DNA of 62,438 bases from a virus, in IMG/VR virus record IMGVR_UViG_3300027881_000013, positions 1 through 62,438 of that record. One strand, written 5' to 3'. This document shows positions 1 to 62,438 of this stretch, in pieces. The notes beneath the pieces are model-generated. The model saw only the letters and a list, made by a program, of their open reading frames with translations. It did not search any database and was not told the origin of the DNA. Every line of letters begins with the position of its first letter. Position 1 is the first letter of the stretch. The translations under genes and the position numbers were made by a program.

Positions 1-49
1 CTGTAGGTAGAGCCCTGACTGTTTTACCAGCCAGAGCTCACCCAACAGG

Positions 50-466
50 TTAGTAGTTCCACAATGAGTCGTTTGGGTCATCTCTCCCGCCAAACTCATC
101 CTCTTCTTCCTGCCTGTCCCGCGCTATCCGCTTCTGGTGTCTAGGCTCTCCCCAACACTTTCCACAGATGTACAGAGGCTCATCACCTTGAGGGGCATAG
201 AAGTCATACCACCGCCACTGCCGCAAGTCCTTCTCGGGGACTTTCTGTTTGCAGTCGTGGCAGGGGTCGAAGCTCAGAGACTCCTGGCTCTCAGTGTGAC
301 AGGCCTGACAGACAGCCATCCAGCCAACAGGTCCAAAGGTGTCGGTCTCTGTGTGAACCGCTACAGCAGGTTCACCAGCCATGACATGCTTGCACTTCTC
401 GCATCTGTCATCGCCCAAGTACCGATCCATCCCGGACCCAGTGACTATCGTGCAGATGTTCGCCAC
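50..466 (-). CDS. Zinc-ribbon-type small protein, function unknown
   Basis: A 138-residue protein with paired cysteines spaced as zinc-binding knuckles: CEKC near residue 22, CQAC near 53, CHDC near 69 and CGKC near 101. The tail is acidic and rich in Asp and Glu. The start is GTG at 466, with AGGAG about 8 bases upstream on the minus strand. It lies next to a block of four dyad operator-like sites (503-625), which sit just upstream of its start and could control it. The family was not recognised; the cysteine pairs suggest a structural zinc site for nucleic-acid or protein contacts, which is inference. Confidence 0.7.
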   Translation of the reverse strand: MANICTIVTGSGMDRYLGDDRCEKCKHVMAGEPAVAVHTETDTFGPVGWMAVCQACHTESQESLSFDPCHDCKQKVPEKDLRQWRWYDFYAPQGDEPLYICGKCWGEPRHQKRIARDRQEEEDEFGGRDDPNDSLWNY

Positions 467-502
467 TGTCTCTACTCCTGTTTAGAGGTAACGCCTTTTG
501 GG

Positions 503-625
503 TGTCTGGATTTCTAGACACTGGCATCAGAGGGGTGTCTACATTTCAAGACACTATCCCTCTCTAACTACCCACTGTCTACAGATCTAGACATATTGTC
601 CTCAGGGTGTCTGCATCTCAAGACA
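503..625. promoter_or_regulatory. Four TGTCT-N8-AGACA dyad sites
   Basis: Four perfect dyads with identical spacing lie at 503-520, 536-553, 576-593 and 608-625, starting 33, 40 and 32 bases apart. They lie upstream of the leftward gene ending at 466. Half-sites of 5 bases with an 8-base gap suit a dimeric repressor. The LexA-like protein at 22013-22378 is one possible ligand, but this is inference. A fifth identical dyad is inside a coding region at 2971-2988. Confidence 0.75.
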
Positions 626-686
626 TTCGACCTTAGCACACCTGTACACCTTAAGGAATATCTAGAGCATATACAAGACAAGTTAA

Positions 687-747
687 GTGGAAACGTTTCC
701 ACCCCTAATTAAGCACCTTAACCTGAGTTCCTGCTATTAAGGTGCTT
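687..747. other. Perfect palindrome followed by 10-bp stem-loop
   Basis: GTGGAAACGTTTCCAC at 687-702 is a perfect 16-bp palindrome. Immediately after it, AAGCACCTTA (711-720) and TAAGGTGCTT (738-747) form a perfect 10-bp stem with a 17-base loop. Protein-binding sites or an RNA hairpin are both possible. The rest of 626-865 has no convincing gene. Confidence 0.5.
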
Positions 748-865
748 ACCCCATTTTGAAGTGATATGAAGTGCCCCTGAACGCGTTTTAGACAGTTATC
801 CGGAGGACTACGAGACCCCTGGTACATATGTCGGTCTAAAGCTGTTATGAACAAGGACACTTCAT

Positions 866-991
866 ATGCATTTCGGCATGAGGCGAAAATCTCAGGTATA
901 TCAAATTCTTCGAGCTCGAGAGCCCACACAAATTACATATGAAGACGCAACTGAACTTGAATACCTGGGTATTATAAGCCACCCCCAGTAG
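866..991 (+). CDS. Possible 41-residue protein
   Basis: A short ORF with an AAGGA Shine-Dalgarno sequence 8 bases before ATG 866. The peptide has a basic N-terminal half (MRRKSQVYQILRAR) and an acidic middle (EDATELE). It overlaps a weaker leftward ORF, and no homologue was recognised. The composition and ribosome site favour a real gene, but its length makes this uncertain; an internal ATG at 878 is an alternative start. Confidence 0.4.
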   Translation: MHFGMRRKSQVYQILRAREPTQITYEDATELEYLGIISHPQ

Positions 992-1018
992 GGGATTTTG
1001 AACACGAACAGAGGGGTG

Positions 1019-1060
1019 TGGTATGAGGCACCCTCCTAACATCTAGAGTGCCTCATACCA
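1019..1060. terminator. Strong 13-bp stem-loop, terminator-like
   Basis: TGGTATGAGGCAC (1019-1031) and GTGCCTCATACCA (1048-1060) are perfect inverted repeats around a 16-base loop. The hairpin sits just past the stop of the leftward gene 1072-1239 and after the rightward ORF 866-991, so it could end transcripts from both sides. There is no clear U-tract on either strand. Confidence 0.5.
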
Positions 1061-1071
1061 CCACAGAGGGT

Positions 1072-1239
1072 CTAGCCCACCCTCTCCTTCTGCGCGGAGT
1101 CGCGGTTGCGCTTGTTCCAGGCCACCGGATTGCCTCCCCGGATGATCGGGGCGAGCTCATCGGTGCGGAGAGTGGCGTGCTGTTTCGGTCCACTCTTCTT
1201 GCCGGTGTTGTGCATACGCGACCGGTTGGTGTTCGCCAT
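1072..1239 (-). CDS. Basic 55-residue protein, function unknown
   Basis: It starts at ATG 1239, with AGGAGG seven bases upstream on the minus strand (CAGGAGGCCAACAATG). The peptide is rich in Lys, Arg and Asn (MANTNRSRMHNTGKKSGPKQ at the start, KRNRDSAQKERVG at the end), which suits a nucleic-acid-binding role, but no family was recognised. Longer ORFs on both strands across the same bases lack a ribosome site. A hairpin at 1019-1060 follows its stop. Confidence 0.7.
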   Translation of the reverse strand: MANTNRSRMHNTGKKSGPKQHATLRTDELAPIIRGGNPVAWNKRNRDSAQKERVG

Positions 1240-1398
1240 TGTTGGCCTCCTGTTGAAATTACACCAGTTCCTTGGGGACTATCAAGAACCCCGCTCGAGG
1301 CGGGGCAACTTTGAATTTGGGGGATAGGCACCCTGCCATCAATGCATGTGCAAACAAGCCCGGATGCCTAAGCCCCCTGGTCTATAGGAGAGAGGCAT

Positions 1399-1554
1399 AT
1401 GTTTCCCATACTTCAGGGAACACTCAGTCCTCTCAACATGAAACACCCTGTTAGGGTGGACTTTGAATTGGGGTATAGGCACGTCAATCCTTTTCGAATG
1501 CCAGGCCTTGGCAAATCTACTCCGGTTGCGTGTAGCCCAGTGACCCCCTTTTAA
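1399..1554 (+). CDS. Doubtful 51-residue ORF
   Basis: ATG 1399 is preceded by AGGAG and AGAGG, a good ribosome site, and the frame stays open for 51 codons to TAA at 1552. The peptide (start MFPILQGTLSPLNMKHPVRV) has no recognised domain. It lies in a hairpin-rich stretch whose 1460-1482 segment is duplicated at 1308-1331 without an open frame, which argues for caution. Confidence 0.3.
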   Translation: MFPILQGTLSPLNMKHPVRVDFELGYRHVNPFRMPGLGKSTPVACSPVTPF

Positions 1555-1782
1555 GGAGGAGAGGATAATACAGTCTCTCGGCCAAGATAGACACCCAATT
1601 ATCTGGGCATGAATCTACCTACTCAGAGTGCAAACCTCTACCTTTTTGTTACCCCTGTTAGGGGTTATCAGGACGCGTTGGTAGGCGGTGAACCTACCTA
1701 AGGAAAACCCTCACGCTCCATGCGCGAGAATATGCAGGCGGAGGACCTGCTGGGAATAACCCCACGCTCCGGGCGCGGGGAA

Positions 1783-1809
1783 ACCCTCTCCCCAGGACGG
1801 GGAGAGGGT
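1783..1809 (-). terminator. 11-bp hairpin after the leftward gene
   Basis: ACCCTCTCCCC, loop AGGAC, GGGGAGAGGGT: a perfect 11-bp stem with a 5-base loop, 14 bases beyond the stop of the leftward gene 1823-2311. No U-run follows on the minus strand, so termination is probable rather than proven. Confidence 0.6.
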
Positions 1810-1822
1810 GTGCACAGATGTG

Positions 1823-2311
1823 CTAGGACTCGCTGGCGGCGACTTCGGCCTTCAGATCTTCGATGCGCTGAAGGGCGACAGCCTTGCGATGGTCAAACAC
1901 CGCGTTGAATCCACCCTTCTTGCGGAGGGTGGCCTCGTGCTCGACATTCTTCTCGCTGTTGGTCACGACACCCTGCTTATTGCACAGCAAGGCGTCGCCA
2001 CCTTTCCCGAGAAGAGCGACGAACATGCGGCAGACGATGCCCGTGTCCTTGAACTGACTGAACTTCGGGGGAGCGTCCTTGAACGCATCACGAAGCTCCG
2101 GCACGCGGTACGCGCATGCCTTTGCCACGCTGTACGAGGACAACATCTTCTTGTCCTCGCAGAAGTGGGCCAGTTCCACGATGGTCATGTCCTTGGCCAT
2201 CTCAGTGGTAACCAGAAAGTCCGGGGTCTTGGTGCTACCGGTCTTCGAAGCGCCTGCGCACTTCTTCAGATCGGCGATCATGGCATTCTTCTGGGCTGCG
2301 GTGAGTTTGAT
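1823..2311 (-). CDS. 162-residue protein with probable ATC start codon
   Basis: The open frame extends further upstream, but the only Shine-Dalgarno sequence (AGGAGG, 2318-2323) lies exactly 6 bases before ATC at 2309-2311. No ATG, GTG or TTG fits that site in frame; a GTG just after the AGGAGG is in another frame. Starting there gives (M)KLTAAQKNAMIADLKKC, a natural-looking N-terminus. The protein is soluble, mixed-charge and about 162 residues, with three cysteines in the middle (ELAHFCEDKK, AKACAYRVPELRD, GIVCRMFVALLGKGGD). No family was recognised. A leader hairpin lies upstream (2365-2388) and a strong hairpin follows. Confidence 0.65.
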   Translation of the reverse strand: MKLTAAQKNAMIADLKKCAGASKTGSTKTPDFLVTTEMAKDMTIVELAHFCEDKKMLSSYSVAKACAYRVPELRDAFKDAPPKFSQFKDTGIVCRMFVALLGKGGDALLCNKQGVVTNSEKNVEHEATLRKKGGFNAVFDHRKAVALQRIEDLKAEVAASES

Positions 2312-2364
2312 GGTACACCTCCTAGGTGTTGGTAAAAAGAAAATTTGCAGCCATCTATGGTGAA

Positions 2365-2388
2365 CACCCATCAGCGTTCTGACGGGTG
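2365..2388 (-). promoter_or_regulatory. Leader hairpin upstream of the ATC-start gene
   Basis: CACCCATCAG and CTGACGGGTG form a 10-bp stem with one A-C mismatch and a CGTT tetraloop, about 54 bases upstream of the probable start at 2311. It may be a 5' stabilising or regulatory hairpin. Hairpins at 1710 and 1760 also contain a single A-C mismatch. Confidence 0.4.
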
Positions 2389-2549
2389 AGAAACACCCGC
2401 CCCGGTGGTGTGGAGGGCTGTGAGCCCTGGTTGGAGTTCTTCACACGCTCTAAGTTCGCGGTACTCTCACGACCTATTACACTGCTATCACTTTTAGACA
2501 TATAATATATTCTCGAGACATACCTATAATTGATCACCTGCACAAACTC

Positions 2550-2841
2550 ATGGGTCCCATCTGGGTAGGTATTATAAATAATATATACTCGAGCTTGATA
2601 TGTTCGGCCTTAATGGGTCCCATCGATATAGTATAGGGTATACTATTCTGAATCTCCTCCTTTTTGATATATGGGTCCCATCTAGGTGGGTTGCTATGCT
2701 GGGTCTTTTAATCTCTATATATTATAAACAACGGATGTCTAGACATGATATCACTTGATATATGTTATAGTCGGAGGGGGTCTGATTTTAACAGGTGGGT
2801 AGGTCGTTAAAGTCCGTTTTATTACTGTGCATGGGTCCCAT
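2550..2841. promoter_or_regulatory. Four ATGGGTCCCAT palindromes before the first rightward operon
   Basis: The 11-bp palindrome ATGGGTCCCAT, always followed by C, occurs at 2550-2560, 2613-2623, 2671-2681 and 2831-2841. The last copy is 27 bases before the ATG at 2868. The intervening DNA is AT-rich with several TATA-like boxes. A dedicated repressor or activator is likely, but it was not identified. The 2312-2867 stretch contains no supported gene; a TGTCTAGACA palindrome also occurs at 2736-2745. Confidence 0.7.
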
Positions 2842-2867
2842 CCGAGTATTTTTATGGAGGTTCTACC

Positions 2868-3125
2868 ATGAATGCTAATGATGATGCCAGACGACTGCAC
2901 AACAGAACTGAGAAGCGTGTCGCGAATAGACACATCAAAAAATCTCAAATTGAGCAATTACAGCAAGAAGTGTCTACATTAGTAGACAAATTTGAAAGTC
3001 TAGATATGTCTGTTGAAGATTTTATGGCTATATTACAACAACATCAGCAGCAGCAAGTTGAAGAACCACAGCAAGATGCACGACAGCAAGATATAGATGC
3101 ATATAACCAATATAAGGGCATATAA
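2868..3125 (+). CDS. Small coiled-coil protein with AN-DARRLHN N-terminal motif
   Basis: 85 residues, with GGAGG 7 bases before ATG. The N-terminus (NANDDARRLHNRTEKRVANR) matches those of the next two genes, so the three share a domain. The middle is a heptad-like Leu/Val helix and the C-terminus is Gln-rich (QQHQQQQ). It is the first gene of the rightward operon behind the ATGGGTCCCAT palindromes. A TGTCT-N8-AGACA dyad lies inside it at 2971-2988. Function unknown. Confidence 0.75.
   Translation: MNANDDARRLHNRTEKRVANRHIKKSQIEQLQQEVSTLVDKFESLDMSVEDFMAILQQHQQQQVEEPQQDARQQDIDAYNQYKGI
2971..2988. promoter_or_regulatory. Fifth TGTCT-N8-AGACA dyad, inside a coding region
   Basis: TGTCT ACATTAGT AGACA matches exactly the half-sites and spacing of the four sites at 503-625. 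Its place 100 bases into the first gene of the operon would suit a roadblock or looping operator; chance is possible for a single copy. Confidence 0.45.
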
Positions 3126-3130
3126 GGGTT

Positions 3131-3415
3131 ATGGGTGCTAATAAAGATGCTAGGCGGCTACACAACCAGACCGAGAGTCGTATAGCCCAACGTAAGGTAG
3201 CTCAAAATGCAGCAGTATATATAATAGAAGTTGATGATTATGAACCAAAACCAATTGCCGCATGTACATCAGAGGCAGAAGCCAATAATATAGTTGAGCA
3301 ATTACATAATGAAGGTGTGGGTTCTTTTCGAGTATCAGGGTATCCAGCAATACCACTTAATCCTAATGGAATTGATTTAGCTAACGCAATTAGAGCAAAG
3401 TGGGATGAGTACTAG
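3131..3415 (+). CDS. Paralogue with AN-DARRLHN motif and a small alpha/beta domain
   Basis: 94 residues. Residues 2-21 (GANKDARRLHNQTESRIAQR) repeat the N-terminal motif of the preceding gene. The rest (AAVYIIEVDDYEPKPIAACTSEAEANNIVEQL) looks like a small alpha/beta fold, distinct from its neighbour's coiled coil. It starts 5 bases after the previous stop, within TATAAGGGTTATG. Function unknown. Confidence 0.7.
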   Translation: MGANKDARRLHNQTESRIAQRKVAQNAAVYIIEVDDYEPKPIAACTSEAEANNIVEQLHNEGVGSFRVSGYPAIPLNPNGIDLANAIRAKWDEY

Positions 3416-3431
3416 ACCACTGAGGTATTTC

Positions 3432-4364
3432 ATGAGTGCCAATAAAGCTGCCCACATACTACACAATGAGGCTAAGAGGCGTGTCGCGGAGCGACAGAAG
3501 AGGGCTAAGACTTGCCCTAGCTGCAAAGGTAGGAAGTATGTAGGGGTTCATGGCACTCCGTGTACCAGGTGTGACGGAAGTGGTGAAGAGATTGAAATGC
3601 CAGAGGAGCATAAAGAAGATTGGGAGATGTCTACTGAGGAATTAGATGATCAGCAGCAAGAACAAGAAGATGCATATAAGAAATACGATAAAGCTCGAGC
3701 CAAACAGGCTGCTGTTACTATCCAGTGTGCTACTTGTGGTGGTAATGGTACTATCGATCCTGGTACTGGTATTCCAGCAGACTGCCCTGACTGTAAGGGT
3801 GCTGGGTTAGTACCAGATGCTGTAGGAGGAGCCAGACAGGCTATGAGGCGTGTCGCGGAACATAAACAGGCTGCTGATGAAAAAATCAATTTAGAATTAT
3901 CAGAAGATGAATTTGCTAAAATGCAACCTATGTTACAGCAAAATGCTATATTATATGATGTTCATGTAAATCATGGTGCTCCTGATGATAAAGCTTTAAC
4001 TATAACAATTAAAGCTAGTGATCAAGAGATAATTAAACAATTTTGGCAGAGTAAACAAGCTGATGCTGGATTAAAAGATGTAATACCTATGGCTGCTATA
4101 CCAATGGCAATGGGTATACCACCTGCTGGTGAAGCCATTCAAGAGTACTTAGATAAAAATAAAGAGCAGACTCAACATGAACAGGTAACAGCTAAGAAAC
4201 CAAGTCTGAATGAAAGAGGACCAGGTATTAGTGCACAAACATTTAGTAGTGAAGAAGAAGCACGTCAACTATATAATCAGTTGAAAGATTCTGATCAGAT
4301 TGCCTCAGGGACAGAGCCAAATATTGGATTTGACAATATGTGGATAGTAGCCTGGTATAATTAG
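3432..4364 (+). CDS. DnaJ-type zinc-finger protein with AN-A-LHN motif
   Basis: About 310 residues. The chosen start (MSANKAAHILHNEAKRRVAE) aligns with the N-termini of the two upstream paralogues and has GAGG six bases ahead; an upstream ATG at 3405 would add nine residues. Four cysteine pairs of the DnaJ type follow: CPSCKGRK, CTRCDGSG, CATCGGNG and CPDCKGAG, the number found in a DnaJ zinc domain. Between and after them come acidic Gln-rich linkers and a second RRVAE segment. There is no J domain. A J-domain protein without such fingers is encoded at 24504, so the pair may form a split co-chaperone (inference). Confidence 0.7.
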   Translation: MSANKAAHILHNEAKRRVAERQKRAKTCPSCKGRKYVGVHGTPCTRCDGSGEEIEMPEEHKEDWEMSTEELDDQQQEQEDAYKKYDKARAKQAAVTIQCATCGGNGTIDPGTGIPADCPDCKGAGLVPDAVGGARQAMRRVAEHKQAADEKINLELSEDEFAKMQPMLQQNAILYDVHVNHGAPDDKALTITIKASDQEIIKQFWQSKQADAGLKDVIPMAAIPMAMGIPPAGEAIQEYLDKNKEQTQHEQVTAKKPSLNERGPGISAQTFSSEEEARQLYNQLKDSDQIASGTEPNIGFDNMWIVAWYN

Positions 4365-4376
4365 ATCAGGCGGATC

Positions 4377-4403
4377 AGTAAACAACCTCCTTATATTATA
4401 TCC
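4377..4403 (+). promoter_or_regulatory. AGTAAA / TATTATATCC promoter-like box A
   Basis: TATTATATCC (4394-4403) with AGTAAA 17 bases upstream. The same decamer occurs at 6352, 10242 and 10912 with AGTAAA exactly 21 bases upstream each time, so this copy is the odd one in spacing. It lies between the DnaJ-finger gene and a GC-rich leader. Confidence 0.5.
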
Positions 4404-4603
4404 CATCGGCCACACCAGATACCCAGGTGTGTCGCGGGAGATAATCTAAATCTCTCGAATCCTTTATAATCCGAGCTCTTTAGCCGTTGTATTAATGGAC
4501 CCCAGCCGGCTGTTATATCCTAAGTGGTTGGTCAGCGACATACTGACTAGGGGGCTTGGTGTGTCGGCCTTCTCCCCGCCCCAGGGTTGATGAAAGTCAG
4601 CCC
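4404..4603 (+). ncRNA. GC-rich structured leader or small RNA after box A
   Basis: About 200 bases without a supported gene. Stems visible are CACACC/GGTGTG within 4412-4432, the CAGCCGGCTG palindrome at 4503-4512, and GTCAG/CTGAC (4531-4547). GGCCACACC near 4409 can also pair over a distance with GGTGTG-TC-GGCC at 4558-4569, closing the whole domain. Its position after a promoter-like box suggests a structured 5' leader; a discrete RNA is possible. Confidence 0.4.
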
Positions 4604-4768
4604 ATGGGGTTGCAGGAGCTGGAGTTTGAGGCGACTCTGCTAGAGAACAGGGTTAAGAGCTATGAGGCTATGTATGAGAGGGCACTAGCAGAGTGGGTGA
4701 ACGTAAAGACTAAGCTGGCGGTTGCGCGCGAATTGCGCGAGAGGGGAAAGGCATCTGATGACAAGTAA
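4604..4768 (+). CDS. Small coiled-coil protein, GC-rich operon
   Basis: 54 residues from ATG 4604 (start MGLQELEFEATLLENRVKSY). It is a single charged helix with heptad Leu/Ala/Val spacing and a basic end. A TTG at 4556 would lengthen it, but that start has its G-run too close to act as a ribosome site. It is the first gene of a GC-rich, tightly overlapping set (4604-5808) that differs in base composition from its AT-rich neighbours. Function unknown. Confidence 0.5.
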   Translation: MGLQELEFEATLLENRVKSYEAMYERALAEWVNVKTKLAVARELRERGKASDDK

Positions 4769-4865
4769 AGACAAGAAGCCGGCCGGGGGCACTTCGCCCT
4801 GTCCCGTCTGTTGCGCAGGGTGCCCGCACTACCAACCAAAGGTGAACGAGGCAGACAATGACTGA
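4758..4865 (+). CDS. 35-residue cysteine-rich peptide
   Basis: The start overlaps the end of the preceding gene by 11 bases, with GGGGAAAGG 6 bases upstream. The core GTSPCPVCCAGCPHY has four cysteines close together, suitable for a metal knuckle. Twenty bases around GGGCACTTCGCCC are identical to the start of the gene at 5377, so the two encode the same TSPCP segment. Function unknown. Confidence 0.6.
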   Translation: MTSKDKKPAGGTSPCPVCCAGCPHYQPKVNEADND

Positions 4866-5124
4866 ATTTACAGACGGGGTGATTGCGATCACCACAACGA
4901 AGGTGGGTCTCTGGGATATCGTTAAGCTGCTGTTTGGCTGGACGCTGCACATCAGGACCGAGACGGGAACCGAGAATCACCCCGGGGCCACACGGCCCGA
5001 CAAGACAGAAATCTTGCTCATTCGCCCCCGATGGTTGCAGCGGAAACACCCGGGAGCCGTGGAAGAGCCGGCCGAACGCACCCAGCTAAAACCGTTCAAC
5101 CAAAAAGGGGATACCAATGAGTGA
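4858..5124 (+). CDS. 88-residue hypothetical protein
   Basis: The start ATGA overlaps the previous stop; GAGG lies 6 bases ahead. The N-terminal half (TEFTDGVIAITTTKVGLWDI) is beta-like with a short hydrophobic stretch WDIVKLLFGWTL; the C-terminal half is Pro- and charge-rich. No family was recognised. It belongs to the GC-rich operon. Confidence 0.65.
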   Translation: MTEFTDGVIAITTTKVGLWDIVKLLFGWTLHIRTETGTENHPGATRPDKTEILLIRPRWLQRKHPGAVEEPAERTQLKPFNQKGDTNE

Positions 5125-5380
5125 AGGGCCGTGTCGTGGATGCATGGGCAATAGCGCCACGCATACATGTGACAGCATGAAGCGGTGGGCCACAGATCTC
5201 TCGGCAAAGAAGCCCATCATCAGCGACCAGTGGCTACAGGAGTGGGAGAACGATCCACACTTCTGTGCGTGGATGGAGCGACAGCCGACCGCGTTTGAGA
5301 ATTTCGTGCGTTCGCTCATTGCCGAGGTGCGGAGCCTGAGGGGCGAACACCTTTCATCCAATTCGACGGAGGAGCCATGA
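5117..5380 (+). CDS. 87-residue protein with N-terminal CxxC
   Basis: It starts with AAAAGGGG 6 bases upstream and overlaps the preceding gene by 8 bases. The N-terminus has CRGCMG and a later CDS cysteine, then a Trp-rich segment (DQWLQEWENDPHFCAWMERQ) predicted helical. No family was recognised. Confidence 0.65.
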   Translation: MSEGPCRGCMGNSATHTCDSMKRWATDLSAKKPIISDQWLQEWENDPHFCAWMERQPTAFENFVRSLIAEVRSLRGEHLSSNSTEEP

Positions 5381-5808
5381 TGGGCACTTCGCCCTGTCCC
5401 GACCACCCAGACGGGCACATGTACGAGTCTGGTTGCCCCACGTGCCCCGCCCCGCCCGACCCGGAGCCGGTGAGCGAGGAGGAGCCGATTGAGCATCTGA
5501 TGTCGCGCCTTGATGACGGCATGGGTGCCGCCGAGGACAGCGAGACGCGGGTGTTTCGTCTGCGTGACGTCCGCACCCTCGTCGCCGAGCTGCGGCAGTC
5601 GCGATTGGCAGACACAGAGCACGAGGCTTGGGACGTGCGGTTGCAGAGAGCCCGCGCCCGCATCGCCGAGTTGGAGGCGGAGTTGGTTGTCCTCAACCGA
5701 GAGTGCGACGTTGGCGCGAAGGTTGTAGAGCAGGAAGCAAACCAAATCGCCACCCTCACCCGCGAGCGGGACGAAGCCATCGAAGGGACCACACGTCGTC
5801 GTAGTTGA
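5377..5808 (+). CDS. Coiled-coil protein with N-terminal Cys/His cluster
   Basis: 143 residues. Residues 5-25 carry CPDHPDGHMYESGCPTCP, a likely metal site, and residues about 65-140 form a long charged coiled coil (RARIAELEAELVVLNRE, ATLTRERDEA). A 28-base stretch (5741-5768) encoding NQIATLTRE is identical to 6936-6963 in the gene at 6497, showing recent sequence sharing between the GC-rich operon and the AT-richer gene. The start overlaps the previous stop (ATGATGG). Confidence 0.65.
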   Translation: MMGTSPCPDHPDGHMYESGCPTCPAPPDPEPVSEEEPIEHLMSRLDDGMGAAEDSETRVFRLRDVRTLVAELRQSRLADTEHEAWDVRLQRARARIAELEAELVVLNRECDVGAKVVEQEANQIATLTRERDEAIEGTTRRRS

Positions 5809-5882
5809 ACATAACCTCCCCAGGCATCCTCGTTGCATTTCTAGATGGGGTGTTGATGTGACTATCTAGATAGGAGAGACAT

Positions 5883-6335
5883 ATGACAAAGATTATTGCC
5901 CCATTTGCCGACCTAGGACCTAGAAGAGCAGAAGTATCCGTCGAAGCCGAATATGTCCAAGCAGTTGCCGATGCCTTGATAGGCAAGTTTGCGGGTGCGC
6001 AGGTAGAGGCGAGCCCAAATGGGGCTATCTCTGTGGCCGGTCAGATAGATGAAAATATTAGATATGACTTCACAGTATTCTTGAGTATCACTATTGAGAG
6101 TATGGTTGAAGCAGCTGTCAGTGGTGGGGTATATGGTGATATACTAGTACCAGCTATGGCGTATGAGCCACAGTCTGGCGACACCCATCAGAGCACTGTT
6201 GTCTCTATTCCGTTCAATTTTGCCAAAGATGTCTTCAAGGAAGACGACCCAGCAATTTTGGCCGACTTCATCTATACGACTGTAAGTAGCCACATCAAGC
6301 AAGCCCATACTAAGTTCCTCGAGAAAACTCAGTAA
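5883..6335 (+). CDS. 150-residue hypothetical protein
   Basis: AGGAG lies 8 bases before ATG. It is a soluble alpha/beta-type protein, with an N-terminal helix (AEYVQAVADALIGKF), then beta-like segments (AQVEASPNGAISVAGQID, YDFTVFLSITIES) and a C-terminal helix. No family was recognised. It is preceded by a short gap holding ATCTAGATA and followed by a promoter-like box, so it may close the GC-rich operon. Confidence 0.65.
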   Translation: MTKIIAPFADLGPRRAEVSVEAEYVQAVADALIGKFAGAQVEASPNGAISVAGQIDENIRYDFTVFLSITIESMVEAAVSGGVYGDILVPAMAYEPQSGDTHQSTVVSIPFNFAKDVFKEDDPAILADFIYTTVSSHIKQAHTKFLEKTQ

Positions 6336-6361
6336 ATCAGCAGCCCCCTTCTATTATATCC
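6331..6361 (+). promoter_or_regulatory. AGTAAA-N15-TATTATATCC box B
   Basis: AGTAAA 6331-6336 and TATTATATCC 6352-6361, with the spacing shared by the boxes at 10221 and 10891. The AGTAAA spans the stop codon of the preceding gene, as at the other copies. Confidence 0.55.
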
Positions 6362-6496
6362 TGGGTGAGTCGATGCGTTCCGCTAAGCGATGCGGACAGG
6401 ATAATGACCTGGCTGGGCGTGGCCTAGGTAACACTAAACCCAGACGGTGGTAAGTTCTAGAGAATAATCCACCATCGACTCCTTAGGAGATTTTAG
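6362..6496 (+). ncRNA. Structured GC-rich leader after box B
   Basis: About 135 bases between box B and the ATG at 6497. It contains GATGCG and CGATGC repeats around TTCCGCTAAGC, CTGGCTGGGCGTGGCC, and AACCCAGACGGTGG, which can pair with upstream CTGGG and with CCACC near 6472. It looks like a folded 5' leader similar to those at 4404 and 9058; no known class was recognised. Confidence 0.35.
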
Positions 6497-7759
6497 ATGG
6501 CTGATGATGACTTGGAAGGATATGAGGTAGCTCCTTTGGCTCAAGATATCGAGAATGTTAAAAGAAGTGCGGAGAGTAAAGACATCTGCGAATGTGGCAA
6601 GCCTTGTGACGATCATAACGAAGAAGAGGCCGAATGTTGTGCCGCTGGATTATATCCAGTGAATGAGGAAGTTGGCCGTTGTTGCTGTGGTAGATTCACA
6701 AACGATCCGCTACCTGTCATTATTAATGATACTACACATGAATTACTTGGTCCTGAAGGTAATTTCTGTGGACCTATTATCAACCATACAGTACGACAAC
6801 TTCGCGCCCGCATTGTCGAGCTAGAGAAACCAGAAACTGAGGTAGAGATTGACTTGCGGTTTGCCGTGGCAAAACGTGATACTCGTATCGCTGAGCTTGA
6901 GGCGCGCGCCACAGAGCAACAGGCCCACCCGCTCCACCAAATCGCCACCCTCACCCGCGAGCGCGATAACGAACATAGTATGAGATTGAGTGCCGAAACT
7001 GGTAGAGTACGCGACGAAGCCCGTACTGAGGCTTCTAAAGAGAAGAGCCGCAATGCTTCCTATGAAAATGAGTTCAATATTGAGCTCGAAAACATCTTGG
7101 CAGATGGAACAACAGAGGAAGACTGTCTTGATGGTCATGGCTTAGATGAGATTGCCCGTTGTGTCGTCAACAAGCTCACCAAAGCCGAAGCTTGTGTCGC
7201 TGAAATAAAAACTGGTCCATGGCAATGTGGTAAGTGTGGTTGGGTTTTTCCAAAACATTTTTCAGCATGTCCACATTATAAAGAAGATTGTACCCCTGGT
7301 ATAGAAATGACAGCCGGTGGTAATCATTCTTTATCTTATGGAGGTTTTTCGCCTGTAGAGCCTACAATAGAAGAAATGCTTCGTACTCGTATTGCCGAGT
7401 TAGAAGCAGAGATTAACCGACGTGGTGGTGATCCAATTACACGTCTCCATAATATCTGTGAGGGGTTAGAGCAACCACTTGAATGTGGACATGATCTTTC
7501 TATGTGGTGTGATCATTGTGAAACCTGTGGTGATTGTCGTGATGAAGATAGGAGTGATGGAGGTAAGATTACAGCTCTTACTAATCGCATTACTGCATTA
7601 AAAGAATTTGAACCTCATCATAAATCAAAAGATAATAAAACATATGGTCCAGAACCATTCTCAGATGGTTGTGCTGATGATTGTGAAGGTTGTCTCTTTA
7701 TTCGACTAATTCACGTAATTAGCACGCTTCGGTCTTTGCTGGAGAAGTGTCGGTACTGA
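6497..7759 (+). CDS. 420-residue zinc-knuckle and coiled-coil protein
   Basis: AGGAG lies 7 bases ahead of ATG. Cysteine clusters occur near residues 31-58 (CECGKPCDD, ECC, RCCCG), 239-260 (CGKCGWVFPKHFSACPHYKEDC) and 325-345 (CGHDLSMWCDHCETCGDC). They are separated by coiled-coil repeats (ARIVELEKPETEVE, TRIAELEARATE, TRIAELEAEINR) and IATLTRERD, the last identical in DNA to a stretch at 5741-5768. The mosaic GC suggests repeated recombination. Function unknown; a scaffold or adaptor binding zinc is inference. Confidence 0.7.
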   Translation: MADDDLEGYEVAPLAQDIENVKRSAESKDICECGKPCDDHNEEEAECCAAGLYPVNEEVGRCCCGRFTNDPLPVIINDTTHELLGPEGNFCGPIINHTVRQLRARIVELEKPETEVEIDLRFAVAKRDTRIAELEARATEQQAHPLHQIATLTRERDNEHSMRLSAETGRVRDEARTEASKEKSRNASYENEFNIELENILADGTTEEDCLDGHGLDEIARCVVNKLTKAEACVAEIKTGPWQCGKCGWVFPKHFSACPHYKEDCTPGIEMTAGGNHSLSYGGFSPVEPTIEEMLRTRIAELEAEINRRGGDPITRLHNICEGLEQPLECGHDLSMWCDHCETCGDCRDEDRSDGGKITALTNRITALKEFEPHHKSKDNKTYGPEPFSDGCADDCEGCLFIRLIHVISTLRSLLEKCRY

Positions 7760-7786
7760 ATCCGATCCCACACCCCAAAGGAATAG

Positions 7787-8137
7787 ATGGTAAGAAAATT
7801 AAAAGATACTTATATTGGAGCAGCAATTAAAGCATTATATGGTAGGAATGCAGTTGGTTGTTGTCTCCATATAACCTTAGATGATGGAAACATAAGAGAT
7901 ACTGACGTCGATTTTTGTATAATGCAGGCTATTGATAATGATCATAAAGAGTGTGAGAATCTTGCTCGAGCTCTGAGAGCTCTCAATATGCACAAACGAG
8001 CTTATGTTCTGGGTATGTATTGGTGTCCTAGCTGCAAAGACTATACATTATATGATGTCTGTGGTATGGATAACTGTAGTACAAAGTCAGTAGAAATAAC
8101 TAACGACCGAAACGACCTCCTTCCCCATATATTCTGA
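7787..8137 (+). CDS. 116-residue protein with C-terminal zinc ribbon
   Basis: AAAGGA stands before ATG 7787. The N-terminal part is helical (AIKALYGRNAVGCCLHITL); the C-terminal third has CPSCKDYTLYDVCGMDNC, a likely zinc ribbon. No family was recognised. Confidence 0.65.
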   Translation: MVRKLKDTYIGAAIKALYGRNAVGCCLHITLDDGNIRDTDVDFCIMQAIDNDHKECENLARALRALNMHKRAYVLGMYWCPSCKDYTLYDVCGMDNCSTKSVEITNDRNDLLPHIF

Positions 8138-8144
8138 GGTAGAC

Positions 8145-8330
8145 ATGCGAATTATTAAATTAGGTAAACGACCTATCATCAAGTTCGAGAAAAGAGTGAC
8201 TGGTGGGCCTGAAAACTTGAACTACCACTGGCATCTTATTATCTTTGGATGGCATATCTGTCCACTACCCAAAGATGAAACCTATCCTCAAGGTCCTATT
8301 GCATTGTTTCAGGGCCTCTGTAGAAAATAA
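8145..8330 (+). CDS. 61-residue hypothetical protein
   Basis: TGAGG stands before ATG. It is basic at the start (MRIIKLGKRPIIKFEKR), then aromatic (LNYHWHLIIFGWHICPL). The stop overlaps the start of the next gene (TAATG). Function unknown. Confidence 0.6.
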   Translation: MRIIKLGKRPIIKFEKRVTGGPENLNYHWHLIIFGWHICPLPKDETYPQGPIALFQGLCRK

Positions 8331-8551
8331 TGCATAGACGAGACTTTTTAAAGGGTGCTTTGGCGGCTGTAGTGCTAGCATCACCTATAGCTACTGTAGC
8401 TAAATTGGTTGAACCGGTAAAGCGGGTATATGGTATACCTTGGGATGTTGTTGATTCAGCCCATGCTAAAGCAGTTGAAGACATACAGGCCAGGGAAGAT
8501 GCCGATGTCTTTCGTTTATTGAATGCCCATGGTGCTGGGTCCTGGGGATGA
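8330..8551 (+). CDS. Twin-arginine signal small protein
   Basis: 73 residues. The N-terminus MHRRDFLKGALAAVVLASPI has the twin-arginine pattern (RRDFLK) followed by a hydrophobic stretch and an A-x-A-like end, as in Tat signal peptides. The rest (YGIPWDVVDSAHAKAVEDIQ, ADVFRLLNAHGAG) is helical and resembles segments of phage capsid-type proteins, an impression that needs a search. The start overlaps the previous stop. If functional, it would be exported folded by the host Tat system; a plain membrane anchor is the alternative. Confidence 0.65.
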   Translation: MHRRDFLKGALAAVVLASPIATVAKLVEPVKRVYGIPWDVVDSAHAKAVEDIQAREDADVFRLLNAHGAGSWG

Positions 8552-8569
8552 ATTTAATCGGAGAGTAAA

Positions 8570-8824
8570 ATGTCACTAGATGTCGATGTTAAAATTGTTA
8601 GCAGTAGTACCATATGTGTTTCTATCAAAGAATTAATTCAATTACTTAAGGGAGAGGGTGTCCCTATACCAAATAATGTTGAGGCTAATGTTCTTAAAGT
8701 ATGTGACGATGAAAATGATAATCATGCAACACCATTATCTGAGAAAGACTTAATAGAGCTCAGTTGGAGATCTGAAGAGGCAAAAGTGCTTTCACCAGTT
8801 CTAGAAGGACCACCACCAGTATAA
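8570..8824 (+). CDS. 84-residue acidic hypothetical protein
   Basis: CGGAGAG lies 8 bases before ATG. It has a beta-like N-terminus (LDVDVKIVSSSTICVSIKEL) and an acidic C-terminus. No family was recognised. A hairpin follows three bases after the stop. Confidence 0.65.
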   Translation: MSLDVDVKIVSSSTICVSIKELIQLLKGEGVPIPNNVEANVLKVCDDENDNHATPLSEKDLIELSWRSEEAKVLSPVLEGPPPV

Positions 8825-8826
8825 TA

Positions 8827-8847
8827 AGCTTCCTGATCGGGGGAGCT
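8827..8847 (+). terminator. Stem-loop after the 2.3-kb operon
   Basis: AGCTTCC / GGGAGCT with a 7-base loop (one G-T pair), directly after the stop at 8824 and followed by CAGTTTATAAT. It is a likely terminator. Confidence 0.5.
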
Positions 8848-9047
8848 CAGTTTATAATATTATAGTAAAGCGTGATCAATTTACTTATAATAATTTCTGA
8901 CACATATTAAAATCATACCATAAATTTTTAAAAGTCAATTAAAATATATAGTTGAGCGATATTAAAGATCTTCTTCTGATATTGTTATACCTAATATTAT
9001 GTATTTAGAAATGCATACCTTATACCATTAATGCTATCAGGTCCTCC
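8848..9047. other. AT-rich gap without genes
   Basis: About 200 bases of very AT-rich DNA with several TATAAT-like stretches (near 8853, 8880) and no open frame with a ribosome site. Probably promoter DNA; nothing more specific is visible. Confidence 0.4.
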
Positions 9048-9223
9048 TATTATATTATTTCTATGGTGGTACCACTTCGTCTGCTTTGCCTTTCTGAAGA
9101 GATGAATCTCCTTCGGCTGGGACTGCTGGGAGTGGCGTATCGGTTTCCGAGCACTTTGGTACCACTATTCTCGATGACAGGTGTGTGTCCACCTAAGCGG
9201 TCCCAGCCACTAAGGAAATTGTA
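9048..9223 (+). ncRNA. Variant box (TATTATATTA) with structured GC-rich leader
   Basis: The TATTATATTA at 9048 is a variant of the decamer at 4394, 6352, 10242 and 10912. It is followed by about 165 GC-rich bases rich in pairing: GTGGTACCAC near 9066, a second GGTACCA near 9158, and CTGGGAC (9118) with GTCCCAG (9202), which can close the domain. The ATG of the next gene follows at 9224. Probably a folded 5' leader. Confidence 0.4.
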
Positions 9224-9406
9224 ATGTGTGATTGTGGTAGTAATGCTTGTCCTGATTGTAACGATGAGAAGGTACGTGCCAACTATCTTAAGATACGAGA
9301 GGGATTAATTAAATTAGCAAAGCCTACTTTGCTTGAGAGATTGCTTAGGATTCCTGATTGGCGTGCACGCCTTGCACAAAAAATACTTAACAGTATGGAA
9401 GAATAA
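9224..9406 (+). CDS. 60-residue protein with N-terminal Cys knuckle
   Basis: It begins MCDCGSNACPDCNDE, four cysteines in 12 residues, then a basic amphipathic helix (LLERLLRIPDWRARLAQKIL). TAAGGA lies 7 bases before ATG. Small metal-binding protein of unknown role, first gene after the structured leader and upstream of the acyl carrier protein. Confidence 0.6.
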   Translation: MCDCGSNACPDCNDEKVRANYLKIREGLIKLAKPTLLERLLRIPDWRARLAQKILNSMEE

Positions 9407-9424
9407 ATCGTGAGGGTATGAAGT

Positions 9425-9682
9425 ATGACTAAAACTAAAGAAGAGATAATAAAAGTAATTAAAGGTATTATTGCAAGGCATTTAGAAGTTAAAGAAGAAC
9501 AAATAAAAGATGAATCTACCATCAGTGATTTGGGTGGAGATTCTTTGGATGGTATTGAAATAATAATGAGCCTAGAAGATGAATTTGGTTTTGAAATACC
9601 AGATCATGAAGCTGAAAATTTTCATACCTTCATGAATTTAGCTAAATATTTGAACGATAGGTATTTAAATGAAGCACATTGA
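9425..9682 (+). CDS. acpP: Acyl carrier protein
   Basis: 85 residues, the usual ACP length. The DSL motif (LGGDSLDGIEIIMSLEDEFG) holds Ser40, the site that host holo-ACP synthase would modify with 4'-phosphopantetheine, and the following acidic helix II is the normal partner-binding face. The C-terminal helix (FHTFMNLAKYLNDRY) also fits. ACP carries acyl chains in fatty-acid and related syntheses; a phage copy could redirect host lipid or acyl transfer, or modify a phage product, which is inference. No acyltransferase is visible nearby; neighbours are small zinc-knuckle and lipoprotein-like genes. Confidence 0.9.
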   Translation: MTKTKEEIIKVIKGIIARHLEVKEEQIKDESTISDLGGDSLDGIEIIMSLEDEFGFEIPDHEAENFHTFMNLAKYLNDRYLNEAH

Positions 9683-9683
9683 G

Positions 9684-9800
9684 ATGAAGTTAATACATAG
9701 AATATTCAGAATATTAGGTATACCACGGGATTATACCTGTTCACGATGTGCTAGACATAATTGCTATCTATGGCAATCCACTTGTAAGGGGTGTTTATGA
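9684..9800 (+). CDS. 38-residue zinc-knuckle peptide
   Basis: It starts just after the ACP stop (TGAGATG). It has a basic amphipathic start (MKLIHRIFRILGIPRDY), then CSRCARHNCYLWQSTCKGC with five cysteines, suited to one zinc ion. The stop overlaps the next start (ATGA at 9797). Confidence 0.6.
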   Translation: MKLIHRIFRILGIPRDYTCSRCARHNCYLWQSTCKGCL

Positions 9801-10039
9801 AGAAAATAATCATTTTATTGATATTATGTAGTGGTTGTGATGATTTTATTGATGCTACTATGCCTGATCAGTGTCTACGAAGGAAAATTTTCCTTGAATG
9901 TATGAATGCTGTGCCAAAAGGTCCTGAAACTGTGGTAGACAACGATTGGGCTGATGTAGTAGATGAATGTCAATCTGCATCTTATTATCAGTCTCTACGT
10001 AGACGCTCTACTATAGAGCCAAAATGCAGAACTAGATAA
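9797..10039 (+). CDS. Lipoprotein-like small protein
   Basis: 80 residues from ATG 9797 (AAGGGG upstream); a GTG at 9791 is possible but worse placed. MKKIIILLILCSGC is a short basic-hydrophobic signal ending in Ser-Gly-Cys, close to a lipobox though position -3 is Cys rather than Leu. The mature part is Cys-bearing and charged. It could be an outer-membrane lipoprotein, for example the outer spanin partner of the membrane proteins that follow, but the evidence is thin. Confidence 0.55.
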   Translation: MKKIIILLILCSGCDDFIDATMPDQCLRRKIFLECMNAVPKGPETVVDNDWADVVDECQSASYYQSLRRRSTIEPKCRTR

Positions 10040-10075
10040 CTATTTCTGATCTTAGTACTCAGATGAATATTTAAT

Positions 10076-10225
10076 ATGGTGGATGGTGCAATTGAAATAG
10101 CTGAAAAGATTATGAATCTACTTAAAGTAGGTGGCCCCTATGCCATTATGGTTATTGAGGGTTATGTTATATATAAGCTCTATCAAAGAAATGAAGAGCT
10201 TCACAAGAAGCTTGAAAAGAAGTAA
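10076..10225 (+). CDS. 49-residue one-pass membrane protein
   Basis: It starts at ATG 10076 with only a weak ribosome site. A hydrophobic segment (GGPYAIMVIEGYVIYKLY) is followed by a charged tail (RNEELHKKLEKK), the pattern of small holin or holin-like membrane peptides. Its stop lies in the AGTAAA of box D. Confidence 0.5.
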   Translation: MVDGAIEIAEKIMNLLKVGGPYAIMVIEGYVIYKLYQRNEELHKKLEKK

Positions 10226-10251
10226 ATTCTCTAGCTCAGTATATTATATCC
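10221..10251 (+). promoter_or_regulatory. AGTAAA-N15-TATTATATCC box D
   Basis: AGTAAA 10221-10226 and TATTATATCC 10242-10251, the same spacing as at 6331 and 10891. Only six bases separate the decamer from ATG 10258, so a transcript begun here would have almost no leader. Confidence 0.55.
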
Positions 10252-10257
10252 ACTAAT

Positions 10258-10581
10258 ATGGGCGAATGGTTCATAGAAGGACATGGATGGGTAATGATCC
10301 TATCTGTCCTTAATTTCGTTCTATTAGCTGTGGTTGTATTACTTACAAAAGACATAAATCGGCGAGCAATAAAAGCTGAACATGTAGCACGTGGTTTGCA
10401 GTCACGCACGATAAGTACGCATAAACATCTTGATCAAGTAACAGGTGAATTGCAGAGATTGACAGGTAAGCAGCAACAGATTGAGATGGAAGATGCTGAT
10501 GACTATGATGATGTCGATCGTGATGCCGATACACAGCCAAAACCGATTAAAAGAAAAAAGAAGAAACGTGGAACTAGCTGA
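10258..10581 (+). CDS. Membrane-anchored coiled-coil protein, spanin-like
   Basis: 107 residues. A transmembrane helix (about residues 11-30, WVMILSVLNFVLLAVVVLL) is followed by a helical region (EHVARGLQSRTISTHKHLDQ) and an acidic then very basic tail (PKPIKRKKKKRG). This architecture is like an inner-membrane spanin, and a lipoprotein-like gene lies upstream, but the order is unusual and no endolysin is near. No Shine-Dalgarno sequence is visible; a near-leaderless message from box D would explain that. Confidence 0.55.
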   Translation: MGEWFIEGHGWVMILSVLNFVLLAVVVLLTKDINRRAIKAEHVARGLQSRTISTHKHLDQVTGELQRLTGKQQQIEMEDADDYDDVDRDADTQPKPIKRKKKKRGTS

Positions 10582-10699
10582 TATAGTTAAAGCATGTGAT
10601 CTTGATTGGACGTGGCCACCTTGGTTTGTTCACTATATGACTGGTGAACCGATGACTGCAATATGGACGTACTACACTCGAGGTTATGAAGGCGATTAA
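10568..10699 (+). CDS. 43-residue Trp-rich hypothetical protein
   Basis: The probable GTG start at 10568 overlaps the preceding gene by 14 bases. The sequence ELADIVKACDLDWTWPPWFV has an unusual Trp/Pro cluster. The frame is open further upstream, but those starts would lie antiparallel to the acidic repeats of the neighbour. Function unknown. Confidence 0.5.
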   Translation: MELADIVKACDLDWTWPPWFVHYMTGEPMTAIWTYYTRGYEGD

Positions 10700-10892
10700 A
10701 GCCATTGCAGAAGGTGAAACTAACATAGTAATAGTGGCAGGTAGTCATGAAATTGCAAGGTGGATACGTAATGAATTATATAAATATCTTAGAAAATTAA
10801 AATTATTAGACGACAATATCAATATTCGTATTGATAGCAATAATTCAATGGCTAGAAGAGGTTGGTACCATCTAAAAGATCATACACTCTAG
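10686..10892 (+). CDS. 68-residue hypothetical protein
   Basis: It overlaps the previous gene by 14 bases. Alpha/beta-like: MKAIKAIAEGETNIVIVAGS, then a basic helix (RWIRNELYKYLRKLK). No family was recognised. Confidence 0.6.
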   Translation: MKAIKAIAEGETNIVIVAGSHEIARWIRNELYKYLRKLKLLDDNINIRIDSNNSMARRGWYHLKDHTL

Positions 10893-10921
10893 TAAACCTT
10901 ACAATCTGTTCTATTATATCC
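10891..10921 (+). promoter_or_regulatory. AGTAAA-N15-TATTATATCC box C
   Basis: AGTAAA 10891-10896 and TATTATATCC 10912-10921, identical in spacing to the copies at 6331 and 10221. It is followed by CCCCTCTATAGGGG and the ATG at 10940. Confidence 0.55.
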
Positions 10922-10939
10922 CCTCTATAGGGGACAAAC

Positions 10940-11659
10940 ATGAGTTTAGGCAGAGCTAGGGATTTTCTTAGAGGTGCTGACACTGCAGAGTCAACACATG
11001 GCAAAGTAGTCCAGTTAGTACATGCAATTCGTGCAATTGAAGAATACTTAATTGAATTACATGGTGAGCCAGTTGAAGATGAATGTGATCAACAAGTTAA
11101 ATATAATTGTCCTGAGATTTATCCGAGTGATATAAATTCGTGGTGTCAAAGTTGTAAGGACCATGGGCCCGTTGCGGGGACGGGTGCTGATTCTGGGGCG
11201 ACCGGTCTAACAGAACAGCTAGGCGAGCCGATGAACGTCGCATCGGAAAGAATTTCGTCCCCCGCGCTTAATCTAGCAGAACCAACCAGCCAAACAAACG
11301 TCTCTAATAACTGTTGTCAAAGATGTAGTGACTGGATAAAAGATTGCAAGTGTACTACACTTGATTTACATAATGCTCTTTATGATTCTCATAAGGGTAG
11401 ACAAGAAATGATTGATGCTCTTGCTAATGTGCTTGGATGGACGGGGACGCCTGCACAGCAAACTACTAAACGTTATGAATTAGAAATTACTGCAGTTAAA
11501 GATAGTCATACTGAATTAGAGATGCATGTAGAACAAATATTGAAACCAAATTTTAAAACGTTATTAAAGTATTTCAAAGAAGCGATTGATGATATTCGTC
11601 ATGCAAAGAGGCACGTCCCAACTAAATGGGAAAGATTTGTAAAAGATAATGAAAAATAA
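10940..11659 (+). CDS. 239-residue zinc-binding protein with a GC-rich insert
   Basis: AGGGGA stands before ATG. An N-terminal helical part (residues 1-50) is followed by CQSCKDHG near 69-75, then a Gly/Ala/Ser/Thr linker (about 74-120) encoded by clearly GC-richer DNA (11160-11290). Next are a second knuckle (CCQRCSDWIKDCKC, about 125-138) and a long helical C-terminus. The linker DNA looks like a recent insertion that kept the frame. Function unknown. Confidence 0.65.
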   Translation: MSLGRARDFLRGADTAESTHGKVVQLVHAIRAIEEYLIELHGEPVEDECDQQVKYNCPEIYPSDINSWCQSCKDHGPVAGTGADSGATGLTEQLGEPMNVASERISSPALNLAEPTSQTNVSNNCCQRCSDWIKDCKCTTLDLHNALYDSHKGRQEMIDALANVLGWTGTPAQQTTKRYELEITAVKDSHTELEMHVEQILKPNFKTLLKYFKEAIDDIRHAKRHVPTKWERFVKDNEK

Positions 11660-12119
11660 TTGCAAAGGTAAACGTACTGGTGGGGGTCCATGTTTTAATA
11701 ACGCTAATACTAATGGATATTGTTGGGTACATGATGACCAAAAACCAGTTAAAATATGTGAATATTGTGAAGAGCCAGCTGTATTAGTTACTGGTAAAGT
11801 AATTTACCCACATAGGCCAGATTTAGCTAAAAAGAAGATTTGGTATTGTGCACCTTGCAAAGCTTATGTTGGGTGTCATAGGGATGGAATTACTCCATTA
11901 GGTCGTTTAGCTGACGAGGAGTTAAGAAAAGCTAAGATGGCAGCACATGCAGCTTTTGATCCCAAATGGAAAACTGGTAGGCTAACTCGATCGCAGGCAT
12001 ATATCTGGTTGGCAGAAAAATTAAATATACCAGAAGAACATTGTCATATTGGTATGTTTGATAAGACTATGTGTCAAAGAGTTGTAAAACTCTGCAAAAA
12101 GAGAAGACATAGTAGATGA
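11649..12119 (+). CDS. DUF3268-family zinc-finger protein
   Basis: 156 residues. The region from about residue 36 matches what I know of the DUF3268 phage zinc-finger family: CEYCEEPAVLVTG, IWYCAPCKAYVGCH, PLGRLADEELRKAK, AHAAFDPKWK, AYIWLAEKLNIPEEHCHIGM and CQRVV. The N-terminal 30 residues hold a separate Cys/His cluster (CKGKRTGGGPC, YCWVH). The family is common in phages and prophages and its function is not established. It overlaps its neighbours on both sides. Confidence 0.75.
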   Translation: MKNNCKGKRTGGGPCFNNANTNGYCWVHDDQKPVKICEYCEEPAVLVTGKVIYPHRPDLAKKKIWYCAPCKAYVGCHRDGITPLGRLADEELRKAKMAAHAAFDPKWKTGRLTRSQAYIWLAEKLNIPEEHCHIGMFDKTMCQRVVKLCKKRRHSR

Positions 12120-12679
12120 TTCACATCACAATTGATAAAAGAGAAGATGATACAATATCAACAACTAAAGTTGAACATGATGGGGAGCATCTTAAGGGTA
12201 TTAAGGGTATGACCCTTGATACTGATGGTGGATATGCAGAAGTTTATGTTCCTGTTGGTGAAGAAACTGCTCGTACTCTTGTAAAACATGGATTTATTGT
12301 TAATCGTATTGATGTTAGTGAAAGGCCAAATATTGTGATTAAAACAGAATTTTTTGATGTTGTACTCGATGATGAAAATCAAACTTTCAATATAAGATTT
12401 AAATTTTTACTTACTAATCCAGAAACTATGCAACCTAGTGAGAATATCACCAACTTTGTATTTTATGATGCAATTAAAAAATTAAATGATACAATGGTAC
12501 ATAGCAATAGGAGAAGTTTTACTGGCGGTTTATTAGAAAAAAGGATAGAACAAGAACTCTATGGCTATATACTAGACCTTATTCATAGAGGTGTTATATT
12601 CAAAACAGGGACTGGTTTTATGCTAGATAGGGAATGGTTGTTTACAGAACTAATGCTTAGAGGTCAACGTGAGTTTTGA
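12116..12679 (+). CDS. 187-residue hypothetical protein
   Basis: Beta-rich N-terminal part (GYAEVYVPVGEETARTLVKH, IVIKTEFFDVVLDDENQTF) and a helical C-terminal part. The C-terminal half (KKLNDTMVHSNRRSFTGGLL onward) resembles in layout the product at 13119 (NRLNDPNTMRSMVTAGNALW), so the two may be distant paralogues. Function unknown. Confidence 0.65.
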   Translation: MIHITIDKREDDTISTTKVEHDGEHLKGIKGMTLDTDGGYAEVYVPVGEETARTLVKHGFIVNRIDVSERPNIVIKTEFFDVVLDDENQTFNIRFKFLLTNPETMQPSENITNFVFYDAIKKLNDTMVHSNRRSFTGGLLEKRIEQELYGYILDLIHRGVIFKTGTGFMLDREWLFTELMLRGQREF

Positions 12680-12920
12680 AACTGTAAAATCAATAGTCAA
12701 GGCGTACCTTGAAAAAGAAGGTTACGATGGTCTTGTACATGGAAATAGATATTGCGCATGTCTAGTAGATGACCTGTTTCCTTGTGAAGATGAAACAGAT
12801 CAATGTGAGGCTGGACATAAAGCGCCATGTGATCCAGAAGATTGCCAAATAGATGGTGAATGTGACTGGCATATTAATGCTGGAAAGAGAGAAGTAAATG
12901 TCAAGCCCAAGGATGATTGA
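12669..12920 (+). CDS. 83-residue Cys-rich phage protein
   Basis: GTG start overlapping the previous gene. Pattern: helix (VKSIVKAYLEKEGYDGLVHG), then CACLVDDLFPCEDETDQCEA, CDPEDCQIDGECDWH. Short proteins of this type (YLKENGYDGL, then a CxC and LDDL-PC cluster) are familiar from many phages, and their function is unknown. A zinc site is likely. Confidence 0.65.
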   Translation: MSFETVKSIVKAYLEKEGYDGLVHGNRYCACLVDDLFPCEDETDQCEAGHKAPCDPEDCQIDGECDWHINAGKREVNVKPKDD

Positions 12921-13122
12921 GGGAGATTCACCAGGTACAAAATTCTGGGCGATCGCTGTTAAAAGAAAAGATGGGGTGCTTCCTCAAGAAGTTAAAATGT
13001 TAAATGATGAATTATATTTTGTACAAGAATCTGCTATAATCAATCTTGGTCTTATTGATGAGAAAATTCGCGATTCCTATGCTATATATGAGGGGACTGT
13101 ATTCTTAGAAAAGCTGGTATGA
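12898..13122 (+). CDS. 74-residue hypothetical protein
   Basis: AAAGAGAG stands before ATG; overlaps on both sides. Contains a beta-like segment (TKFWAIAVKRKDGVLPQEVK). No family was recognised. Confidence 0.6.
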   Translation: MSSPRMIEGDSPGTKFWAIAVKRKDGVLPQEVKMLNDELYFVQESAIINLGLIDEKIRDSYAIYEGTVFLEKLV

Positions 13123-13463
13123 AATTTACTCTTGGTCCAATTGAAAGATTGATTGTATATCCTGATACAATATCTAATACCGTACAAATAAAATTAGATC
13201 CTCGAGCTCATTTTATGCATCCAAATGGTGGTTATAGTGATGATATTAAGGAGATATTTTTAAATTATGTTAATAATAGATTAAATGATCCAAACACTAT
13301 GAGGAGCATGGTGACCGCTGGGAATGCTTTGTGGGATGAAGTTACATATATAGTAAAAGGTGTTGTTGCAGAAACCGGATTATTGACTATTGGAACTGAC
13401 TATTATAGTCTTAGTAAAGAATTTTTGTTAGTTTACATGATGAAAGGCGAAATTGAAAAATGA
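13119..13463 (+). CDS. 114-residue hypothetical protein
   Basis: ATGA overlap with the previous gene. Beta-rich start (LIVYPDTISNTVQIKLDP), helical end (EFLLVYMMKGEIEK). Possibly related to the product at 12116 by its LNDP/T-M segment and final LL-Y/E-M-G pattern. Function unknown. Confidence 0.6.
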   Translation: MKFTLGPIERLIVYPDTISNTVQIKLDPRAHFMHPNGGYSDDIKEIFLNYVNNRLNDPNTMRSMVTAGNALWDEVTYIVKGVVAETGLLTIGTDYYSLSKEFLLVYMMKGEIEK

Positions 13464-13753
13464 GTGAAGTACAAGCTTTTACTCCTACTGGTGTGGAAGT
13501 TACTAAATTTCAAGCTAGATGTCCTGAATGTAAAGAGGGAATTCTAGAAGCTCCCCCATTGCCAGATATATATTTTATTCCTAAGACTATCTCTATTGCT
13601 GAGTTAATGCAAAAGCCTATGTTTGCTGTAACTAGAGAGAATTTCAGTTTACTCTGTAAATCATGTGGTGTTACAGTAAATGTAGTTACATGCGTAGAAG
13701 TTATAGACAAAAAGAATAATAGAAGTTATCTTACTAAGTTGACAGACCTATGA
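13460..13753 (+). CDS. Zinc-ribbon protein, 97 residues
   Basis: CPECKEG near residue 21 and CKSCGVTVN near 69 form a typical split zinc ribbon with beta strands between them. It overlaps both neighbours (ATGA type). Function unknown. Confidence 0.65.
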   Translation: MSEVQAFTPTGVEVTKFQARCPECKEGILEAPPLPDIYFIPKTISIAELMQKPMFAVTRENFSLLCKSCGVTVNVVTCVEVIDKKNNRSYLTKLTDL

Positions 13754-13947
13754 ATCCATTCAGAAGTTGGTTAGGTCGATTAAACTTTTTACTTCTGCAA
13801 TTCCTTTTTATGAGGCTTGAGCAACATCTTGATGATGAAACTGAAAAGACTGTAGGGTGGGCTATATTGTTCCCTATTATTCCTTTGACTGGTTGGTGGA
13901 ATAGGTATTGGCCCAACTGGTTTTTACGAGTAAAGCTTTATAAATGA
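13750..13947 (+). CDS. 65-residue membrane-associated protein
   Basis: Two hydrophobic stretches (NFLLLQFLFM, and VGWAILFPIIPLTGWW) in a basic, Trp-rich protein. Probably membrane bound. Function unknown. Confidence 0.6.
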   Translation: MNPFRSWLGRLNFLLLQFLFMRLEQHLDDETEKTVGWAILFPIIPLTGWWNRYWPNWFLRVKLYK

Positions 13948-14405
13948 AACTAGTTCACTTTAACATAGACACCGAAAAAGAAATTATTCGAGGTACGTTT
14001 AATTTCATTAACGGTATAGTAAAGGATTTAATTATTGATGGAGCAGAATATCGAAACATTATAAATATGCCCATCGAGGATGGGGCTTCCTTTAATAATC
14101 ATATACGTATAATGATTAAAATATCATCTATTGCTGAAGACGCAAAATGGATAGTTATATGTGATTTTAGTAATTTTGCCGTTAGGGCCACTAGTGTAGG
14201 TCATGCCACTAGTGTAGGTCATTTAAAAGGCAGAGCATCGGTTTGGTTTGATTCATATTCCCATGTGACTTCACAAGGCCCCTCAACGCTACCTACGTTT
14301 GGTAAAATTACGGGACCACAACCCATAGGGGTAGTAAAAACTTGGACAATAAGTAAACGTTTCCCTGCATTACCTAAAAAGGCAAAATCAAAAATTAGAC
14401 CATGA
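13944..14405 (+). CDS. 153-residue protein with internal tandem repeat
   Basis: Beta-rich protein that overlaps its neighbours. The hexapeptide ATSVGH is present twice in tandem because of an exact 18-bp duplication (14187-14222). The C-terminus is basic (KKAKSKIRP). No family was recognised. Confidence 0.6.
   Translation: MKLVHFNIDTEKEIIRGTFNFINGIVKDLIIDGAEYRNIINMPIEDGASFNNHIRIMIKISSIAEDAKWIVICDFSNFAVRATSVGHATSVGHLKGRASVWFDSYSHVTSQGPSTLPTFGKITGPQPIGVVKTWTISKRFPALPKKAKSKIRP
14187..14222 (+). repeat. Exact 18-bp tandem duplication
   Basis: GCCACTAGTGTAGGTCAT occurs twice head to tail, adding six in-frame residues. The identity of the copies implies a recent slippage event. Confidence 0.9.
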
Positions 14406-14779
14406 TGAATTTCAAATTTGAATCAATAGCAAAACAACAAGAAGGCACTCGTCTTAAGATAGGCGATACATTTTGTGATGTTTATGATGCAAATTGGGTT
14501 ACAGAACGTGCAATATCACACGTATCTTTGGGAGGAGTTTCAACTCCTGTTCCTGGTCGTAAAACAGAAACATTTACATGTAATGTATTGTTTGACCAAT
14601 TACCAATGAAACTAGAAGATCTTCAAAAAGATATGGTGTTATTTTTTGAAGGTTATTTAATGAAGGGCACAATGTTAGAATTTAAGTATATAAAGAATGA
14701 TGGTGAAAAATTTGCTACAATAACTTTAGGCATACATGAACGAGTCGCATTGTTTAGTGAGTCACCTGACGACCCATGA
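14402..14779 (+). CDS. 125-residue hypothetical protein
   Basis: Overlaps the previous gene by 4 bases. Beta-rich (ERAISHVSLGGVSTPVPGRK, YIKNDGEKFATITLGIHER). It is the last gene of the rightward accessory run; its 3' end overlaps the convergent leftward gene by 18 bases. Confidence 0.6.
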   Translation: MMNFKFESIAKQQEGTRLKIGDTFCDVYDANWVTERAISHVSLGGVSTPVPGRKTETFTCNVLFDQLPMKLEDLQKDMVLFFEGYLMKGTMLEFKYIKNDGEKFATITLGIHERVALFSESPDDP

Positions 14780-15007
14780 ACTTCGCTTATTTAGGACTAT
14801 ATAGCCCGAAATCCAGAGTGGGTTATCCTTTGAATCATGGTCTGGATGGGCTATGGAAATGTGCCCCAGACCATATTTATGGCTATGAGGTTTCATTCCT
14901 CCGACGATTCTATATCCCATTAAAGCTACAGTAGTGATAACAGTTGGCATATCAGGACATTCATGTATTGCCTGATAGACCTCAATACAGTATTCATCCT
15001 TTTTCAT
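14762..15007 (-). CDS. 81-residue hypothetical protein
   Basis: Last gene of the leftward operon (19,249 to 14,762). It starts MKKDEYCIEVYQAIHECPDM, with a beta-like rest. It ends inside the convergent gene 14402-14779, with no room for a terminator between them. Function unknown. Confidence 0.6.
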   Translation of the reverse strand: MKKDEYCIEVYQAIHECPDMPTVITTVALMGYRIVGGMKPHSHKYGLGHISIAHPDHDSKDNPLWISGYIVLNKRSSWVVR

Positions 15008-15551
15008 TCAGACCCTGCAATATCTTATTGAACTCTAGCTCACCAACTGCTTTTCTAATTTTGGCCATATCTTCTTCCATGCGATTAAGGACTTCACTTT
15101 TAGCATCTAATTCTGTATGAAGATTGCTATTCGTTTCTGCCAAGTGACCATTTGAGGATCCTAGCCTACCTAATTCATGTCTATCTTTACTCATATCTTT
15201 TTCTAGTTCTTTAAATTTAACATCAGATTCAATAGATTGTAATTTTAATTCTCTAACCTTCTCACGAAGACGTTCAGTAGCAACATCACGATCTAGGCCC
15301 ATTAAAAAGAGCAAAGTACGTACCACAGTATCTCGTTGTGCGGTTATAGATTTCCATTCTTCTGGTTTTTGAGAACCATATTGATCTTCGTGACTAGGCA
15401 CAAATTGAACATGTTCTATATATGCGGGTTCTGTGCATTCATCACCCATTATAGCAATAAGTTTCCAACCTTGTAGAGTTAATTCGTGAACTTTACCACC
15501 ACCAACCACTTGTAATTCTTCATACTTACCATATAAATCGGCTTCAATCAT
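14994..15551 (-). CDS. 185-residue coiled-coil protein
   Basis: Residues 1-60 form a compact alpha/beta region (KVHELTLQGWKLIAIMGDEC). Residues 75-180 form a long charged coiled coil (KVRELKLQSIESDVKFKELE; SKDRHELGRLG). The start abuts the previous stop. Function unknown. Confidence 0.65.
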   Translation of the reverse strand: MIEADLYGKYEELQVVGGGKVHELTLQGWKLIAIMGDECTEPAYIEHVQFVPSHEDQYGSQKPEEWKSITAQRDTVVRTLLFLMGLDRDVATERLREKVRELKLQSIESDVKFKELEKDMSKDRHELGRLGSSNGHLAETNSNLHTELDAKSEVLNRMEEDMAKIRKAVGELEFNKILQGLNEKG

Positions 15552-16717
15552 TACGCTGCCTTTCTTAATTCTACTAAGTGTTCCTCGAGAATATTCTTCT
15601 TGTTTATCATATTAAACATACCAAGTGCCTGAGTCCATCCGATATTAGCACGTCGCCAAATATCAATTTCGTCAAGCTCACAGATAATCATCTTGGCGAT
15701 AACTTCATCTGTGGGTGGAATGGTATGATCCTGTAAATAGACACAGAGTGTACAGAGTTTCTTCCCCTTGTTCCATACATCGATAATATGTGACTTACGC
15801 TTAATTTGATAGACTAACCCACTTGGACCCTGGATAGTGACAAAACCATGTTTTAAGTATCTCTTGAACTTGTCACGATCATCGTTCAACATGCTCTTTA
15901 GAAGATGGAGTGCTACAATCTCTTCTGGTCGAGCATTATCAAAGCGCTTCTCTTTACCATAAGAACGAGGTGTTTGACCACGATGATTCATGATCGCTGG
16001 AGCTTGTTTTAATCTAAGTTGTTCCTTAAATTTGAGTCTACGTCGTTCTTCTGGCGTATATTGTAGATGTTCGATAATTCCATCACGGTGTGTGATGAGG
16101 TTACCATTATTATCATAGAAATGTAGATTGGTACTAGCAGTAGTTCCAGCATTAATACCGTTGAAATTAATATCAACATTAGCAGTAGTTCCAGTATTAA
16201 CATTGAAACTTATTGCGTTAGAAGTGCTATTATTATCAAAGAAGCAATCATTAAACTTGATTACAGATTCAGTATGTGCCTTGATGATTATATTATCTAT
16301 AGCATCGGTGGTATTATATAGATCTTCATGTGTGACAACTACAGGTTTAGTAAATCGAACTTTATTAAATGTAACATCATGAGTTACAAAATTAGTAACA
16401 CTAGTACTATCATCGGCAATATGGATGCGACCTGTATTACCCCCAGCAGGCCAATTGAAATTATGATATTGATTTATTGTAGGAAATTGTTGACGAGGAG
16501 GAATAACAAAATGAGGACCAGGACCATTAGTCTCTATGTTGAGCACTTCTGGTTGTCTAATAGCTATGTCTTCTACACCAGCAACCATGGTCCTTTGATG
16601 ACCATCTATATTGGCCAATGGGAAGGCCATCGTATTTTCTAGCGGTGTAGCTTCTTCTTTAAGTTTCCTAGCCTGGACAGGTTTAGAGGGCTTTTTTAAA
16701 GCAGTGGTATTAGCCAT
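15551..16717 (-). CDS. Beta-helix-like protein with conserved C-terminal domain
   Basis: About 388 residues from ATG 16717, which overlaps the upstream HNH gene by 8 bases; an earlier in-frame ATG at 16762 lies deeper in that gene. Residues about 90-220 consist of Asn/Thr-rich short strands (VIKFNDCFFDNNSTSNAISF, NVDINFNGINAGTTA) like a right-handed beta-helix. The C-terminal part (RYLKHGFVTIQGPSGLVYQI, TIPPTDEVIAKMIICELDE) resembles a small domain I associate with phage proteins of unknown role. It may be a structural or surface protein; this is inference. Confidence 0.55.
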   Translation of the reverse strand: MANTTALKKPSKPVQARKLKEEATPLENTMAFPLANIDGHQRTMVAGVEDIAIRQPEVLNIETNGPGPHFVIPPRQQFPTINQYHNFNWPAGGNTGRIHIADDSTSVTNFVTHDVTFNKVRFTKPVVVTHEDLYNTTDAIDNIIIKAHTESVIKFNDCFFDNNSTSNAISFNVNTGTTANVDINFNGINAGTTASTNLHFYDNNGNLITHRDGIIEHLQYTPEERRRLKFKEQLRLKQAPAIMNHRGQTPRSYGKEKRFDNARPEEIVALHLLKSMLNDDRDKFKRYLKHGFVTIQGPSGLVYQIKRKSHIIDVWNKGKKLCTLCVYLQDHTIPPTDEVIAKMIICELDEIDIWRRANIGWTQALGMFNMINKKNILEEHLVELRKAA

Positions 16718-17141
16718 GCTGTTTCTTTCTGTTATAGGTTCTATATCTATGACAGATTGCACAAACTACATCACATTTAGCCAATTCTTTTTCTATTCTT
16801 TTAATAGAGGTAGTTTTATTTGTAATACTAGAAATATTAAATTCCTTTTTACCACGAACATGATCAAAGTCCATGGCAAATGGAATATATTCCTTTTTGC
16901 AATCTGCGCATGGTACTTGTTTCTTTTTATCTAAAATTTTTCTTGCCTCATTACGTAGTTTTTTCTTATTTTTAGCCCTAATAGCATTAACTCTTATTTT
17001 ATTCTTTTTTTGATATTCAGCATCGTATAATTTCTTACATGGGCCACAATAAGTATTGTAACCACCACTTCTATGTTTATTCTTACCAAATTTACTTAAT
17101 GGTTTTCGTTTTTTACATCTGTGACAGTATTTAGTTTTCAT
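16710..17141 (-). CDS. HNH endonuclease
   Basis: 143 residues. N-terminal zinc knuckles (CHRCKKRKPLSKFGKNK, CGPC) are followed by the HNH core: CADCKK at 78-81, the DFDHVRGKK strand with the His near 94, and CDVVCAICHRYRTYN with His 131. HNH nucleases cut DNA with one metal ion. It stands alone between phage genes, with no flanking intron signals, so it is either a homing-type free-standing nuclease or a packaging or defence-related one. Confidence 0.85.
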   Translation of the reverse strand: MKTKYCHRCKKRKPLSKFGKNKHRSGGYNTYCGPCKKLYDAEYQKKNKIRVNAIRAKNKKKLRNEARKILDKKKQVPCADCKKEYIPFAMDFDHVRGKKEFNISSITNKTTSIKRIEKELAKCDVVCAICHRYRTYNRKKQHG

Positions 17142-17176
17142 GATTTGAGTATACCATACTGTCTCAAACTAGACAA

Positions 17177-17605
17177 TTATCCTGGTACAGTTTTTGGTAC
17201 TAATATGGCTTCTTTTGCACCTAGAATAATTTCTTCTAGCCCCGGGTCGAATTCGGTGATTTTGTGACCTTTTTGGCCATCGTTCGTTGAGGCATAGGCT
17301 GTGTATCCCTTTTTCATAAGCTCTTTAAACTTTGAAAATGCTTCCTTCACCTGTTCTTTGATTCGTCTATCCCAAATTACTCTTTCATCACCATTATCTG
17401 ATAGAATGCGGAAGCAGCCAATATTAACATCTTTTGGTGGGGGAAGCAATCGTGCCTCTCCATCATTTTCATATTGTAGAGTAAAACCTTGTTTTGTGAG
17501 AATGCCGATACGCTTTCTAGCTTCGGACGTCTGTTCATAAACATATGGGTCCCAGGTTACTGTCTGAGCCCTAGCGGTTTCGAGTCCACCCATCTGCAAT
17601 GGCAT
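17177..17605 (-). CDS. 142-residue conserved phage protein
   Basis: The C-terminal half (VIWDRRIKEQVKEAFSKFKE, LMKKGYTAYASTNDGQKGHK, ITEFDPGLEEIIL) matches a short domain I have seen in phage genomes, a WD-(x)-EQVKEA helix followed by a GY-A strand, often as a stand-alone protein. Function is not established. One base overlaps the upstream gene. Confidence 0.6.
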   Translation of the reverse strand: MPLQMGGLETARAQTVTWDPYVYEQTSEARKRIGILTKQGFTLQYENDGEARLLPPPKDVNIGCFRILSDNGDERVIWDRRIKEQVKEAFSKFKELMKKGYTAYASTNDGQKGHKITEFDPGLEEIILGAKEAILVPKTVPG

Positions 17606-18213
17606 TAGATAATCTCCAATTCTTCTGGGTCAAAGAAGTCTTTAAAAGCTTTTTTACCTTCTTCATTAGGATCTAATATCACATTTACAAAACAATGACG
17701 ATTTTGTTCCTTGTTATCTACAACCCCTTCTCTACCTTTGTAAATAGTATAAGAAGAGTCATTTACTCGTATTCTCATTCCTGGTATGAATTTGGCCATC
17801 AATGCTTTTTTCTTAGTCATTAATTCTTTATGACGTTCTTTTCTTTCTTCCTCTTCCTCTTCCTCTTTTTCATGATCAATTTTACGAGTGTCAAAACTAT
17901 AGGTAATATTGATTTCTATCTCGAATTCTTTTTCACAATCACGACAAGTAATTCTAATGGTATCTCCATCAGAATTTAAATTGCCTGCACCAAAATCCCA
18001 CCATTCTGGTTCTTTTTCACCACAATAGGGGCAAACAGGGTCACTAGTATCTTCTACTTCAAGTTTTCCATCGTGGTCATATTTGGATTGGAAATATCCA
18101 TACTTATTACCTGGACACTTACCTATGATATCATGTGCCCGTCGATATTTTCCACACTTGGCACAGAGATTATGATCTCCAGTTAGTGTAATCTCAGTTA
18201 CACTACTAGACAT
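17605..18213 (-). CDS. Zinc-ribbon protein with SH3-like C-terminus
   Basis: About 202 residues from ATG 18213, with GAGG six bases ahead; it overlaps the upstream gene. Cysteine pairs CAKCGKYRR, CPYCGEKE and CRDCEKEFE suggest two zinc sites. After a Glu-rich coiled linker, the C-terminal part (MRIRVNDSSYTIYKGREGVV and FVNVILDPNEEGKKAFKDFF) looks like a KOW/SH3-type beta barrel. Function unknown; nucleic-acid or ribosome contact is possible. Confidence 0.6.
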   Translation of the reverse strand: MSSSVTEITLTGDHNLCAKCGKYRRAHDIIGKCPGNKYGYFQSKYDHDGKLEVEDTSDPVCPYCGEKEPEWWDFGAGNLNSDGDTIRITCRDCEKEFEIEINITYSFDTRKIDHEKEEEEEEERKERHKELMTKKKALMAKFIPGMRIRVNDSSYTIYKGREGVVDNKEQNRHCFVNVILDPNEEGKKAFKDFFDPEELEII

Positions 18214-18463
18214 CATAGTCCTCGAGCAGTCGCTGTGAAGAAGTAAGTAGGCTATGAACTGCACGAAGTGCGGCAGCTTTTCTTACATTTTCTGCGTAGA
18301 CCTTTTTACCTTCAGATTCTGCATCTTTGTCTTTGATTGTGATAAGGTCACTAACTTCATCACGAAGTGTCTGCATCTGATCAACCAAATTTGAGTCACT
18401 CTTCATACGCTCTTTACGCTTCTTAGGTGGATCGCCTTTAACTGTGTCTTTTACTTCGCCCAT
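18206..18463 (-). CDS. 85-residue charged helical protein
   Basis: Lys-rich N-terminus and a helix-rich rest (NLVDQMQTLRDEVSDLITIK; AAALRAVHSLLTSSQRLL). Overlaps both neighbours. Function unknown. Confidence 0.6.
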   Translation of the reverse strand: MGEVKDTVKGDPPKKRKERMKSDSNLVDQMQTLRDEVSDLITIKDKDAESEGKKVYAENVRKAAALRAVHSLLTSSQRLLEDYDV

Positions 18464-18716
18464 GTTCTTTCTCCCATCTCCAACGTTTTAAATATGCACT
18501 AAATACAAGCTCTCTAAAAGAACTTTGTCTTACAAAATCTGGATATGAATGCCATACTGTACCAGAACCAATAAATTGAACAATTTTAGTTTCATAATCT
18601 TTACCAAATAATCGATCAATAATTCCCGGTGTAAGTTGTTTTTGTAAAGTTAATAGTTCTTTTTCAGGATCATAACTAACAAATTCGTAGGTATACGTGC
18701 CAAAGAGCCAACTCAT
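18438..18716 (-). CDS. 92-residue small phage protein
   Basis: It begins MSWLFGTYTYEFVSYDPEKE; then IVQFIGSGTVWHSYPDFVRQ and a basic C-terminus. It resembles short phage proteins of the KTKYIGSCTVWHSYPDG type; role unknown. Overlaps both neighbours. Confidence 0.6.
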   Translation of the reverse strand: MSWLFGTYTYEFVSYDPEKELLTLQKQLTPGIIDRLFGKDYETKIVQFIGSGTVWHSYPDFVRQSSFRELVFSAYLKRWRWEKEHGRSKRHS

Positions 18717-19042
18717 TTCATAAGTCCAGCAGCTGCCATCTCTCTGATTCTAGCCACCATACCTAGTTTCTTTTCACGTTTCTTTTCAGAACATGCGCTC
18801 TTCATAACGTGAATGGTATCTCCCGCCCAATTATCAACGCCTTTACTCCAACGTGATTGATCGTGTTTTATGTCTGGTTGAGCTCTATCATCAATAACAA
18901 CACCATCTTTAATAACGCGATAGTGAATATGTCCACAGTTCCCGCATTTGATTTCGTAGTTGCCACTCATTGCATCTGACAACATAGGATAATTCCACCA
19001 TTGACAATTGGTACAATAAAATTCGTGAGCATGTCTTGCCAT
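18713..19042 (-). CDS. 109-residue zinc-ribbon phage protein
   Basis: CTNCQWWNYPMLSDAMSGNY, IKCGNCGHIHYRVIKDGVV, then an IHVMKSACSEKKREKKLG segment. This pairing of a zinc ribbon with an IH-M-SAC tail looks like a recurrent phage family of unknown function. The start overlaps the next gene's stop region. Confidence 0.65.
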   Translation of the reverse strand: MARHAHEFYCTNCQWWNYPMLSDAMSGNYEIKCGNCGHIHYRVIKDGVVIDDRAQPDIKHDQSRWSKGVDNWAGDTIHVMKSACSEKKREKKLGMVARIREMAAAGLMK

Positions 19043-19249
19043 CTATTGCCTCGCAGTTATGCCGAAGAGAAAACCAAATGACCACATTCCTACCATAAGT
19101 AAACAAATACCTATTAATAGTTCAATAGGATGTTCTGCAATAAAAGTAGCTAATTTAATTTTGGAGACATGTAGGTCTACAGTAAGTCTTGCATATCTTT
19201 CAAGTGCCTCTTTTTGTTCCGGTGTAAGATCGGGATCTTTTATTTCCAT
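19043..19249 (-). CDS. 68-residue membrane protein, first gene of leftward operon
   Basis: Start taken at MEIKDPDLTPEQKEALERYA with CAGGG just upstream; a longer frame upstream reads into the divergent gene's promoter. A helical N-terminal part is followed by one transmembrane helix (IELLIGICLLMVGMWSFGFL). Function unknown. Confidence 0.6.
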   Translation of the reverse strand: MEIKDPDLTPEQKEALERYARLTVDLHVSKIKLATFIAEHPIELLIGICLLMVGMWSFGFLFGITARQ

Positions 19250-19262
19250 ACCCTGTCTATAA

Positions 19263-19291
19263 TTGATGTCGGTGCGCGAATATACTATACT
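19263..19291 (+). promoter_or_regulatory. Sigma70-type promoter, probably giving a leaderless message
   Basis: TTGATG (19263-19268), a 17-base spacer and TATACT (19286-19291). The expected start of transcription, about 7 bases after the -10 box, falls on or next to the A of ATG 19298, and no Shine-Dalgarno sequence precedes that ATG. Confidence 0.6.
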
Positions 19292-19297
19292 CAAAAC

Positions 19298-20203
19298 ATG
19301 CTTGTAGATCCTGGCGTGTCTGTACAGCAGGAAGTTTGTAGCTGGATTTCTAATATTAAGACTCATAAATTTGAAATAGAACGAATATTAATGAGTCCAG
19401 TGAACCTTTCAGATATAATGAAAGAAGCCTCGAAAACTTACACGCATAATATAGTTGAAATTAATATTAAAGATTCAGCTATATATAAAATGATAATGGC
19501 GATACCGGATTTTCCTCAAATATATTACTATGATTTGTTTACTAAGAAGATTGTTGAAAAAGAAGAACAATTAGTTCAGCCTTCTGTTATTGAGTTCACC
19601 TGGCCTACAAATCATGGTTTGTTTTTACTACCTGATCCTTGGGTAGATATGGCTGTAACTAGCTACTTTGACTATTTCTTTCTTTATGATGCTGACGATA
19701 ATATACATATTATAATTAATGATACTGAAAAAGCTTGTGAAGTGATGAATGCTGGTAGGTTTATGGACGCAACCAGAGATTTTATTCAATACCATATTAT
19801 GCTTAATAATGTATTAGAAGTTTCTGGTCTTCAAGTAGTTACAGAAGAAGGCCATAATGTTGATGATATTGAGTTGCGTTATAAAGATTACAAGGATATT
19901 GAACTTAAAGATATGATATATAATATGCTACAAAGTGCTTTAAATAATGGTATACATCTACATGTTGACACTGATAAACTAAAACATTGGTTATTTCCAC
20001 TTTTAGGTGATCATATTGTTGGGATTCAACGACTTCTTAAAGGTGTAAATACTGACATATCTAATTATCCATATTTTCCTGCTGCTAAAACAAATTTAAA
20101 CTTTGATAATTTTAATAGAGCACAAGAAATGTTCGGTGGAATTTCAATAGGTAGTCCTTTTTCAATAGTAAATACTGCTAAGATAGTAGCTATTACTTTA
20201 TAA
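19298..20203 (+). CDS. 301-residue hypothetical protein, divergently transcribed
   Basis: Start MLVDPGVSVQQEVCSWISNI; longer in-frame starts upstream (to 19214) overlap the promoter and the opposite gene. Acidic, aromatic-rich protein (FPQIYYYDLFTKKIVEKEE, YFDYFFLYDADDNIHIIIND). The C-terminal third is rich in Asn and includes a Gly-rich FGGISIGSPFS stretch. No family was recognised. It is the only gene of its transcription unit, with its own promoter and a strong terminator, which suggests expression at a time different from its neighbours. Confidence 0.7.
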   Translation: MLVDPGVSVQQEVCSWISNIKTHKFEIERILMSPVNLSDIMKEASKTYTHNIVEINIKDSAIYKMIMAIPDFPQIYYYDLFTKKIVEKEEQLVQPSVIEFTWPTNHGLFLLPDPWVDMAVTSYFDYFFLYDADDNIHIIINDTEKACEVMNAGRFMDATRDFIQYHIMLNNVLEVSGLQVVTEEGHNVDDIELRYKDYKDIELKDMIYNMLQSALNNGIHLHVDTDKLKHWLFPLLGDHIVGIQRLLKGVNTDISNYPYFPAAKTNLNFDNFNRAQEMFGGISIGSPFSIVNTAKIVAITL

Positions 20204-20253
20204 TTAATCTACCTGATTATGGAAATTATATACAGTGTGGTAGCTAGTCTACC

Positions 20254-20311
20254 CGTGTGGCCAGGAGGGGTCAGAATCCCTCCCCCCCCTACCCCTCCTG
20301 GTCTACACACG
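20254..20311. terminator. Long bidirectional terminator hairpin
   Basis: CCAGGAGGGGT (20261-20271) and ACCCCTCCTGG (20291-20301) are perfect 11-bp arms, extended by CGTGTG/CACACG across a small bulge; the loop is C-rich. A smaller hairpin (GGTAG/CTACC, 20239-20253) precedes it. It separates the convergent genes ending at 20203 and 20388, and AT-rich DNA flanks it on both sides. Confidence 0.75.
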
Positions 20312-20387
20312 TTTATTAATTAAACTCGGTGGAATATAAAGTTATACCAAAAGCTTTATAATAATATTATTATAGTAGTACGTTTAT

Positions 20388-20474
20388 TTAATTGCTTCTC
20401 ATATATAATATCATTACAAGAGTAAAAATAAATAGAGCAGGTAATGAGATAAGTATAGTTAATAAGTTTTTCAT
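20388..20474 (-). CDS. 28-residue transmembrane peptide
   Basis: The start ATGA overlaps the stop of the upstream leftward gene. Almost the whole peptide (from residue 4, LLTILISLPALFIFTLVMIL) is one transmembrane helix, ending YMRSN. Such micro-proteins occur near phage lysis genes. The start-stop coupling supports translation, but no function can be given. Confidence 0.5.
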   Translation of the reverse strand: MKNLLTILISLPALFIFTLVMILYMRSN

Positions 20475-21043
20475 TTAATCTCATGTTTTTCGATTACGCC
20501 GTCACCATCACCAAAGTCACTATCATCAACGACTCGTTGTATATTATCGAACTCAGGTAATCTAGCAATTCCCTTATATTCAATTTCTGCTGGTATGCCT
20601 TCTATATCTATATCTGTCATTACCATAACAGCAGTTGAACTAGAAGAAGATGCACTATTTATGATTTTGTCTCTAATTTCTGAACTCTTAATTTCTACTC
20701 GTTTTGGTTTACCTTTAATAGTTGGGTGACGACTATGTAATCTATACATGTCATCTCTTAATTCTTTATTTTGCTCTCTTGTATATTTTAATTCTGTCTG
20801 TAAAACAGCAATGTCTACAGCAAATTCTTCAAATCTTTGGGTAAGCATATTATAGACAGATTCTTGTACTTTACCCTGCTTACTTTGATTATTTAATGAA
20901 GCAAATGTGCCACCTGCTGCAGTGAGAAGAGCAGCAATGGCGGCAAGTAATCCGCTTAATTGTTTAAGTTTTTGCCATGTAGTTAATGGTTTGGCTTCAT
21001 CATCACTGTCAACAGTTACTGTTACTTTTGGCGGTGGTGGCAT
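20471..21043 (-). CDS. Membrane-anchored coiled-coil protein, spanin-like
   Basis: 190 residues. A Pro/charged N-terminus, one transmembrane helix (about residues 30-48, LSGLLAAIAALLTAAGGTFA), a coiled coil (AVDIAVLQTELKYTREQNKE), a Ser-rich linker and an acidic end (DFGDGDGVIEKHEIK) like a calcium-binding loop (DxDxDG). It is reminiscent of inner-membrane spanins or other phage membrane tethers; assignment uncertain. Confidence 0.6.
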   Translation of the reverse strand: MPPPPKVTVTVDSDDEAKPLTTWQKLKQLSGLLAAIAALLTAAGGTFASLNNQSKQGKVQESVYNMLTQRFEEFAVDIAVLQTELKYTREQNKELRDDMYRLHSRHPTIKGKPKRVEIKSSEIRDKIINSASSSSSTAVMVMTDIDIEGIPAEIEYKGIARLPEFDNIQRVVDDSDFGDGDGVIEKHEIK

Positions 21044-21090
21044 GTATCTCTCCTATATTTAATAATCAATAATATAATATATTATAGAAA

Positions 21091-21165
21091 TGGTGCCCCT
21101 GAGGAGGATCGAACTCCTGTTCCCGGATCGAAAATCCGGTATCCTAACCACTAGATGACAGGGGC
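21091..21165 (-). tRNA. tRNA-Glu (UUC)
   Basis: On the minus strand the acceptor GCCCCTG pairs with CAGGGGC, the anticodon loop TTTTCGA gives UUC, the T arm is GGAGTTCGATCCTCC, and CCA is encoded. All arms are intact. Glu GAA is a frequent codon in this AT-rich genome. Confidence 0.95.
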
Positions 21166-21167
21166 TA

Positions 21168-21254
21168 TGGTGCCGGGAGCGGGAGTCGAACCCGCACACC
21201 CAAATAGATAAGGGATTTTAAGTCCCTTGCGTCTACCAATTCCGCCATCCCGGC
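21168..21254 (-). tRNA. tRNA-Leu (UAA)
   Basis: An 87-base class II tRNA with a long variable arm. Acceptor GCCGGGA/TCCCGGC, anticodon loop CTTAAAA giving UAA, T arm GCGGGTTCGACTCCCGC, encoded CCA. It reads TTA, the main Leu codon in the AT-rich genes. Three bases separate it from the tRNA-Glu gene. Confidence 0.95.
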
Positions 21255-21261
21255 TGGTCTA

Positions 21262-21639
21262 TCATTGGTCACCACCACCCATAGCTACGTCAGATAGATT
21301 TTCATCTGTAAGGTATTCATGGTTTTCAGCATTCATAATTCTTCGTGCTCTATCTATAGGCATATCATGCGTGACTCGTTGCCACAATACCGTGTTAATT
21401 AATGGGTATGCGTCTTTATCTAATCCTAATCTAGACATTATATCAATAAATGACTCTTCACATATTTTATTTACTTTAGCGAGTCCCTCGCACCAGGTAT
21501 CTTGTTCAGACGATAGCTTCATTAAGAGCTTATTCTGTTCTGCATATAACTCAATTAATTGAGCCTGATAGGAGAAGGTACTATATGCAAAAAATGAAGT
21601 TAAAAGTACAAATACTGCTAGCCATGCTTTTAAGGTCAT
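21262..21639 (-). CDS. 125-residue membrane-anchored protein
   Basis: N-terminal signal anchor (MTLKAWLAVFVLLTSFFAYS), then a helical external part with two Cys (EQDTWCEGLAKVNKICEESF) and a Gly-rich acidic end. It ends seven bases before the tRNA-Leu gene. Function unknown; secretion or membrane tethering is likely. Confidence 0.65.
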   Translation of the reverse strand: MTLKAWLAVFVLLTSFFAYSTFSYQAQLIELYAEQNKLLMKLSSEQDTWCEGLAKVNKICEESFIDIMSRLGLDKDAYPLINTVLWQRVTHDMPIDRARRIMNAENHEYLTDENLSDVAMGGGDQ

Positions 21640-21640
21640 A

Positions 21641-21958
21641 CTACTTATCGCTTTTTTTGAGCAACTTCTCTAAAAATACAGGGGCAGGCGATTTTATATC
21701 TTTTAGCCCCTTACCTAATCTCTTATTTCCTTTGTACATAAAGTCATCAGAGTTCTTACTAATGAATTCATACTTAAATTCATAATTCTCGTTCTCATTT
21801 TTGGGATTCTCATTAAATAATCGAGCCTTTGTCCAGGATGGTATCATTTCTGCCATGCCAGCAGTCAGAAATTCGCACACTACACCACATTCATGACACC
21901 AGTATATTTTATAGCCCTCTGATGGCTCTTTGAGTAGTACTAACTTATGGACGTGCAT
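21641..21958 (-). CDS. 105-residue hypothetical protein with CxxC
   Basis: WCHECGVVCEFLTAG near residues 20-34 suggests a small metal knuckle; the rest is Asn/Glu/Lys-rich. It lies directly upstream of the membrane-anchored gene at 21262. Function unknown. Confidence 0.6.
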   Translation of the reverse strand: MHVHKLVLLKEPSEGYKIYWCHECGVVCEFLTAGMAEMIPSWTKARLFNENPKNENENYEFKYEFISKNSDDFMYKGNKRLGKGLKDIKSPAPVFLEKLLKKSDK

Positions 21959-22012
21959 ATTTATTTATAAGAATAATTGACTGTCTGTTTATTATGTGTT
22001 AAGGTGTTTAAT

Positions 22013-22378
22013 ATGGCAAATAGATCACCACTAACAGACGGGCAACAAGCAATTTTTAAATTTGTTGTTGCATTCATTAGAGAAAATGGCTTTGGGCCAA
22101 CAATTAGGGAGATCCAGGGGGAATTTAATTACAGGTCATCTAATTCTGTTGTGATTCATCTTAATAATTTGAGGTCAAAAGGTTATATAACTAAATCAAG
22201 TACAAAAGATAAAATGAAAACCAGAACTATTAGATTGGTTGATGACATTATTGGTAACTATACTATTGATACCGGCTTCTTGAATAAAGCAATTAAAAAT
22301 TTAAAAGAACGTGGTTATGAGATTGAAGCTAACCTCGCGGTTGAATTCCTTAAAGAATTAAAAGTAAACATAGTTTAA
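22013..22378 (+). CDS. LexA-like winged-helix regulator without peptidase domain
   Basis: 121 residues from ATG 22013 (AAGGTG upstream); an earlier GTG/ATG frame adds 12 unlikely residues. Residues 4-65 (LTDGQQAIFKFVVAFIRENG, GPTIREIQGEFNYRSSNSVV, LRSKGYITK) match the LexA N-terminal DNA-binding domain. The C-terminal part is a short helical segment with no Ser-Lys peptidase dyad, so it cannot self-cleave as LexA does. A phage repressor or activator is likely, and the dyads at 503-625 and the palindromes at 2550-2841 are candidate targets (inference). Divergent from the gene ending at 21958. Confidence 0.8.
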   Translation: MANRSPLTDGQQAIFKFVVAFIRENGFGPTIREIQGEFNYRSSNSVVIHLNNLRSKGYITKSSTKDKMKTRTIRLVDDIIGNYTIDTGFLNKAIKNLKERGYEIEANLAVEFLKELKVNIV

Positions 22379-22455
22379 TGGTGGACCCTGTAGGAGTCGA
22401 ACCTACGACCAATCGGTTATGAGCCGATAGCTCTAACCAACTGAGCTAAGGGTCC
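22379..22455 (-). tRNA. tRNA-Met (CAU)
   Basis: 77 bases; acceptor GGACCCT/AGGGTCC, anticodon loop CTCATAA giving CAU, T arm GTAGGTTCGACTCCTAC, encoded CCA. The G-C first pair excludes a bacterial initiator; elongator Met or a lysidine-modified Ile tRNA are both possible. Its 3' end touches the stop codon of the convergent LexA-like gene. Confidence 0.92.
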
Positions 22456-22571
22456 ACTATTAATATTATAATACAAATATTGATAGCATCAACTATCCCC
22501 TAAGGGGTTACTAGAAACGTGTTTACTGTGACTATTAAGCGCGCATACGTGTATCCCTCCGGAGATTAAAT

Positions 22572-23558
22572 ATGTTAACTGAAAAGCAGGCAGCTGGTTT
22601 ATTAAATAAAATCACTGCTTGGTATTTTATTAATGGGGTAGATGAGAATGCTAGACGCGATGCGTTACCAGTATTAAAAGATGCTCAAAAGCAGCCCAAC
22701 TATACTAGTGATATGTGGGCTAAGTTGATGACAGATGCACTAGTCGCTTTTAGTGAAGGTCTTGACGATAAATTAGAGCCTGAAAATCGAAGGGCAAGTT
22801 TCGATGCTGCTGTAGAGATGATTGGTACTGAGGCGTTTAATACAGTCTCCTTTATACTTGCCACTGCTGCTACTCAGCTTCCTATACCTAAAAATGCTGC
22901 CACTTGTCCTAGCTGCAAGGGTTATGGCTATGCTGGTCCACCAAGAGATCCTGATCCTGATGATCCTGAAGAAGGTGGATTTGGTCCTGGTGGTGGTGTT
23001 TATACTGTACATGATCCAGGAATTGAAACTGATCCTTCTAAGCCAGCGGCTCCAGAAGATTATACCGATCCATTAGCAGATGAACCAGAACACGAAGATG
23101 TTGTACAAGAACGAAGTCAGCAGCTATTGGAGAGAGGCGTTAAACCAGAAGATCTTGATGAGGTTCTACAAAAAGAATTTCCTACAGATGAAAAAACTAC
23201 AGACGATGTAGTAACAAATATTAGAGAAAGAATGGAAAGAGGAGAAAATTTAAACATAGAAGATACTAGAGAAATACGATTTCATGAATTAAGAGAAGAA
23301 GGTATTCAAGAAGATAAGATTAAAGAAGAATATGAAAAAAGATTTCCAGAGGACGATTTAGAAGCAGTGGAATACGTACCAAGTGCTAGCCCATCTCTTG
23401 TTGAAGAAGATCCCTACCACACTCCATGTTCTGAATGTGAGGGAATGGGATTTGTAGAAGAAGAAGAAATTAATAAACCACTTGGTGAGCCTTCTATGGC
23501 AGAGTTACAGCAATCAAAAGAACTAGACAAATGGACGAGAGAAAGACTCGGCCTTTAA
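22572..23558 (+). CDS. 328-residue acidic protein with two DnaJ-type Cys motifs
   Basis: First gene of the virion module; CCGGAG stands before ATG. The helical N-terminal part (residues 1-110) is followed by CPSCKGYG, a Pro/Asp/Gly-rich linker (DPDPDDPEEGGFGPGGG), a long Glu-rich helix with two degenerate copies of R-E-x-G-I/V-K-x-D/E-x-x-x-x-x-x-F-P, then CSECEGMG near the end. The two motifs could form one split zinc site like half of a DnaJ zinc domain. Likely virion or assembly protein by position; function unknown. Confidence 0.65.
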   Translation: MLTEKQAAGLLNKITAWYFINGVDENARRDALPVLKDAQKQPNYTSDMWAKLMTDALVAFSEGLDDKLEPENRRASFDAAVEMIGTEAFNTVSFILATAATQLPIPKNAATCPSCKGYGYAGPPRDPDPDDPEEGGFGPGGGVYTVHDPGIETDPSKPAAPEDYTDPLADEPEHEDVVQERSQQLLERGVKPEDLDEVLQKEFPTDEKTTDDVVTNIRERMERGENLNIEDTREIRFHELREEGIQEDKIKEEYEKRFPEDDLEAVEYVPSASPSLVEEDPYHTPCSECEGMGFVEEEEINKPLGEPSMAELQQSKELDKWTRERLGL

Positions 23559-24193
23559 TGAGTAGAATTGCTCAAACAGGTAGAGACTTTATTGATTATG
23601 TGAAAGTTGTATTAGAAAATTATCCTGAGAGTGAAGAAGATCCTGAGTATAGTGAAGCAAAAGAATATATTAAGGCAGTAATAGAAAGAGATATAGTACC
23701 ATTATATGAAGCATATAAATCAGGTGATGATTCAAGAAGATATAACCTTGAAGAATTAAAATGGTACTATGAAATACTAAAAACTATGGATGATCGTGAT
23801 TGGAAGTACGCATACGAAGAAGCAAGACATTCATATCTTGATTCAGGCCCCATATATGAGGAAGAAGAACAAGTAGGTTTTGAAGATATTTGGAAAAATG
23901 TTGAACAGATGGGTCCTTTACCAGAAGATATGGACGTAGAGGAAAAGACGACGGTAGCACCCAAACAAGAGTCACCTAGAAGACCTGTTGAAAAGATAAT
24001 GGTTAAGCCAACACAGGGTAACATTAAGGAACCCGCAAGTGTTGGATCTTTCGTATATAGTAGAGATGAAGGTTCTGAAGGTCAAATTAAGGAAATCTTG
24101 TCAGAAGACAAGATTAAGGTTATAAATTCTAAGAACAACAAAGAAGAAGTTTGGTCTACAGAAAATTTACACTTGTCTAACAAGACTCGTTAA
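23531..24193 (+). CDS. 220-residue acidic protein with small beta domain
   Basis: The frame overlaps the end of the previous gene; an alternative start (MSRIAQTGRDFIDYVKVV) is at 23558, coupled to its stop as TAATG. Long acidic helices cover residues 20-120. The C-terminal segment (VGSFVYSRDEGSEGQIKEIL, KIKVINSKNNKEEVWSTENL) looks like an SH3/KOW barrel. Function unknown; part of the virion module by position. Confidence 0.65.
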   Translation: MDERKTRPLMSRIAQTGRDFIDYVKVVLENYPESEEDPEYSEAKEYIKAVIERDIVPLYEAYKSGDDSRRYNLEELKWYYEILKTMDDRDWKYAYEEARHSYLDSGPIYEEEEQVGFEDIWKNVEQMGPLPEDMDVEEKTTVAPKQESPRRPVEKIMVKPTQGNIKEPASVGSFVYSRDEGSEGQIKEILSEDKIKVINSKNNKEEVWSTENLHLSNKTR

Positions 24194-24204
24194 TGGAGAA
24201 CAAA

Positions 24205-24504
24205 ATGCAGAAGACCGCACTCGATCAAGCAGCTAAGAGCTACTGGGGTGATTACTTTAAAGAGTATGGCCAGATGTGGGTAAGAGATATTCCACGTCGA
24301 ATCAAGCAGGCTGCCGCTCGACAATTAAAGGCAGAAATTGAAGGCGAATTCGCTCCTATCGCCGGCAATGTCAACGAGGGAACGCTTTCTGTTGAAGCTT
24401 CCTTTGTTGGTAAGATAGGTGATCAGAGTGGTAAGATTCTGGTTACTGCTAGCTTTAATGCAGAAGGCAAGATTAGCGAATTTATTTGTAATCGCGTTGC
24501 GTAA
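24205..24504 (+). CDS. 99-residue protein with AKSYW-YF-YG-RDIPR motif
   Basis: Start at MQKTALDQAAKSYWGDYFKE, with GGAG six bases ahead; an ATG at 24193 is possible. Residues 8-35 carry a motif (AKSYW-x2-YFK-x-YG-x-M-x2-RDIPR) that is nearly repeated inside the 2,063-residue protein at about residues 477-505. The rest is a small beta domain. The shared motif suggests a common partner or targeting role in the virion; function unknown. Confidence 0.65.
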   Translation: MQKTALDQAAKSYWGDYFKEYGQMWVRDIPRRIKQAAARQLKAEIEGEFAPIAGNVNEGTLSVEASFVGKIGDQSGKILVTASFNAEGKISEFICNRVA

Positions 24505-24995
24505 TGAATATATATCTTGCATGTGAGGTATTAGATATTTGGCCCGTTGTGAAGGCAAGGGCTGAGGTGTGGTCTGTATCTAATACCGTCAACAATAAGC
24601 CTATTAATAATTTAAAGGCTATATGCAAGAATAAATATAAGAAATTAGCTGCTATTCATCATCCAGATAAGGGTGGCGATCAAGCAAAATTTATAGAGCT
24701 ACAAAAAGCACATGACACTATAAAAGATGCAACAGTAGAACAAATTATTGATTCATTGAAAGATGAGCAGGAATGTAATAGGGTCTTTCATGAATCTGGT
24801 TCCTTACAATGTAAAGATTGTACTAAATGGAGTGATATTGTTGGTTTATGTATAACAGTATCTTGTACTGGTTTTAAATCCCCAAAGGACACCAATGTTC
24901 TGGGTTTTAATAATATTCGAAGACAGCGAACGCAGGTTCAAAGTAGTAGCCACTACAAAAGAAGAAGCAGAAGAGTGGGCCAAACAGCAGGCTAA
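24504..24995 (+). CDS. J-domain protein with C-terminal Cys cluster
   Basis: 163 residues. Residues 37-75 (NKYKKLAAIHHPDKGGDQAK, FIELQKAHDTIKD) are helices II and III of a J domain with the HPD tripeptide, which stimulates Hsp70 ATPase activity. Residues 102-125 (CKDCTKWSDIVGLCITVSC) form a separate four-Cys site. There is no Gly/Phe region or CxxCxGxG domain, so it is a minimal J protein that would recruit host DnaK, for example to virion assembly (inference). The Arg-rich tail overlaps the next small gene. Confidence 0.8.
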   Translation: MNIYLACEVLDIWPVVKARAEVWSVSNTVNNKPINNLKAICKNKYKKLAAIHHPDKGGDQAKFIELQKAHDTIKDATVEQIIDSLKDEQECNRVFHESGSLQCKDCTKWSDIVGLCITVSCTGFKSPKDTNVLGFNNIRRQRTQVQSSSHYKRRSRRVGQTAG

Positions 24996-25065
24996 AAGAT
25001 ATAAAAAGCTTGTTAAAGAGATAAAAATCTCTAGGATTTTGGAGACAAACAATGCAGACTCGTAA
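24895..25065 (+). CDS. 56-residue helical protein overlapping both neighbours
   Basis: ATG 24895 has AAAGGA five to six bases upstream, inside the J-domain gene's 3' end in another frame; it ends 14 bases into the next gene. Sequence MFWVLIIFEDSERRFKVVAT then a charged helix (TKEEAEEWAKQQAKRYKKLV). Good ribosome site and natural composition; the J-domain protein's basic tail in this stretch is the less protein-like frame. Function unknown. Confidence 0.65.
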   Translation: MFWVLIIFEDSERRFKVVATTKEEAEEWAKQQAKRYKKLVKEIKISRILETNNADS

Positions 25066-28000
25066 AGCGCTTAAAGCACTGAGCAAGGGTGACGTTGATT
25101 ATAACACTATGAATGCTACAGGACCTCTTGCGGGTCATGCAGATAAGCTATTGCAGTCTCACGAGAATCGTCAGGCTGGTATTAAGGCTGAGCAGGGTCG
25201 TCATGATTTTGCTGCCGCAATGCCGGTTCTACAGGCCGCTCGAGCGAAGATTGATAAGATAGTTGGTGAGCGTGTCTTACCAGATGATACCCCCATTGTC
25301 TCTCGTTTTGATGCCTTTAGTATTATGAAGGATGCATCGAAACACATCGCTGATGACAATGGTCTTAAGCGATTTACGACCCATCTTGAGCGGCTTTGGC
25401 ATCAAGAGCCTTTGGGGTCTATTTCTGCTGGTACGCTGACTCGCTTACGCGATCACTATCAGTATACCAATCCTCACTCTAAGGTTGCTGAGGTTATTGA
25501 TACTATTATTCCCAGTGTAGCATATAATACGCTTCCCGTTGTGAAGCTTGTACGTATCGCCTCTGAGATTAAGAGTCAGGAAGACTACGATATCGCTGTA
25601 GTTCGTAATGGCCTTCAGAGTGACACGCCGGTTAATGTTAGGGCTCGTACCTTCATTCGCGCTCTATTAAATAGAAAAGATGCTGCCGAGACGATGGAAG
25701 AGCATCTTGACGAGTCGCATAAAAAGGAGGAGGGCCAATTTGACGAGATGAAGGAAATCAATGACGTCAAGCCTCCTCTCATGGCCAGTAGAGGTAGCGA
25801 TGTCGCTACTCGTGTAGCTAATAGAATTAATAAGAAGGCTCAGCAGTCAATTAAGGATACTGCAGTTGCTGTTGAAGGCCTAACAGATAAATTTGATAAA
25901 TTACAACAAAGTGGAACTTCAGTAGAAGATATTACTAATAAGTTGCAACAGGCTAAGGAACAACAGGCTAAGGAACAAGGTGGTTTAGTAGCAGATTCTG
26001 ATACCACAGCAGAGACACCAAAGCAAGATCTAGGTATTGATGGTACTGGTGTTTTATCTACTGTTGCTCAGGTATATGAGGAAGAGGAAACACCATATAT
26101 GCAGATTCCTGGCATCGCCACAGATCCAGAAGTGCGATCGATGGCAGCCGATGCAGTTCAATATGCTATGAGTGATCCTACTATTGCTAACTTGTTAAAT
26201 CAACTGGGTGTTGATCCAAATATGCCAGATGCGGCAGCCCAGATTGAGCAGATAGTGGCGACTAATCCAGAAACGATGCAAATCTTAGAGAAGATTACTC
26301 AACTTGTTGGTAAGACTGTACAAAGAGAAGAGTCACAGCAGGTTGCCGCATCTGTAAGAGTAGCCCAGGAAGAGATGCAAGAGTACGTTGATAGCCAAGA
26401 AGGGCAAGATTTCTTCCAGCAGATGGGTCAGGAATTAGAAAGTTACATGAGCGGTGAAGGCGAAGGCGAAGAGGCTATGGAAATGGCTGCTGCCAAGAAA
26501 AAGAAGAAGAAGACGAAAAAGAAGGAAAAGTCGACTAAGACTTTTAATCCTAAGATTAATGAACAGCAGCCAGGTCAGATTACTCCTCCGCAGTCCTTAA
26601 AAGCTGCTATCTTATCTGATAATCCTATGGTAGATGATGGTAAACATCACCTTCCTATTTATAATAACAAGGCTGCTCATGCTTCTCTTGATTATGTTAA
26701 TGCTCTTCAAGCTTCACCTTCTTGGTGGCTTGGTAGTGTAGCTGAGTTAAAGTCTAACTTAAGAGAAGCAATTAAGGCAGGTAAAATTCCTCCTCAGTTC
26801 GAAAAGCATGTAAAGGGCAAGGGGAAGGATGACGATAAGGATGACGATAAGGATGACGATAAGGACGATGATAAGAAAGATGATGGAAAGTTCCCAGAGA
26901 ATTTGAAGAAAAAGAAGAGTGAAATCGAGCATATATTACTGAATGATAAGACCTATAGAGCAAGTGGATATGCCATTGCTATAAATGGCGACCAGGTTGC
27001 TATTCAGAGTAAACGAGGAAGTAAGAGTTATCCATTGTTAGAGGTTGATGCCGCTATTGATGACTTCATCTATCTCGCTAGTACTGCTAAGCATCCTGCT
27101 GGTGGTCCACCTCCGCCAGTATTTACTATTAGAGAAGGTCTTAGACTCAATTGTCCGGGCTGTGGCGAATCTAATAGTTATGAGATGCCAAAAACTGCTT
27201 CTGACTTAAGCTGTGGTCGCTGTAGTGGTATTATTCCCTCTAAGGCCATTGCTTCTGCCCTCGAGGTTGGTGGTGCTGCTGAAGAGACCACGTTGACCGC
27301 TTTTGTTGCTGATGCTCATCTTGAGACGTTTGGTGATGCTTTTGGTAAAGCTGCAGAGAAGCTGGGCGCTCAGGAAGTTGGGGTTGAAGGGAATAACGCT
27401 GAAGCCTATGCATTTAATGTTCCTGTTGAGCGTAAAGCTGAAGTTTGGGACATGATGGTAGAAGCGGGCTTTAAGCCAATCGCCTTAGATATGGAAGATA
27501 TTGAAATTCCAGAAGGCGGTCTTGAAGAAGAAGGACTGCCAATGGAAATGCAACCTCTTGGCGGTGAGGGGGATGCAAAAATTGATAATGCGATGCAGCA
27601 TTATAATGAAAAAGGCGATATGAGTATCCTTGATGCAATTACTCAATTTAAAACTGATTATTCTAAAGAATTAGAAACTGAACCACCACAAATTGATCCA
27701 CAGGCTGTAGTTGATATTGCGCAAAGAATTTTTGGTGGTTCCCCTATGGAAATAGCAGGTGCATTAGAGAAGTTGGCTGGTGATCTTCCGGCCGCTACTG
27801 TAAATCAGCAACAGCCAGATGCAGTGGCTCAAGGGAAAGGGAATAAGGTACTTGGCCCGGACTCCGAAACCCATGGTGACCTTAAAACCCCAAGTATAAA
27901 GTCTCAGTCAAAACCACAGGGAAATTTCTCTGATACGAGTACTGAACCAGATTCTGATAATAGAGATCCTGGCGACTTTGGTGCTGGGAAGCCGAAAACT

Positions 28001-28141
28001 CAGCATCCAGCGACTGATCAGCAAGGTACTGGTCTGTCTGATACCGATCTTGGCAAGGATTCTGATCATCAGGAGAACAAGCTTACTCGTAAGATGGACC
28101 AAATGAGTAAGGCTGCACCATCTGCACTGCGATCCAAGTAA
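25052..28141 (+). CDS. 1,029-residue virion-module protein
   Basis: GGAG stands before ATG. An N-terminal helical domain (residues 1-270) has more regular codon use; low-complexity segments follow, with a Lys run near 480-495 and four DDDK units at 593-608. There is a zinc ribbon (CPGCGESNSYEMPKTASDLS then CGRC) near 693-720, an alpha/beta part (ETFGDAFGKAAEKLGAQEVG) and an acidic Asp/Ser-rich end. Its size and place before the terminases suit an internal virion or head-associated protein. No family was recognised. Confidence 0.7.
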   Translation: MQTRKALKALSKGDVDYNTMNATGPLAGHADKLLQSHENRQAGIKAEQGRHDFAAAMPVLQAARAKIDKIVGERVLPDDTPIVSRFDAFSIMKDASKHIADDNGLKRFTTHLERLWHQEPLGSISAGTLTRLRDHYQYTNPHSKVAEVIDTIIPSVAYNTLPVVKLVRIASEIKSQEDYDIAVVRNGLQSDTPVNVRARTFIRALLNRKDAAETMEEHLDESHKKEEGQFDEMKEINDVKPPLMASRGSDVATRVANRINKKAQQSIKDTAVAVEGLTDKFDKLQQSGTSVEDITNKLQQAKEQQAKEQGGLVADSDTTAETPKQDLGIDGTGVLSTVAQVYEEEETPYMQIPGIATDPEVRSMAADAVQYAMSDPTIANLLNQLGVDPNMPDAAAQIEQIVATNPETMQILEKITQLVGKTVQREESQQVAASVRVAQEEMQEYVDSQEGQDFFQQMGQELESYMSGEGEGEEAMEMAAAKKKKKKTKKKEKSTKTFNPKINEQQPGQITPPQSLKAAILSDNPMVDDGKHHLPIYNNKAAHASLDYVNALQASPSWWLGSVAELKSNLREAIKAGKIPPQFEKHVKGKGKDDDKDDDKDDDKDDDKKDDGKFPENLKKKKSEIEHILLNDKTYRASGYAIAINGDQVAIQSKRGSKSYPLLEVDAAIDDFIYLASTAKHPAGGPPPPVFTIREGLRLNCPGCGESNSYEMPKTASDLSCGRCSGIIPSKAIASALEVGGAAEETTLTAFVADAHLETFGDAFGKAAEKLGAQEVGVEGNNAEAYAFNVPVERKAEVWDMMVEAGFKPIALDMEDIEIPEGGLEEEGLPMEMQPLGGEGDAKIDNAMQHYNEKGDMSILDAITQFKTDYSKELETEPPQIDPQAVVDIAQRIFGGSPMEIAGALEKLAGDLPAATVNQQQPDAVAQGKGNKVLGPDSETHGDLKTPSIKSQSKPQGNFSDTSTEPDSDNRDPGDFGAGKPKTQHPATDQQGTGLSDTDLGKDSDHQENKLTRKMDQMSKAAPSALRSK
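26828..26875 (+). repeat. Four 12-bp units encoding DDDK
   Basis: GATGACGATAAG three times plus one variant unit (GACGATGATAAG), encoding Asp-Asp-Asp-Lys four times within the 1,029-residue protein. A flexible charged linker. Confidence 0.85.
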
Positions 28142-28153
28142 AGAGGTTTTGCT

Positions 28154-31100
28154 ATGGGCATTACCGATAATAAATTTATAGGGCAAGAAACGCCCATATC
28201 CAATCTGGATGATCATGCTTTTACGGGTATTGCAGATCCTAATAAGTGGTCTATCGAAAAGGTAGCTGAACTTATTGGCTCTCGTGAAACACCGGCAGAA
28301 GATGATCCGCTACCTGCAGGAACTCGTGTTGAGTTCAGTATGCCGAATTCTAATGAAATTCGGTGTGGAGTAGTAGCTTCTAAATGTGGTAATGAATATG
28401 TTGTTCAGATTAATGAAGGGGAATCATGTCTTGTTCCTCCTGGCAGATTAGCTAAGATTGATAACGCTAGTAAAATAGCAGAGGTTCTTAAGCATGAGCT
28501 TATGCCTCGTCTTGAGCTCCAATCTGAGATTTCTAAAAACGGTAATCATGTTGCCACAGTAGAATTTAAAGATAGATATCCTTCTGACAATCAGATTATT
28601 AAGTGGTCACTCGAGCACTTTCCTGATCTTAAGTTAGTAGATGCTATTCAAAGAAAAGCTAGACGTATTGATTTGATTTTTGAGGTTCAAGCTGCTGAGG
28701 ATGTGAAACCTCAAGGTGGCGATAGCTTTACTCGTGCTCCTGGTCTTATGAGTCAGGAAATTGATGGTACTGGTGTTATTGGGGAAGCCAGTCCTCTTAC
28801 TGGCATTGAGGATGCAGATATTGATAAGGGTATAGAAGTAGAAAAAGAGCATACTGAGGATGAGGAATTAGCTAGACAAATCGCTGTTGATCACTTAGCA
28901 GAAGATCCTGATTATTATAATAAATTAGAAAAGATGGAAAAACATCATAATAAGAAATTTGCTCTAAAGGACATAACAGTCCCTAGTGTAATTAGTCTTG
29001 TTGATGTTACTCCTAAACAAGCTCAAGCAGAAGAAAAGATTGAGAATTTAACTGAATCTGATAGATCATTAAGATATCAAGAGCTTCATAAGGCAGCTGA
29101 ATGGACTCTTGGTAGATTTAATGATAGTAATCCTGGATATTATGCCGCACCACAAGAAATTGGGATGATTGGTTCTGGTGGTGAGCAAATTTTACAATTA
29201 TTTTTCTCTTTAAAGAAAAAGGGTAAGAACGAAGAATTAGGCAATCTTTATTTTGATAATAAGGGTATAATTGTAACAGCAGAAGAAGCAGAAGAAGGTT
29301 TTGAACCTGTAAATGGCTATGTACAGGTAGACTCTGATGCCAATCTTCCTATTGTAATGTTATCTACTCCACATGGTATGGAGTCTGCACAAAAGTATAG
29401 TTTTAATTTCACTGCTACTATGGAATATTCTGACGATGAAATAGAAACTATGACTGCTGCAAGACAAATAACAGCAGATGTTTGTGCTTGTCTTGCAGAT
29501 ACTGTATTATCAGAGCATGGTGGTTATTCTGCAAAGGCACAGGCTGATTTTGAGGCTCGTTTAACTAAACTTGCAGTTGATCCAAGCGCTAAAAGCTATT
29601 GGTCTGGCTATTTTAAAGATTATGGTAAGATGCTTACGCGTGATATTCCGCGTAAGATTAAAAAGAAGAAAGCAGATAGTGATTATACTGCCTATGTTGA
29701 TAAGGTAGATGGTGGATATGAAGTAAAGAGCAAGAAAAATCCAAAATGGTCTGGTGGTACATATAAGAGTAAGTCTAAGGCTGAAGAACGTCTCGGTGAA
29801 GTAGAGATGTTCAAGCACATGAAAGATGGTAGTAAGTATTTAGAAAATATTAGCGAAGTTGATTGGATTGATCTTGCTACTTCTGCTTTTACTGATAAAA
29901 GTGCAGCCTGGTGGAATAGAAAAAGACCAAAGAGTAGAAGACCTAAAGATAAGAGAAAAGATTATCCGAAACAGGGGCCAGATTTAAGTTCAGTAACCAA
30001 TGTTGTTAAGTGGTCATTGGAACAAGCCTTAGACGAAAAAGATTATGCTTTAAAAGATATAATTATTAGATTAGGCACAAAGTGGATTAATGATAATCCA
30101 GGGTATTTTGACAGTATTAATGATAGTACTATCGGTGAAGCATACGCCTATGAATTAAGAGATAATGAGAAGAGTTATAATCTTATAGTCAAATTTTTAA
30201 AGGATTGGGATAAGAGGCGTACTAATTGGGAACATAAAGAATTAGGTAAACAACGAAAACAAGAGAAATTAGATAAATTACGTGGTGTTGATCCTAAAAA
30301 AGAAAAAGAAACCTGGGAACAGCAAAAAGATAAAGAAAAGAAGGAAAAAGGTGGTCCGATAGAAATGGGGGGTGCAACTCCCCAGATACAAGAGGAAGGA
30401 CCAGTAGAGATGGGGAAAGCCCCAAAGGAAGATGTCGCACAACAATATCGTATACAACCGCCACAACCGCCACAACCAACTCCTGAGCAGATTGAAGAAT
30501 CAATGCAATATGGTCAACAATATAAACCACCGTTTAGACCAGTGGCAAAGACAGCTGCGGGTTTAGCTGATCTAACTGATTTAGAATGGAAAGAATTAAC
30601 TAAAAAATTAAAAGGTAAAGAAGAGGCTTCACAGGCTCTTGAGCAATTAAAGCAAGAAACTAGTGAGCTCGAGAAGGCAAAGGGGGAAGAAGAACCCGAA
30701 TATACTATTCCTGAGGGGGCAAAGGTACATAAAGCTCCGAGGGGTGTAGATTTCACTTCTTGGGAAGTTGAACCTGAAAGACCAGAGTCTAGATTAACTA
30801 CTCCTAATATTCCAGAGCCATATGGTCCTACTCGAGGACCAGATTATGCTCCTCCTGAAATGAACTATGTTAAAACCATGGAGCAGATGAAGGACATATT
30901 AAGAATATTAGAAGAAAAAGTAGAGATTAAATTTCCTAGTATTGGTATTCTTAAAGACAAAATTCCTATTATTAATCCAGATCAGATAAAAGAAGGTGAC
31001 GATTTAGAAGCAATTAATGAGTATGCTGGTGCAGAATTATGGCTTGCGTTGTTTTTATCAGGTAAAGAAGGTCCTGAAAAATATAAACAATACCAAGATA

Positions 31101-34100
31101 TTTTAAAGGAATATCATCCTGAATTATTTATTACATATAAATATCAAACCCTGGGTACACGGTCTGATGAAGCGTTAGAAATACATGATAATATTGAAAA
31201 ATCTTTAGGTAGAAAGGTTAAACCTATTGAGGGGTTTCCTTTAGATGAAACGCCACCAAATCCCATTGCACAGCCAGACGCATTAGAGAAGTTGGATAGA
31301 GAATATAAAGAAAAAACAAGACAAGTAGATCCTGAATTAGTTGATCTATTTATGAAAAAAGTCAAAAGAGAACATGATCCTCAAGCAGCTTTGGATGATG
31401 AGTATCTTAAGATATTAACTGATTATCTAAATAAAAACATGGAAGGTGGATTTGAAGCTTATTTAAGTGAGATGAGTATCACTAATGATCAATTTGCTAA
31501 TTTGCCCATAAAAAAACAAACCTCATTATTACGAGAAAGGGTACAAGAGCTTGCGAGAAAACAACAACCTTTAAAATCTGAACCTAAGGTTGTTAAAGAG
31601 CCTAGTATGGAAGAATATATTGAGAGTACTAAATATAAGAGACCTTCAGGAGAAATACCTGAGGTTGATGAAATGGAAGAATTAATTAGAATTTTGGAAA
31701 ACTATGAAAGTTTAGACGATCTCTTAAAACGTCATGGTTTACGTCCGGAACTTTGGGAACGATTAAGTAAAGAAGAGCAAATTTCTTATTTAGAAGGTGC
31801 AATTAACAAGCATATGGAAAAGGGAGATCCTGGAGCAGCGCCTGGTGTTTTAAGAGGTCCTCCCACTATATGGGAAGAATCACCGGGTGGGCGTGGACGT
31901 CCAGCACTTCCTTCTGGTGGAGAAGACCCAATACAAAGAACTACTCTGCCTAAAAAATCACAAAAGATTGCTGATGAGCCAGAGATGGAATATGAAGTAG
32001 ACTCAGAAGAGACAGCTGATCTACCAGAAGAAGATGTAGATGTTGCTGGTGGGCCATGTCCAAATTGTGGCAAGCAAATTGAGACTTTGGTTGGCGGGTG
32101 TCCAGAATGTGGAATAACTAATAAGCAGGTTGAAGAAAATAGAAAGATAGAACTCGATCAAAAACTATCAGTATATGATGATGCTAATAGTCTAATAGGC
32201 TTTTTAACTGAAAAACAATTTCAAGATTTATTAACTCAAGAAGGTATAGATAAAGAACAATTTGGGATGATAGAGCCTGACCTTCAGGCTGATTTAATTA
32301 ATGATTATATCACCGGACAATATGGCGATATTGATCCAAGAAAATGGAAAAATAAGGTATCTGAATTTGATTTACAATTAGCACTTGATTTCTTAGATCC
32401 CCAATCTGATGTTAGAGTGGCATATGATAAATTCTTAAATTGGGTTCCTACAACGTGGGGGAAAGTATCTAAAGATCCTGTTAATCATGCTTTGGCAAAG
32501 GCTTTTGCTGGAGCTCCAATCAAAGAGATAATTAATAATAAACAATGGGGACATCAGGCAATTCAAGCTTTAACGCCAACCCTTACTAAGGGAAATGCTA
32601 AGTTAGCTTACTTTGCATTAAAGGCGCATGATACTGATATTTTTGAAGTTGAAAAGGAAAAGAGAAGAAAGACAAGAAGAGATTTAAAGACTGTTAAGCC
32701 TGAGGGTACTTTCTTAGGCGAGCCAATGGCTGACATTCCATTAAAGGATAAGAAGAAAAAAGTTGAACCACATCCTGGTGCTCCAATGGGTAAGCGCGAT
32801 GTTACCCTTGTTAAAAAGCCTAGTAAAGAAGAAGCCCAAAATATACCTGTTGTAGACGCTTTTTGGATGCATGAAGTTCCAGAAGGCGCATACAAAGGCG
32901 AGATGATTATTAATGCCTTACAAAAGGCTGAAGGCGATGAATTTTTAGATTTACAAAATATAATGAGACTAAAGTCTGGTGGAGTTTGGGCCCAGATTAT
33001 AGAGCATAGATTGGGTCCAGAGGCTGCAAGAAGTGAACGAGCCTTTATCCAAGATTTACAGGCAATGGCTAAAGAAGATGTTAAAGCTGTCTTTAGTATG
33101 AACCTAAAAACAGATGAATATTTACGTGGTATGGAGCTATTGAAGAAGATAAATGCCGAAGATAAACCATTATTAATTCAAGATGCAATTGATATTGCAC
33201 TTGATTTTAAAGAAAATGATGAGCCTGGTGTATTATCCTACTTAATGCATTCTCTTAAGCAGGCTAAGGGTGAGGATGCTGAAGAAAAATTAGCTGTTGC
33301 TAATGACTATTTAAGAACTAAGGGAATTAGTACTGAAGAGAAAACAAAGACAGAAGAAGAAAAGAGACAGTTAGTTAAGAGAAAGCATCCAACTGAAGTA
33401 CAAATAACACAAGGACCTCCTGGCTCTCCCTGGTTTAAGAGTGAAGAACATGAAGGAGCTATGGGGATAGATGAAGCATTTAATGCATCTGTAAATTGGC
33501 CGGAAGATAAAAGAGTATCCTTTTTTAATATTCTACAGAGATGGTATCCAATACAATTAGCTACTTATCAAAAATGGATAAGTGGAGAAGAGAAGAGAGA
33601 GGAAGAAGAAGCCAGAACACGTAAGGAAGAAGAAGCTGGTGAAAAACGTACAGAAGAAGAAAAGGCTGAAGAGAAGATACAGAAAGAACGTGAAGAGTTA
33701 AAGTCTCCTGAAGAGATCGAAAAAGCTAAGAAGAGAATGGAAGAGGAAGAAGTAGAAACTAAAACTCCTGGGAAGGCTGAGGAAGTACCTGGTAAGGTAT
33801 ACGAACAGAAAGAGCCATCTGTAGATAAGATACAAAAGGCTAAAGAACGCCAAGAAGACCTTAACAGAATATTAAAAGACTTAGAGAAAAAGGGAGCGGT
33901 TATGCAAAAGCATAGTGATGCCGGTCCAGGACCGCAATCTTACAACGCTCCTGGTAAAGATGATAAAAAGGATTATGACCATCAGGAAATGAATAAGCAA
34001 CCTGCTCGTAGTCATAATAAGTTTATCATTAATCGTATGTTCTCGACCACTTCGTCAGATGATAACGGTTATGTGATGATGGATATTGGGTGGGATCCAG

Positions 34101-34345
34101 AGCTATTCAAGAATATGAGCCCACAGAATATTCAACATCAGATTATCTCCTTTATCAAGGGACTTGAGAGTGATAAGTACTTCCATGATTTCGGTATCAT
34201 GGGTAAACCGAAGATTATTGACTTTGATGAAGATGCTGGGGTTGCCCAGATTAAAGTACGTTGTAGCGAGTCTCGAGGAATTATGACCTTGACCTATGGT
34301 GGTGAACTGAAAGATGACGTTTTACCACTTACAGGTATTAGATAG
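28154..34345 (+). CDS. 2,063-residue giant virion-module protein
   Basis: The largest gene in the window. Features in order: N-terminal region with an SH3-like segment (GTRVEFSMPNSNEIRCGVVA, near 55); the AKSYW-YFK-YG-RDIPR motif near 477-505; Pro/Gln- and Glu-rich linkers; several helical modules each with an L-D-Y-L or F-LDPQ segment; a zinc ribbon (CPNCGKQIETLVGGCPECG) near 1300-1320; a very charged Glu/Lys coiled region (1810-1915); and a final compact domain (NKFIINRMFSTTSSDDNGYV onward). No enzyme signature was recognised. Modular low-complexity architecture suggests an internal virion or ejection-type protein (inference). Confidence 0.7.
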   Translation: MGITDNKFIGQETPISNLDDHAFTGIADPNKWSIEKVAELIGSRETPAEDDPLPAGTRVEFSMPNSNEIRCGVVASKCGNEYVVQINEGESCLVPPGRLAKIDNASKIAEVLKHELMPRLELQSEISKNGNHVATVEFKDRYPSDNQIIKWSLEHFPDLKLVDAIQRKARRIDLIFEVQAAEDVKPQGGDSFTRAPGLMSQEIDGTGVIGEASPLTGIEDADIDKGIEVEKEHTEDEELARQIAVDHLAEDPDYYNKLEKMEKHHNKKFALKDITVPSVISLVDVTPKQAQAEEKIENLTESDRSLRYQELHKAAEWTLGRFNDSNPGYYAAPQEIGMIGSGGEQILQLFFSLKKKGKNEELGNLYFDNKGIIVTAEEAEEGFEPVNGYVQVDSDANLPIVMLSTPHGMESAQKYSFNFTATMEYSDDEIETMTAARQITADVCACLADTVLSEHGGYSAKAQADFEARLTKLAVDPSAKSYWSGYFKDYGKMLTRDIPRKIKKKKADSDYTAYVDKVDGGYEVKSKKNPKWSGGTYKSKSKAEERLGEVEMFKHMKDGSKYLENISEVDWIDLATSAFTDKSAAWWNRKRPKSRRPKDKRKDYPKQGPDLSSVTNVVKWSLEQALDEKDYALKDIIIRLGTKWINDNPGYFDSINDSTIGEAYAYELRDNEKSYNLIVKFLKDWDKRRTNWEHKELGKQRKQEKLDKLRGVDPKKEKETWEQQKDKEKKEKGGPIEMGGATPQIQEEGPVEMGKAPKEDVAQQYRIQPPQPPQPTPEQIEESMQYGQQYKPPFRPVAKTAAGLADLTDLEWKELTKKLKGKEEASQALEQLKQETSELEKAKGEEEPEYTIPEGAKVHKAPRGVDFTSWEVEPERPESRLTTPNIPEPYGPTRGPDYAPPEMNYVKTMEQMKDILRILEEKVEIKFPSIGILKDKIPIINPDQIKEGDDLEAINEYAGAELWLALFLSGKEGPEKYKQYQDILKEYHPELFITYKYQTLGTRSDEALEIHDNIEKSLGRKVKPIEGFPLDETPPNPIAQPDALEKLDREYKEKTRQVDPELVDLFMKKVKREHDPQAALDDEYLKILTDYLNKNMEGGFEAYLSEMSITNDQFANLPIKKQTSLLRERVQELARKQQPLKSEPKVVKEPSMEEYIESTKYKRPSGEIPEVDEMEELIRILENYESLDDLLKRHGLRPELWERLSKEEQISYLEGAINKHMEKGDPGAAPGVLRGPPTIWEESPGGRGRPALPSGGEDPIQRTTLPKKSQKIADEPEMEYEVDSEETADLPEEDVDVAGGPCPNCGKQIETLVGGCPECGITNKQVEENRKIELDQKLSVYDDANSLIGFLTEKQFQDLLTQEGIDKEQFGMIEPDLQADLINDYITGQYGDIDPRKWKNKVSEFDLQLALDFLDPQSDVRVAYDKFLNWVPTTWGKVSKDPVNHALAKAFAGAPIKEIINNKQWGHQAIQALTPTLTKGNAKLAYFALKAHDTDIFEVEKEKRRKTRRDLKTVKPEGTFLGEPMADIPLKDKKKKVEPHPGAPMGKRDVTLVKKPSKEEAQNIPVVDAFWMHEVPEGAYKGEMIINALQKAEGDEFLDLQNIMRLKSGGVWAQIIEHRLGPEAARSERAFIQDLQAMAKEDVKAVFSMNLKTDEYLRGMELLKKINAEDKPLLIQDAIDIALDFKENDEPGVLSYLMHSLKQAKGEDAEEKLAVANDYLRTKGISTEEKTKTEEEKRQLVKRKHPTEVQITQGPPGSPWFKSEEHEGAMGIDEAFNASVNWPEDKRVSFFNILQRWYPIQLATYQKWISGEEKREEEEARTRKEEEAGEKRTEEEKAEEKIQKEREELKSPEEIEKAKKRMEEEEVETKTPGKAEEVPGKVYEQKEPSVDKIQKAKERQEDLNRILKDLEKKGAVMQKHSDAGPGPQSYNAPGKDDKKDYDHQEMNKQPARSHNKFIINRMFSTTSSDDNGYVMMDIGWDPELFKNMSPQNIQHQIISFIKGLESDKYFHDFGIMGKPKIIDFDEDAGVAQIKVRCSESRGIMTLTYGGELKDDVLPLTGIR

Positions 34346-34354
34346 GAGAAACTA

Positions 34355-34858
34355 ATGAAGTATTTATTAATGAATCAGAGCCAGGGCAATTTACAGGTCG
34401 ATTTGTTTAGTCCTACTACGACCTATAAGAACCGAAACCTTCATAGGATGGCACCTGTAGTCTCACTTAACCTTAAGAAGGGGACTAGTACTGACCTTCT
34501 CCCCCATTTTGGTGGCTCTCTTGAAAAGACTCACGAATGTGTAAAGCATAGTCGTGATGTTTTGCGTCTTTTACGTCCAGATAGGTTGATTGTTCTGGTA
34601 TGTGATGACGATAGTAATGAAATCGACGTAGATGCCCTACTTGGTAAAATTCCTGAAAAACCAGAAGCAGTTCCAGAGTCTAGACCTGCTGAAAAATCTC
34701 GTCTTGGTGATGAGACTAAGCCAGATATGGGTGAGGGTGCTTTATTGGCAGCAGTTGATCATCATGAGGCTGAGGCGGCTGCTCCAGTTGAGATGGAAGA
34801 AGAGGATTCTAAGAGCAAGAAGAAGAAAAGCAAGAAATCTAAGACTAGTAAGAAGTAG
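34355..34858 (+). CDS. 167-residue protein with basic tail
   Basis: AGGAG stands before ATG. Residues 1-95 form a compact domain (MKYLLMNQSQGNLQVDLFSP, LLRPDRLIVLVCDDD), followed by an acidic linker and a Lys/Ser-rich tail (SKSKKKKSKKSKTSKK), suited to DNA or scaffold contact. Function unknown. Confidence 0.65.
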   Translation: MKYLLMNQSQGNLQVDLFSPTTTYKNRNLHRMAPVVSLNLKKGTSTDLLPHFGGSLEKTHECVKHSRDVLRLLRPDRLIVLVCDDDSNEIDVDALLGKIPEKPEAVPESRPAEKSRLGDETKPDMGEGALLAAVDHHEAEAAAPVEMEEEDSKSKKKKSKKSKTSKK

Positions 34859-34860
34859 TT

Positions 34861-35670
34861 ATGTCTGAAGAAGAAACTGCAGCAGAGAGTTTTGAGCTTT
34901 TACTGAAACCTGAATTTCAGTATCAGTGTAAACTTTGCATCTGGTCAAAAGAGCACCCAGAGTTGTATAACTGGGTTTGTAAGCATGCACTAGATGGCTA
35001 TCCGCCTGGTAGGATAGCCTCTATGCTAATTGACTACATACCTACTAAATATCCAGATTTAGATTTAAAGGCACCAACTAAGAAAAGTATCTGGAATCAT
35101 TTTAATAAGCATACTAATCCAAAAGATGGTGTCGAGATACAAAGTGCAAAAGATAAGTTTATTAAGAATCCCAATAATAAGTTAATTTCTGAATCTGCTT
35201 TAGAAGAGATTAAACAGGTTAGAGAAGGTACTTTTGACGAGCATGAAGAGCTCTGTAAATTGTATGTAAAATTTAGAGAGGTGCACGATCAGATTTATGA
35301 ATTAGCAGACTCTCTTAAGGCTTTAAATAGTGCTAATGGTGATGTCTGGTCACAAAATAAGATCCAGACATTTACCTCTATGATTAATACTCAGAAGGGA
35401 ATCTTAGCAGAGATAGCTAAAATGCGTCAAGGTAATAAGCTCATTACTGTAGCCACTCAATACATTATTGAAACGTTTACAAAGAGTATTGTTGCCAAGT
35501 TATCTGAGGAATTTTCATCCTTAGTTTCAGTAATGAAGCGTCAAGATGTTGATAGAGATATTATTGAGGCTATTGAAGATCTTGTGGGTATGAAATTGGC
35601 TAATATCTTAGTCAATGAAGCCGAAGTTGCAATGGGTAGAACCAGACAAGAATTTAGGTTACCGAACTAA
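34861..35670 (+). CDS. Candidate terminase small subunit
   Basis: 269 residues. N-terminal Cys pair (YQCKLCIWSKEHPELYNWVC) and a helix-turn-helix-like region (ALDGYPPGRIASMLIDYIPT, KKSIWNHFNKHT), then a long coiled coil ending in helices (VIEAIEDLVGMK-like). A DNA-binding N-terminus with a helical oligomerisation region, five kb before the large terminase and near other head genes, fits the small subunit that recognises phage DNA. The assignment rests on architecture and position only. Confidence 0.45.
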   Translation: MSEEETAAESFELLLKPEFQYQCKLCIWSKEHPELYNWVCKHALDGYPPGRIASMLIDYIPTKYPDLDLKAPTKKSIWNHFNKHTNPKDGVEIQSAKDKFIKNPNNKLISESALEEIKQVREGTFDEHEELCKLYVKFREVHDQIYELADSLKALNSANGDVWSQNKIQTFTSMINTQKGILAEIAKMRQGNKLITVATQYIIETFTKSIVAKLSEEFSSLVSVMKRQDVDRDIIEAIEDLVGMKLANILVNEAEVAMGRTRQEFRLPN

Positions 35671-35671
35671 A

Positions 35672-37156
35672 ATGCCTAAAATAATTGCGCAATATGGTAT
35701 CCCGACTTCGACTACACCGGCACCAGAGCCTAATGTGACGGATACGCCTACTACTGAGGACTTATCTCAAAAAGAAGAAAAAGATAAGCAGCTTAGACAA
35801 CAAGAAAAGCGCGTATTAAATCAGCAGATGCGTTTAATGCGTGACAAATTACAGATGTTACAGGCACAATTAACACCCATCAAGCAAAATGAAGATCAAT
35901 TTGACGATCTTAATCGTCAAGAAGAGGCAGAACAAGAAGAGCTAGCACGTCAAAAAGATACTGATGTTATGAATAAGATGATTCAACAGAATCAGCAGAA
36001 TCAGCAGAATATGAGCACGCAGGTAATGACCATGCAAAGCTCAAGATGGGTAAGGTCTGAAAAAGCTGATGCTAAAATCTTATTCAATAATAAGATCGCC
36101 ATAATCTGTGATGTAGCTGCTACACCTAGACAGCAGGCTAGTGGCCTTCAGGCGTATGCTGTTCTTCCTAAAGATAGAGGATTGTGGTTTCCACAAAATG
36201 GCAGTCGTGTAGCAGCATTCCATATGGGTGATGTTAAATTTCCTATCGATATCATCTTTGCGAATGATGGACGGATAAATAAGATTATCGCAAATGTGAC
36301 ACCAGGTAGATTTGGTACATGGTCTTCTATTTGTACTGATGTTATTGAAGCTAATGCTGGATGGTGTAGAGAAAATGATATTATGGTGGGCGATGAGTTA
36401 CAAACCCCACTAAATAAGGCTGGCAATAAGCATACGTATGAACCTTTAAGAGGTATAACTGAGGCAGAAACCGAAGATAACTTTGAAGAGGAATTGTTAC
36501 AAACGTTCCCCTTTTTACGACAAGCTAAAGAAAATCGTTTACCTGGTGGTGTTGATAACGATCAGACTGTTAGAACTAGTCCACTAGTACGATTTGAACA
36601 TAATACTCTTCCAGATGAATCTAGTCCATTTGGTGATGGGGATAGTGCAGATGTAGATCCCTTTACTGGCATGGGTAATCCCAATGGTAGTGATGGCGGT
36701 GGTGGATTTAGTAGTAAACATTTCGATTATACTCGAGGGTTTGATCCCTCACTAGCAGAACCAGAAAGAAAAAGTGTTACACCTATTTCTCCAAGATCTG
36801 ATGGGTTATTGGCCCCCATTAGACCTGCTGCGGCGAAAATGGGTATTAAAATTGATCCTAAGAAGTTGATAGATGGATCAGTACAATTATATAAAGACCA
36901 TACACCAGACTGGGTTAAAGAAGAAGAAAATGGCGGAATTACAGCAGAGGCTGTGCACGAAGAGATGGCTGTAATTACAGCAGATACTATACAAAATTGG
37001 ATTGACGCGCTTGGATTTGAAGAAAGAAATGCTGAGGCTCTTCAGCAGGTTATGTTTACTGATAGCTATAAATCCGATTTAGGTGAAGAATTACAAGATC
37101 AAGGATTAATAAAAGATTTCAAGCTATTTGACTCTGACCTTTTGATCTACCGGTAG
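35672..37156 (+). CDS. DUF192-domain virion-module protein
   Basis: About 494 residues from ATG 35672 (MPKIIAQYGIPTSTTPAPEP). A Gln-rich coiled coil covers 30-115, then a DUF192 domain at about 125-243: ATPRQQASGLQAYAVLP, GLWFPQNGSRVAAFHMGDVK, FPIDIIFANDGRINKI, ANAGWCRENDIMVGDEL. This follows the family's A-T-x2-R-x-QGL, F-M and PLDI-F pattern. DUF192 proteins are small beta proteins of unsettled function. The C-terminal third is Gly/Asp-rich then helical. A fused virion protein is likely. Confidence 0.7.
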   Translation: MPKIIAQYGIPTSTTPAPEPNVTDTPTTEDLSQKEEKDKQLRQQEKRVLNQQMRLMRDKLQMLQAQLTPIKQNEDQFDDLNRQEEAEQEELARQKDTDVMNKMIQQNQQNQQNMSTQVMTMQSSRWVRSEKADAKILFNNKIAIICDVAATPRQQASGLQAYAVLPKDRGLWFPQNGSRVAAFHMGDVKFPIDIIFANDGRINKIIANVTPGRFGTWSSICTDVIEANAGWCRENDIMVGDELQTPLNKAGNKHTYEPLRGITEAETEDNFEEELLQTFPFLRQAKENRLPGGVDNDQTVRTSPLVRFEHNTLPDESSPFGDGDSADVDPFTGMGNPNGSDGGGGFSSKHFDYTRGFDPSLAEPERKSVTPISPRSDGLLAPIRPAAAKMGIKIDPKKLIDGSVQLYKDHTPDWVKEEENGGITAEAVHEEMAVITADTIQNWIDALGFEERNAEALQQVMFTDSYKSDLGEELQDQGLIKDFKLFDSDLLIYR

Positions 37157-37165
37157 GAGAGATAA

Positions 37166-38725
37166 ATGAGCAGCTACAATAAATTTGCTAAAGTACGCGC
37201 TGAAGAACGAAAAGAAGTTAATCAGAAAGTATCTGGAGCTCTTAGTAATTTAAGCCCTAGGACTGCTCAACTAAAATTTGATTTGAGTGAAAAGCGTGAA
37301 ACTAAGTTAGATACTAATAAGAATGCAACTGTTAAGGCACTTGAGTTAGTAGCTACTCTACTTTCTAATTTTACTCTACCTTCGAAACCTGTTTTACAAT
37401 ATCATGGTGTTATAAAGAATGCATCAGATAAAAATGGCGTTATTGCCGATGGTATTATTAAAATAGGTGCCCAATTTCGTACTCTCATGGGTCACAGGGC
37501 CAACATTGATATTCCTGTTATTGTTAGAGAAAAGTCTTTGTTAGAACCAGCACTATTTTTCTTTGATGGTGCGCCCTATGTAATGTGCGGGCCAGCGCTT
37601 GATGATCTTATTAAACGTGGTACCTTAATGAAGGACATGCAGCATCGTCAAATGTTATCTCCGCCATCTGATGAGAAGGTATCTGGTGCTGACTTACCTA
37701 GAGTACCAGTAAGCAATACGCAACACATGTATAACATTGGTCCAAGAAATCCCTGGACTATGAGACGTCATTCTGAAAAGAAACAAGCACAAGCAGAACA
37801 ATTTATGCCCTTTTTAGAAGGAATTGATCGTGTTAGGGGTATGATAGAACAAAGTACGCAAGGAATAAATACTGTAGTTAGTCAATTACAGCAAGCATAT
37901 GATACTGTTAGTTATAATGGTGATGTGGGTACAGCCATTACTATACTTCAACAAGTAATGGAGAATCCAGCAGCAGCAAGTGTAAAACCAAATATTGAAT
38001 CTCTTATTAATTGGGGCCAAAAACAAGCTCAGGCAGGTCCTGTTCCTCCTTCTAGTGCTGAGGTTGCTGCTGGTATTGAAGATGTTAATCTTAAACAATT
38101 TTCTGATGAAGATTTAGAAGCATTAAGACTAGATGCTCAAGAAAGATCAGATGAACTCGGGGCTGGTGGGAATGGAGTAGCTCCAATTGATGCTAGTGGT
38201 GCTTGGGATGCTGTTGCAGATGCGCGCAATATAAGTAAAGAATTATTTTCTAGGGGCACAAAAGCAGCTAAGGACCAGCGTAAACGTACTAATATAGACG
38301 TTCCCACTGAAATTCCTGAAGTATGGGAAGATGAGCCACAACAGTATTTAGACCCAGCTGAACGTGAACGTGATACATTTGGTGTAGGTTCCAATGTTAA
38401 ACTCATTAAGGACTATGAAGTACGCGATCGTGGTGGTTCTACCATCATAGTACCTAGTGGTGAACAGGGTCGTGTTGTTAGAGACGAAAAAGCTGATGGC
38501 CTTTGTCTTTATGTTGAATTTCCGGCATTAGGATTAATGGACGTAGTTCCAAAGAAATGTTTAAAACCAGGTAAAAAATCAAAGAAAAAGGCTGCTGTAG
38601 TACAAGAGCAAGTAGATCATCTCGTACAAGAAATGTTAAGGGAGGGATACCAGACAGTAGATATAAAAGCTGCAATCAAAGAGCATTACCCAGAACACGC
38701 CAATGAGGCACTAAGCAAGTTATAA
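37166..38725 (+). CDS. 519-residue virion-module protein
   Basis: AGGAG stands before ATG. The N-terminal 170 residues form a compact domain (DIPVIVREKSLLEPALFFFD, GAPYVMCGPALDDLIKRGTL). A helical middle (GIDRVRGMIEQSTQGINTVV) follows, then an SH3/KOW-like part near 410-465 (VGSNVKLIKDYEVRDRGGST, GEQGRVVRDEKADGLCLYVE) and a final helix. Function unknown; structural role inferred from position. Confidence 0.65.
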   Translation: MSSYNKFAKVRAEERKEVNQKVSGALSNLSPRTAQLKFDLSEKRETKLDTNKNATVKALELVATLLSNFTLPSKPVLQYHGVIKNASDKNGVIADGIIKIGAQFRTLMGHRANIDIPVIVREKSLLEPALFFFDGAPYVMCGPALDDLIKRGTLMKDMQHRQMLSPPSDEKVSGADLPRVPVSNTQHMYNIGPRNPWTMRRHSEKKQAQAEQFMPFLEGIDRVRGMIEQSTQGINTVVSQLQQAYDTVSYNGDVGTAITILQQVMENPAAASVKPNIESLINWGQKQAQAGPVPPSSAEVAAGIEDVNLKQFSDEDLEALRLDAQERSDELGAGGNGVAPIDASGAWDAVADARNISKELFSRGTKAAKDQRKRTNIDVPTEIPEVWEDEPQQYLDPAERERDTFGVGSNVKLIKDYEVRDRGGSTIIVPSGEQGRVVRDEKADGLCLYVEFPALGLMDVVPKKCLKPGKKSKKKAAVVQEQVDHLVQEMLREGYQTVDIKAAIKEHYPEHANEALSKL

Positions 38726-38738
38726 CTAGGAGTGTAAA

Positions 38739-39488
38739 ATGCAGGTAAACATTACCAATTTAGGAAGTGGGAAGCTGTCGTTAGACGTCACTGTAGGTGA
38801 GGTCACTGTACGTGAGAATTTCGATATCGGTGAGACTATCGATGTTGGTGATAAGATCACTGTCGATGAGTTGAATCAGAGTCCTGAGATTCAGGCATTG
38901 GTCGCTGCTGGCACTATTTCTGTTGCTTCGCAGGCTGAGGCTGTTGACGTTGCTGAGTCTATCAAGCTCATGCAATCGGTAATTCTTGGTGCGCCGATTC
39001 TTGCTGATGTTGATCGTATTGTCACCACGATTGATATTGCAGCTATTGCGCAGACCATTGCTGCTCAGCCAGATGTACCACGTAACCTTACCTGTACGTT
39101 GACCGATGGTGACGATTCGGTAACTGCTACTATCACCTATATTGGTGTAGACCCGGCTGGTAGAGCAGTTACTGAGATTCAAAACATCGCGCTTGGTACT
39201 GGTAAGGCTTTTGTCGGTACTAAGATCTTCGCCTCTGTCACTAGTATTACTGTTTCTGGTCTTTCTGGTGAAGCTGGCGGCGATGCTATCGTAGTTGGTG
39301 TTGGTGATGTTATTGGTCTTCCGTCCGATATTGTTGCTACTACCGCTGTTAAGCACACCTATCTTGGTGGCGTGCTTGTTACGCCGGATGCCATTGCTGT
39401 TGGTGCCTCGTTAAGTGGTGTTGACGCCAATGGTGGAACCTATGATGGTTCCAAGCTCATGCACGTGTTTTACAATACTGGTGAGTAA
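38739..39488 (+). CDS. Capsid-associated beta protein, probably abundant
   Basis: 249 residues, entirely beta-like (LGSGKLSLDVTVGEVTVREN; TCTLTDGDDSVTATITYIGV). The DNA is GC-richer with different codon choice from its AT-rich neighbours, as in the major capsid gene, which suggests strong expression. A hairpin follows. A decoration or tail-type structural protein is plausible. Confidence 0.6.
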   Translation: MQVNITNLGSGKLSLDVTVGEVTVRENFDIGETIDVGDKITVDELNQSPEIQALVAAGTISVASQAEAVDVAESIKLMQSVILGAPILADVDRIVTTIDIAAIAQTIAAQPDVPRNLTCTLTDGDDSVTATITYIGVDPAGRAVTEIQNIALGTGKAFVGTKIFASVTSITVSGLSGEAGGDAIVVGVGDVIGLPSDIVATTAVKHTYLGGVLVTPDAIAVGASLSGVDANGGTYDGSKLMHVFYNTGE

Positions 39489-39499
39489 GTAAACTGAGA

Positions 39500-39523
39500 T
39501 GAGGAGGGGTCACACCCTCCTCA
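39500..39523 (+). terminator. 9-bp stem-loop after the 249-residue structural gene
   Basis: TGAGGAGGG, loop GTCACA, CCCTCCTCA. Ten bases after the stop, with no long U-run. Likely an attenuator or 3' stabilising hairpin. Confidence 0.55.
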
Positions 39524-39559
39524 CTCATTACCCTCGAAAGAGGAGGCCAAGGGCTTAAC

Positions 39560-39895
39560 ATGTCTAACAGATTCATTGTCGTACTCGTTGATTACGTAGG
39601 CCGCAGAATTATTGGTGAAGCTATATCTGATACTGCTTTACCTATAATTAAAGTTAAGAACCCATTGATACTTAAGGAAGTAGTGGATCAGACTAATAAG
39701 TCTGTGCATTTAAGTATCTCTCCTATTTTTCATACTTTTGAAGTAACAGAGAAAGAAATTAAGTGGACTACTAAATTTATTGCAGATGAAGATCTTTCTA
39801 GTAGCTATGATCAGTTTGTTGAGCGTATCAGAGCTAAAAGAAATACAAATATAGAGGTGGTTGGGCAAATGCCAACTCCACAGGTAATCGGTTGA
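39560..39895 (+). CDS. 111-residue hypothetical protein
   Basis: Alpha/beta protein (FIVVLVDYVGRRIIGEAISD; IKWTTKFIADEDLSSSYDQF). Its stop overlaps the terminase start. Function unknown. Confidence 0.6.
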   Translation: MSNRFIVVLVDYVGRRIIGEAISDTALPIIKVKNPLILKEVVDQTNKSVHLSISPIFHTFEVTEKEIKWTTKFIADEDLSSSYDQFVERIRAKRNTNIEVVGQMPTPQVIG

Positions 39896-41928
39896 CATCA
39901 GGGGTAAATAGTGGGGCTAGTAGCCTTAGAAATTCGATGGAGGCACTAGTTTCGCCCCTAACTACTACCCATAAGAAAAACAAGAAAGATATTGATAGAG
40001 ATTATTTAGTTCAACCTGCTCCTAATATCATTGAGTTTGTAGCCTCTCCACAATTTTTAAATGTTCCATCTGTCTATGAATATACTAGACAGTATCAGGT
40101 ACTAAGAGATTTCTTTCAATATCGATGTCCTATCTGTAATCCACTTAAACCAGAAGCTATTGATTGTTGGGATAAACCACGTTCATACTTAGAAGATGAA
40201 GTATTATTAATATGGTCAAAGAAGTATAATGAAGATGTCTGTCCTAAGTGTGGTTTAACTAGGACAGAGATGTTAACAGATAAAGCAATTGAGAGATATA
40301 ATCAGCTTCATGGTATTGTAGGAATGCGTTCTGGTAAGACCGCAACTGTTGGTCTTATGGGAGCATATTTAGAGCATCGACTTATTACTATTTCTCTTAA
40401 TCAACCAGATAGAAGATTGTCTTCTTATTTTGGTCTGTTACCCAAGCAGCCCTTTGAAGTAACATATATTGCATCAACTGAAGTCCAGTCTAATGATACT
40501 ATTTGGGCTTATTATAAGAATTTTAGATCAGATTCACCTTGGTTTAAACGCTATGTGGTCTGGGTAAAAACTCAAGAGAAAGAACAAGATACTCCAGTTG
40601 GTATGGAAAGATGGAAATATCAGGAGACAATTAGAGAAATTGAAAATGGTCATATGGGTGTAAAGTTCAACTCAAAGAACTCTAACTCATCTGGTCTTGC
40701 TGGTCGTACTCGTATTGGATCATTTATTGATGAATTAAGTCGCTTTAAGCAAACTGATTCGTCTATGGGTGCTGAAGAGTCCTATCGTGTTATGGAGAAC
40801 TCTTTACGTACTGTTCGCTCAGCAGTCTTAAATAAGACCTTGCTTGAGTGGTTTGGCTTGATGGTATCAATTTCATCTCCCATATCGATTGATGATAAGG
40901 GAATGGAATTACTTTATACGTCTACTAACATTAAAAGTATGTACTCATTCCATTATGCTACCTGGGAATTTAATCCCATGGAGAAGCGTGAATATTATGA
41001 TGAGGCTTACGAAAAGGATCCAGTAGGTACAGAACGTGACTTTGGTGCTAAGCCGCCATTATCTGCTAATCCACTAATTATTGATCCTACTCGATTTGAA
41101 AATGTTGCAGTAATGGACTCGTTGGAACCAACTGCTAGATTAGAAATTATTCCATTTATAGATAAAACTAATCAGCGCTATCATCGAGCCCATATGGTTG
41201 AATGTCAGCTGAAAAGAGATATGCCACGGTATATTTGTTTTGATGCTGGTCAAAATTTCGATTCATTTGCTGGTGCATGTGGTCATTTAGAAATTAGACA
41301 ATTACCTGATGATAAGATGGAGTATGTAACTATAGTAGATTGGGTAATGCGTGTTTTACCATCAAAAGATATGGATGTTTGGTTTGATTCTTGTATCGAT
41401 ATTATTGATTATCAAAAATCATACCAAAAAATAGCACAGGTTGAATTTGATAGATGGAATAGTGTTACTCTTATTCAGCAAATCAGAAATCTTGGAGTAA
41501 GAGCAGAACAAAAGACCATTAAAGCGGAAGATTATATTAAGTTTGTTTCGGATTCTCTTATGGGTAGAGTGCGATTACTACCTAAGGAACCTGACGATGA
41601 TAGTCTTGACCCGCCCTTTAAATCCGCTCAAGGTGTAGGCATATATGAAATTGAACGTCTCGAGAGGTCTATTGACGATAAGAAAGTATATAATCCGCAA
41701 AAGGGTAAAAGACGCGGCTATAATTCGGACGATGTTGCGGTTGTCTTAGTACACTTACATAAGATGTGTCAAGATTCACAAATTATGCCCACAGGTGTTA
41801 AATTACGTTCTAGAGAAGCAAGACTAAAACGTGAAGAGGTTGGTGGACAGCAGTATCAAATGGGTGGTCAGGGTAGACTTTTTAATCCGAATAGAGCAAT
41901 CGGTAATAATAGCAAGAGACGCTGGTGA
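39892..41928 (+). CDS. terL: Terminase large subunit
   Basis: Up to 678 residues. A zinc site (CPIC at 79-82, CPKC at 117-120) precedes the ATPase Walker A GIVGMRSGKT (141-150) and Walker B FIDEL (near 277-281). The C-terminal nuclease of RNase H fold has acidic residues in CFDAGQNFDSF (near 450), WFDSCIDIID (near 501) and NSDDVAVVLVH (near 611). It packages DNA into the prohead and cuts it. TTG 39892 overlaps the previous stop; ATG 39937 is the alternative start. The N-terminal zinc site before the P-loop is less usual among large terminases. Confidence 0.9.
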   Translation: MTSGVNSGASSLRNSMEALVSPLTTTHKKNKKDIDRDYLVQPAPNIIEFVASPQFLNVPSVYEYTRQYQVLRDFFQYRCPICNPLKPEAIDCWDKPRSYLEDEVLLIWSKKYNEDVCPKCGLTRTEMLTDKAIERYNQLHGIVGMRSGKTATVGLMGAYLEHRLITISLNQPDRRLSSYFGLLPKQPFEVTYIASTEVQSNDTIWAYYKNFRSDSPWFKRYVVWVKTQEKEQDTPVGMERWKYQETIREIENGHMGVKFNSKNSNSSGLAGRTRIGSFIDELSRFKQTDSSMGAEESYRVMENSLRTVRSAVLNKTLLEWFGLMVSISSPISIDDKGMELLYTSTNIKSMYSFHYATWEFNPMEKREYYDEAYEKDPVGTERDFGAKPPLSANPLIIDPTRFENVAVMDSLEPTARLEIIPFIDKTNQRYHRAHMVECQLKRDMPRYICFDAGQNFDSFAGACGHLEIRQLPDDKMEYVTIVDWVMRVLPSKDMDVWFDSCIDIIDYQKSYQKIAQVEFDRWNSVTLIQQIRNLGVRAEQKTIKAEDYIKFVSDSLMGRVRLLPKEPDDDSLDPPFKSAQGVGIYEIERLERSIDDKKVYNPQKGKRRGYNSDDVAVVLVHLHKMCQDSQIMPTGVKLRSREARLKREEVGGQQYQMGGQGRLFNPNRAIGNNSKRRW

Positions 41929-41931
41929 TAC

Positions 41932-44376
41932 ATGGCTAAAGATTCTGCTGTAAATGTCGTCGACCATCCTGAGGATGGCGACGTTGGTGGTCGTGATCAA
42001 GTATCTTTCCCATCAGAGTTTCCTGCTGGTGAATTACCTGACGCAGAAGAAGCTGCTGCTGAAACTTTATATAAACGCCCACGACAAGCCAAAGTTTGGT
42101 TTATACGTGGTGATCTAGTAAAAATTAAAGATACTCCTGAAATGGGTGTGGGTTTTATTACTAAATATTTGCCTCGTGGCGACGAAAATAATACATACTG
42201 GCAAGTAGTATTTAATAATGAATTTTATAGAGTAGAAGACAGAAATTTAGAATTAGCAGGAGAAGATGAAACATATCAAGATGATAATTTTTATGGTAAA
42301 CATGCAACTAAAGAAAGTGAATCAAGACAAGCTAGTAGATTTCGTGAACTTTCTAAAGATTTAGCTCTTACTACTGTATATGAAGTAGATAAACTTTTTG
42401 ATTTACCATCTGGTTTTATAACTGGTGGATTATATTCTTATTATCTTAAGGGTTCGATGCCACATGCTGTAGATGTCATAAGACGTACTGTACAGAATGT
42501 TGATCATATTAGTGATGAACAGATATTAAGTATATTAAATGATGCATTACTTCAGATAGATAAAGTATTATATGGTAATCCACAATTTATAGAATATTTT
42601 GAAAAGAATAAAACAGCAGAATTAGGTCAAGGGCTTACACAGTTGACAACTGAACGTGAGCATGGTAAACCAAATTTAAATTTAACTGAACCTGCACGCT
42701 GGAATCAGTCATATACTGATGAAAATAGATTTGAAGATGCAGATGGTAAATTAGGTGACTCAGATGAAGATCATGGTACCCTCTCAGAAGATGTATACCC
42801 ACCATACACTGACGGAATTGGACAGCCCAATCCCAGATACGAAGACACAGACAAGAAGCGATTTGACATTGTGTTACATGCTTCCGAAGAAGAAAAAATC
42901 GACCCAAATGCGGGACCTGATTATATCTGGATCGCGGTAGATCTTGATGGCACTATTTTAGAGCCACCACCAGATAATCAGTATGAGTCAGAAACTGGTG
43001 AACACGTATTTGGTCAACCAATTGATGGTGCTAGAGAGGCACTACAAGAAATGGTTGATAGTGGTGCAGTAATATCAATTTATACTGCTAGACAATATTT
43101 TGCTGATGGTGATGATAAAGAAAATAAGCTAATTGAAGCTGTTCAAAATACGTTAGATGAGCATGAAATTCCGTTTACCGATGTTTATGTCGGTAAAAAA
43201 CCACCAGCTCATTATTTTATTGATGATAAGGGAGTCTCTTTTACTGGTGATTGGGGTATGGTAATGGACACCATACGAGACCAATTAGAAAAGACTGCTA
43301 ATGATCCTACTAAGGCGATTAAAGATTATCAAGGTATAAAGATGGATGTGGAGTGGCCGAAAGGTTCAATTCGGTCATATGAGGGTAGTGATACCTATGC
43401 TACCCATATGAAATGCGACTATGGTTATGCTGCCGGTGTTGAAGGTAGCGATGGTGAAGAACTTGATATTTATCTAGGTCCTGAAGATACCGAAATTGCC
43501 TATGTTATTGAGCAGATGAAAGATGATGGTTCATACGACGAAGATAAAGTAATGCTTGGTTTCGCATCTGAAGAGGATGCGACTGAGATGTTTTTACAAC
43601 ATATGCCAGCCTATATGCTAGGTGAAATACGTGCTGTTCCAATTGAAACATTATACAATGCCTTATATGGAGAGCCTGAAGATCGTCGCGGTCAAGATGA
43701 TATAGTGCCTAGTGAAGAAAAGACTGCTGAAGATAAAGCTAAAAGGCGCAAGAAAAAGAAAACAGTTAAGACTAAATCTGATTATGTTGGCCCACAAAGT
43801 TCTCAGAGTGGTGGTATAGGTTTAGGTGGTGGGCCAGCAGGAGATATTGAAGCTGATAGTGATAAAGAATCTGCACAACAAAATTTAGCATGGAAAGCAA
43901 TAAATTCTCTTAATAATCCTGAGATGGTTTTACTATTAAGTGATCCACAATATGTAAAAATTGACATAACCAAAATGGATAAGGGTCCTGAAGAGGTGCA
44001 AAGTTTAATTGATGGTATCTCAAGTACAATGGTTGCTGATCCAGAATTTGAAGAGAAGATAGAATCAATTGTTGGATCAGATCCAGGTATTACTATGAGT
44101 GTCCATCCCAAATCAGATTTAACTTTTAATGAGCAAAGATTATTTTCTTCACCAGCAGAAGAAATACAATTATTAGAAGAAAGATCACTTGAACTTAAAA
44201 ATCAACAGAAAAAAGAAGAAGAAATGCCTCTTGTAAGTCCAGAAGAATTCGAACAAATAGCTACTAAGACATGGCCTGAAGACGATCCTATGGAGAATGA
44301 ATTTACTGATGGGACTGAGGATAGAGAAAATAGAGATATACCTCGTCCACCAGAAACAGAAAAAGCGAAGTATTAG
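41932..44376 (+). CDS. HAD phosphatase and pyrophosphatase-like fusion in the head module
   Basis: 814 residues. An SH3-like segment lies near 50-95 (VWFIRGDLVKIKDTPEMGVG). The HAD domain is at about 325-445, with motif I DLDGT near 337, IYTAR near 382 and FIDDKG near 428. Immediately after, residues about 462-572 (MDVEWPKGSIRSYEGSDTYA, YGYAAGVEGSDGEELDIYLG, KVMLGFASEEDATEMF) match the inorganic-pyrophosphatase-like domain known from phage head-module polyproteins. A Gly-rich linker and an acidic end follow. It lies between large terminase and portal, so it is probably virion-packaged or assembly-linked. Substrates are unknown. Confidence 0.75.
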   Translation: MAKDSAVNVVDHPEDGDVGGRDQVSFPSEFPAGELPDAEEAAAETLYKRPRQAKVWFIRGDLVKIKDTPEMGVGFITKYLPRGDENNTYWQVVFNNEFYRVEDRNLELAGEDETYQDDNFYGKHATKESESRQASRFRELSKDLALTTVYEVDKLFDLPSGFITGGLYSYYLKGSMPHAVDVIRRTVQNVDHISDEQILSILNDALLQIDKVLYGNPQFIEYFEKNKTAELGQGLTQLTTEREHGKPNLNLTEPARWNQSYTDENRFEDADGKLGDSDEDHGTLSEDVYPPYTDGIGQPNPRYEDTDKKRFDIVLHASEEEKIDPNAGPDYIWIAVDLDGTILEPPPDNQYESETGEHVFGQPIDGAREALQEMVDSGAVISIYTARQYFADGDDKENKLIEAVQNTLDEHEIPFTDVYVGKKPPAHYFIDDKGVSFTGDWGMVMDTIRDQLEKTANDPTKAIKDYQGIKMDVEWPKGSIRSYEGSDTYATHMKCDYGYAAGVEGSDGEELDIYLGPEDTEIAYVIEQMKDDGSYDEDKVMLGFASEEDATEMFLQHMPAYMLGEIRAVPIETLYNALYGEPEDRRGQDDIVPSEEKTAEDKAKRRKKKKTVKTKSDYVGPQSSQSGGIGLGGGPAGDIEADSDKESAQQNLAWKAINSLNNPEMVLLLSDPQYVKIDITKMDKGPEEVQSLIDGISSTMVADPEFEEKIESIVGSDPGITMSVHPKSDLTFNEQRLFSSPAEEIQLLEERSLELKNQQKKEEEMPLVSPEEFEQIATKTWPEDDPMENEFTDGTEDRENRDIPRPPETEKAKY

Positions 44377-44385
44377 GGGAAATAA

Positions 44386-46803
44386 ATGGCCATCGTACCT
44401 GGTAAAAAATATGGTGATGTGAGGAAACAAGCTGATATGCCTCATGGTCTCACAGTTAATACCATTGAGGCACTTGGTGACAGGATGGAAGAATTCCTTC
44501 CTGGTCTATCAAGTAGTCAGGGGCAAGCATCTAGTCAATTCTTTAATGGTCTATTGCCAGATGGGGCTGAATTAGATCCGCGATTACAGAGAACTGCCAA
44601 TATTACTAAGCAAGCTAACTGTCCTACAGGTACAACTTTCCCAGGATTTTCTAATAATCAAAATACGCAGATGACGCCACAGCGTCCCTATCAACCTGAA
44701 TTTGAATCACCAGATAGGCAACAGTATCCTGTACACAGAATCCTCGCTAATAGATATTGGAGATTATTTTATAAACTCGATCCTGTAATTGGTAATTGTA
44801 CTGATATGTTCGCTACAATGCCCTGGTCTAATTTCCAGCTTACAGGAGAGGGGGTATCAGGCGAGATCAAAGAGGCGTTTGAAACGATGTGCCAAGAAAC
44901 GCAAGTCTTGCGTATTCTTGAGTATATGGTACGTGAGTTTTTGGTCATTGGAGAGGCTGTACCACATTGCTTCTTTGATGAAACTAAGGGTATCTGGTCT
45001 TATATTGCTCTGCATAATCCTGATCAATTAGAAGTAATAGATGCCCCATTTATAAAAATGGACCCAGTAGTTGAATTTATCCCCGATGATAGGCTACGGT
45101 CTGTATTAACGTCAAATAATAGCCTATTAAGACGTGTTCGTGACCAGATGCCTCCAGAGTTAATCTCGAGGCTAGTTGCACGTCAAAATATTCCACTTAG
45201 TCCCATAAATATGACCTTCATTCCACGAAGGCTCCATCCATATGATACCAGAGGCACATCTATTATTAGTCGTATGTGGCGCATCTTAATGTATGAGGAT
45301 GGAATTTATAATGCCAGCATAGCTACTGCTCGTCGGCATGCTGGACCAATCAAGGTAGCCAAACTTGGTAACCCCCAGACTGGTTGGATTCCTTCACAGG
45401 AACATGAACGCCGCTTACTCCAACTTCTTGCTCAGGCTGAGCTCGATGTCAATGCATGGTTAGTATACCACTATGGTATTAATTTTGAGATGGTTGGTAC
45501 TACTGACCGGATTATGAATATAGCCCAGCATCATGATGTAATTGAACGTATTAAACTTGTAGCCATGGGAATTAGCAAATCTTTCCTTCATGGTGAAGTT
45601 ACTTATGCATCTTCAGTTACCGGTCTTTCAGTCTTCTTACAAAGACTGCGGGCTATGCGTGATTTCTTTGTTAATACCTGGTTATTACCTAAATTCTTTA
45701 AACCGATCGCTCAGATTAATGGTTGGGTAAAACGAGATAAGGGTGAAATTAATCATAGATATAGAATTAAGAGATCCCAGAAGCAGATAGAAGCAGAGAA
45801 TCGTTGGATTATTCCTAAGATTGAGTGGGAAAAACAATTAGACCATACTATTAACTCAGAGCTAGTAACTGCCATGCAGTCGCTCGAGCAAATGGGAATT
45901 AAGTTCTCTAAGACAACTAAGTATGCTGCTGTTGGTAAAAAATTTGAAGATGAGATTAATAAGATTGCTGAAGAGCAAGAATTAGAAAATACAATGAAGC
46001 ATTATGTTAAAGATGAACCACCTTCTGGTGATGAGGCAGGTGGAGCAAAACCACCCATACCTGGTGGTGGTGGGATGGGTGTAAAACCGACTGCACCAAG
46101 ATCTCCGCCTGCTGGTATGCCTGGTGGCGGTGGTATGCCTGGTACTACTCCTGGCAACACAGGTCCAACCCCCGGTGGGCCTGGTGGTATGGGTACACCA
46201 CCTCCTGGTGGTGGAATGATGGGAAATTCTGATAAGGATGCTGATGGTGGTGGTACAGGACCATCTGGTAGGAAAGATCCAGCAATTATAGATGCCGACT
46301 CTGATATTTATGATCAAAAGGGAAGACTTAATAAAGGAACACAACCTATTTGGGGTGCATCAGAAATTGAAGAATTAAAAGAATTATTATTAAATGGTAA
46401 CACTAAATCACCATTCTGGGAAGAAATAAATGGTCCGGAATTAAGTTCTGCCATTGCAGCCTCTGATACAGATGAGGTAATGGAAATCATAGCTAGACAT
46501 GCAATGGACTATGGCTATGTTATGTCTGATATTAAACTTTTAGAAAAAGCATTGGAAAAGGAGGGAATATTTGCTCAAATAGCTACAGGTGATACTGCTT
46601 TAATTAAAATAGAAGAGCAGATGCCTGATGATACTGGTTCGCTTAACGATGCTACCATGATGGATAGAATGTCTTCTTACATCGATGGCAGTACGCCTGA
46701 AATAGTAACATTAAACAAGTCAAGTAATCTACTGGTAGGTCATGGTAATGAGAGTGGTGAGAGTGCATTAAACGGTGATATTAGTGGTATTCTAGATAAA
46801 TAG
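44386..46803 (+). CDS. Portal protein
   Basis: 805 residues. Residues about 105-470 have the portal layout: a mixed beta/helical wing (NRYWRLFYKLDPVIGNCTDM; VREFLVIGEAVPHCFFDETK; WSYIALHNPDQLEVIDAPF), a clip/stem region (LHPYDTRGTSIISRMWRILM) and a crown (RRHAGPIKVAKLGNPQTGWI). The portal forms the twelve-fold channel for DNA. A Pro/Gly/Met-rich stretch (about 548-615) and a C-terminal extension are unusual additions. It sits just after large terminase and the HAD fusion. Confidence 0.85.
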   Translation: MAIVPGKKYGDVRKQADMPHGLTVNTIEALGDRMEEFLPGLSSSQGQASSQFFNGLLPDGAELDPRLQRTANITKQANCPTGTTFPGFSNNQNTQMTPQRPYQPEFESPDRQQYPVHRILANRYWRLFYKLDPVIGNCTDMFATMPWSNFQLTGEGVSGEIKEAFETMCQETQVLRILEYMVREFLVIGEAVPHCFFDETKGIWSYIALHNPDQLEVIDAPFIKMDPVVEFIPDDRLRSVLTSNNSLLRRVRDQMPPELISRLVARQNIPLSPINMTFIPRRLHPYDTRGTSIISRMWRILMYEDGIYNASIATARRHAGPIKVAKLGNPQTGWIPSQEHERRLLQLLAQAELDVNAWLVYHYGINFEMVGTTDRIMNIAQHHDVIERIKLVAMGISKSFLHGEVTYASSVTGLSVFLQRLRAMRDFFVNTWLLPKFFKPIAQINGWVKRDKGEINHRYRIKRSQKQIEAENRWIIPKIEWEKQLDHTINSELVTAMQSLEQMGIKFSKTTKYAAVGKKFEDEINKIAEEQELENTMKHYVKDEPPSGDEAGGAKPPIPGGGGMGVKPTAPRSPPAGMPGGGGMPGTTPGNTGPTPGGPGGMGTPPPGGGMMGNSDKDADGGGTGPSGRKDPAIIDADSDIYDQKGRLNKGTQPIWGASEIEELKELLLNGNTKSPFWEEINGPELSSAIAASDTDEVMEIIARHAMDYGYVMSDIKLLEKALEKEGIFAQIATGDTALIKIEEQMPDDTGSLNDATMMDRMSSYIDGSTPEIVTLNKSSNLLVGHGNESGESALNGDISGILDK

Positions 46804-46898
46804 GATATATTGTAAACAGGTACAATGTTCGTTGTTAACCTTAAGCTATTACTGACAAAACCTTAACTATGAGTATTTAAGCATGTGAGGTAGTAAAT

Positions 46899-47027
46899 AT
46901 GTTTCATAAAACAGGTAAAACCACTACCTTAGGGGTATTGAAAAAAGACAAAGACAAAGATAAAACTGATAAAAAGCCAAAAGATAAAACTGATAATAAA
47001 GATAAGAAAGATCAAGTAAAACAATGA
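46899..47027 (+). CDS. 42-residue Lys/Asp-rich peptide
   Basis: GAGG eight bases before ATG. It has a basic start (MFHKTGKTTTLGVLKK), then alternating Lys and Asp (DKDKDKTDKKPKDKTDNKDK). The stop overlaps the start of the next gene (ATGA). Disordered polyampholyte; function unknown. The 95 bases before it hold no gene. Confidence 0.6.
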   Translation: MFHKTGKTTTLGVLKKDKDKDKTDKKPKDKTDNKDKKDQVKQ

Positions 47028-49744
47028 CGTTTATTAAGACTGCAGCAGTCCAGACTATTGCTGTCGCTGTGTTTGAGGACAACAGACTAACAAAGTCTGC
47101 TGCCTATGACGAAGATAGCACTAGTGAGTTTCTTAATGAACGTAAACCCATTGATATTAAAGCCGCGTTAGAGATCGTAGCTTCTGAATACGATATCTCA
47201 AGTAATCCCTCAGATTATATTTTTGAAGCAATTAGAGGGAACACAGCTAATGTACCTAATGAAAATAAAGACGCTTTCCATAAACATGAATTATTAAGAT
47301 TTGATGGTCGTTTAGGTAAGCAAGTCTATCGTACCTACGAAAACAAGCCCCACCACATTAACCATAGAGCGGAAAACCCCAAGAATGCTAGGGGTTTTAT
47401 TGTTGATGCTCATTATAATGACTCAACTCCTGCACTCGATGAATGTTCAAATCCAAATTGTGGCAATAAAACTGCTTCTGAAGAGGAACGAGATCCTGAA
47501 ACTGGCATTCACTGCAGAAAGTGTGGTGAGGTAGTTAAAGATGAATTCGTTGAGCTTCTTGTTGCAATAGATACTAAGAAAGATCCGACATTCGCTCGAG
47601 GCGTACAGGCTGGGATCCTTAAACATGGATCTATGGGCTGTTCATGCCTACGTACGAGATGTAATGTTTGTAATAAAGTTGCCTATAGTAGAAACGAATT
47701 TTGTGATCATATTAAAAATAAAGGTAAAGCTTACGATGAATCCGAACCTGGATTCAATCCTATTGCCTTTGTAATTGAGTATGGGAAAGACAAAACTGCT
47801 AAGGTAGCTAAGAAGATCGCCAAAGCCTATGAGTGGTGTGAAGGTGTCATCTACGACGAATATAGTCGTGTACATGACCCAGCAGATACAAAAGCTGAGC
47901 AATATGAAATTCTTCAGCTAAGTGCGAAGGTTGCTCAGTTAACTAGCGAAGATCAGCTGCAAAATGAATCTGACATACTAATACTTAGTCAAAAGGTAGC
48001 CGATCTCGAGAGGCGGGTGGGGGAGAAACTAAGCAAGGTAGCTCAGGCTACGCCTGAAATACCTGCCATGCCTCCCCCACCGCCTGGCTTACCTGGTCCA
48101 GGTTCTGCTGCACCAGGTCCCGTTGCGCCAGGTTTAGAGGATCCAACGTTAGGCTTAGAGGGTCCTCCACCTGAAGAAGATAAGAGTGAGGGTGGAGTAA
48201 CCGTCATTATAAATGCTGGGCCAGAAGGTGTAGAAGTCGAATCTCCCCAGCTTGAAGAAACAGCACTTGATAATAAGTCTATTGATGACTTACTGCCGGA
48301 AGATGTGAACGCCACACCTGCTGGTGTTGGTGAGATGATGTCACCAGCTGCTATGGGGCTTGAAGAGGGTCCTAAGGCTGTTCCGCCTAAACTTGGAAAT
48401 AAAGAAACCTCTGGAGGTTCCCCGATGCTTCGTTTTGCAGAGTCATACAAGCATTTAAAGGCGGAGATTACTAGCGCTGGTAATGTTCGCGTTTTTGATG
48501 CTGACGGTACCTTATTTGTTGTTAAGCCCGATAGTGTTGATACTAGCAAGGTTGCCAGTGTTGAGCCAGAGGATCTGGCTAAGAACGTTCTTACCACAAT
48601 CGCTCAGTATGGTGTTGGTACCGCTATCAATATGACCAGGGCTATTGTTGGTCCGCGTCTTGCTCAAGTCTTACAGTATTATCATGACGATATGACCGGT
48701 GTTGATCGTGGTGAGCCCACCGCACCAGTTTCTGGTGACGGCGATACAGATGCTAAGGATAAGCCTGCATCGCCTGACGATTCAGTTACTGCTGGTGGTG
48801 CTGACTCTGATCGTAAAGATGAATATGATAATACTGTCACGCTCAAGGACGATGCACTAAGTGATCGTGACTCCGATCTTGAAGATGAGCAAAACGATCG
48901 AGATCCTAATAGTCTGTCTACTGGTGATGATGAGGATTCTGACATGAAAGAAAAGCGTAAGGACTGGAGTTTGAGTCAGAGCGCTGTTGATGATGTCAGT
49001 ACCGATATGAAGAATGCTGCTAAGGACAAGAAGGACAAGAAGGACAAGGATTGTAAGAAATGCAAGTGTGATCCTTGCAAGTGTGATAAAGAGAAGAAGG
49101 CTGAAGCTTACGATATCAAGCAGCATGCTTCTAGAATCGAAACTCTCTATAAGGGTCGATTAGCTCAGAAGGTTGCAGAGCTTGAGGATGAGAAGAAGCA
49201 GTTCGTTAGTAATATGGCTGACAGGTTCGCCAGAGCCATCAAGCTCGTAGCTAAGCGGCAAGCTCTCAATCTCGAGTATTCTCCGATGAAGACTGCGATG
49301 GGTATTGCTCTCTGTAATCCTATGCCACTTGGTGAGGGTTATGAATACGCACCCATGGATCAGAAAACTGCAGTTTCTGTTGTAGAGGCCGCATTTACTA
49401 GTCCAATTATCGAGGGTACTGATAAGCCAGCTTGGGAAGCTTTTGTTGATGGTCTTATCGAACGTGCTGGTTCGGTTATGGAGTGGAATGATGAGACCTT
49501 AATGCAGGTTGAGGCAGACTTAGGTAATATTAAGACTGCTGCGGTTCCTTTGGATGAGTCCGCTATCGCAGTAGAAACTACTGGTAATGTGCAACTTCGG
49601 CAGGCTATGGCCAATGGTAATCTTCAGTTGAATCCGACTGAAGATGCTGGGCCAAAGACTGAGGCTGCTGGTGATAAACGAACAGCCATCAGAGATGCTG
49701 TAGGTGTAACGAAGGTGGCTGGTTTAGCCAATCTTGGGAGATAG
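47024..49744 (+). CDS. Prohead core or maturation-type protein with zinc cluster
   Basis: 906 residues, just before the capsid genes. Residues 100-260 (NKPHHINHRAENPKNARGFI, FVELLVAIDTKKDPTFARGV, GILKHGSMGCSCLRTRCNVC, NEFCDHIKNKG) resemble head-assembly proteins of large phages in which a SMGC-x-C segment is followed by a zinc cluster. A Pro-rich linker (PAMPPPPPGLPGPGSAAPGP) follows. After that come a GC-richer half with Asp/Ser-rich repeats, a C-K-C cluster (CKKCKCDPCKCDKEKK) near 685 and a final helical domain. Probably prohead core; a protease function is possible but no catalytic triad was established. Confidence 0.6.
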   Translation: MTFIKTAAVQTIAVAVFEDNRLTKSAAYDEDSTSEFLNERKPIDIKAALEIVASEYDISSNPSDYIFEAIRGNTANVPNENKDAFHKHELLRFDGRLGKQVYRTYENKPHHINHRAENPKNARGFIVDAHYNDSTPALDECSNPNCGNKTASEEERDPETGIHCRKCGEVVKDEFVELLVAIDTKKDPTFARGVQAGILKHGSMGCSCLRTRCNVCNKVAYSRNEFCDHIKNKGKAYDESEPGFNPIAFVIEYGKDKTAKVAKKIAKAYEWCEGVIYDEYSRVHDPADTKAEQYEILQLSAKVAQLTSEDQLQNESDILILSQKVADLERRVGEKLSKVAQATPEIPAMPPPPPGLPGPGSAAPGPVAPGLEDPTLGLEGPPPEEDKSEGGVTVIINAGPEGVEVESPQLEETALDNKSIDDLLPEDVNATPAGVGEMMSPAAMGLEEGPKAVPPKLGNKETSGGSPMLRFAESYKHLKAEITSAGNVRVFDADGTLFVVKPDSVDTSKVASVEPEDLAKNVLTTIAQYGVGTAINMTRAIVGPRLAQVLQYYHDDMTGVDRGEPTAPVSGDGDTDAKDKPASPDDSVTAGGADSDRKDEYDNTVTLKDDALSDRDSDLEDEQNDRDPNSLSTGDDEDSDMKEKRKDWSLSQSAVDDVSTDMKNAAKDKKDKKDKDCKKCKCDPCKCDKEKKAEAYDIKQHASRIETLYKGRLAQKVAELEDEKKQFVSNMADRFARAIKLVAKRQALNLEYSPMKTAMGIALCNPMPLGEGYEYAPMDQKTAVSVVEAAFTSPIIEGTDKPAWEAFVDGLIERAGSVMEWNDETLMQVEADLGNIKTAAVPLDESAIAVETTGNVQLRQAMANGNLQLNPTEDAGPKTEAAGDKRTAIRDAVGVTKVAGLANLGR

Positions 49745-49792
49745 GGACGGGGGCGTTCCCCCCCACAACAAACTACCAATTGGAGGTAGAAA

Positions 49793-50587
49793 ATGGGTTC
49801 TGTAGGTTTAGATAGCCCCCGTCTTGGGGCGTTCCAGTCGGATGTTTTTCCGCGAGGAATGGATCTCGGTCGTTGTGTTATTCTTCAAGATGTCGGCGTC
49901 TATCGTGCAGCTGATGCTGCCGATTTTGAGCAGGGCATGTTGGTGGCACAGGATGCAACTGGTAACTTGATCAAGGCTGTAAGTAAGCATGTACTTGGCG
50001 TTGCTAAGTGGAACAAGACTAGTGTCTATACTGCTGCGGTGGTTGATGAAGTTATCAGCTTCCCCACGGTTACTGCCACTGTAGAACTTGCTCACGCGAC
50101 GGTAAGTAATCTCAAGGCTAATACCGCTGCCGATCAGGGTGGTTCTGCGTTAGCAGTAACCACTGATTATACGCTGAACGCTACCAATGGTACGATGACG
50201 CGTGTTGATCCCGGTGGTGGTGGTCTCATAGTTGGCGCGGCCACCTATGTTTCTTACACCTACGATCTGGCTACCAGAGATCTGGATTTCCAGGGTCGTA
50301 ACTTCTTCAATTTCACGGATGATGTTAGTATCGCCGATGGCAGAATCACGGTTGTTACCGACGCCTCGATTCTGTTTACGTCGATGTATGACACTTCCCA
50401 AAACAATTACGCTCTTACTGGTACTGGTAAGAACCTGTATTGTGGTGGTAACACCGCAGCGCTCGCAGGTCTTTTCACTACCGATAGTGGCGAGGGTGAT
50501 TTTGTCGGTCACGTGATGCAGCTGCCAACCGCTGATGACCCGTTCCTCGGCGTACGTCTTGGTGGCGATCCTGTTGCCGTAACCTGA
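49793..50587 (+). CDS. Virion structural protein, capsid decoration candidate
   Basis: 264 residues; GGAGG seven bases before ATG. Beta-rich (FPRGMDLGRCVILQDVGVYR; LKANTAADQGGSALAVTTDY), Gly-rich, GC-richer codon use like the major capsid gene. Lies between prohead core and major capsid genes and has its own terminator, which suits an abundant head protein such as a decoration protein. Confidence 0.65.
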   Translation: MGSVGLDSPRLGAFQSDVFPRGMDLGRCVILQDVGVYRAADAADFEQGMLVAQDATGNLIKAVSKHVLGVAKWNKTSVYTAAVVDEVISFPTVTATVELAHATVSNLKANTAADQGGSALAVTTDYTLNATNGTMTRVDPGGGGLIVGAATYVSYTYDLATRDLDFQGRNFFNFTDDVSIADGRITVVTDASILFTSMYDTSQNNYALTGTGKNLYCGGNTAALAGLFTTDSGEGDFVGHVMQLPTADDPFLGVRLGGDPVAVT

Positions 50588-50599
50588 TAGCCCAGCAAT

Positions 50600-50626
50600 G
50601 AGGGGCGGGGAAACTCGCCCCTCTTT
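50600..50626 (+). terminator. Terminator after decoration-type gene
   Basis: GAGGGGCG, 8-base loop, CGCCCCTC, then TTT. Thirteen bases after the stop at 50587. Confidence 0.7.
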
Positions 50627-50663
50627 AAGGTAGATAAAAGAAACGTTAAATTAGGAGAAAAGA

Positions 50664-51872
50664 ATGAGCGTAGTCAACCCTTATAAGCGCCTTGCTGCGG
50701 CTGGGGCCGAGACGCCTCCGCCTAAGGGCGTGGAAACCCCAACCATCGAGCGTCATGCTAGCAAGCAAGATGAGCAGCACTTTGATGCTGATGGTAAGTT
50801 TAACCCCACCGCATATGCTGGTGAGGTTACTCGTGACGGCGTACGTCAGGCAGTGGGTAACACCAATCTGTCGAATCGTATGTTCGATAAGACCGGCGAA
50901 GTCAACGCCTATGACGACAAGGATGCTTTGCAGCAGGTAGCGTATCTGCTTCAAAATGTCACTCGTAAGGCGTCTCCGGGCACCTTCTATCGTGAAGCTT
51001 CGAATCAGATGGATGCGGAAGATCGCCGCAAGGTTCTCGCTGCGGCGATGACCGATCCTACTGGTGAAGGTTTCGCGATTGTTGGCCAGGAGCTCTTGCT
51101 TCCGATCAAGGACATCGTGGATTACGAGGGCTGGGCTCGTAAGCTTTACCGCGTACGTCCCTTGGCTCAGGGTGAGCTTTTCCGCATCGCGAAGGACGTC
51201 CGCGCTACCGCATGGGTAGTCGGTCAGGATGGTCAGTCCATTGAGTCCAGACTCCATGGTCGGTTCATTCAGCCTTCGGAGTTCAAGGTAACCGCATTCC
51301 CCACCGTGGACATCGAGGACATCTATCAGATGAACTACGATGTTCTCGATCGCGCTCAGGACACTGCTCGGCAGGAGATTGAGCTCGAAGAGGACAAGCG
51401 TGGCCTCGCGCTTCTGGATAGAGCGGCGCAGACTGTCAATGCGGAAACCATCTTCACTACGCTGGGCATCTCGGCGTTTGAGGATGTTCGCTTCCAGGTT
51501 GAGCGTCATCGCCTCATGGTTGAGAAGTTCTTTATCAACCGTGCCGAGCTTTCTGATGTCGTGAAGACGATGAGTGCGGCTGTTGATCCGGTAACCGAGC
51601 GCGAGTTAATCCTCGCCGGTTATATCGGCAACATCCTCAATGCTCAGATCATCACTGCGGCTGGTACCGGTGTTGAGGAAGTCGTACCTGCGGGTACCTT
51701 CTACGCCGTCACCGGCAGTGAGTACCTCGGCGAGATGGGCGTACGTGTTGAGCTCTTCAGTGAGCCCTTCAACATGTTCAGCCATCGTCGCCTGGTCAAG
51801 GGATGGGCATTTGGCGAGATCATCGGCTTCGGTATTCCGAACCCGAGAGCGGCAGCCAAGGGCCGGAAGTAG
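50664..51872 (+). CDS. Major capsid protein
   Basis: 402 residues; AGGAG before ATG. N-terminal charged arm (residues 1-100), then the HK97-type body: YREASNQMDAEDRRKVLAAA, DPTGEGFAIVGQELLLPIKD, RVRPLAQGELFRIAKDVRAT, then a spine helix and YVSS-like turn replaced by FIQPSEFKVTAFPTVDIEDI. The C-terminal domain ends with FSEPFNMFSHRRLVKGWAFG. GC-rich, regular codon use and a strong terminator mark high expression. Position after the portal and prohead core genes supports the call. Confidence 0.85.
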   Translation: MSVVNPYKRLAAAGAETPPPKGVETPTIERHASKQDEQHFDADGKFNPTAYAGEVTRDGVRQAVGNTNLSNRMFDKTGEVNAYDDKDALQQVAYLLQNVTRKASPGTFYREASNQMDAEDRRKVLAAAMTDPTGEGFAIVGQELLLPIKDIVDYEGWARKLYRVRPLAQGELFRIAKDVRATAWVVGQDGQSIESRLHGRFIQPSEFKVTAFPTVDIEDIYQMNYDVLDRAQDTARQEIELEEDKRGLALLDRAAQTVNAETIFTTLGISAFEDVRFQVERHRLMVEKFFINRAELSDVVKTMSAAVDPVTERELILAGYIGNILNAQIITAAGTGVEEVVPAGTFYAVTGSEYLGEMGVRVELFSEPFNMFSHRRLVKGWAFGEIIGFGIPNPRAAAKGRK

Positions 51873-51893
51873 TAACTAGCCTTCTAGGCATCT

Positions 51894-51934
51894 AGCCCGG
51901 TAGATCAGTTCCACCACTGGTCTACCGGGCTTTA
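51894..51934 (+). terminator. Strong terminator after the major capsid gene
   Basis: AGCCCGGTAGA and TCTACCGGGCT form a perfect 11-bp stem around a 16-base loop, followed by TTTA. The strongest rho-independent-type signal in the window. Confidence 0.85.
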
Positions 51935-51968
51935 CCTCTGTTTAACAGATTTACCTCTGTTTAACAGA
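51931..51968 (+). repeat. Exact tandem 19-bp repeat
   Basis: TTTACCTCTGTTTAACAGA occurs twice head to tail. Each unit contains the palindrome TCTGTTTAACAGA, so each can form a small hairpin. It marks the 5' edge of the structured element that precedes the 52088 ORF. Confidence 0.9.
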
Positions 51969-52087
51969 GAGGTCGCAAATGCGGCAAATAAACTGTTCCT
52001 TCTAACATGGTGTTAGAACAGAACATGGTGGGTTAAATTCCCGCATCCTCGGCAAGGATGCAAATGGATTGAGGGACTGCTCTGTGT
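51931..52087 (+). ncRNA. HEARO/omega-RNA-like structured element
   Basis: About 155 bases packed with stems that end at the start codon of the next ORF: CTCTGTT/AACAGAG (51955-51969), CGC/GCG (51974-51983), TTCTAACA/TGTTAGAA (52000-52018), GTGGG/CCCGC (52028-52044) and GCATCCT/AGGATGC (52043-52061). It then runs through AAATGGATTGAGGGACTGCT to GTGTATG. The GAACATGGTG, AAATGGATTGAGGGACTGCT and GTGTATGG pieces resemble what I remember of HEARO RNAs, which lie against the start of IscB-type ORFs. The class call is from memory and needs a covariance search. Confidence 0.55.
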
Positions 52088-53038
52088 ATGGGCAAGCCAT
52101 CTCAGGATGTGGTATTGGTAGTAGATTCCGAGAAGAGATTCTTGGAGTACATCCATCCTGGAAGGGCGCGAAGGCTGTTAAGAGAGAAGAAAGCCAAAAT
52201 TCACTCGAGGCGACCCTTTGCAATTATGCTCTTCAAGACAGTATCGGCCTCCTCAATCAGGAGAAGAAAAGTTATGCCAATTCCTAGAAACTTCACTGAA
52301 TTCTTCAAAGAAGAGCGAGACATTTACGTACAGAATCTCGCAAATGCACAAGTCTCGTGCGAATTTCCGATAGCTCCAAATCGGAATGAAGGGTTTCTGT
52401 TTTCAAATAACAGAGATCCGGTAAACCTCACACAGTTCATACCCTTTGACGCCATCAAAGCATCCATGGACTTCAGAAAGATGTTGAGTCGCCGCCCGCC
52501 GGCACTCCAACTTCTTACTGAAGAAGAGTACAATGCATATTTTGCCGGTAAGGCAAAAAATTCCAATATGATGGATACTGATGGTAAGCCGGATGTTGAT
52601 GCAGCTATTGATGCTTCTGAGGAGCGTCGTCGTCGTACCTCTGATAGAAACATGCGGGAGCCAGTTGCTGCTAGTGCCCCAGAACCCATTCATGAGGTTA
52701 TTGAGAAGGGTTCTGGTCCTGGTGGTGCTGCTCGTTTTGGTGAAAGAAATCGCGTAGCGCATAATGACGTTGTTGGTGAGGATGAGGTTATTAATCCTCG
52801 AGTGCTTCACTTCTGTAATCAGGTTAAGGCTGAGATTGAAGAATCTGAGCGTATGCCTGCTGCTGAACTGTTAGAATCGCTGCAGGACATTCCTGATCTG
52901 GGTCTTGATGATTTTGAGCATATTCGAGCTCATGCGTATTACAAGACTGTAAAGAAGTGGGCCCAAAAGCAAGCGGCAGAGTTGGTCTCTCATGAGATGG
53001 ATGATGAAGCTGAAGAGGCGTCTATCGCACAGGACTAA
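52088..53038 (+). CDS. RRXRR/PLMP-like N-terminus fused to a structural-type protein
   Basis: 316 residues from ATG 52088. Residues 7-50 (DVVLVVDSEKRFLEYIHPGR, ARRLLREKKAKIHSRRPFAI) follow the start of RRXRR/IscB proteins: a VFVLD-like strand, then HPARARKLL, G/K-KA-V and RRxPF-I. No RuvC or HNH residues follow. From residue 63 (MPIPRNFTEFFKEERDIYVQ) the sequence looks like an ordinary phage head or neck protein, helical and acidic, and AGGAG lies about 10 bases before that ATG (52274), so two products are possible. The upstream structured RNA-like element ends exactly at this start. Confidence 0.6.
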   Translation: MGKPSQDVVLVVDSEKRFLEYIHPGRARRLLREKKAKIHSRRPFAIMLFKTVSASSIRRRKVMPIPRNFTEFFKEERDIYVQNLANAQVSCEFPIAPNRNEGFLFSNNRDPVNLTQFIPFDAIKASMDFRKMLSRRPPALQLLTEEEYNAYFAGKAKNSNMMDTDGKPDVDAAIDASEERRRRTSDRNMREPVAASAPEPIHEVIEKGSGPGGAARFGERNRVAHNDVVGEDEVINPRVLHFCNQVKAEIEESERMPAAELLESLQDIPDLGLDDFEHIRAHAYYKTVKKWAQKQAAELVSHEMDDEAEEASIAQD

Positions 53039-53042
53039 ATGA

Positions 53043-53450
53043 ATGAACGTTGAACATCTATTAGTAGCTAGGAAACTAGTATTAGCTGCAAATGGTGGTA
53101 CAGCCACTCTTGCATTAGAGGCTGGAACACCATACCGCCATTATTGTGCGTGGCTAGTTGTTGATGCTTTTGGTCTTACTACTGATACACCAGATGTAGA
53201 TGTTCAACCAAAATTCGGTGGCGAAGTCGATGGTGCTGTCGTTAACGTTACTGATAGAGTTCCAACTAAAGTTTTTCAGGTAATAGTGGAAGAGATTAGA
53301 CCTCCTACGAGGGGATACGTTAAGCATCCCAATGACGCATCCCCTCCTCTTCCTCTTAAGTCTGAACTTGAAATTACTAATAGTCATCTTACCATAGAAG
53401 TACAATTAACTGTATATATGATGGCAACAGCTACTATAGGTGGTGCATAA
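53043..53450 (+). CDS. Virion-module protein, first of a tandem pair
   Basis: 135 residues, beta-rich (MNVEHLLVARKLVLAANGGT; EAGTPYRHYCAWLVVDAF; EEIRPPTRGYVKHPND; LKSELEITNS). It is clearly paralogous with the next gene across its whole length. Starts 4 bases after the previous stop, without a clear ribosome site. Structural role is inferred from position. Confidence 0.65.
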   Translation: MNVEHLLVARKLVLAANGGTATLALEAGTPYRHYCAWLVVDAFGLTTDTPDVDVQPKFGGEVDGAVVNVTDRVPTKVFQVIVEEIRPPTRGYVKHPNDASPPLPLKSELEITNSHLTIEVQLTVYMMATATIGGA

Positions 53451-53451
53451 T

Positions 53452-53847
53452 ATGAACGTTGAACATCTATTAGTAGCTAGAAGAGTAGTTTTAGAGGCAA
53501 CTGGTGGCGCAGACATTGTGACTGTAGCAGTAGAATCTGGTACTCCATATAGACACTACATGGCGTGGGTAAAGGTTTATGCTACTACTATCAATGTTAG
53601 TGTCCAACCCCTATTTGGTGGTCAAAATGATGGCGCTGCGGTAGTAGTTAATACTGCACCACCAAATAAGGTTATCCAGGTACCAATTGAAGAAATCAGA
53701 CCTCCTACCAATAATATTCAAAAACATCCAGATGATATGTCACCACCTATAGTTCTTAAGAGTGAACTTCAAATAACTAATAGTGCGGCAGTTCCTGCAG
53801 TTGTAGATGTTTGGATGATTGCAGCTGCCACACCAGGAGGCGCATAA
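53452..53847 (+). CDS. Virion-module protein, second of a tandem pair
   Basis: 131 residues from ATG 53452 (MNVEHLLVARRVVLEATGGA). It shares GTPYRHY, FGG, EEIRPPT, KHP-D and LKSEL-ITNS with the preceding product, so a tandem gene duplication is evident. ACCAGGAGG near its end serves the next gene. Confidence 0.65.
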   Translation: MNVEHLLVARRVVLEATGGADIVTVAVESGTPYRHYMAWVKVYATTINVSVQPLFGGQNDGAAVVVNTAPPNKVIQVPIEEIRPPTNNIQKHPDDMSPPIVLKSELQITNSAAVPAVVDVWMIAAATPGGA

Positions 53848-54263
53848 TGTCCGCTAAAGAAATAGTAGCTGCAGGATGGAAAAAGGCAAGTTTAGCTTTT
53901 CTAAAGAGCTTTCGTGGCCTCATCTGTGAAAAGAAAGATGGCGGTTGGGAACTCTCTCTTGGTCGTGTTGCTTTTTGGTTTGTGTTTTCCCACTGCATGT
54001 TTATCTGGAACAAAGTTGGTGACGTGACCAAAACGGTACTTGAGCCAGTTGAAGATACTGCAGCTGCGGCTGCAACAGCTGCTACTGAGACCGGCGTCAC
54101 AGAACGGGTTGTAGAAGTAGCTGAAAGTGTTATTAAGTTTGCCGATGTTAGTCAGAGCGAACTTTATGTTCTCTTTGCACTACTTGGCTATGCTGGTGTT
54201 AAGATTACCTCTGAAATGATACAAGGTTTTGCCTCAGCTTGGAAGAATGGTAAACCTACGTGA
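53847..54263 (+). CDS. Two-helix membrane protein, holin candidate
   Basis: 138 residues from ATG 53847, with GGAGG upstream. Two transmembrane stretches (LGRVAFWFVFSHCMFIW near 37-53 and ELYVLFALLGYAGVKI near 105-120) are separated by an Ala/Thr-rich helix. This arrangement, followed by spanin-like genes, fits a holin, but other phage membrane proteins share it. Confidence 0.5.
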   Translation: MSAKEIVAAGWKKASLAFLKSFRGLICEKKDGGWELSLGRVAFWFVFSHCMFIWNKVGDVTKTVLEPVEDTAAAAATAATETGVTERVVEVAESVIKFADVSQSELYVLFALLGYAGVKITSEMIQGFASAWKNGKPT

Positions 54264-54598
54264 AGAAATACTGGAGATGGATTGTCTTCGGCGTAGTAGC
54301 AATTGTGGTAATTGCCCTATTGGTACTCGTTGGAGCTAATAAAAATCTCCGACAGAAATTAACTGCTCTGTTGCTGGAAAGACAAGTTAAGAACAAAATC
54401 GCGGACACTAAAGAAAAGGCTGCGGCTGCTAAAGCAAAAGCAGAGGCCAACACAATTAGTGCAGAAGAGGCAGAGACAGAAGCGAAGGCAGCAGAGGAGG
54501 CAATCTCTAAGCAAAAGAAGATCCTGCAAGAGGGTCTAGAAAAGAGAGGGTTAGATGCTGATGAGATTGCTAATCGTATGGGGAATCTTAGCGTTTAG
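54260..54598 (+). CDS. Membrane-anchored coiled-coil protein, inner-spanin candidate
   Basis: 112 residues. Basic start, transmembrane helix (WIVFGVVAIVVIALLVLVGA, residues 7-26), then a continuous Ala/Glu/Lys coiled coil. The topology is that of inner-membrane spanins (N-in, coiled coil in the periplasm). It overlaps both neighbours; the next gene starts inside it in another frame, as spanin pairs often do. Confidence 0.55.
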   Translation: MKKYWRWIVFGVVAIVVIALLVLVGANKNLRQKLTALLLERQVKNKIADTKEKAAAAKAKAEANTISAEEAETEAKAAEEAISKQKKILQEGLEKRGLDADEIANRMGNLSV

Positions 54599-55031
54599 TA
54601 TCGATGCTAGCGCTGAGAAATTAAATCGATCAGAACTTAATAAAGTATTAGAAAACCTTCATCCTGTTAAAGTAAAACATCAGGGTAAAAATGGTATATG
54701 GTTTTCTGAAGAAGAAGCCGAAGGAATATTAGGTATACTTGATGAAAAACTTCCTCTAGCTCTAGATATTATAGATAACCAAGATATACAAATTAAGGCT
54801 CTTGGTGCTGCAATATCCTCATATAAAGAAGCAGCCACCTCATATAAAGACACAGCTAATTTTTATCAACAGAGTCTGAATACTGCACTCGAGGCTTTCC
54901 CAAAGCTGAATCTACCAAAATATTCATGGTATGAAGGTAGAACTGCCATGTATATGTATGGGGTGTTATCTGGTGCGGGATTGGTCATAGGTTCTGCCTG
55001 GGTATTAGATAAGGCACAAGAGAACAAATGA
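54555..55031 (+). CDS. Secreted or membrane protein embedded in the spanin-like set
   Basis: 158 residues. Signal peptide (MRLLIVWGILAFSIDASA, counting from the ATG at 54561), charged helical part, and a C-terminal hydrophobic helix (YMYGVLSGAGLVIGSAWVL). The start lies 44 bases inside the previous gene, a different frame. It has no lipobox, so it is not a classic outer spanin. Function unknown; envelope location is likely. Confidence 0.55.
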   Translation: MLMRLLIVWGILAFSIDASAEKLNRSELNKVLENLHPVKVKHQGKNGIWFSEEEAEGILGILDEKLPLALDIIDNQDIQIKALGAAISSYKEAATSYKDTANFYQQSLNTALEAFPKLNLPKYSWYEGRTAMYMYGVLSGAGLVIGSAWVLDKAQENK

Positions 55032-55402
55032 TCAAAAAGGTAGTAAAATGGTTTACAATAACCACGTTTATAGTGATCGTGGTTACAGATATTATTTTTG
55101 AGATACTTGGATATACCATAAGTGAGTATTATACAGATCTTGTTTGGATAGATGAGCTTTGGATACTTCCATTTTATACAGCTATAATATTAGGTCACTG
55201 TGGTATAAATCTATTTAAGAAGATCACTTTTAGTTGGTGGCGATATATTGTCTTGGGTAGTCTAGTAGTGCTAACATTAATTCTTGATTTGACTATTTCA
55301 ATACACATACCCTGGTATATTACAATACCAGGAGGGCTAACAGTAGGAGCCTTATTATGGCCTCAGAAGAGAAAGAAGAAGCACCCCAGCACTTTAAGTT
55401 AG
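55028..55402 (+). CDS. Multi-pass membrane protein
   Basis: 124 residues with about four hydrophobic segments (TTFIVIVVTDIIFEILGY; WILPFYTAIILGHCGINLF; YIVLGSLVVLTLILDLTI; YITIPGGLTVGALLW) and a basic tail. A holin or other membrane function is possible. Its 3' end overlaps the next gene by 46 bases. Confidence 0.6.
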   Translation: MIKKVVKWFTITTFIVIVVTDIIFEILGYTISEYYTDLVWIDELWILPFYTAIILGHCGINLFKKITFSWWRYIVLGSLVVLTLILDLTISIHIPWYITIPGGLTVGALLWPQKRKKKHPSTLS

Positions 55403-55644
55403 AAGAGCTCGAGCAACTTAAGTTGCAAAACTTGATGTTAAAGTTGAGCGTGGAGCAAGAAAGAGTTGAAAAACATAAAGCCATGATTGCTGAAGCGCAA
55501 GCAAGTGCTGAGTTAGTAAAATTTCATATGGAGACATGGAAGAACAATTACGATAAAACACTTAGCGAGCACGGATTAAGCATCAAAAACGTTGAAATTG
55601 ATGCTGAATCTGGTATGGTAATACCAGTAGGGAATACAGGCTAA
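55357..55644 (+). CDS. 95-residue coiled-coil protein
   Basis: Acidic start, then a long Leu-heptad helix (LEELEQLKLQNLMLKLSVEQ) to about residue 70. It starts inside the preceding membrane-protein gene, with AGGAG upstream. Function unknown. Confidence 0.6.
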   Translation: MASEEKEEAPQHFKLEELEQLKLQNLMLKLSVEQERVEKHKAMIAEAQASAELVKFHMETWKNNYDKTLSEHGLSIKNVEIDAESGMVIPVGNTG

Positions 55645-56897
55645 TGACTTTACTTCCGGATGTTGGGCAACAAGATGCTGAATTGGTAGTTGTTGAATCT
55701 ACCAAGAATATAGGTATATCATTCAAAAATGCTAATGGTGTACTGTCTGATCCAGAAGATTTGTCATTAGAGATTACTGATGTCTGCGGTACTCTTATAT
55801 TAGAAGATACATATTCTCCATCAACAGATAGAGATCCAAATCCACCGCGAATTCTTAATAGTAGCATTGGTAGATATGAATTTCCTCTAGGACTTGATAA
55901 TGCTTTTGTATCTACTGCCTCTAAAAAGAATAAAACATTAACTAGACAAGACCTATTATTTACATGGCGTGCTAAGTCTGTAGCTTCAGTAGCTGCATCT
56001 AGAACTATTGATCCTGGTACTGGTATTCATTCTGTATTGGATTGGACTGCTGCTATTGCTGGTACTCCCGGTAATTTTATATCTATTGAGTATATTGACC
56101 CACTTACGCCAAATCAAACCCTATCAATAGTTAGAGATGGAGCAAAAGTTCAAGTTAATTTGGCAACGGATGGTGGTTCTGTAATTACCACTATTGCGAA
56201 TAATATTATTGCCGAGCTAGCAGTAGTTGCTAGTGAAGATTCTGCAGAAATAGTTACTGTTGCATTAAGCGCTGGTAGTCTAGGTACAGACTTAGTAGCT
56301 AGTGTAGCAGAAACTTTATTTACCGGTGGCTCTGATGGCACAGAAGAAGAGACAGTCTGTATAAACGTCAGAGTTATTACTCATAAGATGTGTTCTTTAA
56401 TTGGTAAGCTTAGACTACAGATTGATAAGGCAGTTAAATTAGTTACCCCCTCTGGTGATCCTGAAGAAAGTTGCTATCTTGGGTATAGTAATGGACAGTT
56501 AATTACCTTTTTAGAGGGTGGTTTACAAGTTATTAATGCATATCAGCCATCCGGCTGTTTTGGTTTTGAGAATTATCCATATAGTTGTTTTGAATTCACA
56601 CTTCTCGAGTCAGCATTAATGGTTGGCGTTATGAGCCAGCAGGTTTTTGCTATTGATACTGACATTCCGAGTTGGAATGATCAGGGTAATGCATTTGTTA
56701 TTCAACATCAGCCTCAACTAGTAGCCTATTTGAACTGGTTATCTACTAGACTTGATAAGATGATTCCACAACTCAAGCTCAACTTTGTGAGTAGTGGAAG
56801 TCTGCATATTGAAGCTGGGCCAAACTTCCGCTTGGCTGCATTAGTAACTGCTGCACCTAGTGGCGCTCTATTTAGAAATGTTTTCTTTAGGGCATAA
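55644..56897 (+). CDS. Virion structural or fibre-related protein
   Basis: 417 residues. The N-terminal Ig-like region (residues 1-95) looks like a beta sandwich. Next is a middle domain with GTPGNFISIEYIDPLTPNQT and DGAKVQVNLATDGGSVITTI that resembles the NGI-V type domains of phage tail proteins. A mixed C-terminal part follows (YPYSCFEFTLLESALMVGVM). It begins the distal-structure cluster; precise role unknown. Confidence 0.55.
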   Translation: MTLLPDVGQQDAELVVVESTKNIGISFKNANGVLSDPEDLSLEITDVCGTLILEDTYSPSTDRDPNPPRILNSSIGRYEFPLGLDNAFVSTASKKNKTLTRQDLLFTWRAKSVASVAASRTIDPGTGIHSVLDWTAAIAGTPGNFISIEYIDPLTPNQTLSIVRDGAKVQVNLATDGGSVITTIANNIIAELAVVASEDSAEIVTVALSAGSLGTDLVASVAETLFTGGSDGTEEETVCINVRVITHKMCSLIGKLRLQIDKAVKLVTPSGDPEESCYLGYSNGQLITFLEGGLQVINAYQPSGCFGFENYPYSCFEFTLLESALMVGVMSQQVFAIDTDIPSWNDQGNAFVIQHQPQLVAYLNWLSTRLDKMIPQLKLNFVSSGSLHIEAGPNFRLAALVTAAPSGALFRNVFFRA

Positions 56898-56899
56898 CT

Positions 56900-58765
56900 A
56901 TGGCTATTATAGAAATTACAAATAATCTTGCCCAGCAAATCTCTACTACTATAGGTACAGTTCCTAAGGGTAGAGGTCGTGTATTATCTGTTCAGACAGA
57001 TGCTATTCCAATTGCTAAGGCGTTATATGAAGAACTAGAGACTTTAAAAACAAGAGGTAGTATTAGTTATCAATTATTAGAAGATCCAGAAATTAGAGAT
57101 GCTATAGAAGCAGCACCGTTCTTTACAGATACTACTGGTACTATTCCTATTGGTATTCCGACTGATGGAGATTATAGTGATGGTAAATTGCCTCTTGTGT
57201 CCACAGACAAATTACCTGATGCGATCGATGCAATCAATGTAGAGCTATTAAATGGTGGTACTATTGCTGGTCAAATTGGTGACCCTACTGTTGGTGATTA
57301 TACTACTGGTTTTTTTGATGAGTGGATCTCGACTACATTAATATCTGATGCCTTCCAGGATGTTGGTGAATCCTTTCTTGATTTAGCTCCTGCAAAGGCT
57401 GGTACTCTCGTTGGTCAAGCGCTTGTTTTATCTGGTACTGCCCAATATTCTGCAAAGATACCATCTGGATTAGTGGCAGCATGGAGCCCATTAAGTCCTG
57501 GTGATACGATTACCAATCTTATTGTTGATGGAACTTATGTTTTAACATCCCCCGACCAATCTAATAGGTTTAGAGCAGGTAAAGATTCAGATCCAACTAC
57601 CGCTGGTATTCTTACCCATATACTGAATGGTGCAAGTGTTAGTGCTCATAATATTGGAGTTTCAGGGGTTGGTACTACTGGTACAGTCACAGTAGATAAT
57701 TTAGACACATATAACACCTTCTGGTTAAAAGCAACTGGATTCATAACATATGCTCAAGTAGCAGAGGGTAGAATTCTTCATGCTCTAGAGCATACAGAAG
57801 CAGGAATAACTTCTACTATTGAGTTTTATTTTGATGATGTAAATACTACACCATCATTTAGTGTGGCCATGGCTGCCGTATTAAATACTATTTCTAATAA
57901 ATGGTTATCTGGTATTTTAGCTTGGGGTTTTGGTACTACTATAGATATAAGTTATACTGCGGCCTCTGGTATCTTTGAAAAAGCCTATCATCCATCAGCA
58001 GTGGGGTCGGTTTCTGGTACTGGACATAACACAACTAATGATAATCCAGGTGCTACACCAGCAGTTGCTGATATTTTTGCTGTAAGTAGAACTTTAACAT
58101 TAGATAATGCTAATCAAGCATCATTAACTCCATCTTTGACCGCTACAATTAGAAAGCCTAATGGCGATAATACAATTTCAGCAGATAATTTAGCTGCTCC
58201 TGTAAATACTTATAGTACTATTTCTACTACCAAGATAGATGATTTCTTTGATGAAGTACGCCGAATTATTATTGATAGCGGTACTAGTTCAGGGACTGCG
58301 ACACCATTTAATTCAACAATATCTCTTGTTAATGGGAACGCACAACAGCGACATAACGGAGTACTTCAATTTCCGGACTCAGGAGATTATCCAGGAGCTT
58401 CAGGTGACCAGGAATATCAGCGATTTATTGCTAAGGCTACCTCTTCAGTTGGTGCTCTTACACTCACAGGCATAAATTATACAGATATAGATTCATATGG
58501 TACTGGTGATTTAAATGTTCTTCTTCATCTCACGACTGACGATAAATATTTCGATTTTGGACGCTCTATCGGTGATAATAATGGTACTGGTACAGGCGAT
58601 TCTAGGGCGAATTCTATTGGCGCTAGAAATGATGGAAGTTCCTCAGGCTCAATATTAGTATGGAGTATTGGTACAGATACAACTGCAAGTAATGGTAATG
58701 AATATCGCCTTATTATCATTTTTAGAAACAATAATCACTCGCTTTCTAGAATTATGGAAGCATAA
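56900..58765 (+). CDS. Tail fibre or adhesin-type protein
   Basis: 621 residues. N-terminal helical region with LEDPEIRDAIEAAPFFTDTT, then beta-rich Thr/Gly/Asn repeats (TTGTVTVDNLDTYNTFWLKA; SGTGHNTTNDNPGATPAVAD) and a C-terminal receptor-type domain. It sits directly before the collagen-like fibre. Function inferred from composition and position. Confidence 0.6.
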   Translation: MAIIEITNNLAQQISTTIGTVPKGRGRVLSVQTDAIPIAKALYEELETLKTRGSISYQLLEDPEIRDAIEAAPFFTDTTGTIPIGIPTDGDYSDGKLPLVSTDKLPDAIDAINVELLNGGTIAGQIGDPTVGDYTTGFFDEWISTTLISDAFQDVGESFLDLAPAKAGTLVGQALVLSGTAQYSAKIPSGLVAAWSPLSPGDTITNLIVDGTYVLTSPDQSNRFRAGKDSDPTTAGILTHILNGASVSAHNIGVSGVGTTGTVTVDNLDTYNTFWLKATGFITYAQVAEGRILHALEHTEAGITSTIEFYFDDVNTTPSFSVAMAAVLNTISNKWLSGILAWGFGTTIDISYTAASGIFEKAYHPSAVGSVSGTGHNTTNDNPGATPAVADIFAVSRTLTLDNANQASLTPSLTATIRKPNGDNTISADNLAAPVNTYSTISTTKIDDFFDEVRRIIIDSGTSSGTATPFNSTISLVNGNAQQRHNGVLQFPDSGDYPGASGDQEYQRFIAKATSSVGALTLTGINYTDIDSYGTGDLNVLLHLTTDDKYFDFGRSIGDNNGTGTGDSRANSIGARNDGSSSGSILVWSIGTDTTASNGNEYRLIIIFRNNNHSLSRIMEA

Positions 58766-61344
<2,579 letters not shown>

Positions 61345-61345
<1 letters not shown>

Positions 61346-62438
61346 TGGCCGTTGAAAGTTATACCATATCTACCGATTTTGTTGCACTGGTTGCAGATAT
61401 ACCAGATGCATCTATCCTTACGCAACAGTGGGCAGATAGCGCAATCACAGAACCACTACAGAATATCTGGATTGATGAAGATACTGACACTTGTGAATTT
61501 CGTGTTGCTATTGCCTTGGGTGGAGGTGATTCTACAATCCTCGATGCCATTGTAGCTGCACATACCGGTGTTGAGACAGATTATCCACCGGATTTGGTGA
61601 CCGGCAATGTGCTTACCGTCGCTTTAGATGGTTCGGCGATGTTCACAACAATCCAGGCTGCCATCGATGCTGCGAGCAGTGGTGATGCGATCCATGTTAG
61701 CCCCGGAGAGTACCTAGAGAAACTTCTCATCGATGGCGAAGGCGGCGGAGTCAAGCACATCGCCATCATAGGAATGGGTGGTGGAGCCCAACAGTCAGAG
61801 TTTGGAGGACCGGACGAAGGCATAGTTGTAATCAACCCGGATATGACGACCACAGGGGACATCTGCGTCGAGCTGGACGGCAATCTTGCCTTCTACATGT
61901 CTAATATCGACATTCGGCCACGGATCGATAATTCCGGTAGCTACACCGGGATCGACATCGGCAGTTCGTCTGGTCACAAGGTATTTCACAACTGCGTGAT
62001 TCAACCGATTGCGGGAGCTAGTGCAACGGGTGCGACGATTGCTGGGGTATTTGCATGGTCCACCGTCAACACGCATTTCTGGGGTTGCCATTTCCGCATT
62101 ATTGACACCACATCGCGCTTCACGTTCGCCCGCAACTTTGATCAGACAGGCGGAGTCGTTCACCTTCACAATTGTTTCTCCGAGGCTGGTGGTGGAACTG
62201 CGGCGCTCGGTGATGTGCGTGTGGGAAGTGCCGCAGACATGCACCTGCATAGCGTGTCGGTTGAAGGGGATTTGATTCGTAACGCAGGCGGGACCATCAC
62301 CGTCTACGGCGGCACCACTTGGGGCGGGTTGTCAGGTTTCACCGATGACGACACCGAGGCGAATCTGATCAAAGCCGATAGCGGGATGCTGCGGACCGAT
62401 GGCCAGAACGATGCCTACAAAGTCAACTACCGAGATCT
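61345..62438 (+). CDS. Beta-helix tail spike, 3' end beyond the window
   Basis: ATG 61345 overlaps the previous stop (TAATG) and the frame stays open to the last base (364 codons). The N-terminal about 85 residues (MAVESYTISTDFVALVADIP) form a small domain in AT-balanced DNA. Then FTTIQAAIDAASSGDAIHVS, GEYLEKLLI and repeated short strands form a pectate-lyase-type right-handed beta-helix, as in host-polysaccharide depolymerase or receptor-binding spikes. From about 61,600 the DNA becomes markedly GC-richer, a sign of domain replacement. Catalytic residues cannot be judged without the missing end. Confidence 0.75.

What the first reader, a model, noticed from the sequence alone, without database searches (positions are those of the whole stretch)
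51931..53038. HEARO/omega-RNA-like element fused in context to an RRXRR/PLMP N-terminus but no nuclease
Seen: directly after the capsid terminator lies a compact chain of five stem-loops ending at the start codon of an ORF whose residues 7-50 follow the VFVLD / HPARARKLL / RRxPF-I pattern that opens IscB-family proteins. Known: IscB, IsrB and IshB genes are preceded by omega RNA (first described as HEARO RNA) and their N-terminal PLMP domain is followed by RuvC and/or HNH parts. Here neither follows; the frame passes through a 12-residue basic linker into a phage head-type protein. Inference: either a decayed IscB insertion captured by a structural gene, or a domesticated RNA-protein pair that controls or accompanies capsid-module expression. 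I know of no described PLMP-only protein with its own omega-like RNA in a virion operon.
Basis: partly seen in the sequence, partly recalled or inferred. Interest (0 to 1): 0.87.

Follow-up and report, generated by a model that had tools for sequence, protein, structure and literature searches.

The report
Phage gene with captured IscB domain
A group of tailed phages has taken the RNA-contacting front domain of an IscB (Cas9-ancestor) nuclease, joined it to an unrelated phage protein, and in most of them placed a new, strongly conserved folded RNA right in front of it; this suggests a domesticated RNA-protein pair, probably a self-regulating switch, rather than a broken gene-cutting enzyme.

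Summary
The core observation is real. ORF 52088-53038 opens with an IscB-type PLMP/RRXRR domain (residues 9-57, Pfam E 1.1e-8, above cutoff) with no RuvC or HNH after it. It is preceded by a ~210-nt folded RNA (z -7.3). Seven other phage contigs carry the same RNA plus fusion: 30 of 41 base pairs covary, 96% of cells pair, and the RNA ends at a helix holding the start codon. Two more divergent relatives keep the fusion without a detectable RNA. The PLMP codons are under strong purifying selection (dN/dS 0.026 against the nearest relative), so this is not decay. Corrections: the 'capsid terminator' is helix 1 of the RNA (no T-tract); the RNA does not match HEARO/omega RNA, which Rfam does find at most genuine IscB loci tested; the C-terminal part is not a known head protein but a distant relative of jumbo-phage family phrog_17686, which lacks PLMP. 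All ten fusions have an internal ATG with a Shine-Dalgarno-like sequence at the domain junction, predicting a PLMP-less second product. Best reading: an exapted PLMP domain with a cis leader RNA, most likely controlling its own translation (mechanism about 40%). Protein-RNA binding is inferred, not shown.

The parts
51894..52105 (+). Conserved structured leader RNA (covariance-model match 51888-52125); no Rfam family
   Evidence: Fold z -7.30; 41 pairs, 30 with two-sided changes, 96.0% of cells paired, 0/500 shuffles on four of five measures; held-out locus L022 found at E 4.5e-39
51894..51931 (+).
   Evidence: 15 modelled pairs, 14 with two-sided changes; no terminator-like site; sequence
51936..51969 (+). 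Helix 2; in this phage it holds a duplicated unit TTTACCTCTGTTTAACAGA
51972..51985 (+). Small hairpin, present in this phage and seen in single-sequence folds of relatives
51994..52025 (+). Helix 3, UGUYC/GRACA with inner hairpin
   Evidence: 6 of 8 modelled pairs with two-sided changes, 96.8% of cells paired
52030..52042 (+). Helix 4, GGG/CCC hairpin (invariant, so no evidence either way)
52043..52061 (+). Helix 5 hairpin
   Evidence: 7 pairs, 6 with two-sided changes, 100% of cells paired
52069..52105 (+). Terminal hairpin holding GAGG (SD-like) in the stem and A-U of the AUG start codon in the loop; the inner 3-bp helix 6 covaries (GCC/GGC versus CUC/GAG), the outer part is predicted only in some members
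52088..53038 (+). 316-aa fusion protein
52112..52258 (+). PLMP/RRXRR (IscB N-terminal) domain, residues 9-57; the PLMP motif itself reads FLEY
   Evidence: dN/dS 0.026 against L002; the seven best Foldseek matches are IscB chains, weakly
52259..52276 (+). Conserved internal SD-like AGGAGA (52259-52264) and ATG (52274) at the domain junction; predicted second start
   Evidence: All 10 members have an SD-like match of at least 4; 8 of 10 have at least 5, against 4 of 69 other in-frame ATGs
52274..53038 (+). C-terminal region, distant homologue of phrog_17686 (PaBG gp154, Dickeya phage JA11 gp207), function unknown
   Evidence: hhalign probability 91.5, E 8.6e-7; Foldseek to standalone jumbo-phage proteins, best E 3.6e-6
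50664..51872 (+). Upstream HK97-fold major capsid protein
   Evidence: phrog_2522 E 1.3e-56; NF042927 E 3.4e-43

Best explanation
A phage lineage captured the N-terminal PLMP domain of an IscB-type protein and fused it to a phrog_17686-like phage protein; the nuclease parts are gone. In one clade the gene carries a dedicated ~210-nt leader RNA that ends in a hairpin around the start codon. Most likely the PLMP domain of the product binds its own leader near the start codon and limits translation of the long form. The internal ATG with its SD-like site would supply a short, PLMP-free form. Shown: the domain, the RNA structure, selection on the domain, and conservation of the internal start signal. 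Inferred: that PLMP binds this RNA, that binding represses translation, and that two products are made.
For: PLMP match, purifying selection in codons that lie almost wholly outside the RNA, and covarying RNA found at one place per record, always directly before this gene, even when other sequence separates it from the capsid gene. Helix 6 contains the AUG and covaries. In IsrB and IscB the PLMP domain contacts the terminal hairpins of the omega RNA; in IsrB that hairpin holds the SD sequence just upstream of its own ORF (PMC9581776; PMC9640706). Internal SD-like site plus ATG in all ten members. PLMP-free homologues of the C-terminal part exist.
Against: Two divergent relatives (L001, L063) keep the PLMP fusion but show no match to the RNA model, and the L063 leader folds no better than shuffles, so PLMP does not strictly need this RNA. 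The PLMP motif is replaced by FLEY. PLMP-omegaRNA contacts are described as mainly sequence-independent. The full start-codon hairpin is clear in four members and weaker in the other four. No binding or expression data.
Confidence: 0.4

Rival explanations
1. A trans-acting ribonucleoprotein: the RNA is processed from the mRNA, bound by the PLMP domain, and serves as a scaffold or cofactor for the C-terminal domain (for example in DNA metabolism, packaging or assembly), without a guide.
For: Large structured RNA with far more helices than simple SD masking needs; IscB and IsrB work as RNPs with an upstream-encoded RNA; relatives of the C-terminal domain sit beside primase genes.
Against: The RNA always lies in cis and ends inside the ORF, one copy per record; two PLMP fusions have no detectable RNA.
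Confidence: 0.22
2. The leader RNA regulates the gene independently of PLMP (ligand, temperature, RNase or ribosome control), and the PLMP domain does something else, such as protein-protein contact.
For: RNA and PLMP are uncoupled in L001 and L063; in IsrB the PLMP domain mainly braces RuvC and TI; the PLMP motif is changed.
Against: It leaves the combination of an omega-RNA-associated domain and an upstream RNA in the omega position to coincidence.
Confidence: 0.28
3. A living RNA-guided system: the RNA is a divergent omega RNA with a guide 5' of helix 1, and the protein is a nuclease-less RNA-guided DNA binder (TldR-like).
For: Order of RNA then PLMP ORF as in IscB; the leader has a pseudoknot-capable loop (sequence).
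Against: No RuvC, bridge helix, TI or HNH; no HEARO match; the 20 nt before helix 1 have no target in the window better than chance (6 mismatches); RNA model does not hit IscB loci.
Confidence: 0.04
4. A decaying IscB insertion that happens to read into a structural gene.
For: Truncated domain, no nuclease.
Against: Same fusion in ten phage contigs, dN/dS 0.026 in the domain, no HEARO remnant.
Confidence: 0.02

Closest known systems
IscB / IsrB / IshB OMEGA proteins with omega RNA (HEARO, RF02033)
   Same: Homologous N-terminal PLMP/RRXRR domain; structured RNA immediately upstream, running up to or into the start codon region
   Different: No RuvC, bridge helix, HNH or TI parts; PLMP motif is FLEY; RNA not recognised by the HEARO model; no guide evidence
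TldR (nuclease-dead TnpB homologues exapted as RNA-guided repressors; recalled, not tested here)
   Same: Domestication of a transposon RNA-guided protein for another role
   Different: Derived from TnpB and keeps the whole RNA-guided body; here only a 50-residue domain is kept and fused to an unrelated protein
Autoregulatory leader RNAs of ribosomal proteins and of T4 RegA/gp32 (general knowledge)
   Same: Proposed logic: the product binds a structure at its own start site
   Different: The RNA-binding part would be an IscB-derived domain; the RNA is larger and new
phrog_17686 (PaBG gp154, JA11 gp207)
   Same: Homologous to the C-terminal region
   Different: Stand-alone, no PLMP domain, no R1 RNA, located beside primase-type genes

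Membership tests
RRXRR / PLMP domain (PF14239, first ~50 positions) | Profile match above curated cutoff | tested here: met
   35.6 bits against 25; 8 of 8 clade members at E <= 0.001; the more divergent L001 is below cutoff
RRXRR / PLMP domain (PF14239, first ~50 positions) | PLMP sequence motif | tested here: not met
   KRFLEY in place of RPLxP
RRXRR / PLMP domain (PF14239, first ~50 positions) | PLMP fold | tested here: inconclusive
   Model pLDDT 62; the seven best PDB matches are all IscB chains but E > 1
IscB / IsrB / IshB | RuvC and/or HNH domain after PLMP | tested here: not met
   No match beyond model position 49 of NF040563 or PF14239
HEARO / omega RNA (RF02033) | Covariance-model score | tested here: not met
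   No match at E <= 10, while most IscB loci give 104-145 bits
HEARO / omega RNA (RF02033) | Guide segment directed at a target | tested here: inconclusive
   No target in the 62-kb record for the 20 nt before helix 1; RNA ends not mapped
HEARO / omega RNA (RF02033) | Nexus-type pseudoknot | tested here: inconclusive
   CCACC loop and GGUGG are complementary but invariant in the aligned RNAs; in L001 the loop CGACGT and downstream ACGTCG are complementary, a single case that could be chance
Intrinsic terminator | Hairpin followed by T-tract | tested here: not met
   None found in 51600-52400; tail is TTTACC
phrog_17686 | Profile-profile homology over most of the length | tested here: met
   195 columns, E 8.6e-7; direct hmmscan only marginal, E 0.012 in L018 and none in the window protein

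The most novel reading that the evidence does not exclude
A new class of phage ribonucleoprotein in which an IscB-derived PLMP domain carries a previously undescribed, non-HEARO structured RNA as a working cofactor for a non-nuclease protein: an OMEGA descendant that lost guiding and cutting and kept only RNA holding.
Probability: 0.22. Interest if true: 0.88.

Novelty: new variant of a known kind. Interest (0 to 1): 0.72.

Why it matters
PLMP is the one OMEGA domain lost on the way to Cas9, and its own role is hard to study inside the nuclease. Here nature has isolated it from the nuclease, next to a conserved RNA, in a short gene. If the pair binds, it shows that PLMP alone is a portable RNA-recognition module and gives a simple test of whether IscB-type proteins control their own translation through the RNA next to the start codon. 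The RNA is also a new covarying family absent from Rfam 15.

Tried and rejected
RNA-pattern scan of genome contigs: four hits, all unrelated on inspection. PLMP profile over 299 genomes of one phylum: one weak partial match; no cellular relative. Window PLMP (66 aa) in phages and plasmids: only IscB genes and Rctr197k. Search near the capsid gene of PaBG, Motura, Afa-NA1, JA11 and phage G for the C-terminal domain: none there; relatives in PaBG and JA11 lie elsewhere. PDB Foldseek of the full model: nothing. RNA model against 14 IscB loci and jumbo-phage loci: nothing. L001 leader as a reduced form of the RNA: only fragments at 3-4 bits, rejected as unproven. Two paper searches for a PLMP-only protein or a phage leader of this kind gave nothing relevant; the library is incomplete.

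Full report
OBSERVATION. The sequence at 51894-52105 folds into a chain of hairpins (MFE -90.1 kcal/mol, z -7.30 against 200 dinucleotide shuffles). The last hairpin holds an SD-like GAGG in its stem and the A and U of the AUG at 52088 in its loop. The ORF 52088-53038 (316 aa) matches Pfam RRXRR PF14239 at residues 9-57 (E 1.1e-8, above the curated cutoff) and the first 49 positions only of the NCBIfam IscB model (E 7e-9). A profile of phage PLMP segments alone finds solved IscB chains in the PDB sequences (E 9e-5). An AlphaFold2 model of the segment is only moderately confident (pLDDT 62), but its seven best Foldseek matches among 350,542 PDB chains are all IscB, each with E above 1. No nuclease domain follows.

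FAMILY. Protein scans of IMG/VR and GenBank phages found nine other contigs with the same fusion: L002, L003, L015, L016, L017, L018, L022, L063 and L001 (Virus Rctr197k). No scan returned a close homologue of the C-terminal part without the PLMP part, although two of the scans used C-terminal patterns. The nearest pair (window and L002) has 16 synonymous and 2 nonsynonymous differences in PLMP codons 9-57, dN/dS 0.026, lower than the 0.061 of the C-terminal region. These codons start at 52112, after the RNA ends at about 52105, so the signal is not a by-product of RNA conservation. Decay is therefore rejected.

THE RNA. A covariance model R1 built from seven members finds the eighth, L022, which was obtained independently through the protein (E 4.5e-39). 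Part of that score comes from the first codons included in the model, but the helices also match. Over whole records the model finds exactly one RNA per phage, always at this locus. On eight sequences, 96.0% of cells form standard pairs (shuffle mean 79.9%), 30 of 41 pairs have two-sided changes (shuffle mean 15.1), and sliding the partners by 1-3 columns drops pairing to 38-47%. The alignment was fitted to the model, which favours the structure, but RNAalifold on the earlier unfitted alignment gave 27 of 41 pairs with compensatory changes. In L002 and L015 about 0.65 kb separates the capsid gene from the RNA, so the RNA belongs to the PLMP gene. It is not a 3' element of the capsid gene.

NOT HEARO. 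Rfam gives no HEARO match for this RNA even at E 10, yet HEARO scores 104-145 bits at most of the real IscB loci examined, including IscBs only about 35% identical to the query used. R1 in turn finds nothing at IscB loci. A general resemblance remains (stem, then a strand able to pair with an upstream loop, then a start-codon hairpin), but the CCACC/GGUGG pairing never varies in the clade and so is untested. The RNA is a new family; homology to omega RNA is neither shown nor excluded.

LIMITS OF THE PAIRING. The two most divergent fusions, L001 and L063, have no R1 match even with filters off, and the L063 leader is no more stable than shuffles. The PLMP fusion therefore extends beyond the RNA as now recognisable. 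Either the RNA is a later addition or it has diverged beyond detection.

THE C-TERMINAL DOMAIN. No head-protein family matches. The structural model (residues 68-187 mostly at pLDDT 70-87) matches stand-alone 200-240-aa proteins of jumbo phages including Motura, PaBG and BcepSaruman (best E 3.6e-6). Profile comparison with PaBG gp154 and JA11 gp207 (phrog_17686) gives E 8.6e-7 over 195 columns. PaBG gp154 lies near a primase and a RuvC gene, JA11 gp207 beside a primase. They carry no PLMP domain, so PLMP was probably added to a pre-existing phage protein. Function is unknown; 'head-type' rests on gene position only.

INTERNAL START. Every member has an in-frame ATG at the PLMP/C-terminal junction with an SD-like sequence. 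Eight of ten have a match of at least 5 nt, against 4 of 69 other in-frame ATGs. In the clade of eight the SD overlaps conserved Arg codons, which weakens the statistic, but L001 and L063 lack that conserved Arg run and still have GGAG plus ATG. Two products are predicted.

MECHANISM. In IsrB the PLMP domain (an IF3-N-like fold) contacts the terminal hairpins of the omega RNA, one of which contains the SD sequence just upstream of the IsrB ORF (PMC9581776). In OgeuIscB it recognises the terminal hairpins mainly without sequence specificity (PMC9640706). By analogy the phage PLMP domain probably binds the start-codon end of its own leader and tunes translation of the long form, while the internal start supplies a short form. 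This is inference: binding and regulation are untested, and the PLMP motif itself is changed to FLEY. Rivals are a trans-acting RNP and a leader that acts without PLMP; a guided system is unlikely.

VERDICT. A real, conserved, selected feature: an exapted OMEGA domain in a non-nuclease phage protein, with a new structured RNA in one clade. New variant of a known kind (domesticated transposon RNA-protein module combined with a leader RNA).

Noticed in passing
53043-53450 and 53440-53847: Two tandem paralogous 135-aa proteins (MNVEHLLVARR...) follow the fusion gene; L015 also has two copies, L002 one. No confident family match.
   Followed up: partly
51932-51969: A 19-nt unit TTTACCTCTGTTTAACAGA is duplicated in helix 2 of the RNA in this phage only, enlarging the hairpin without breaking it.
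   Followed up: partly
47024-49744: A 906-aa ORF joins a head-maturation-protease-like start (phrog_18299) to a long Pro/Gly-rich and acidic region, possibly protease plus scaffold in one protein.
   Followed up: no
L044 1848-2519 (PaBG gp154) and L045 1947-2624 (JA11 gp207): phrog_17686 proteins of jumbo phages, relatives of the C-terminal domain, lie near primase genes (and a RuvC gene in PaBG), with a gene annotated 'CRISPR/Cas system associated' close by.
   Followed up: partly
L055 1255-1878: In Candidatus Chlorohelix a HEARO RNA is followed by a reading frame matching only the first ~130 residues of IscB, with no annotated gene; possibly a truncated IscB with intact RNA.
   Followed up: no
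21091-22455, minus strand: Three phage tRNA genes: Glu(ttc), Leu(taa), Met(cat).
   Followed up: no
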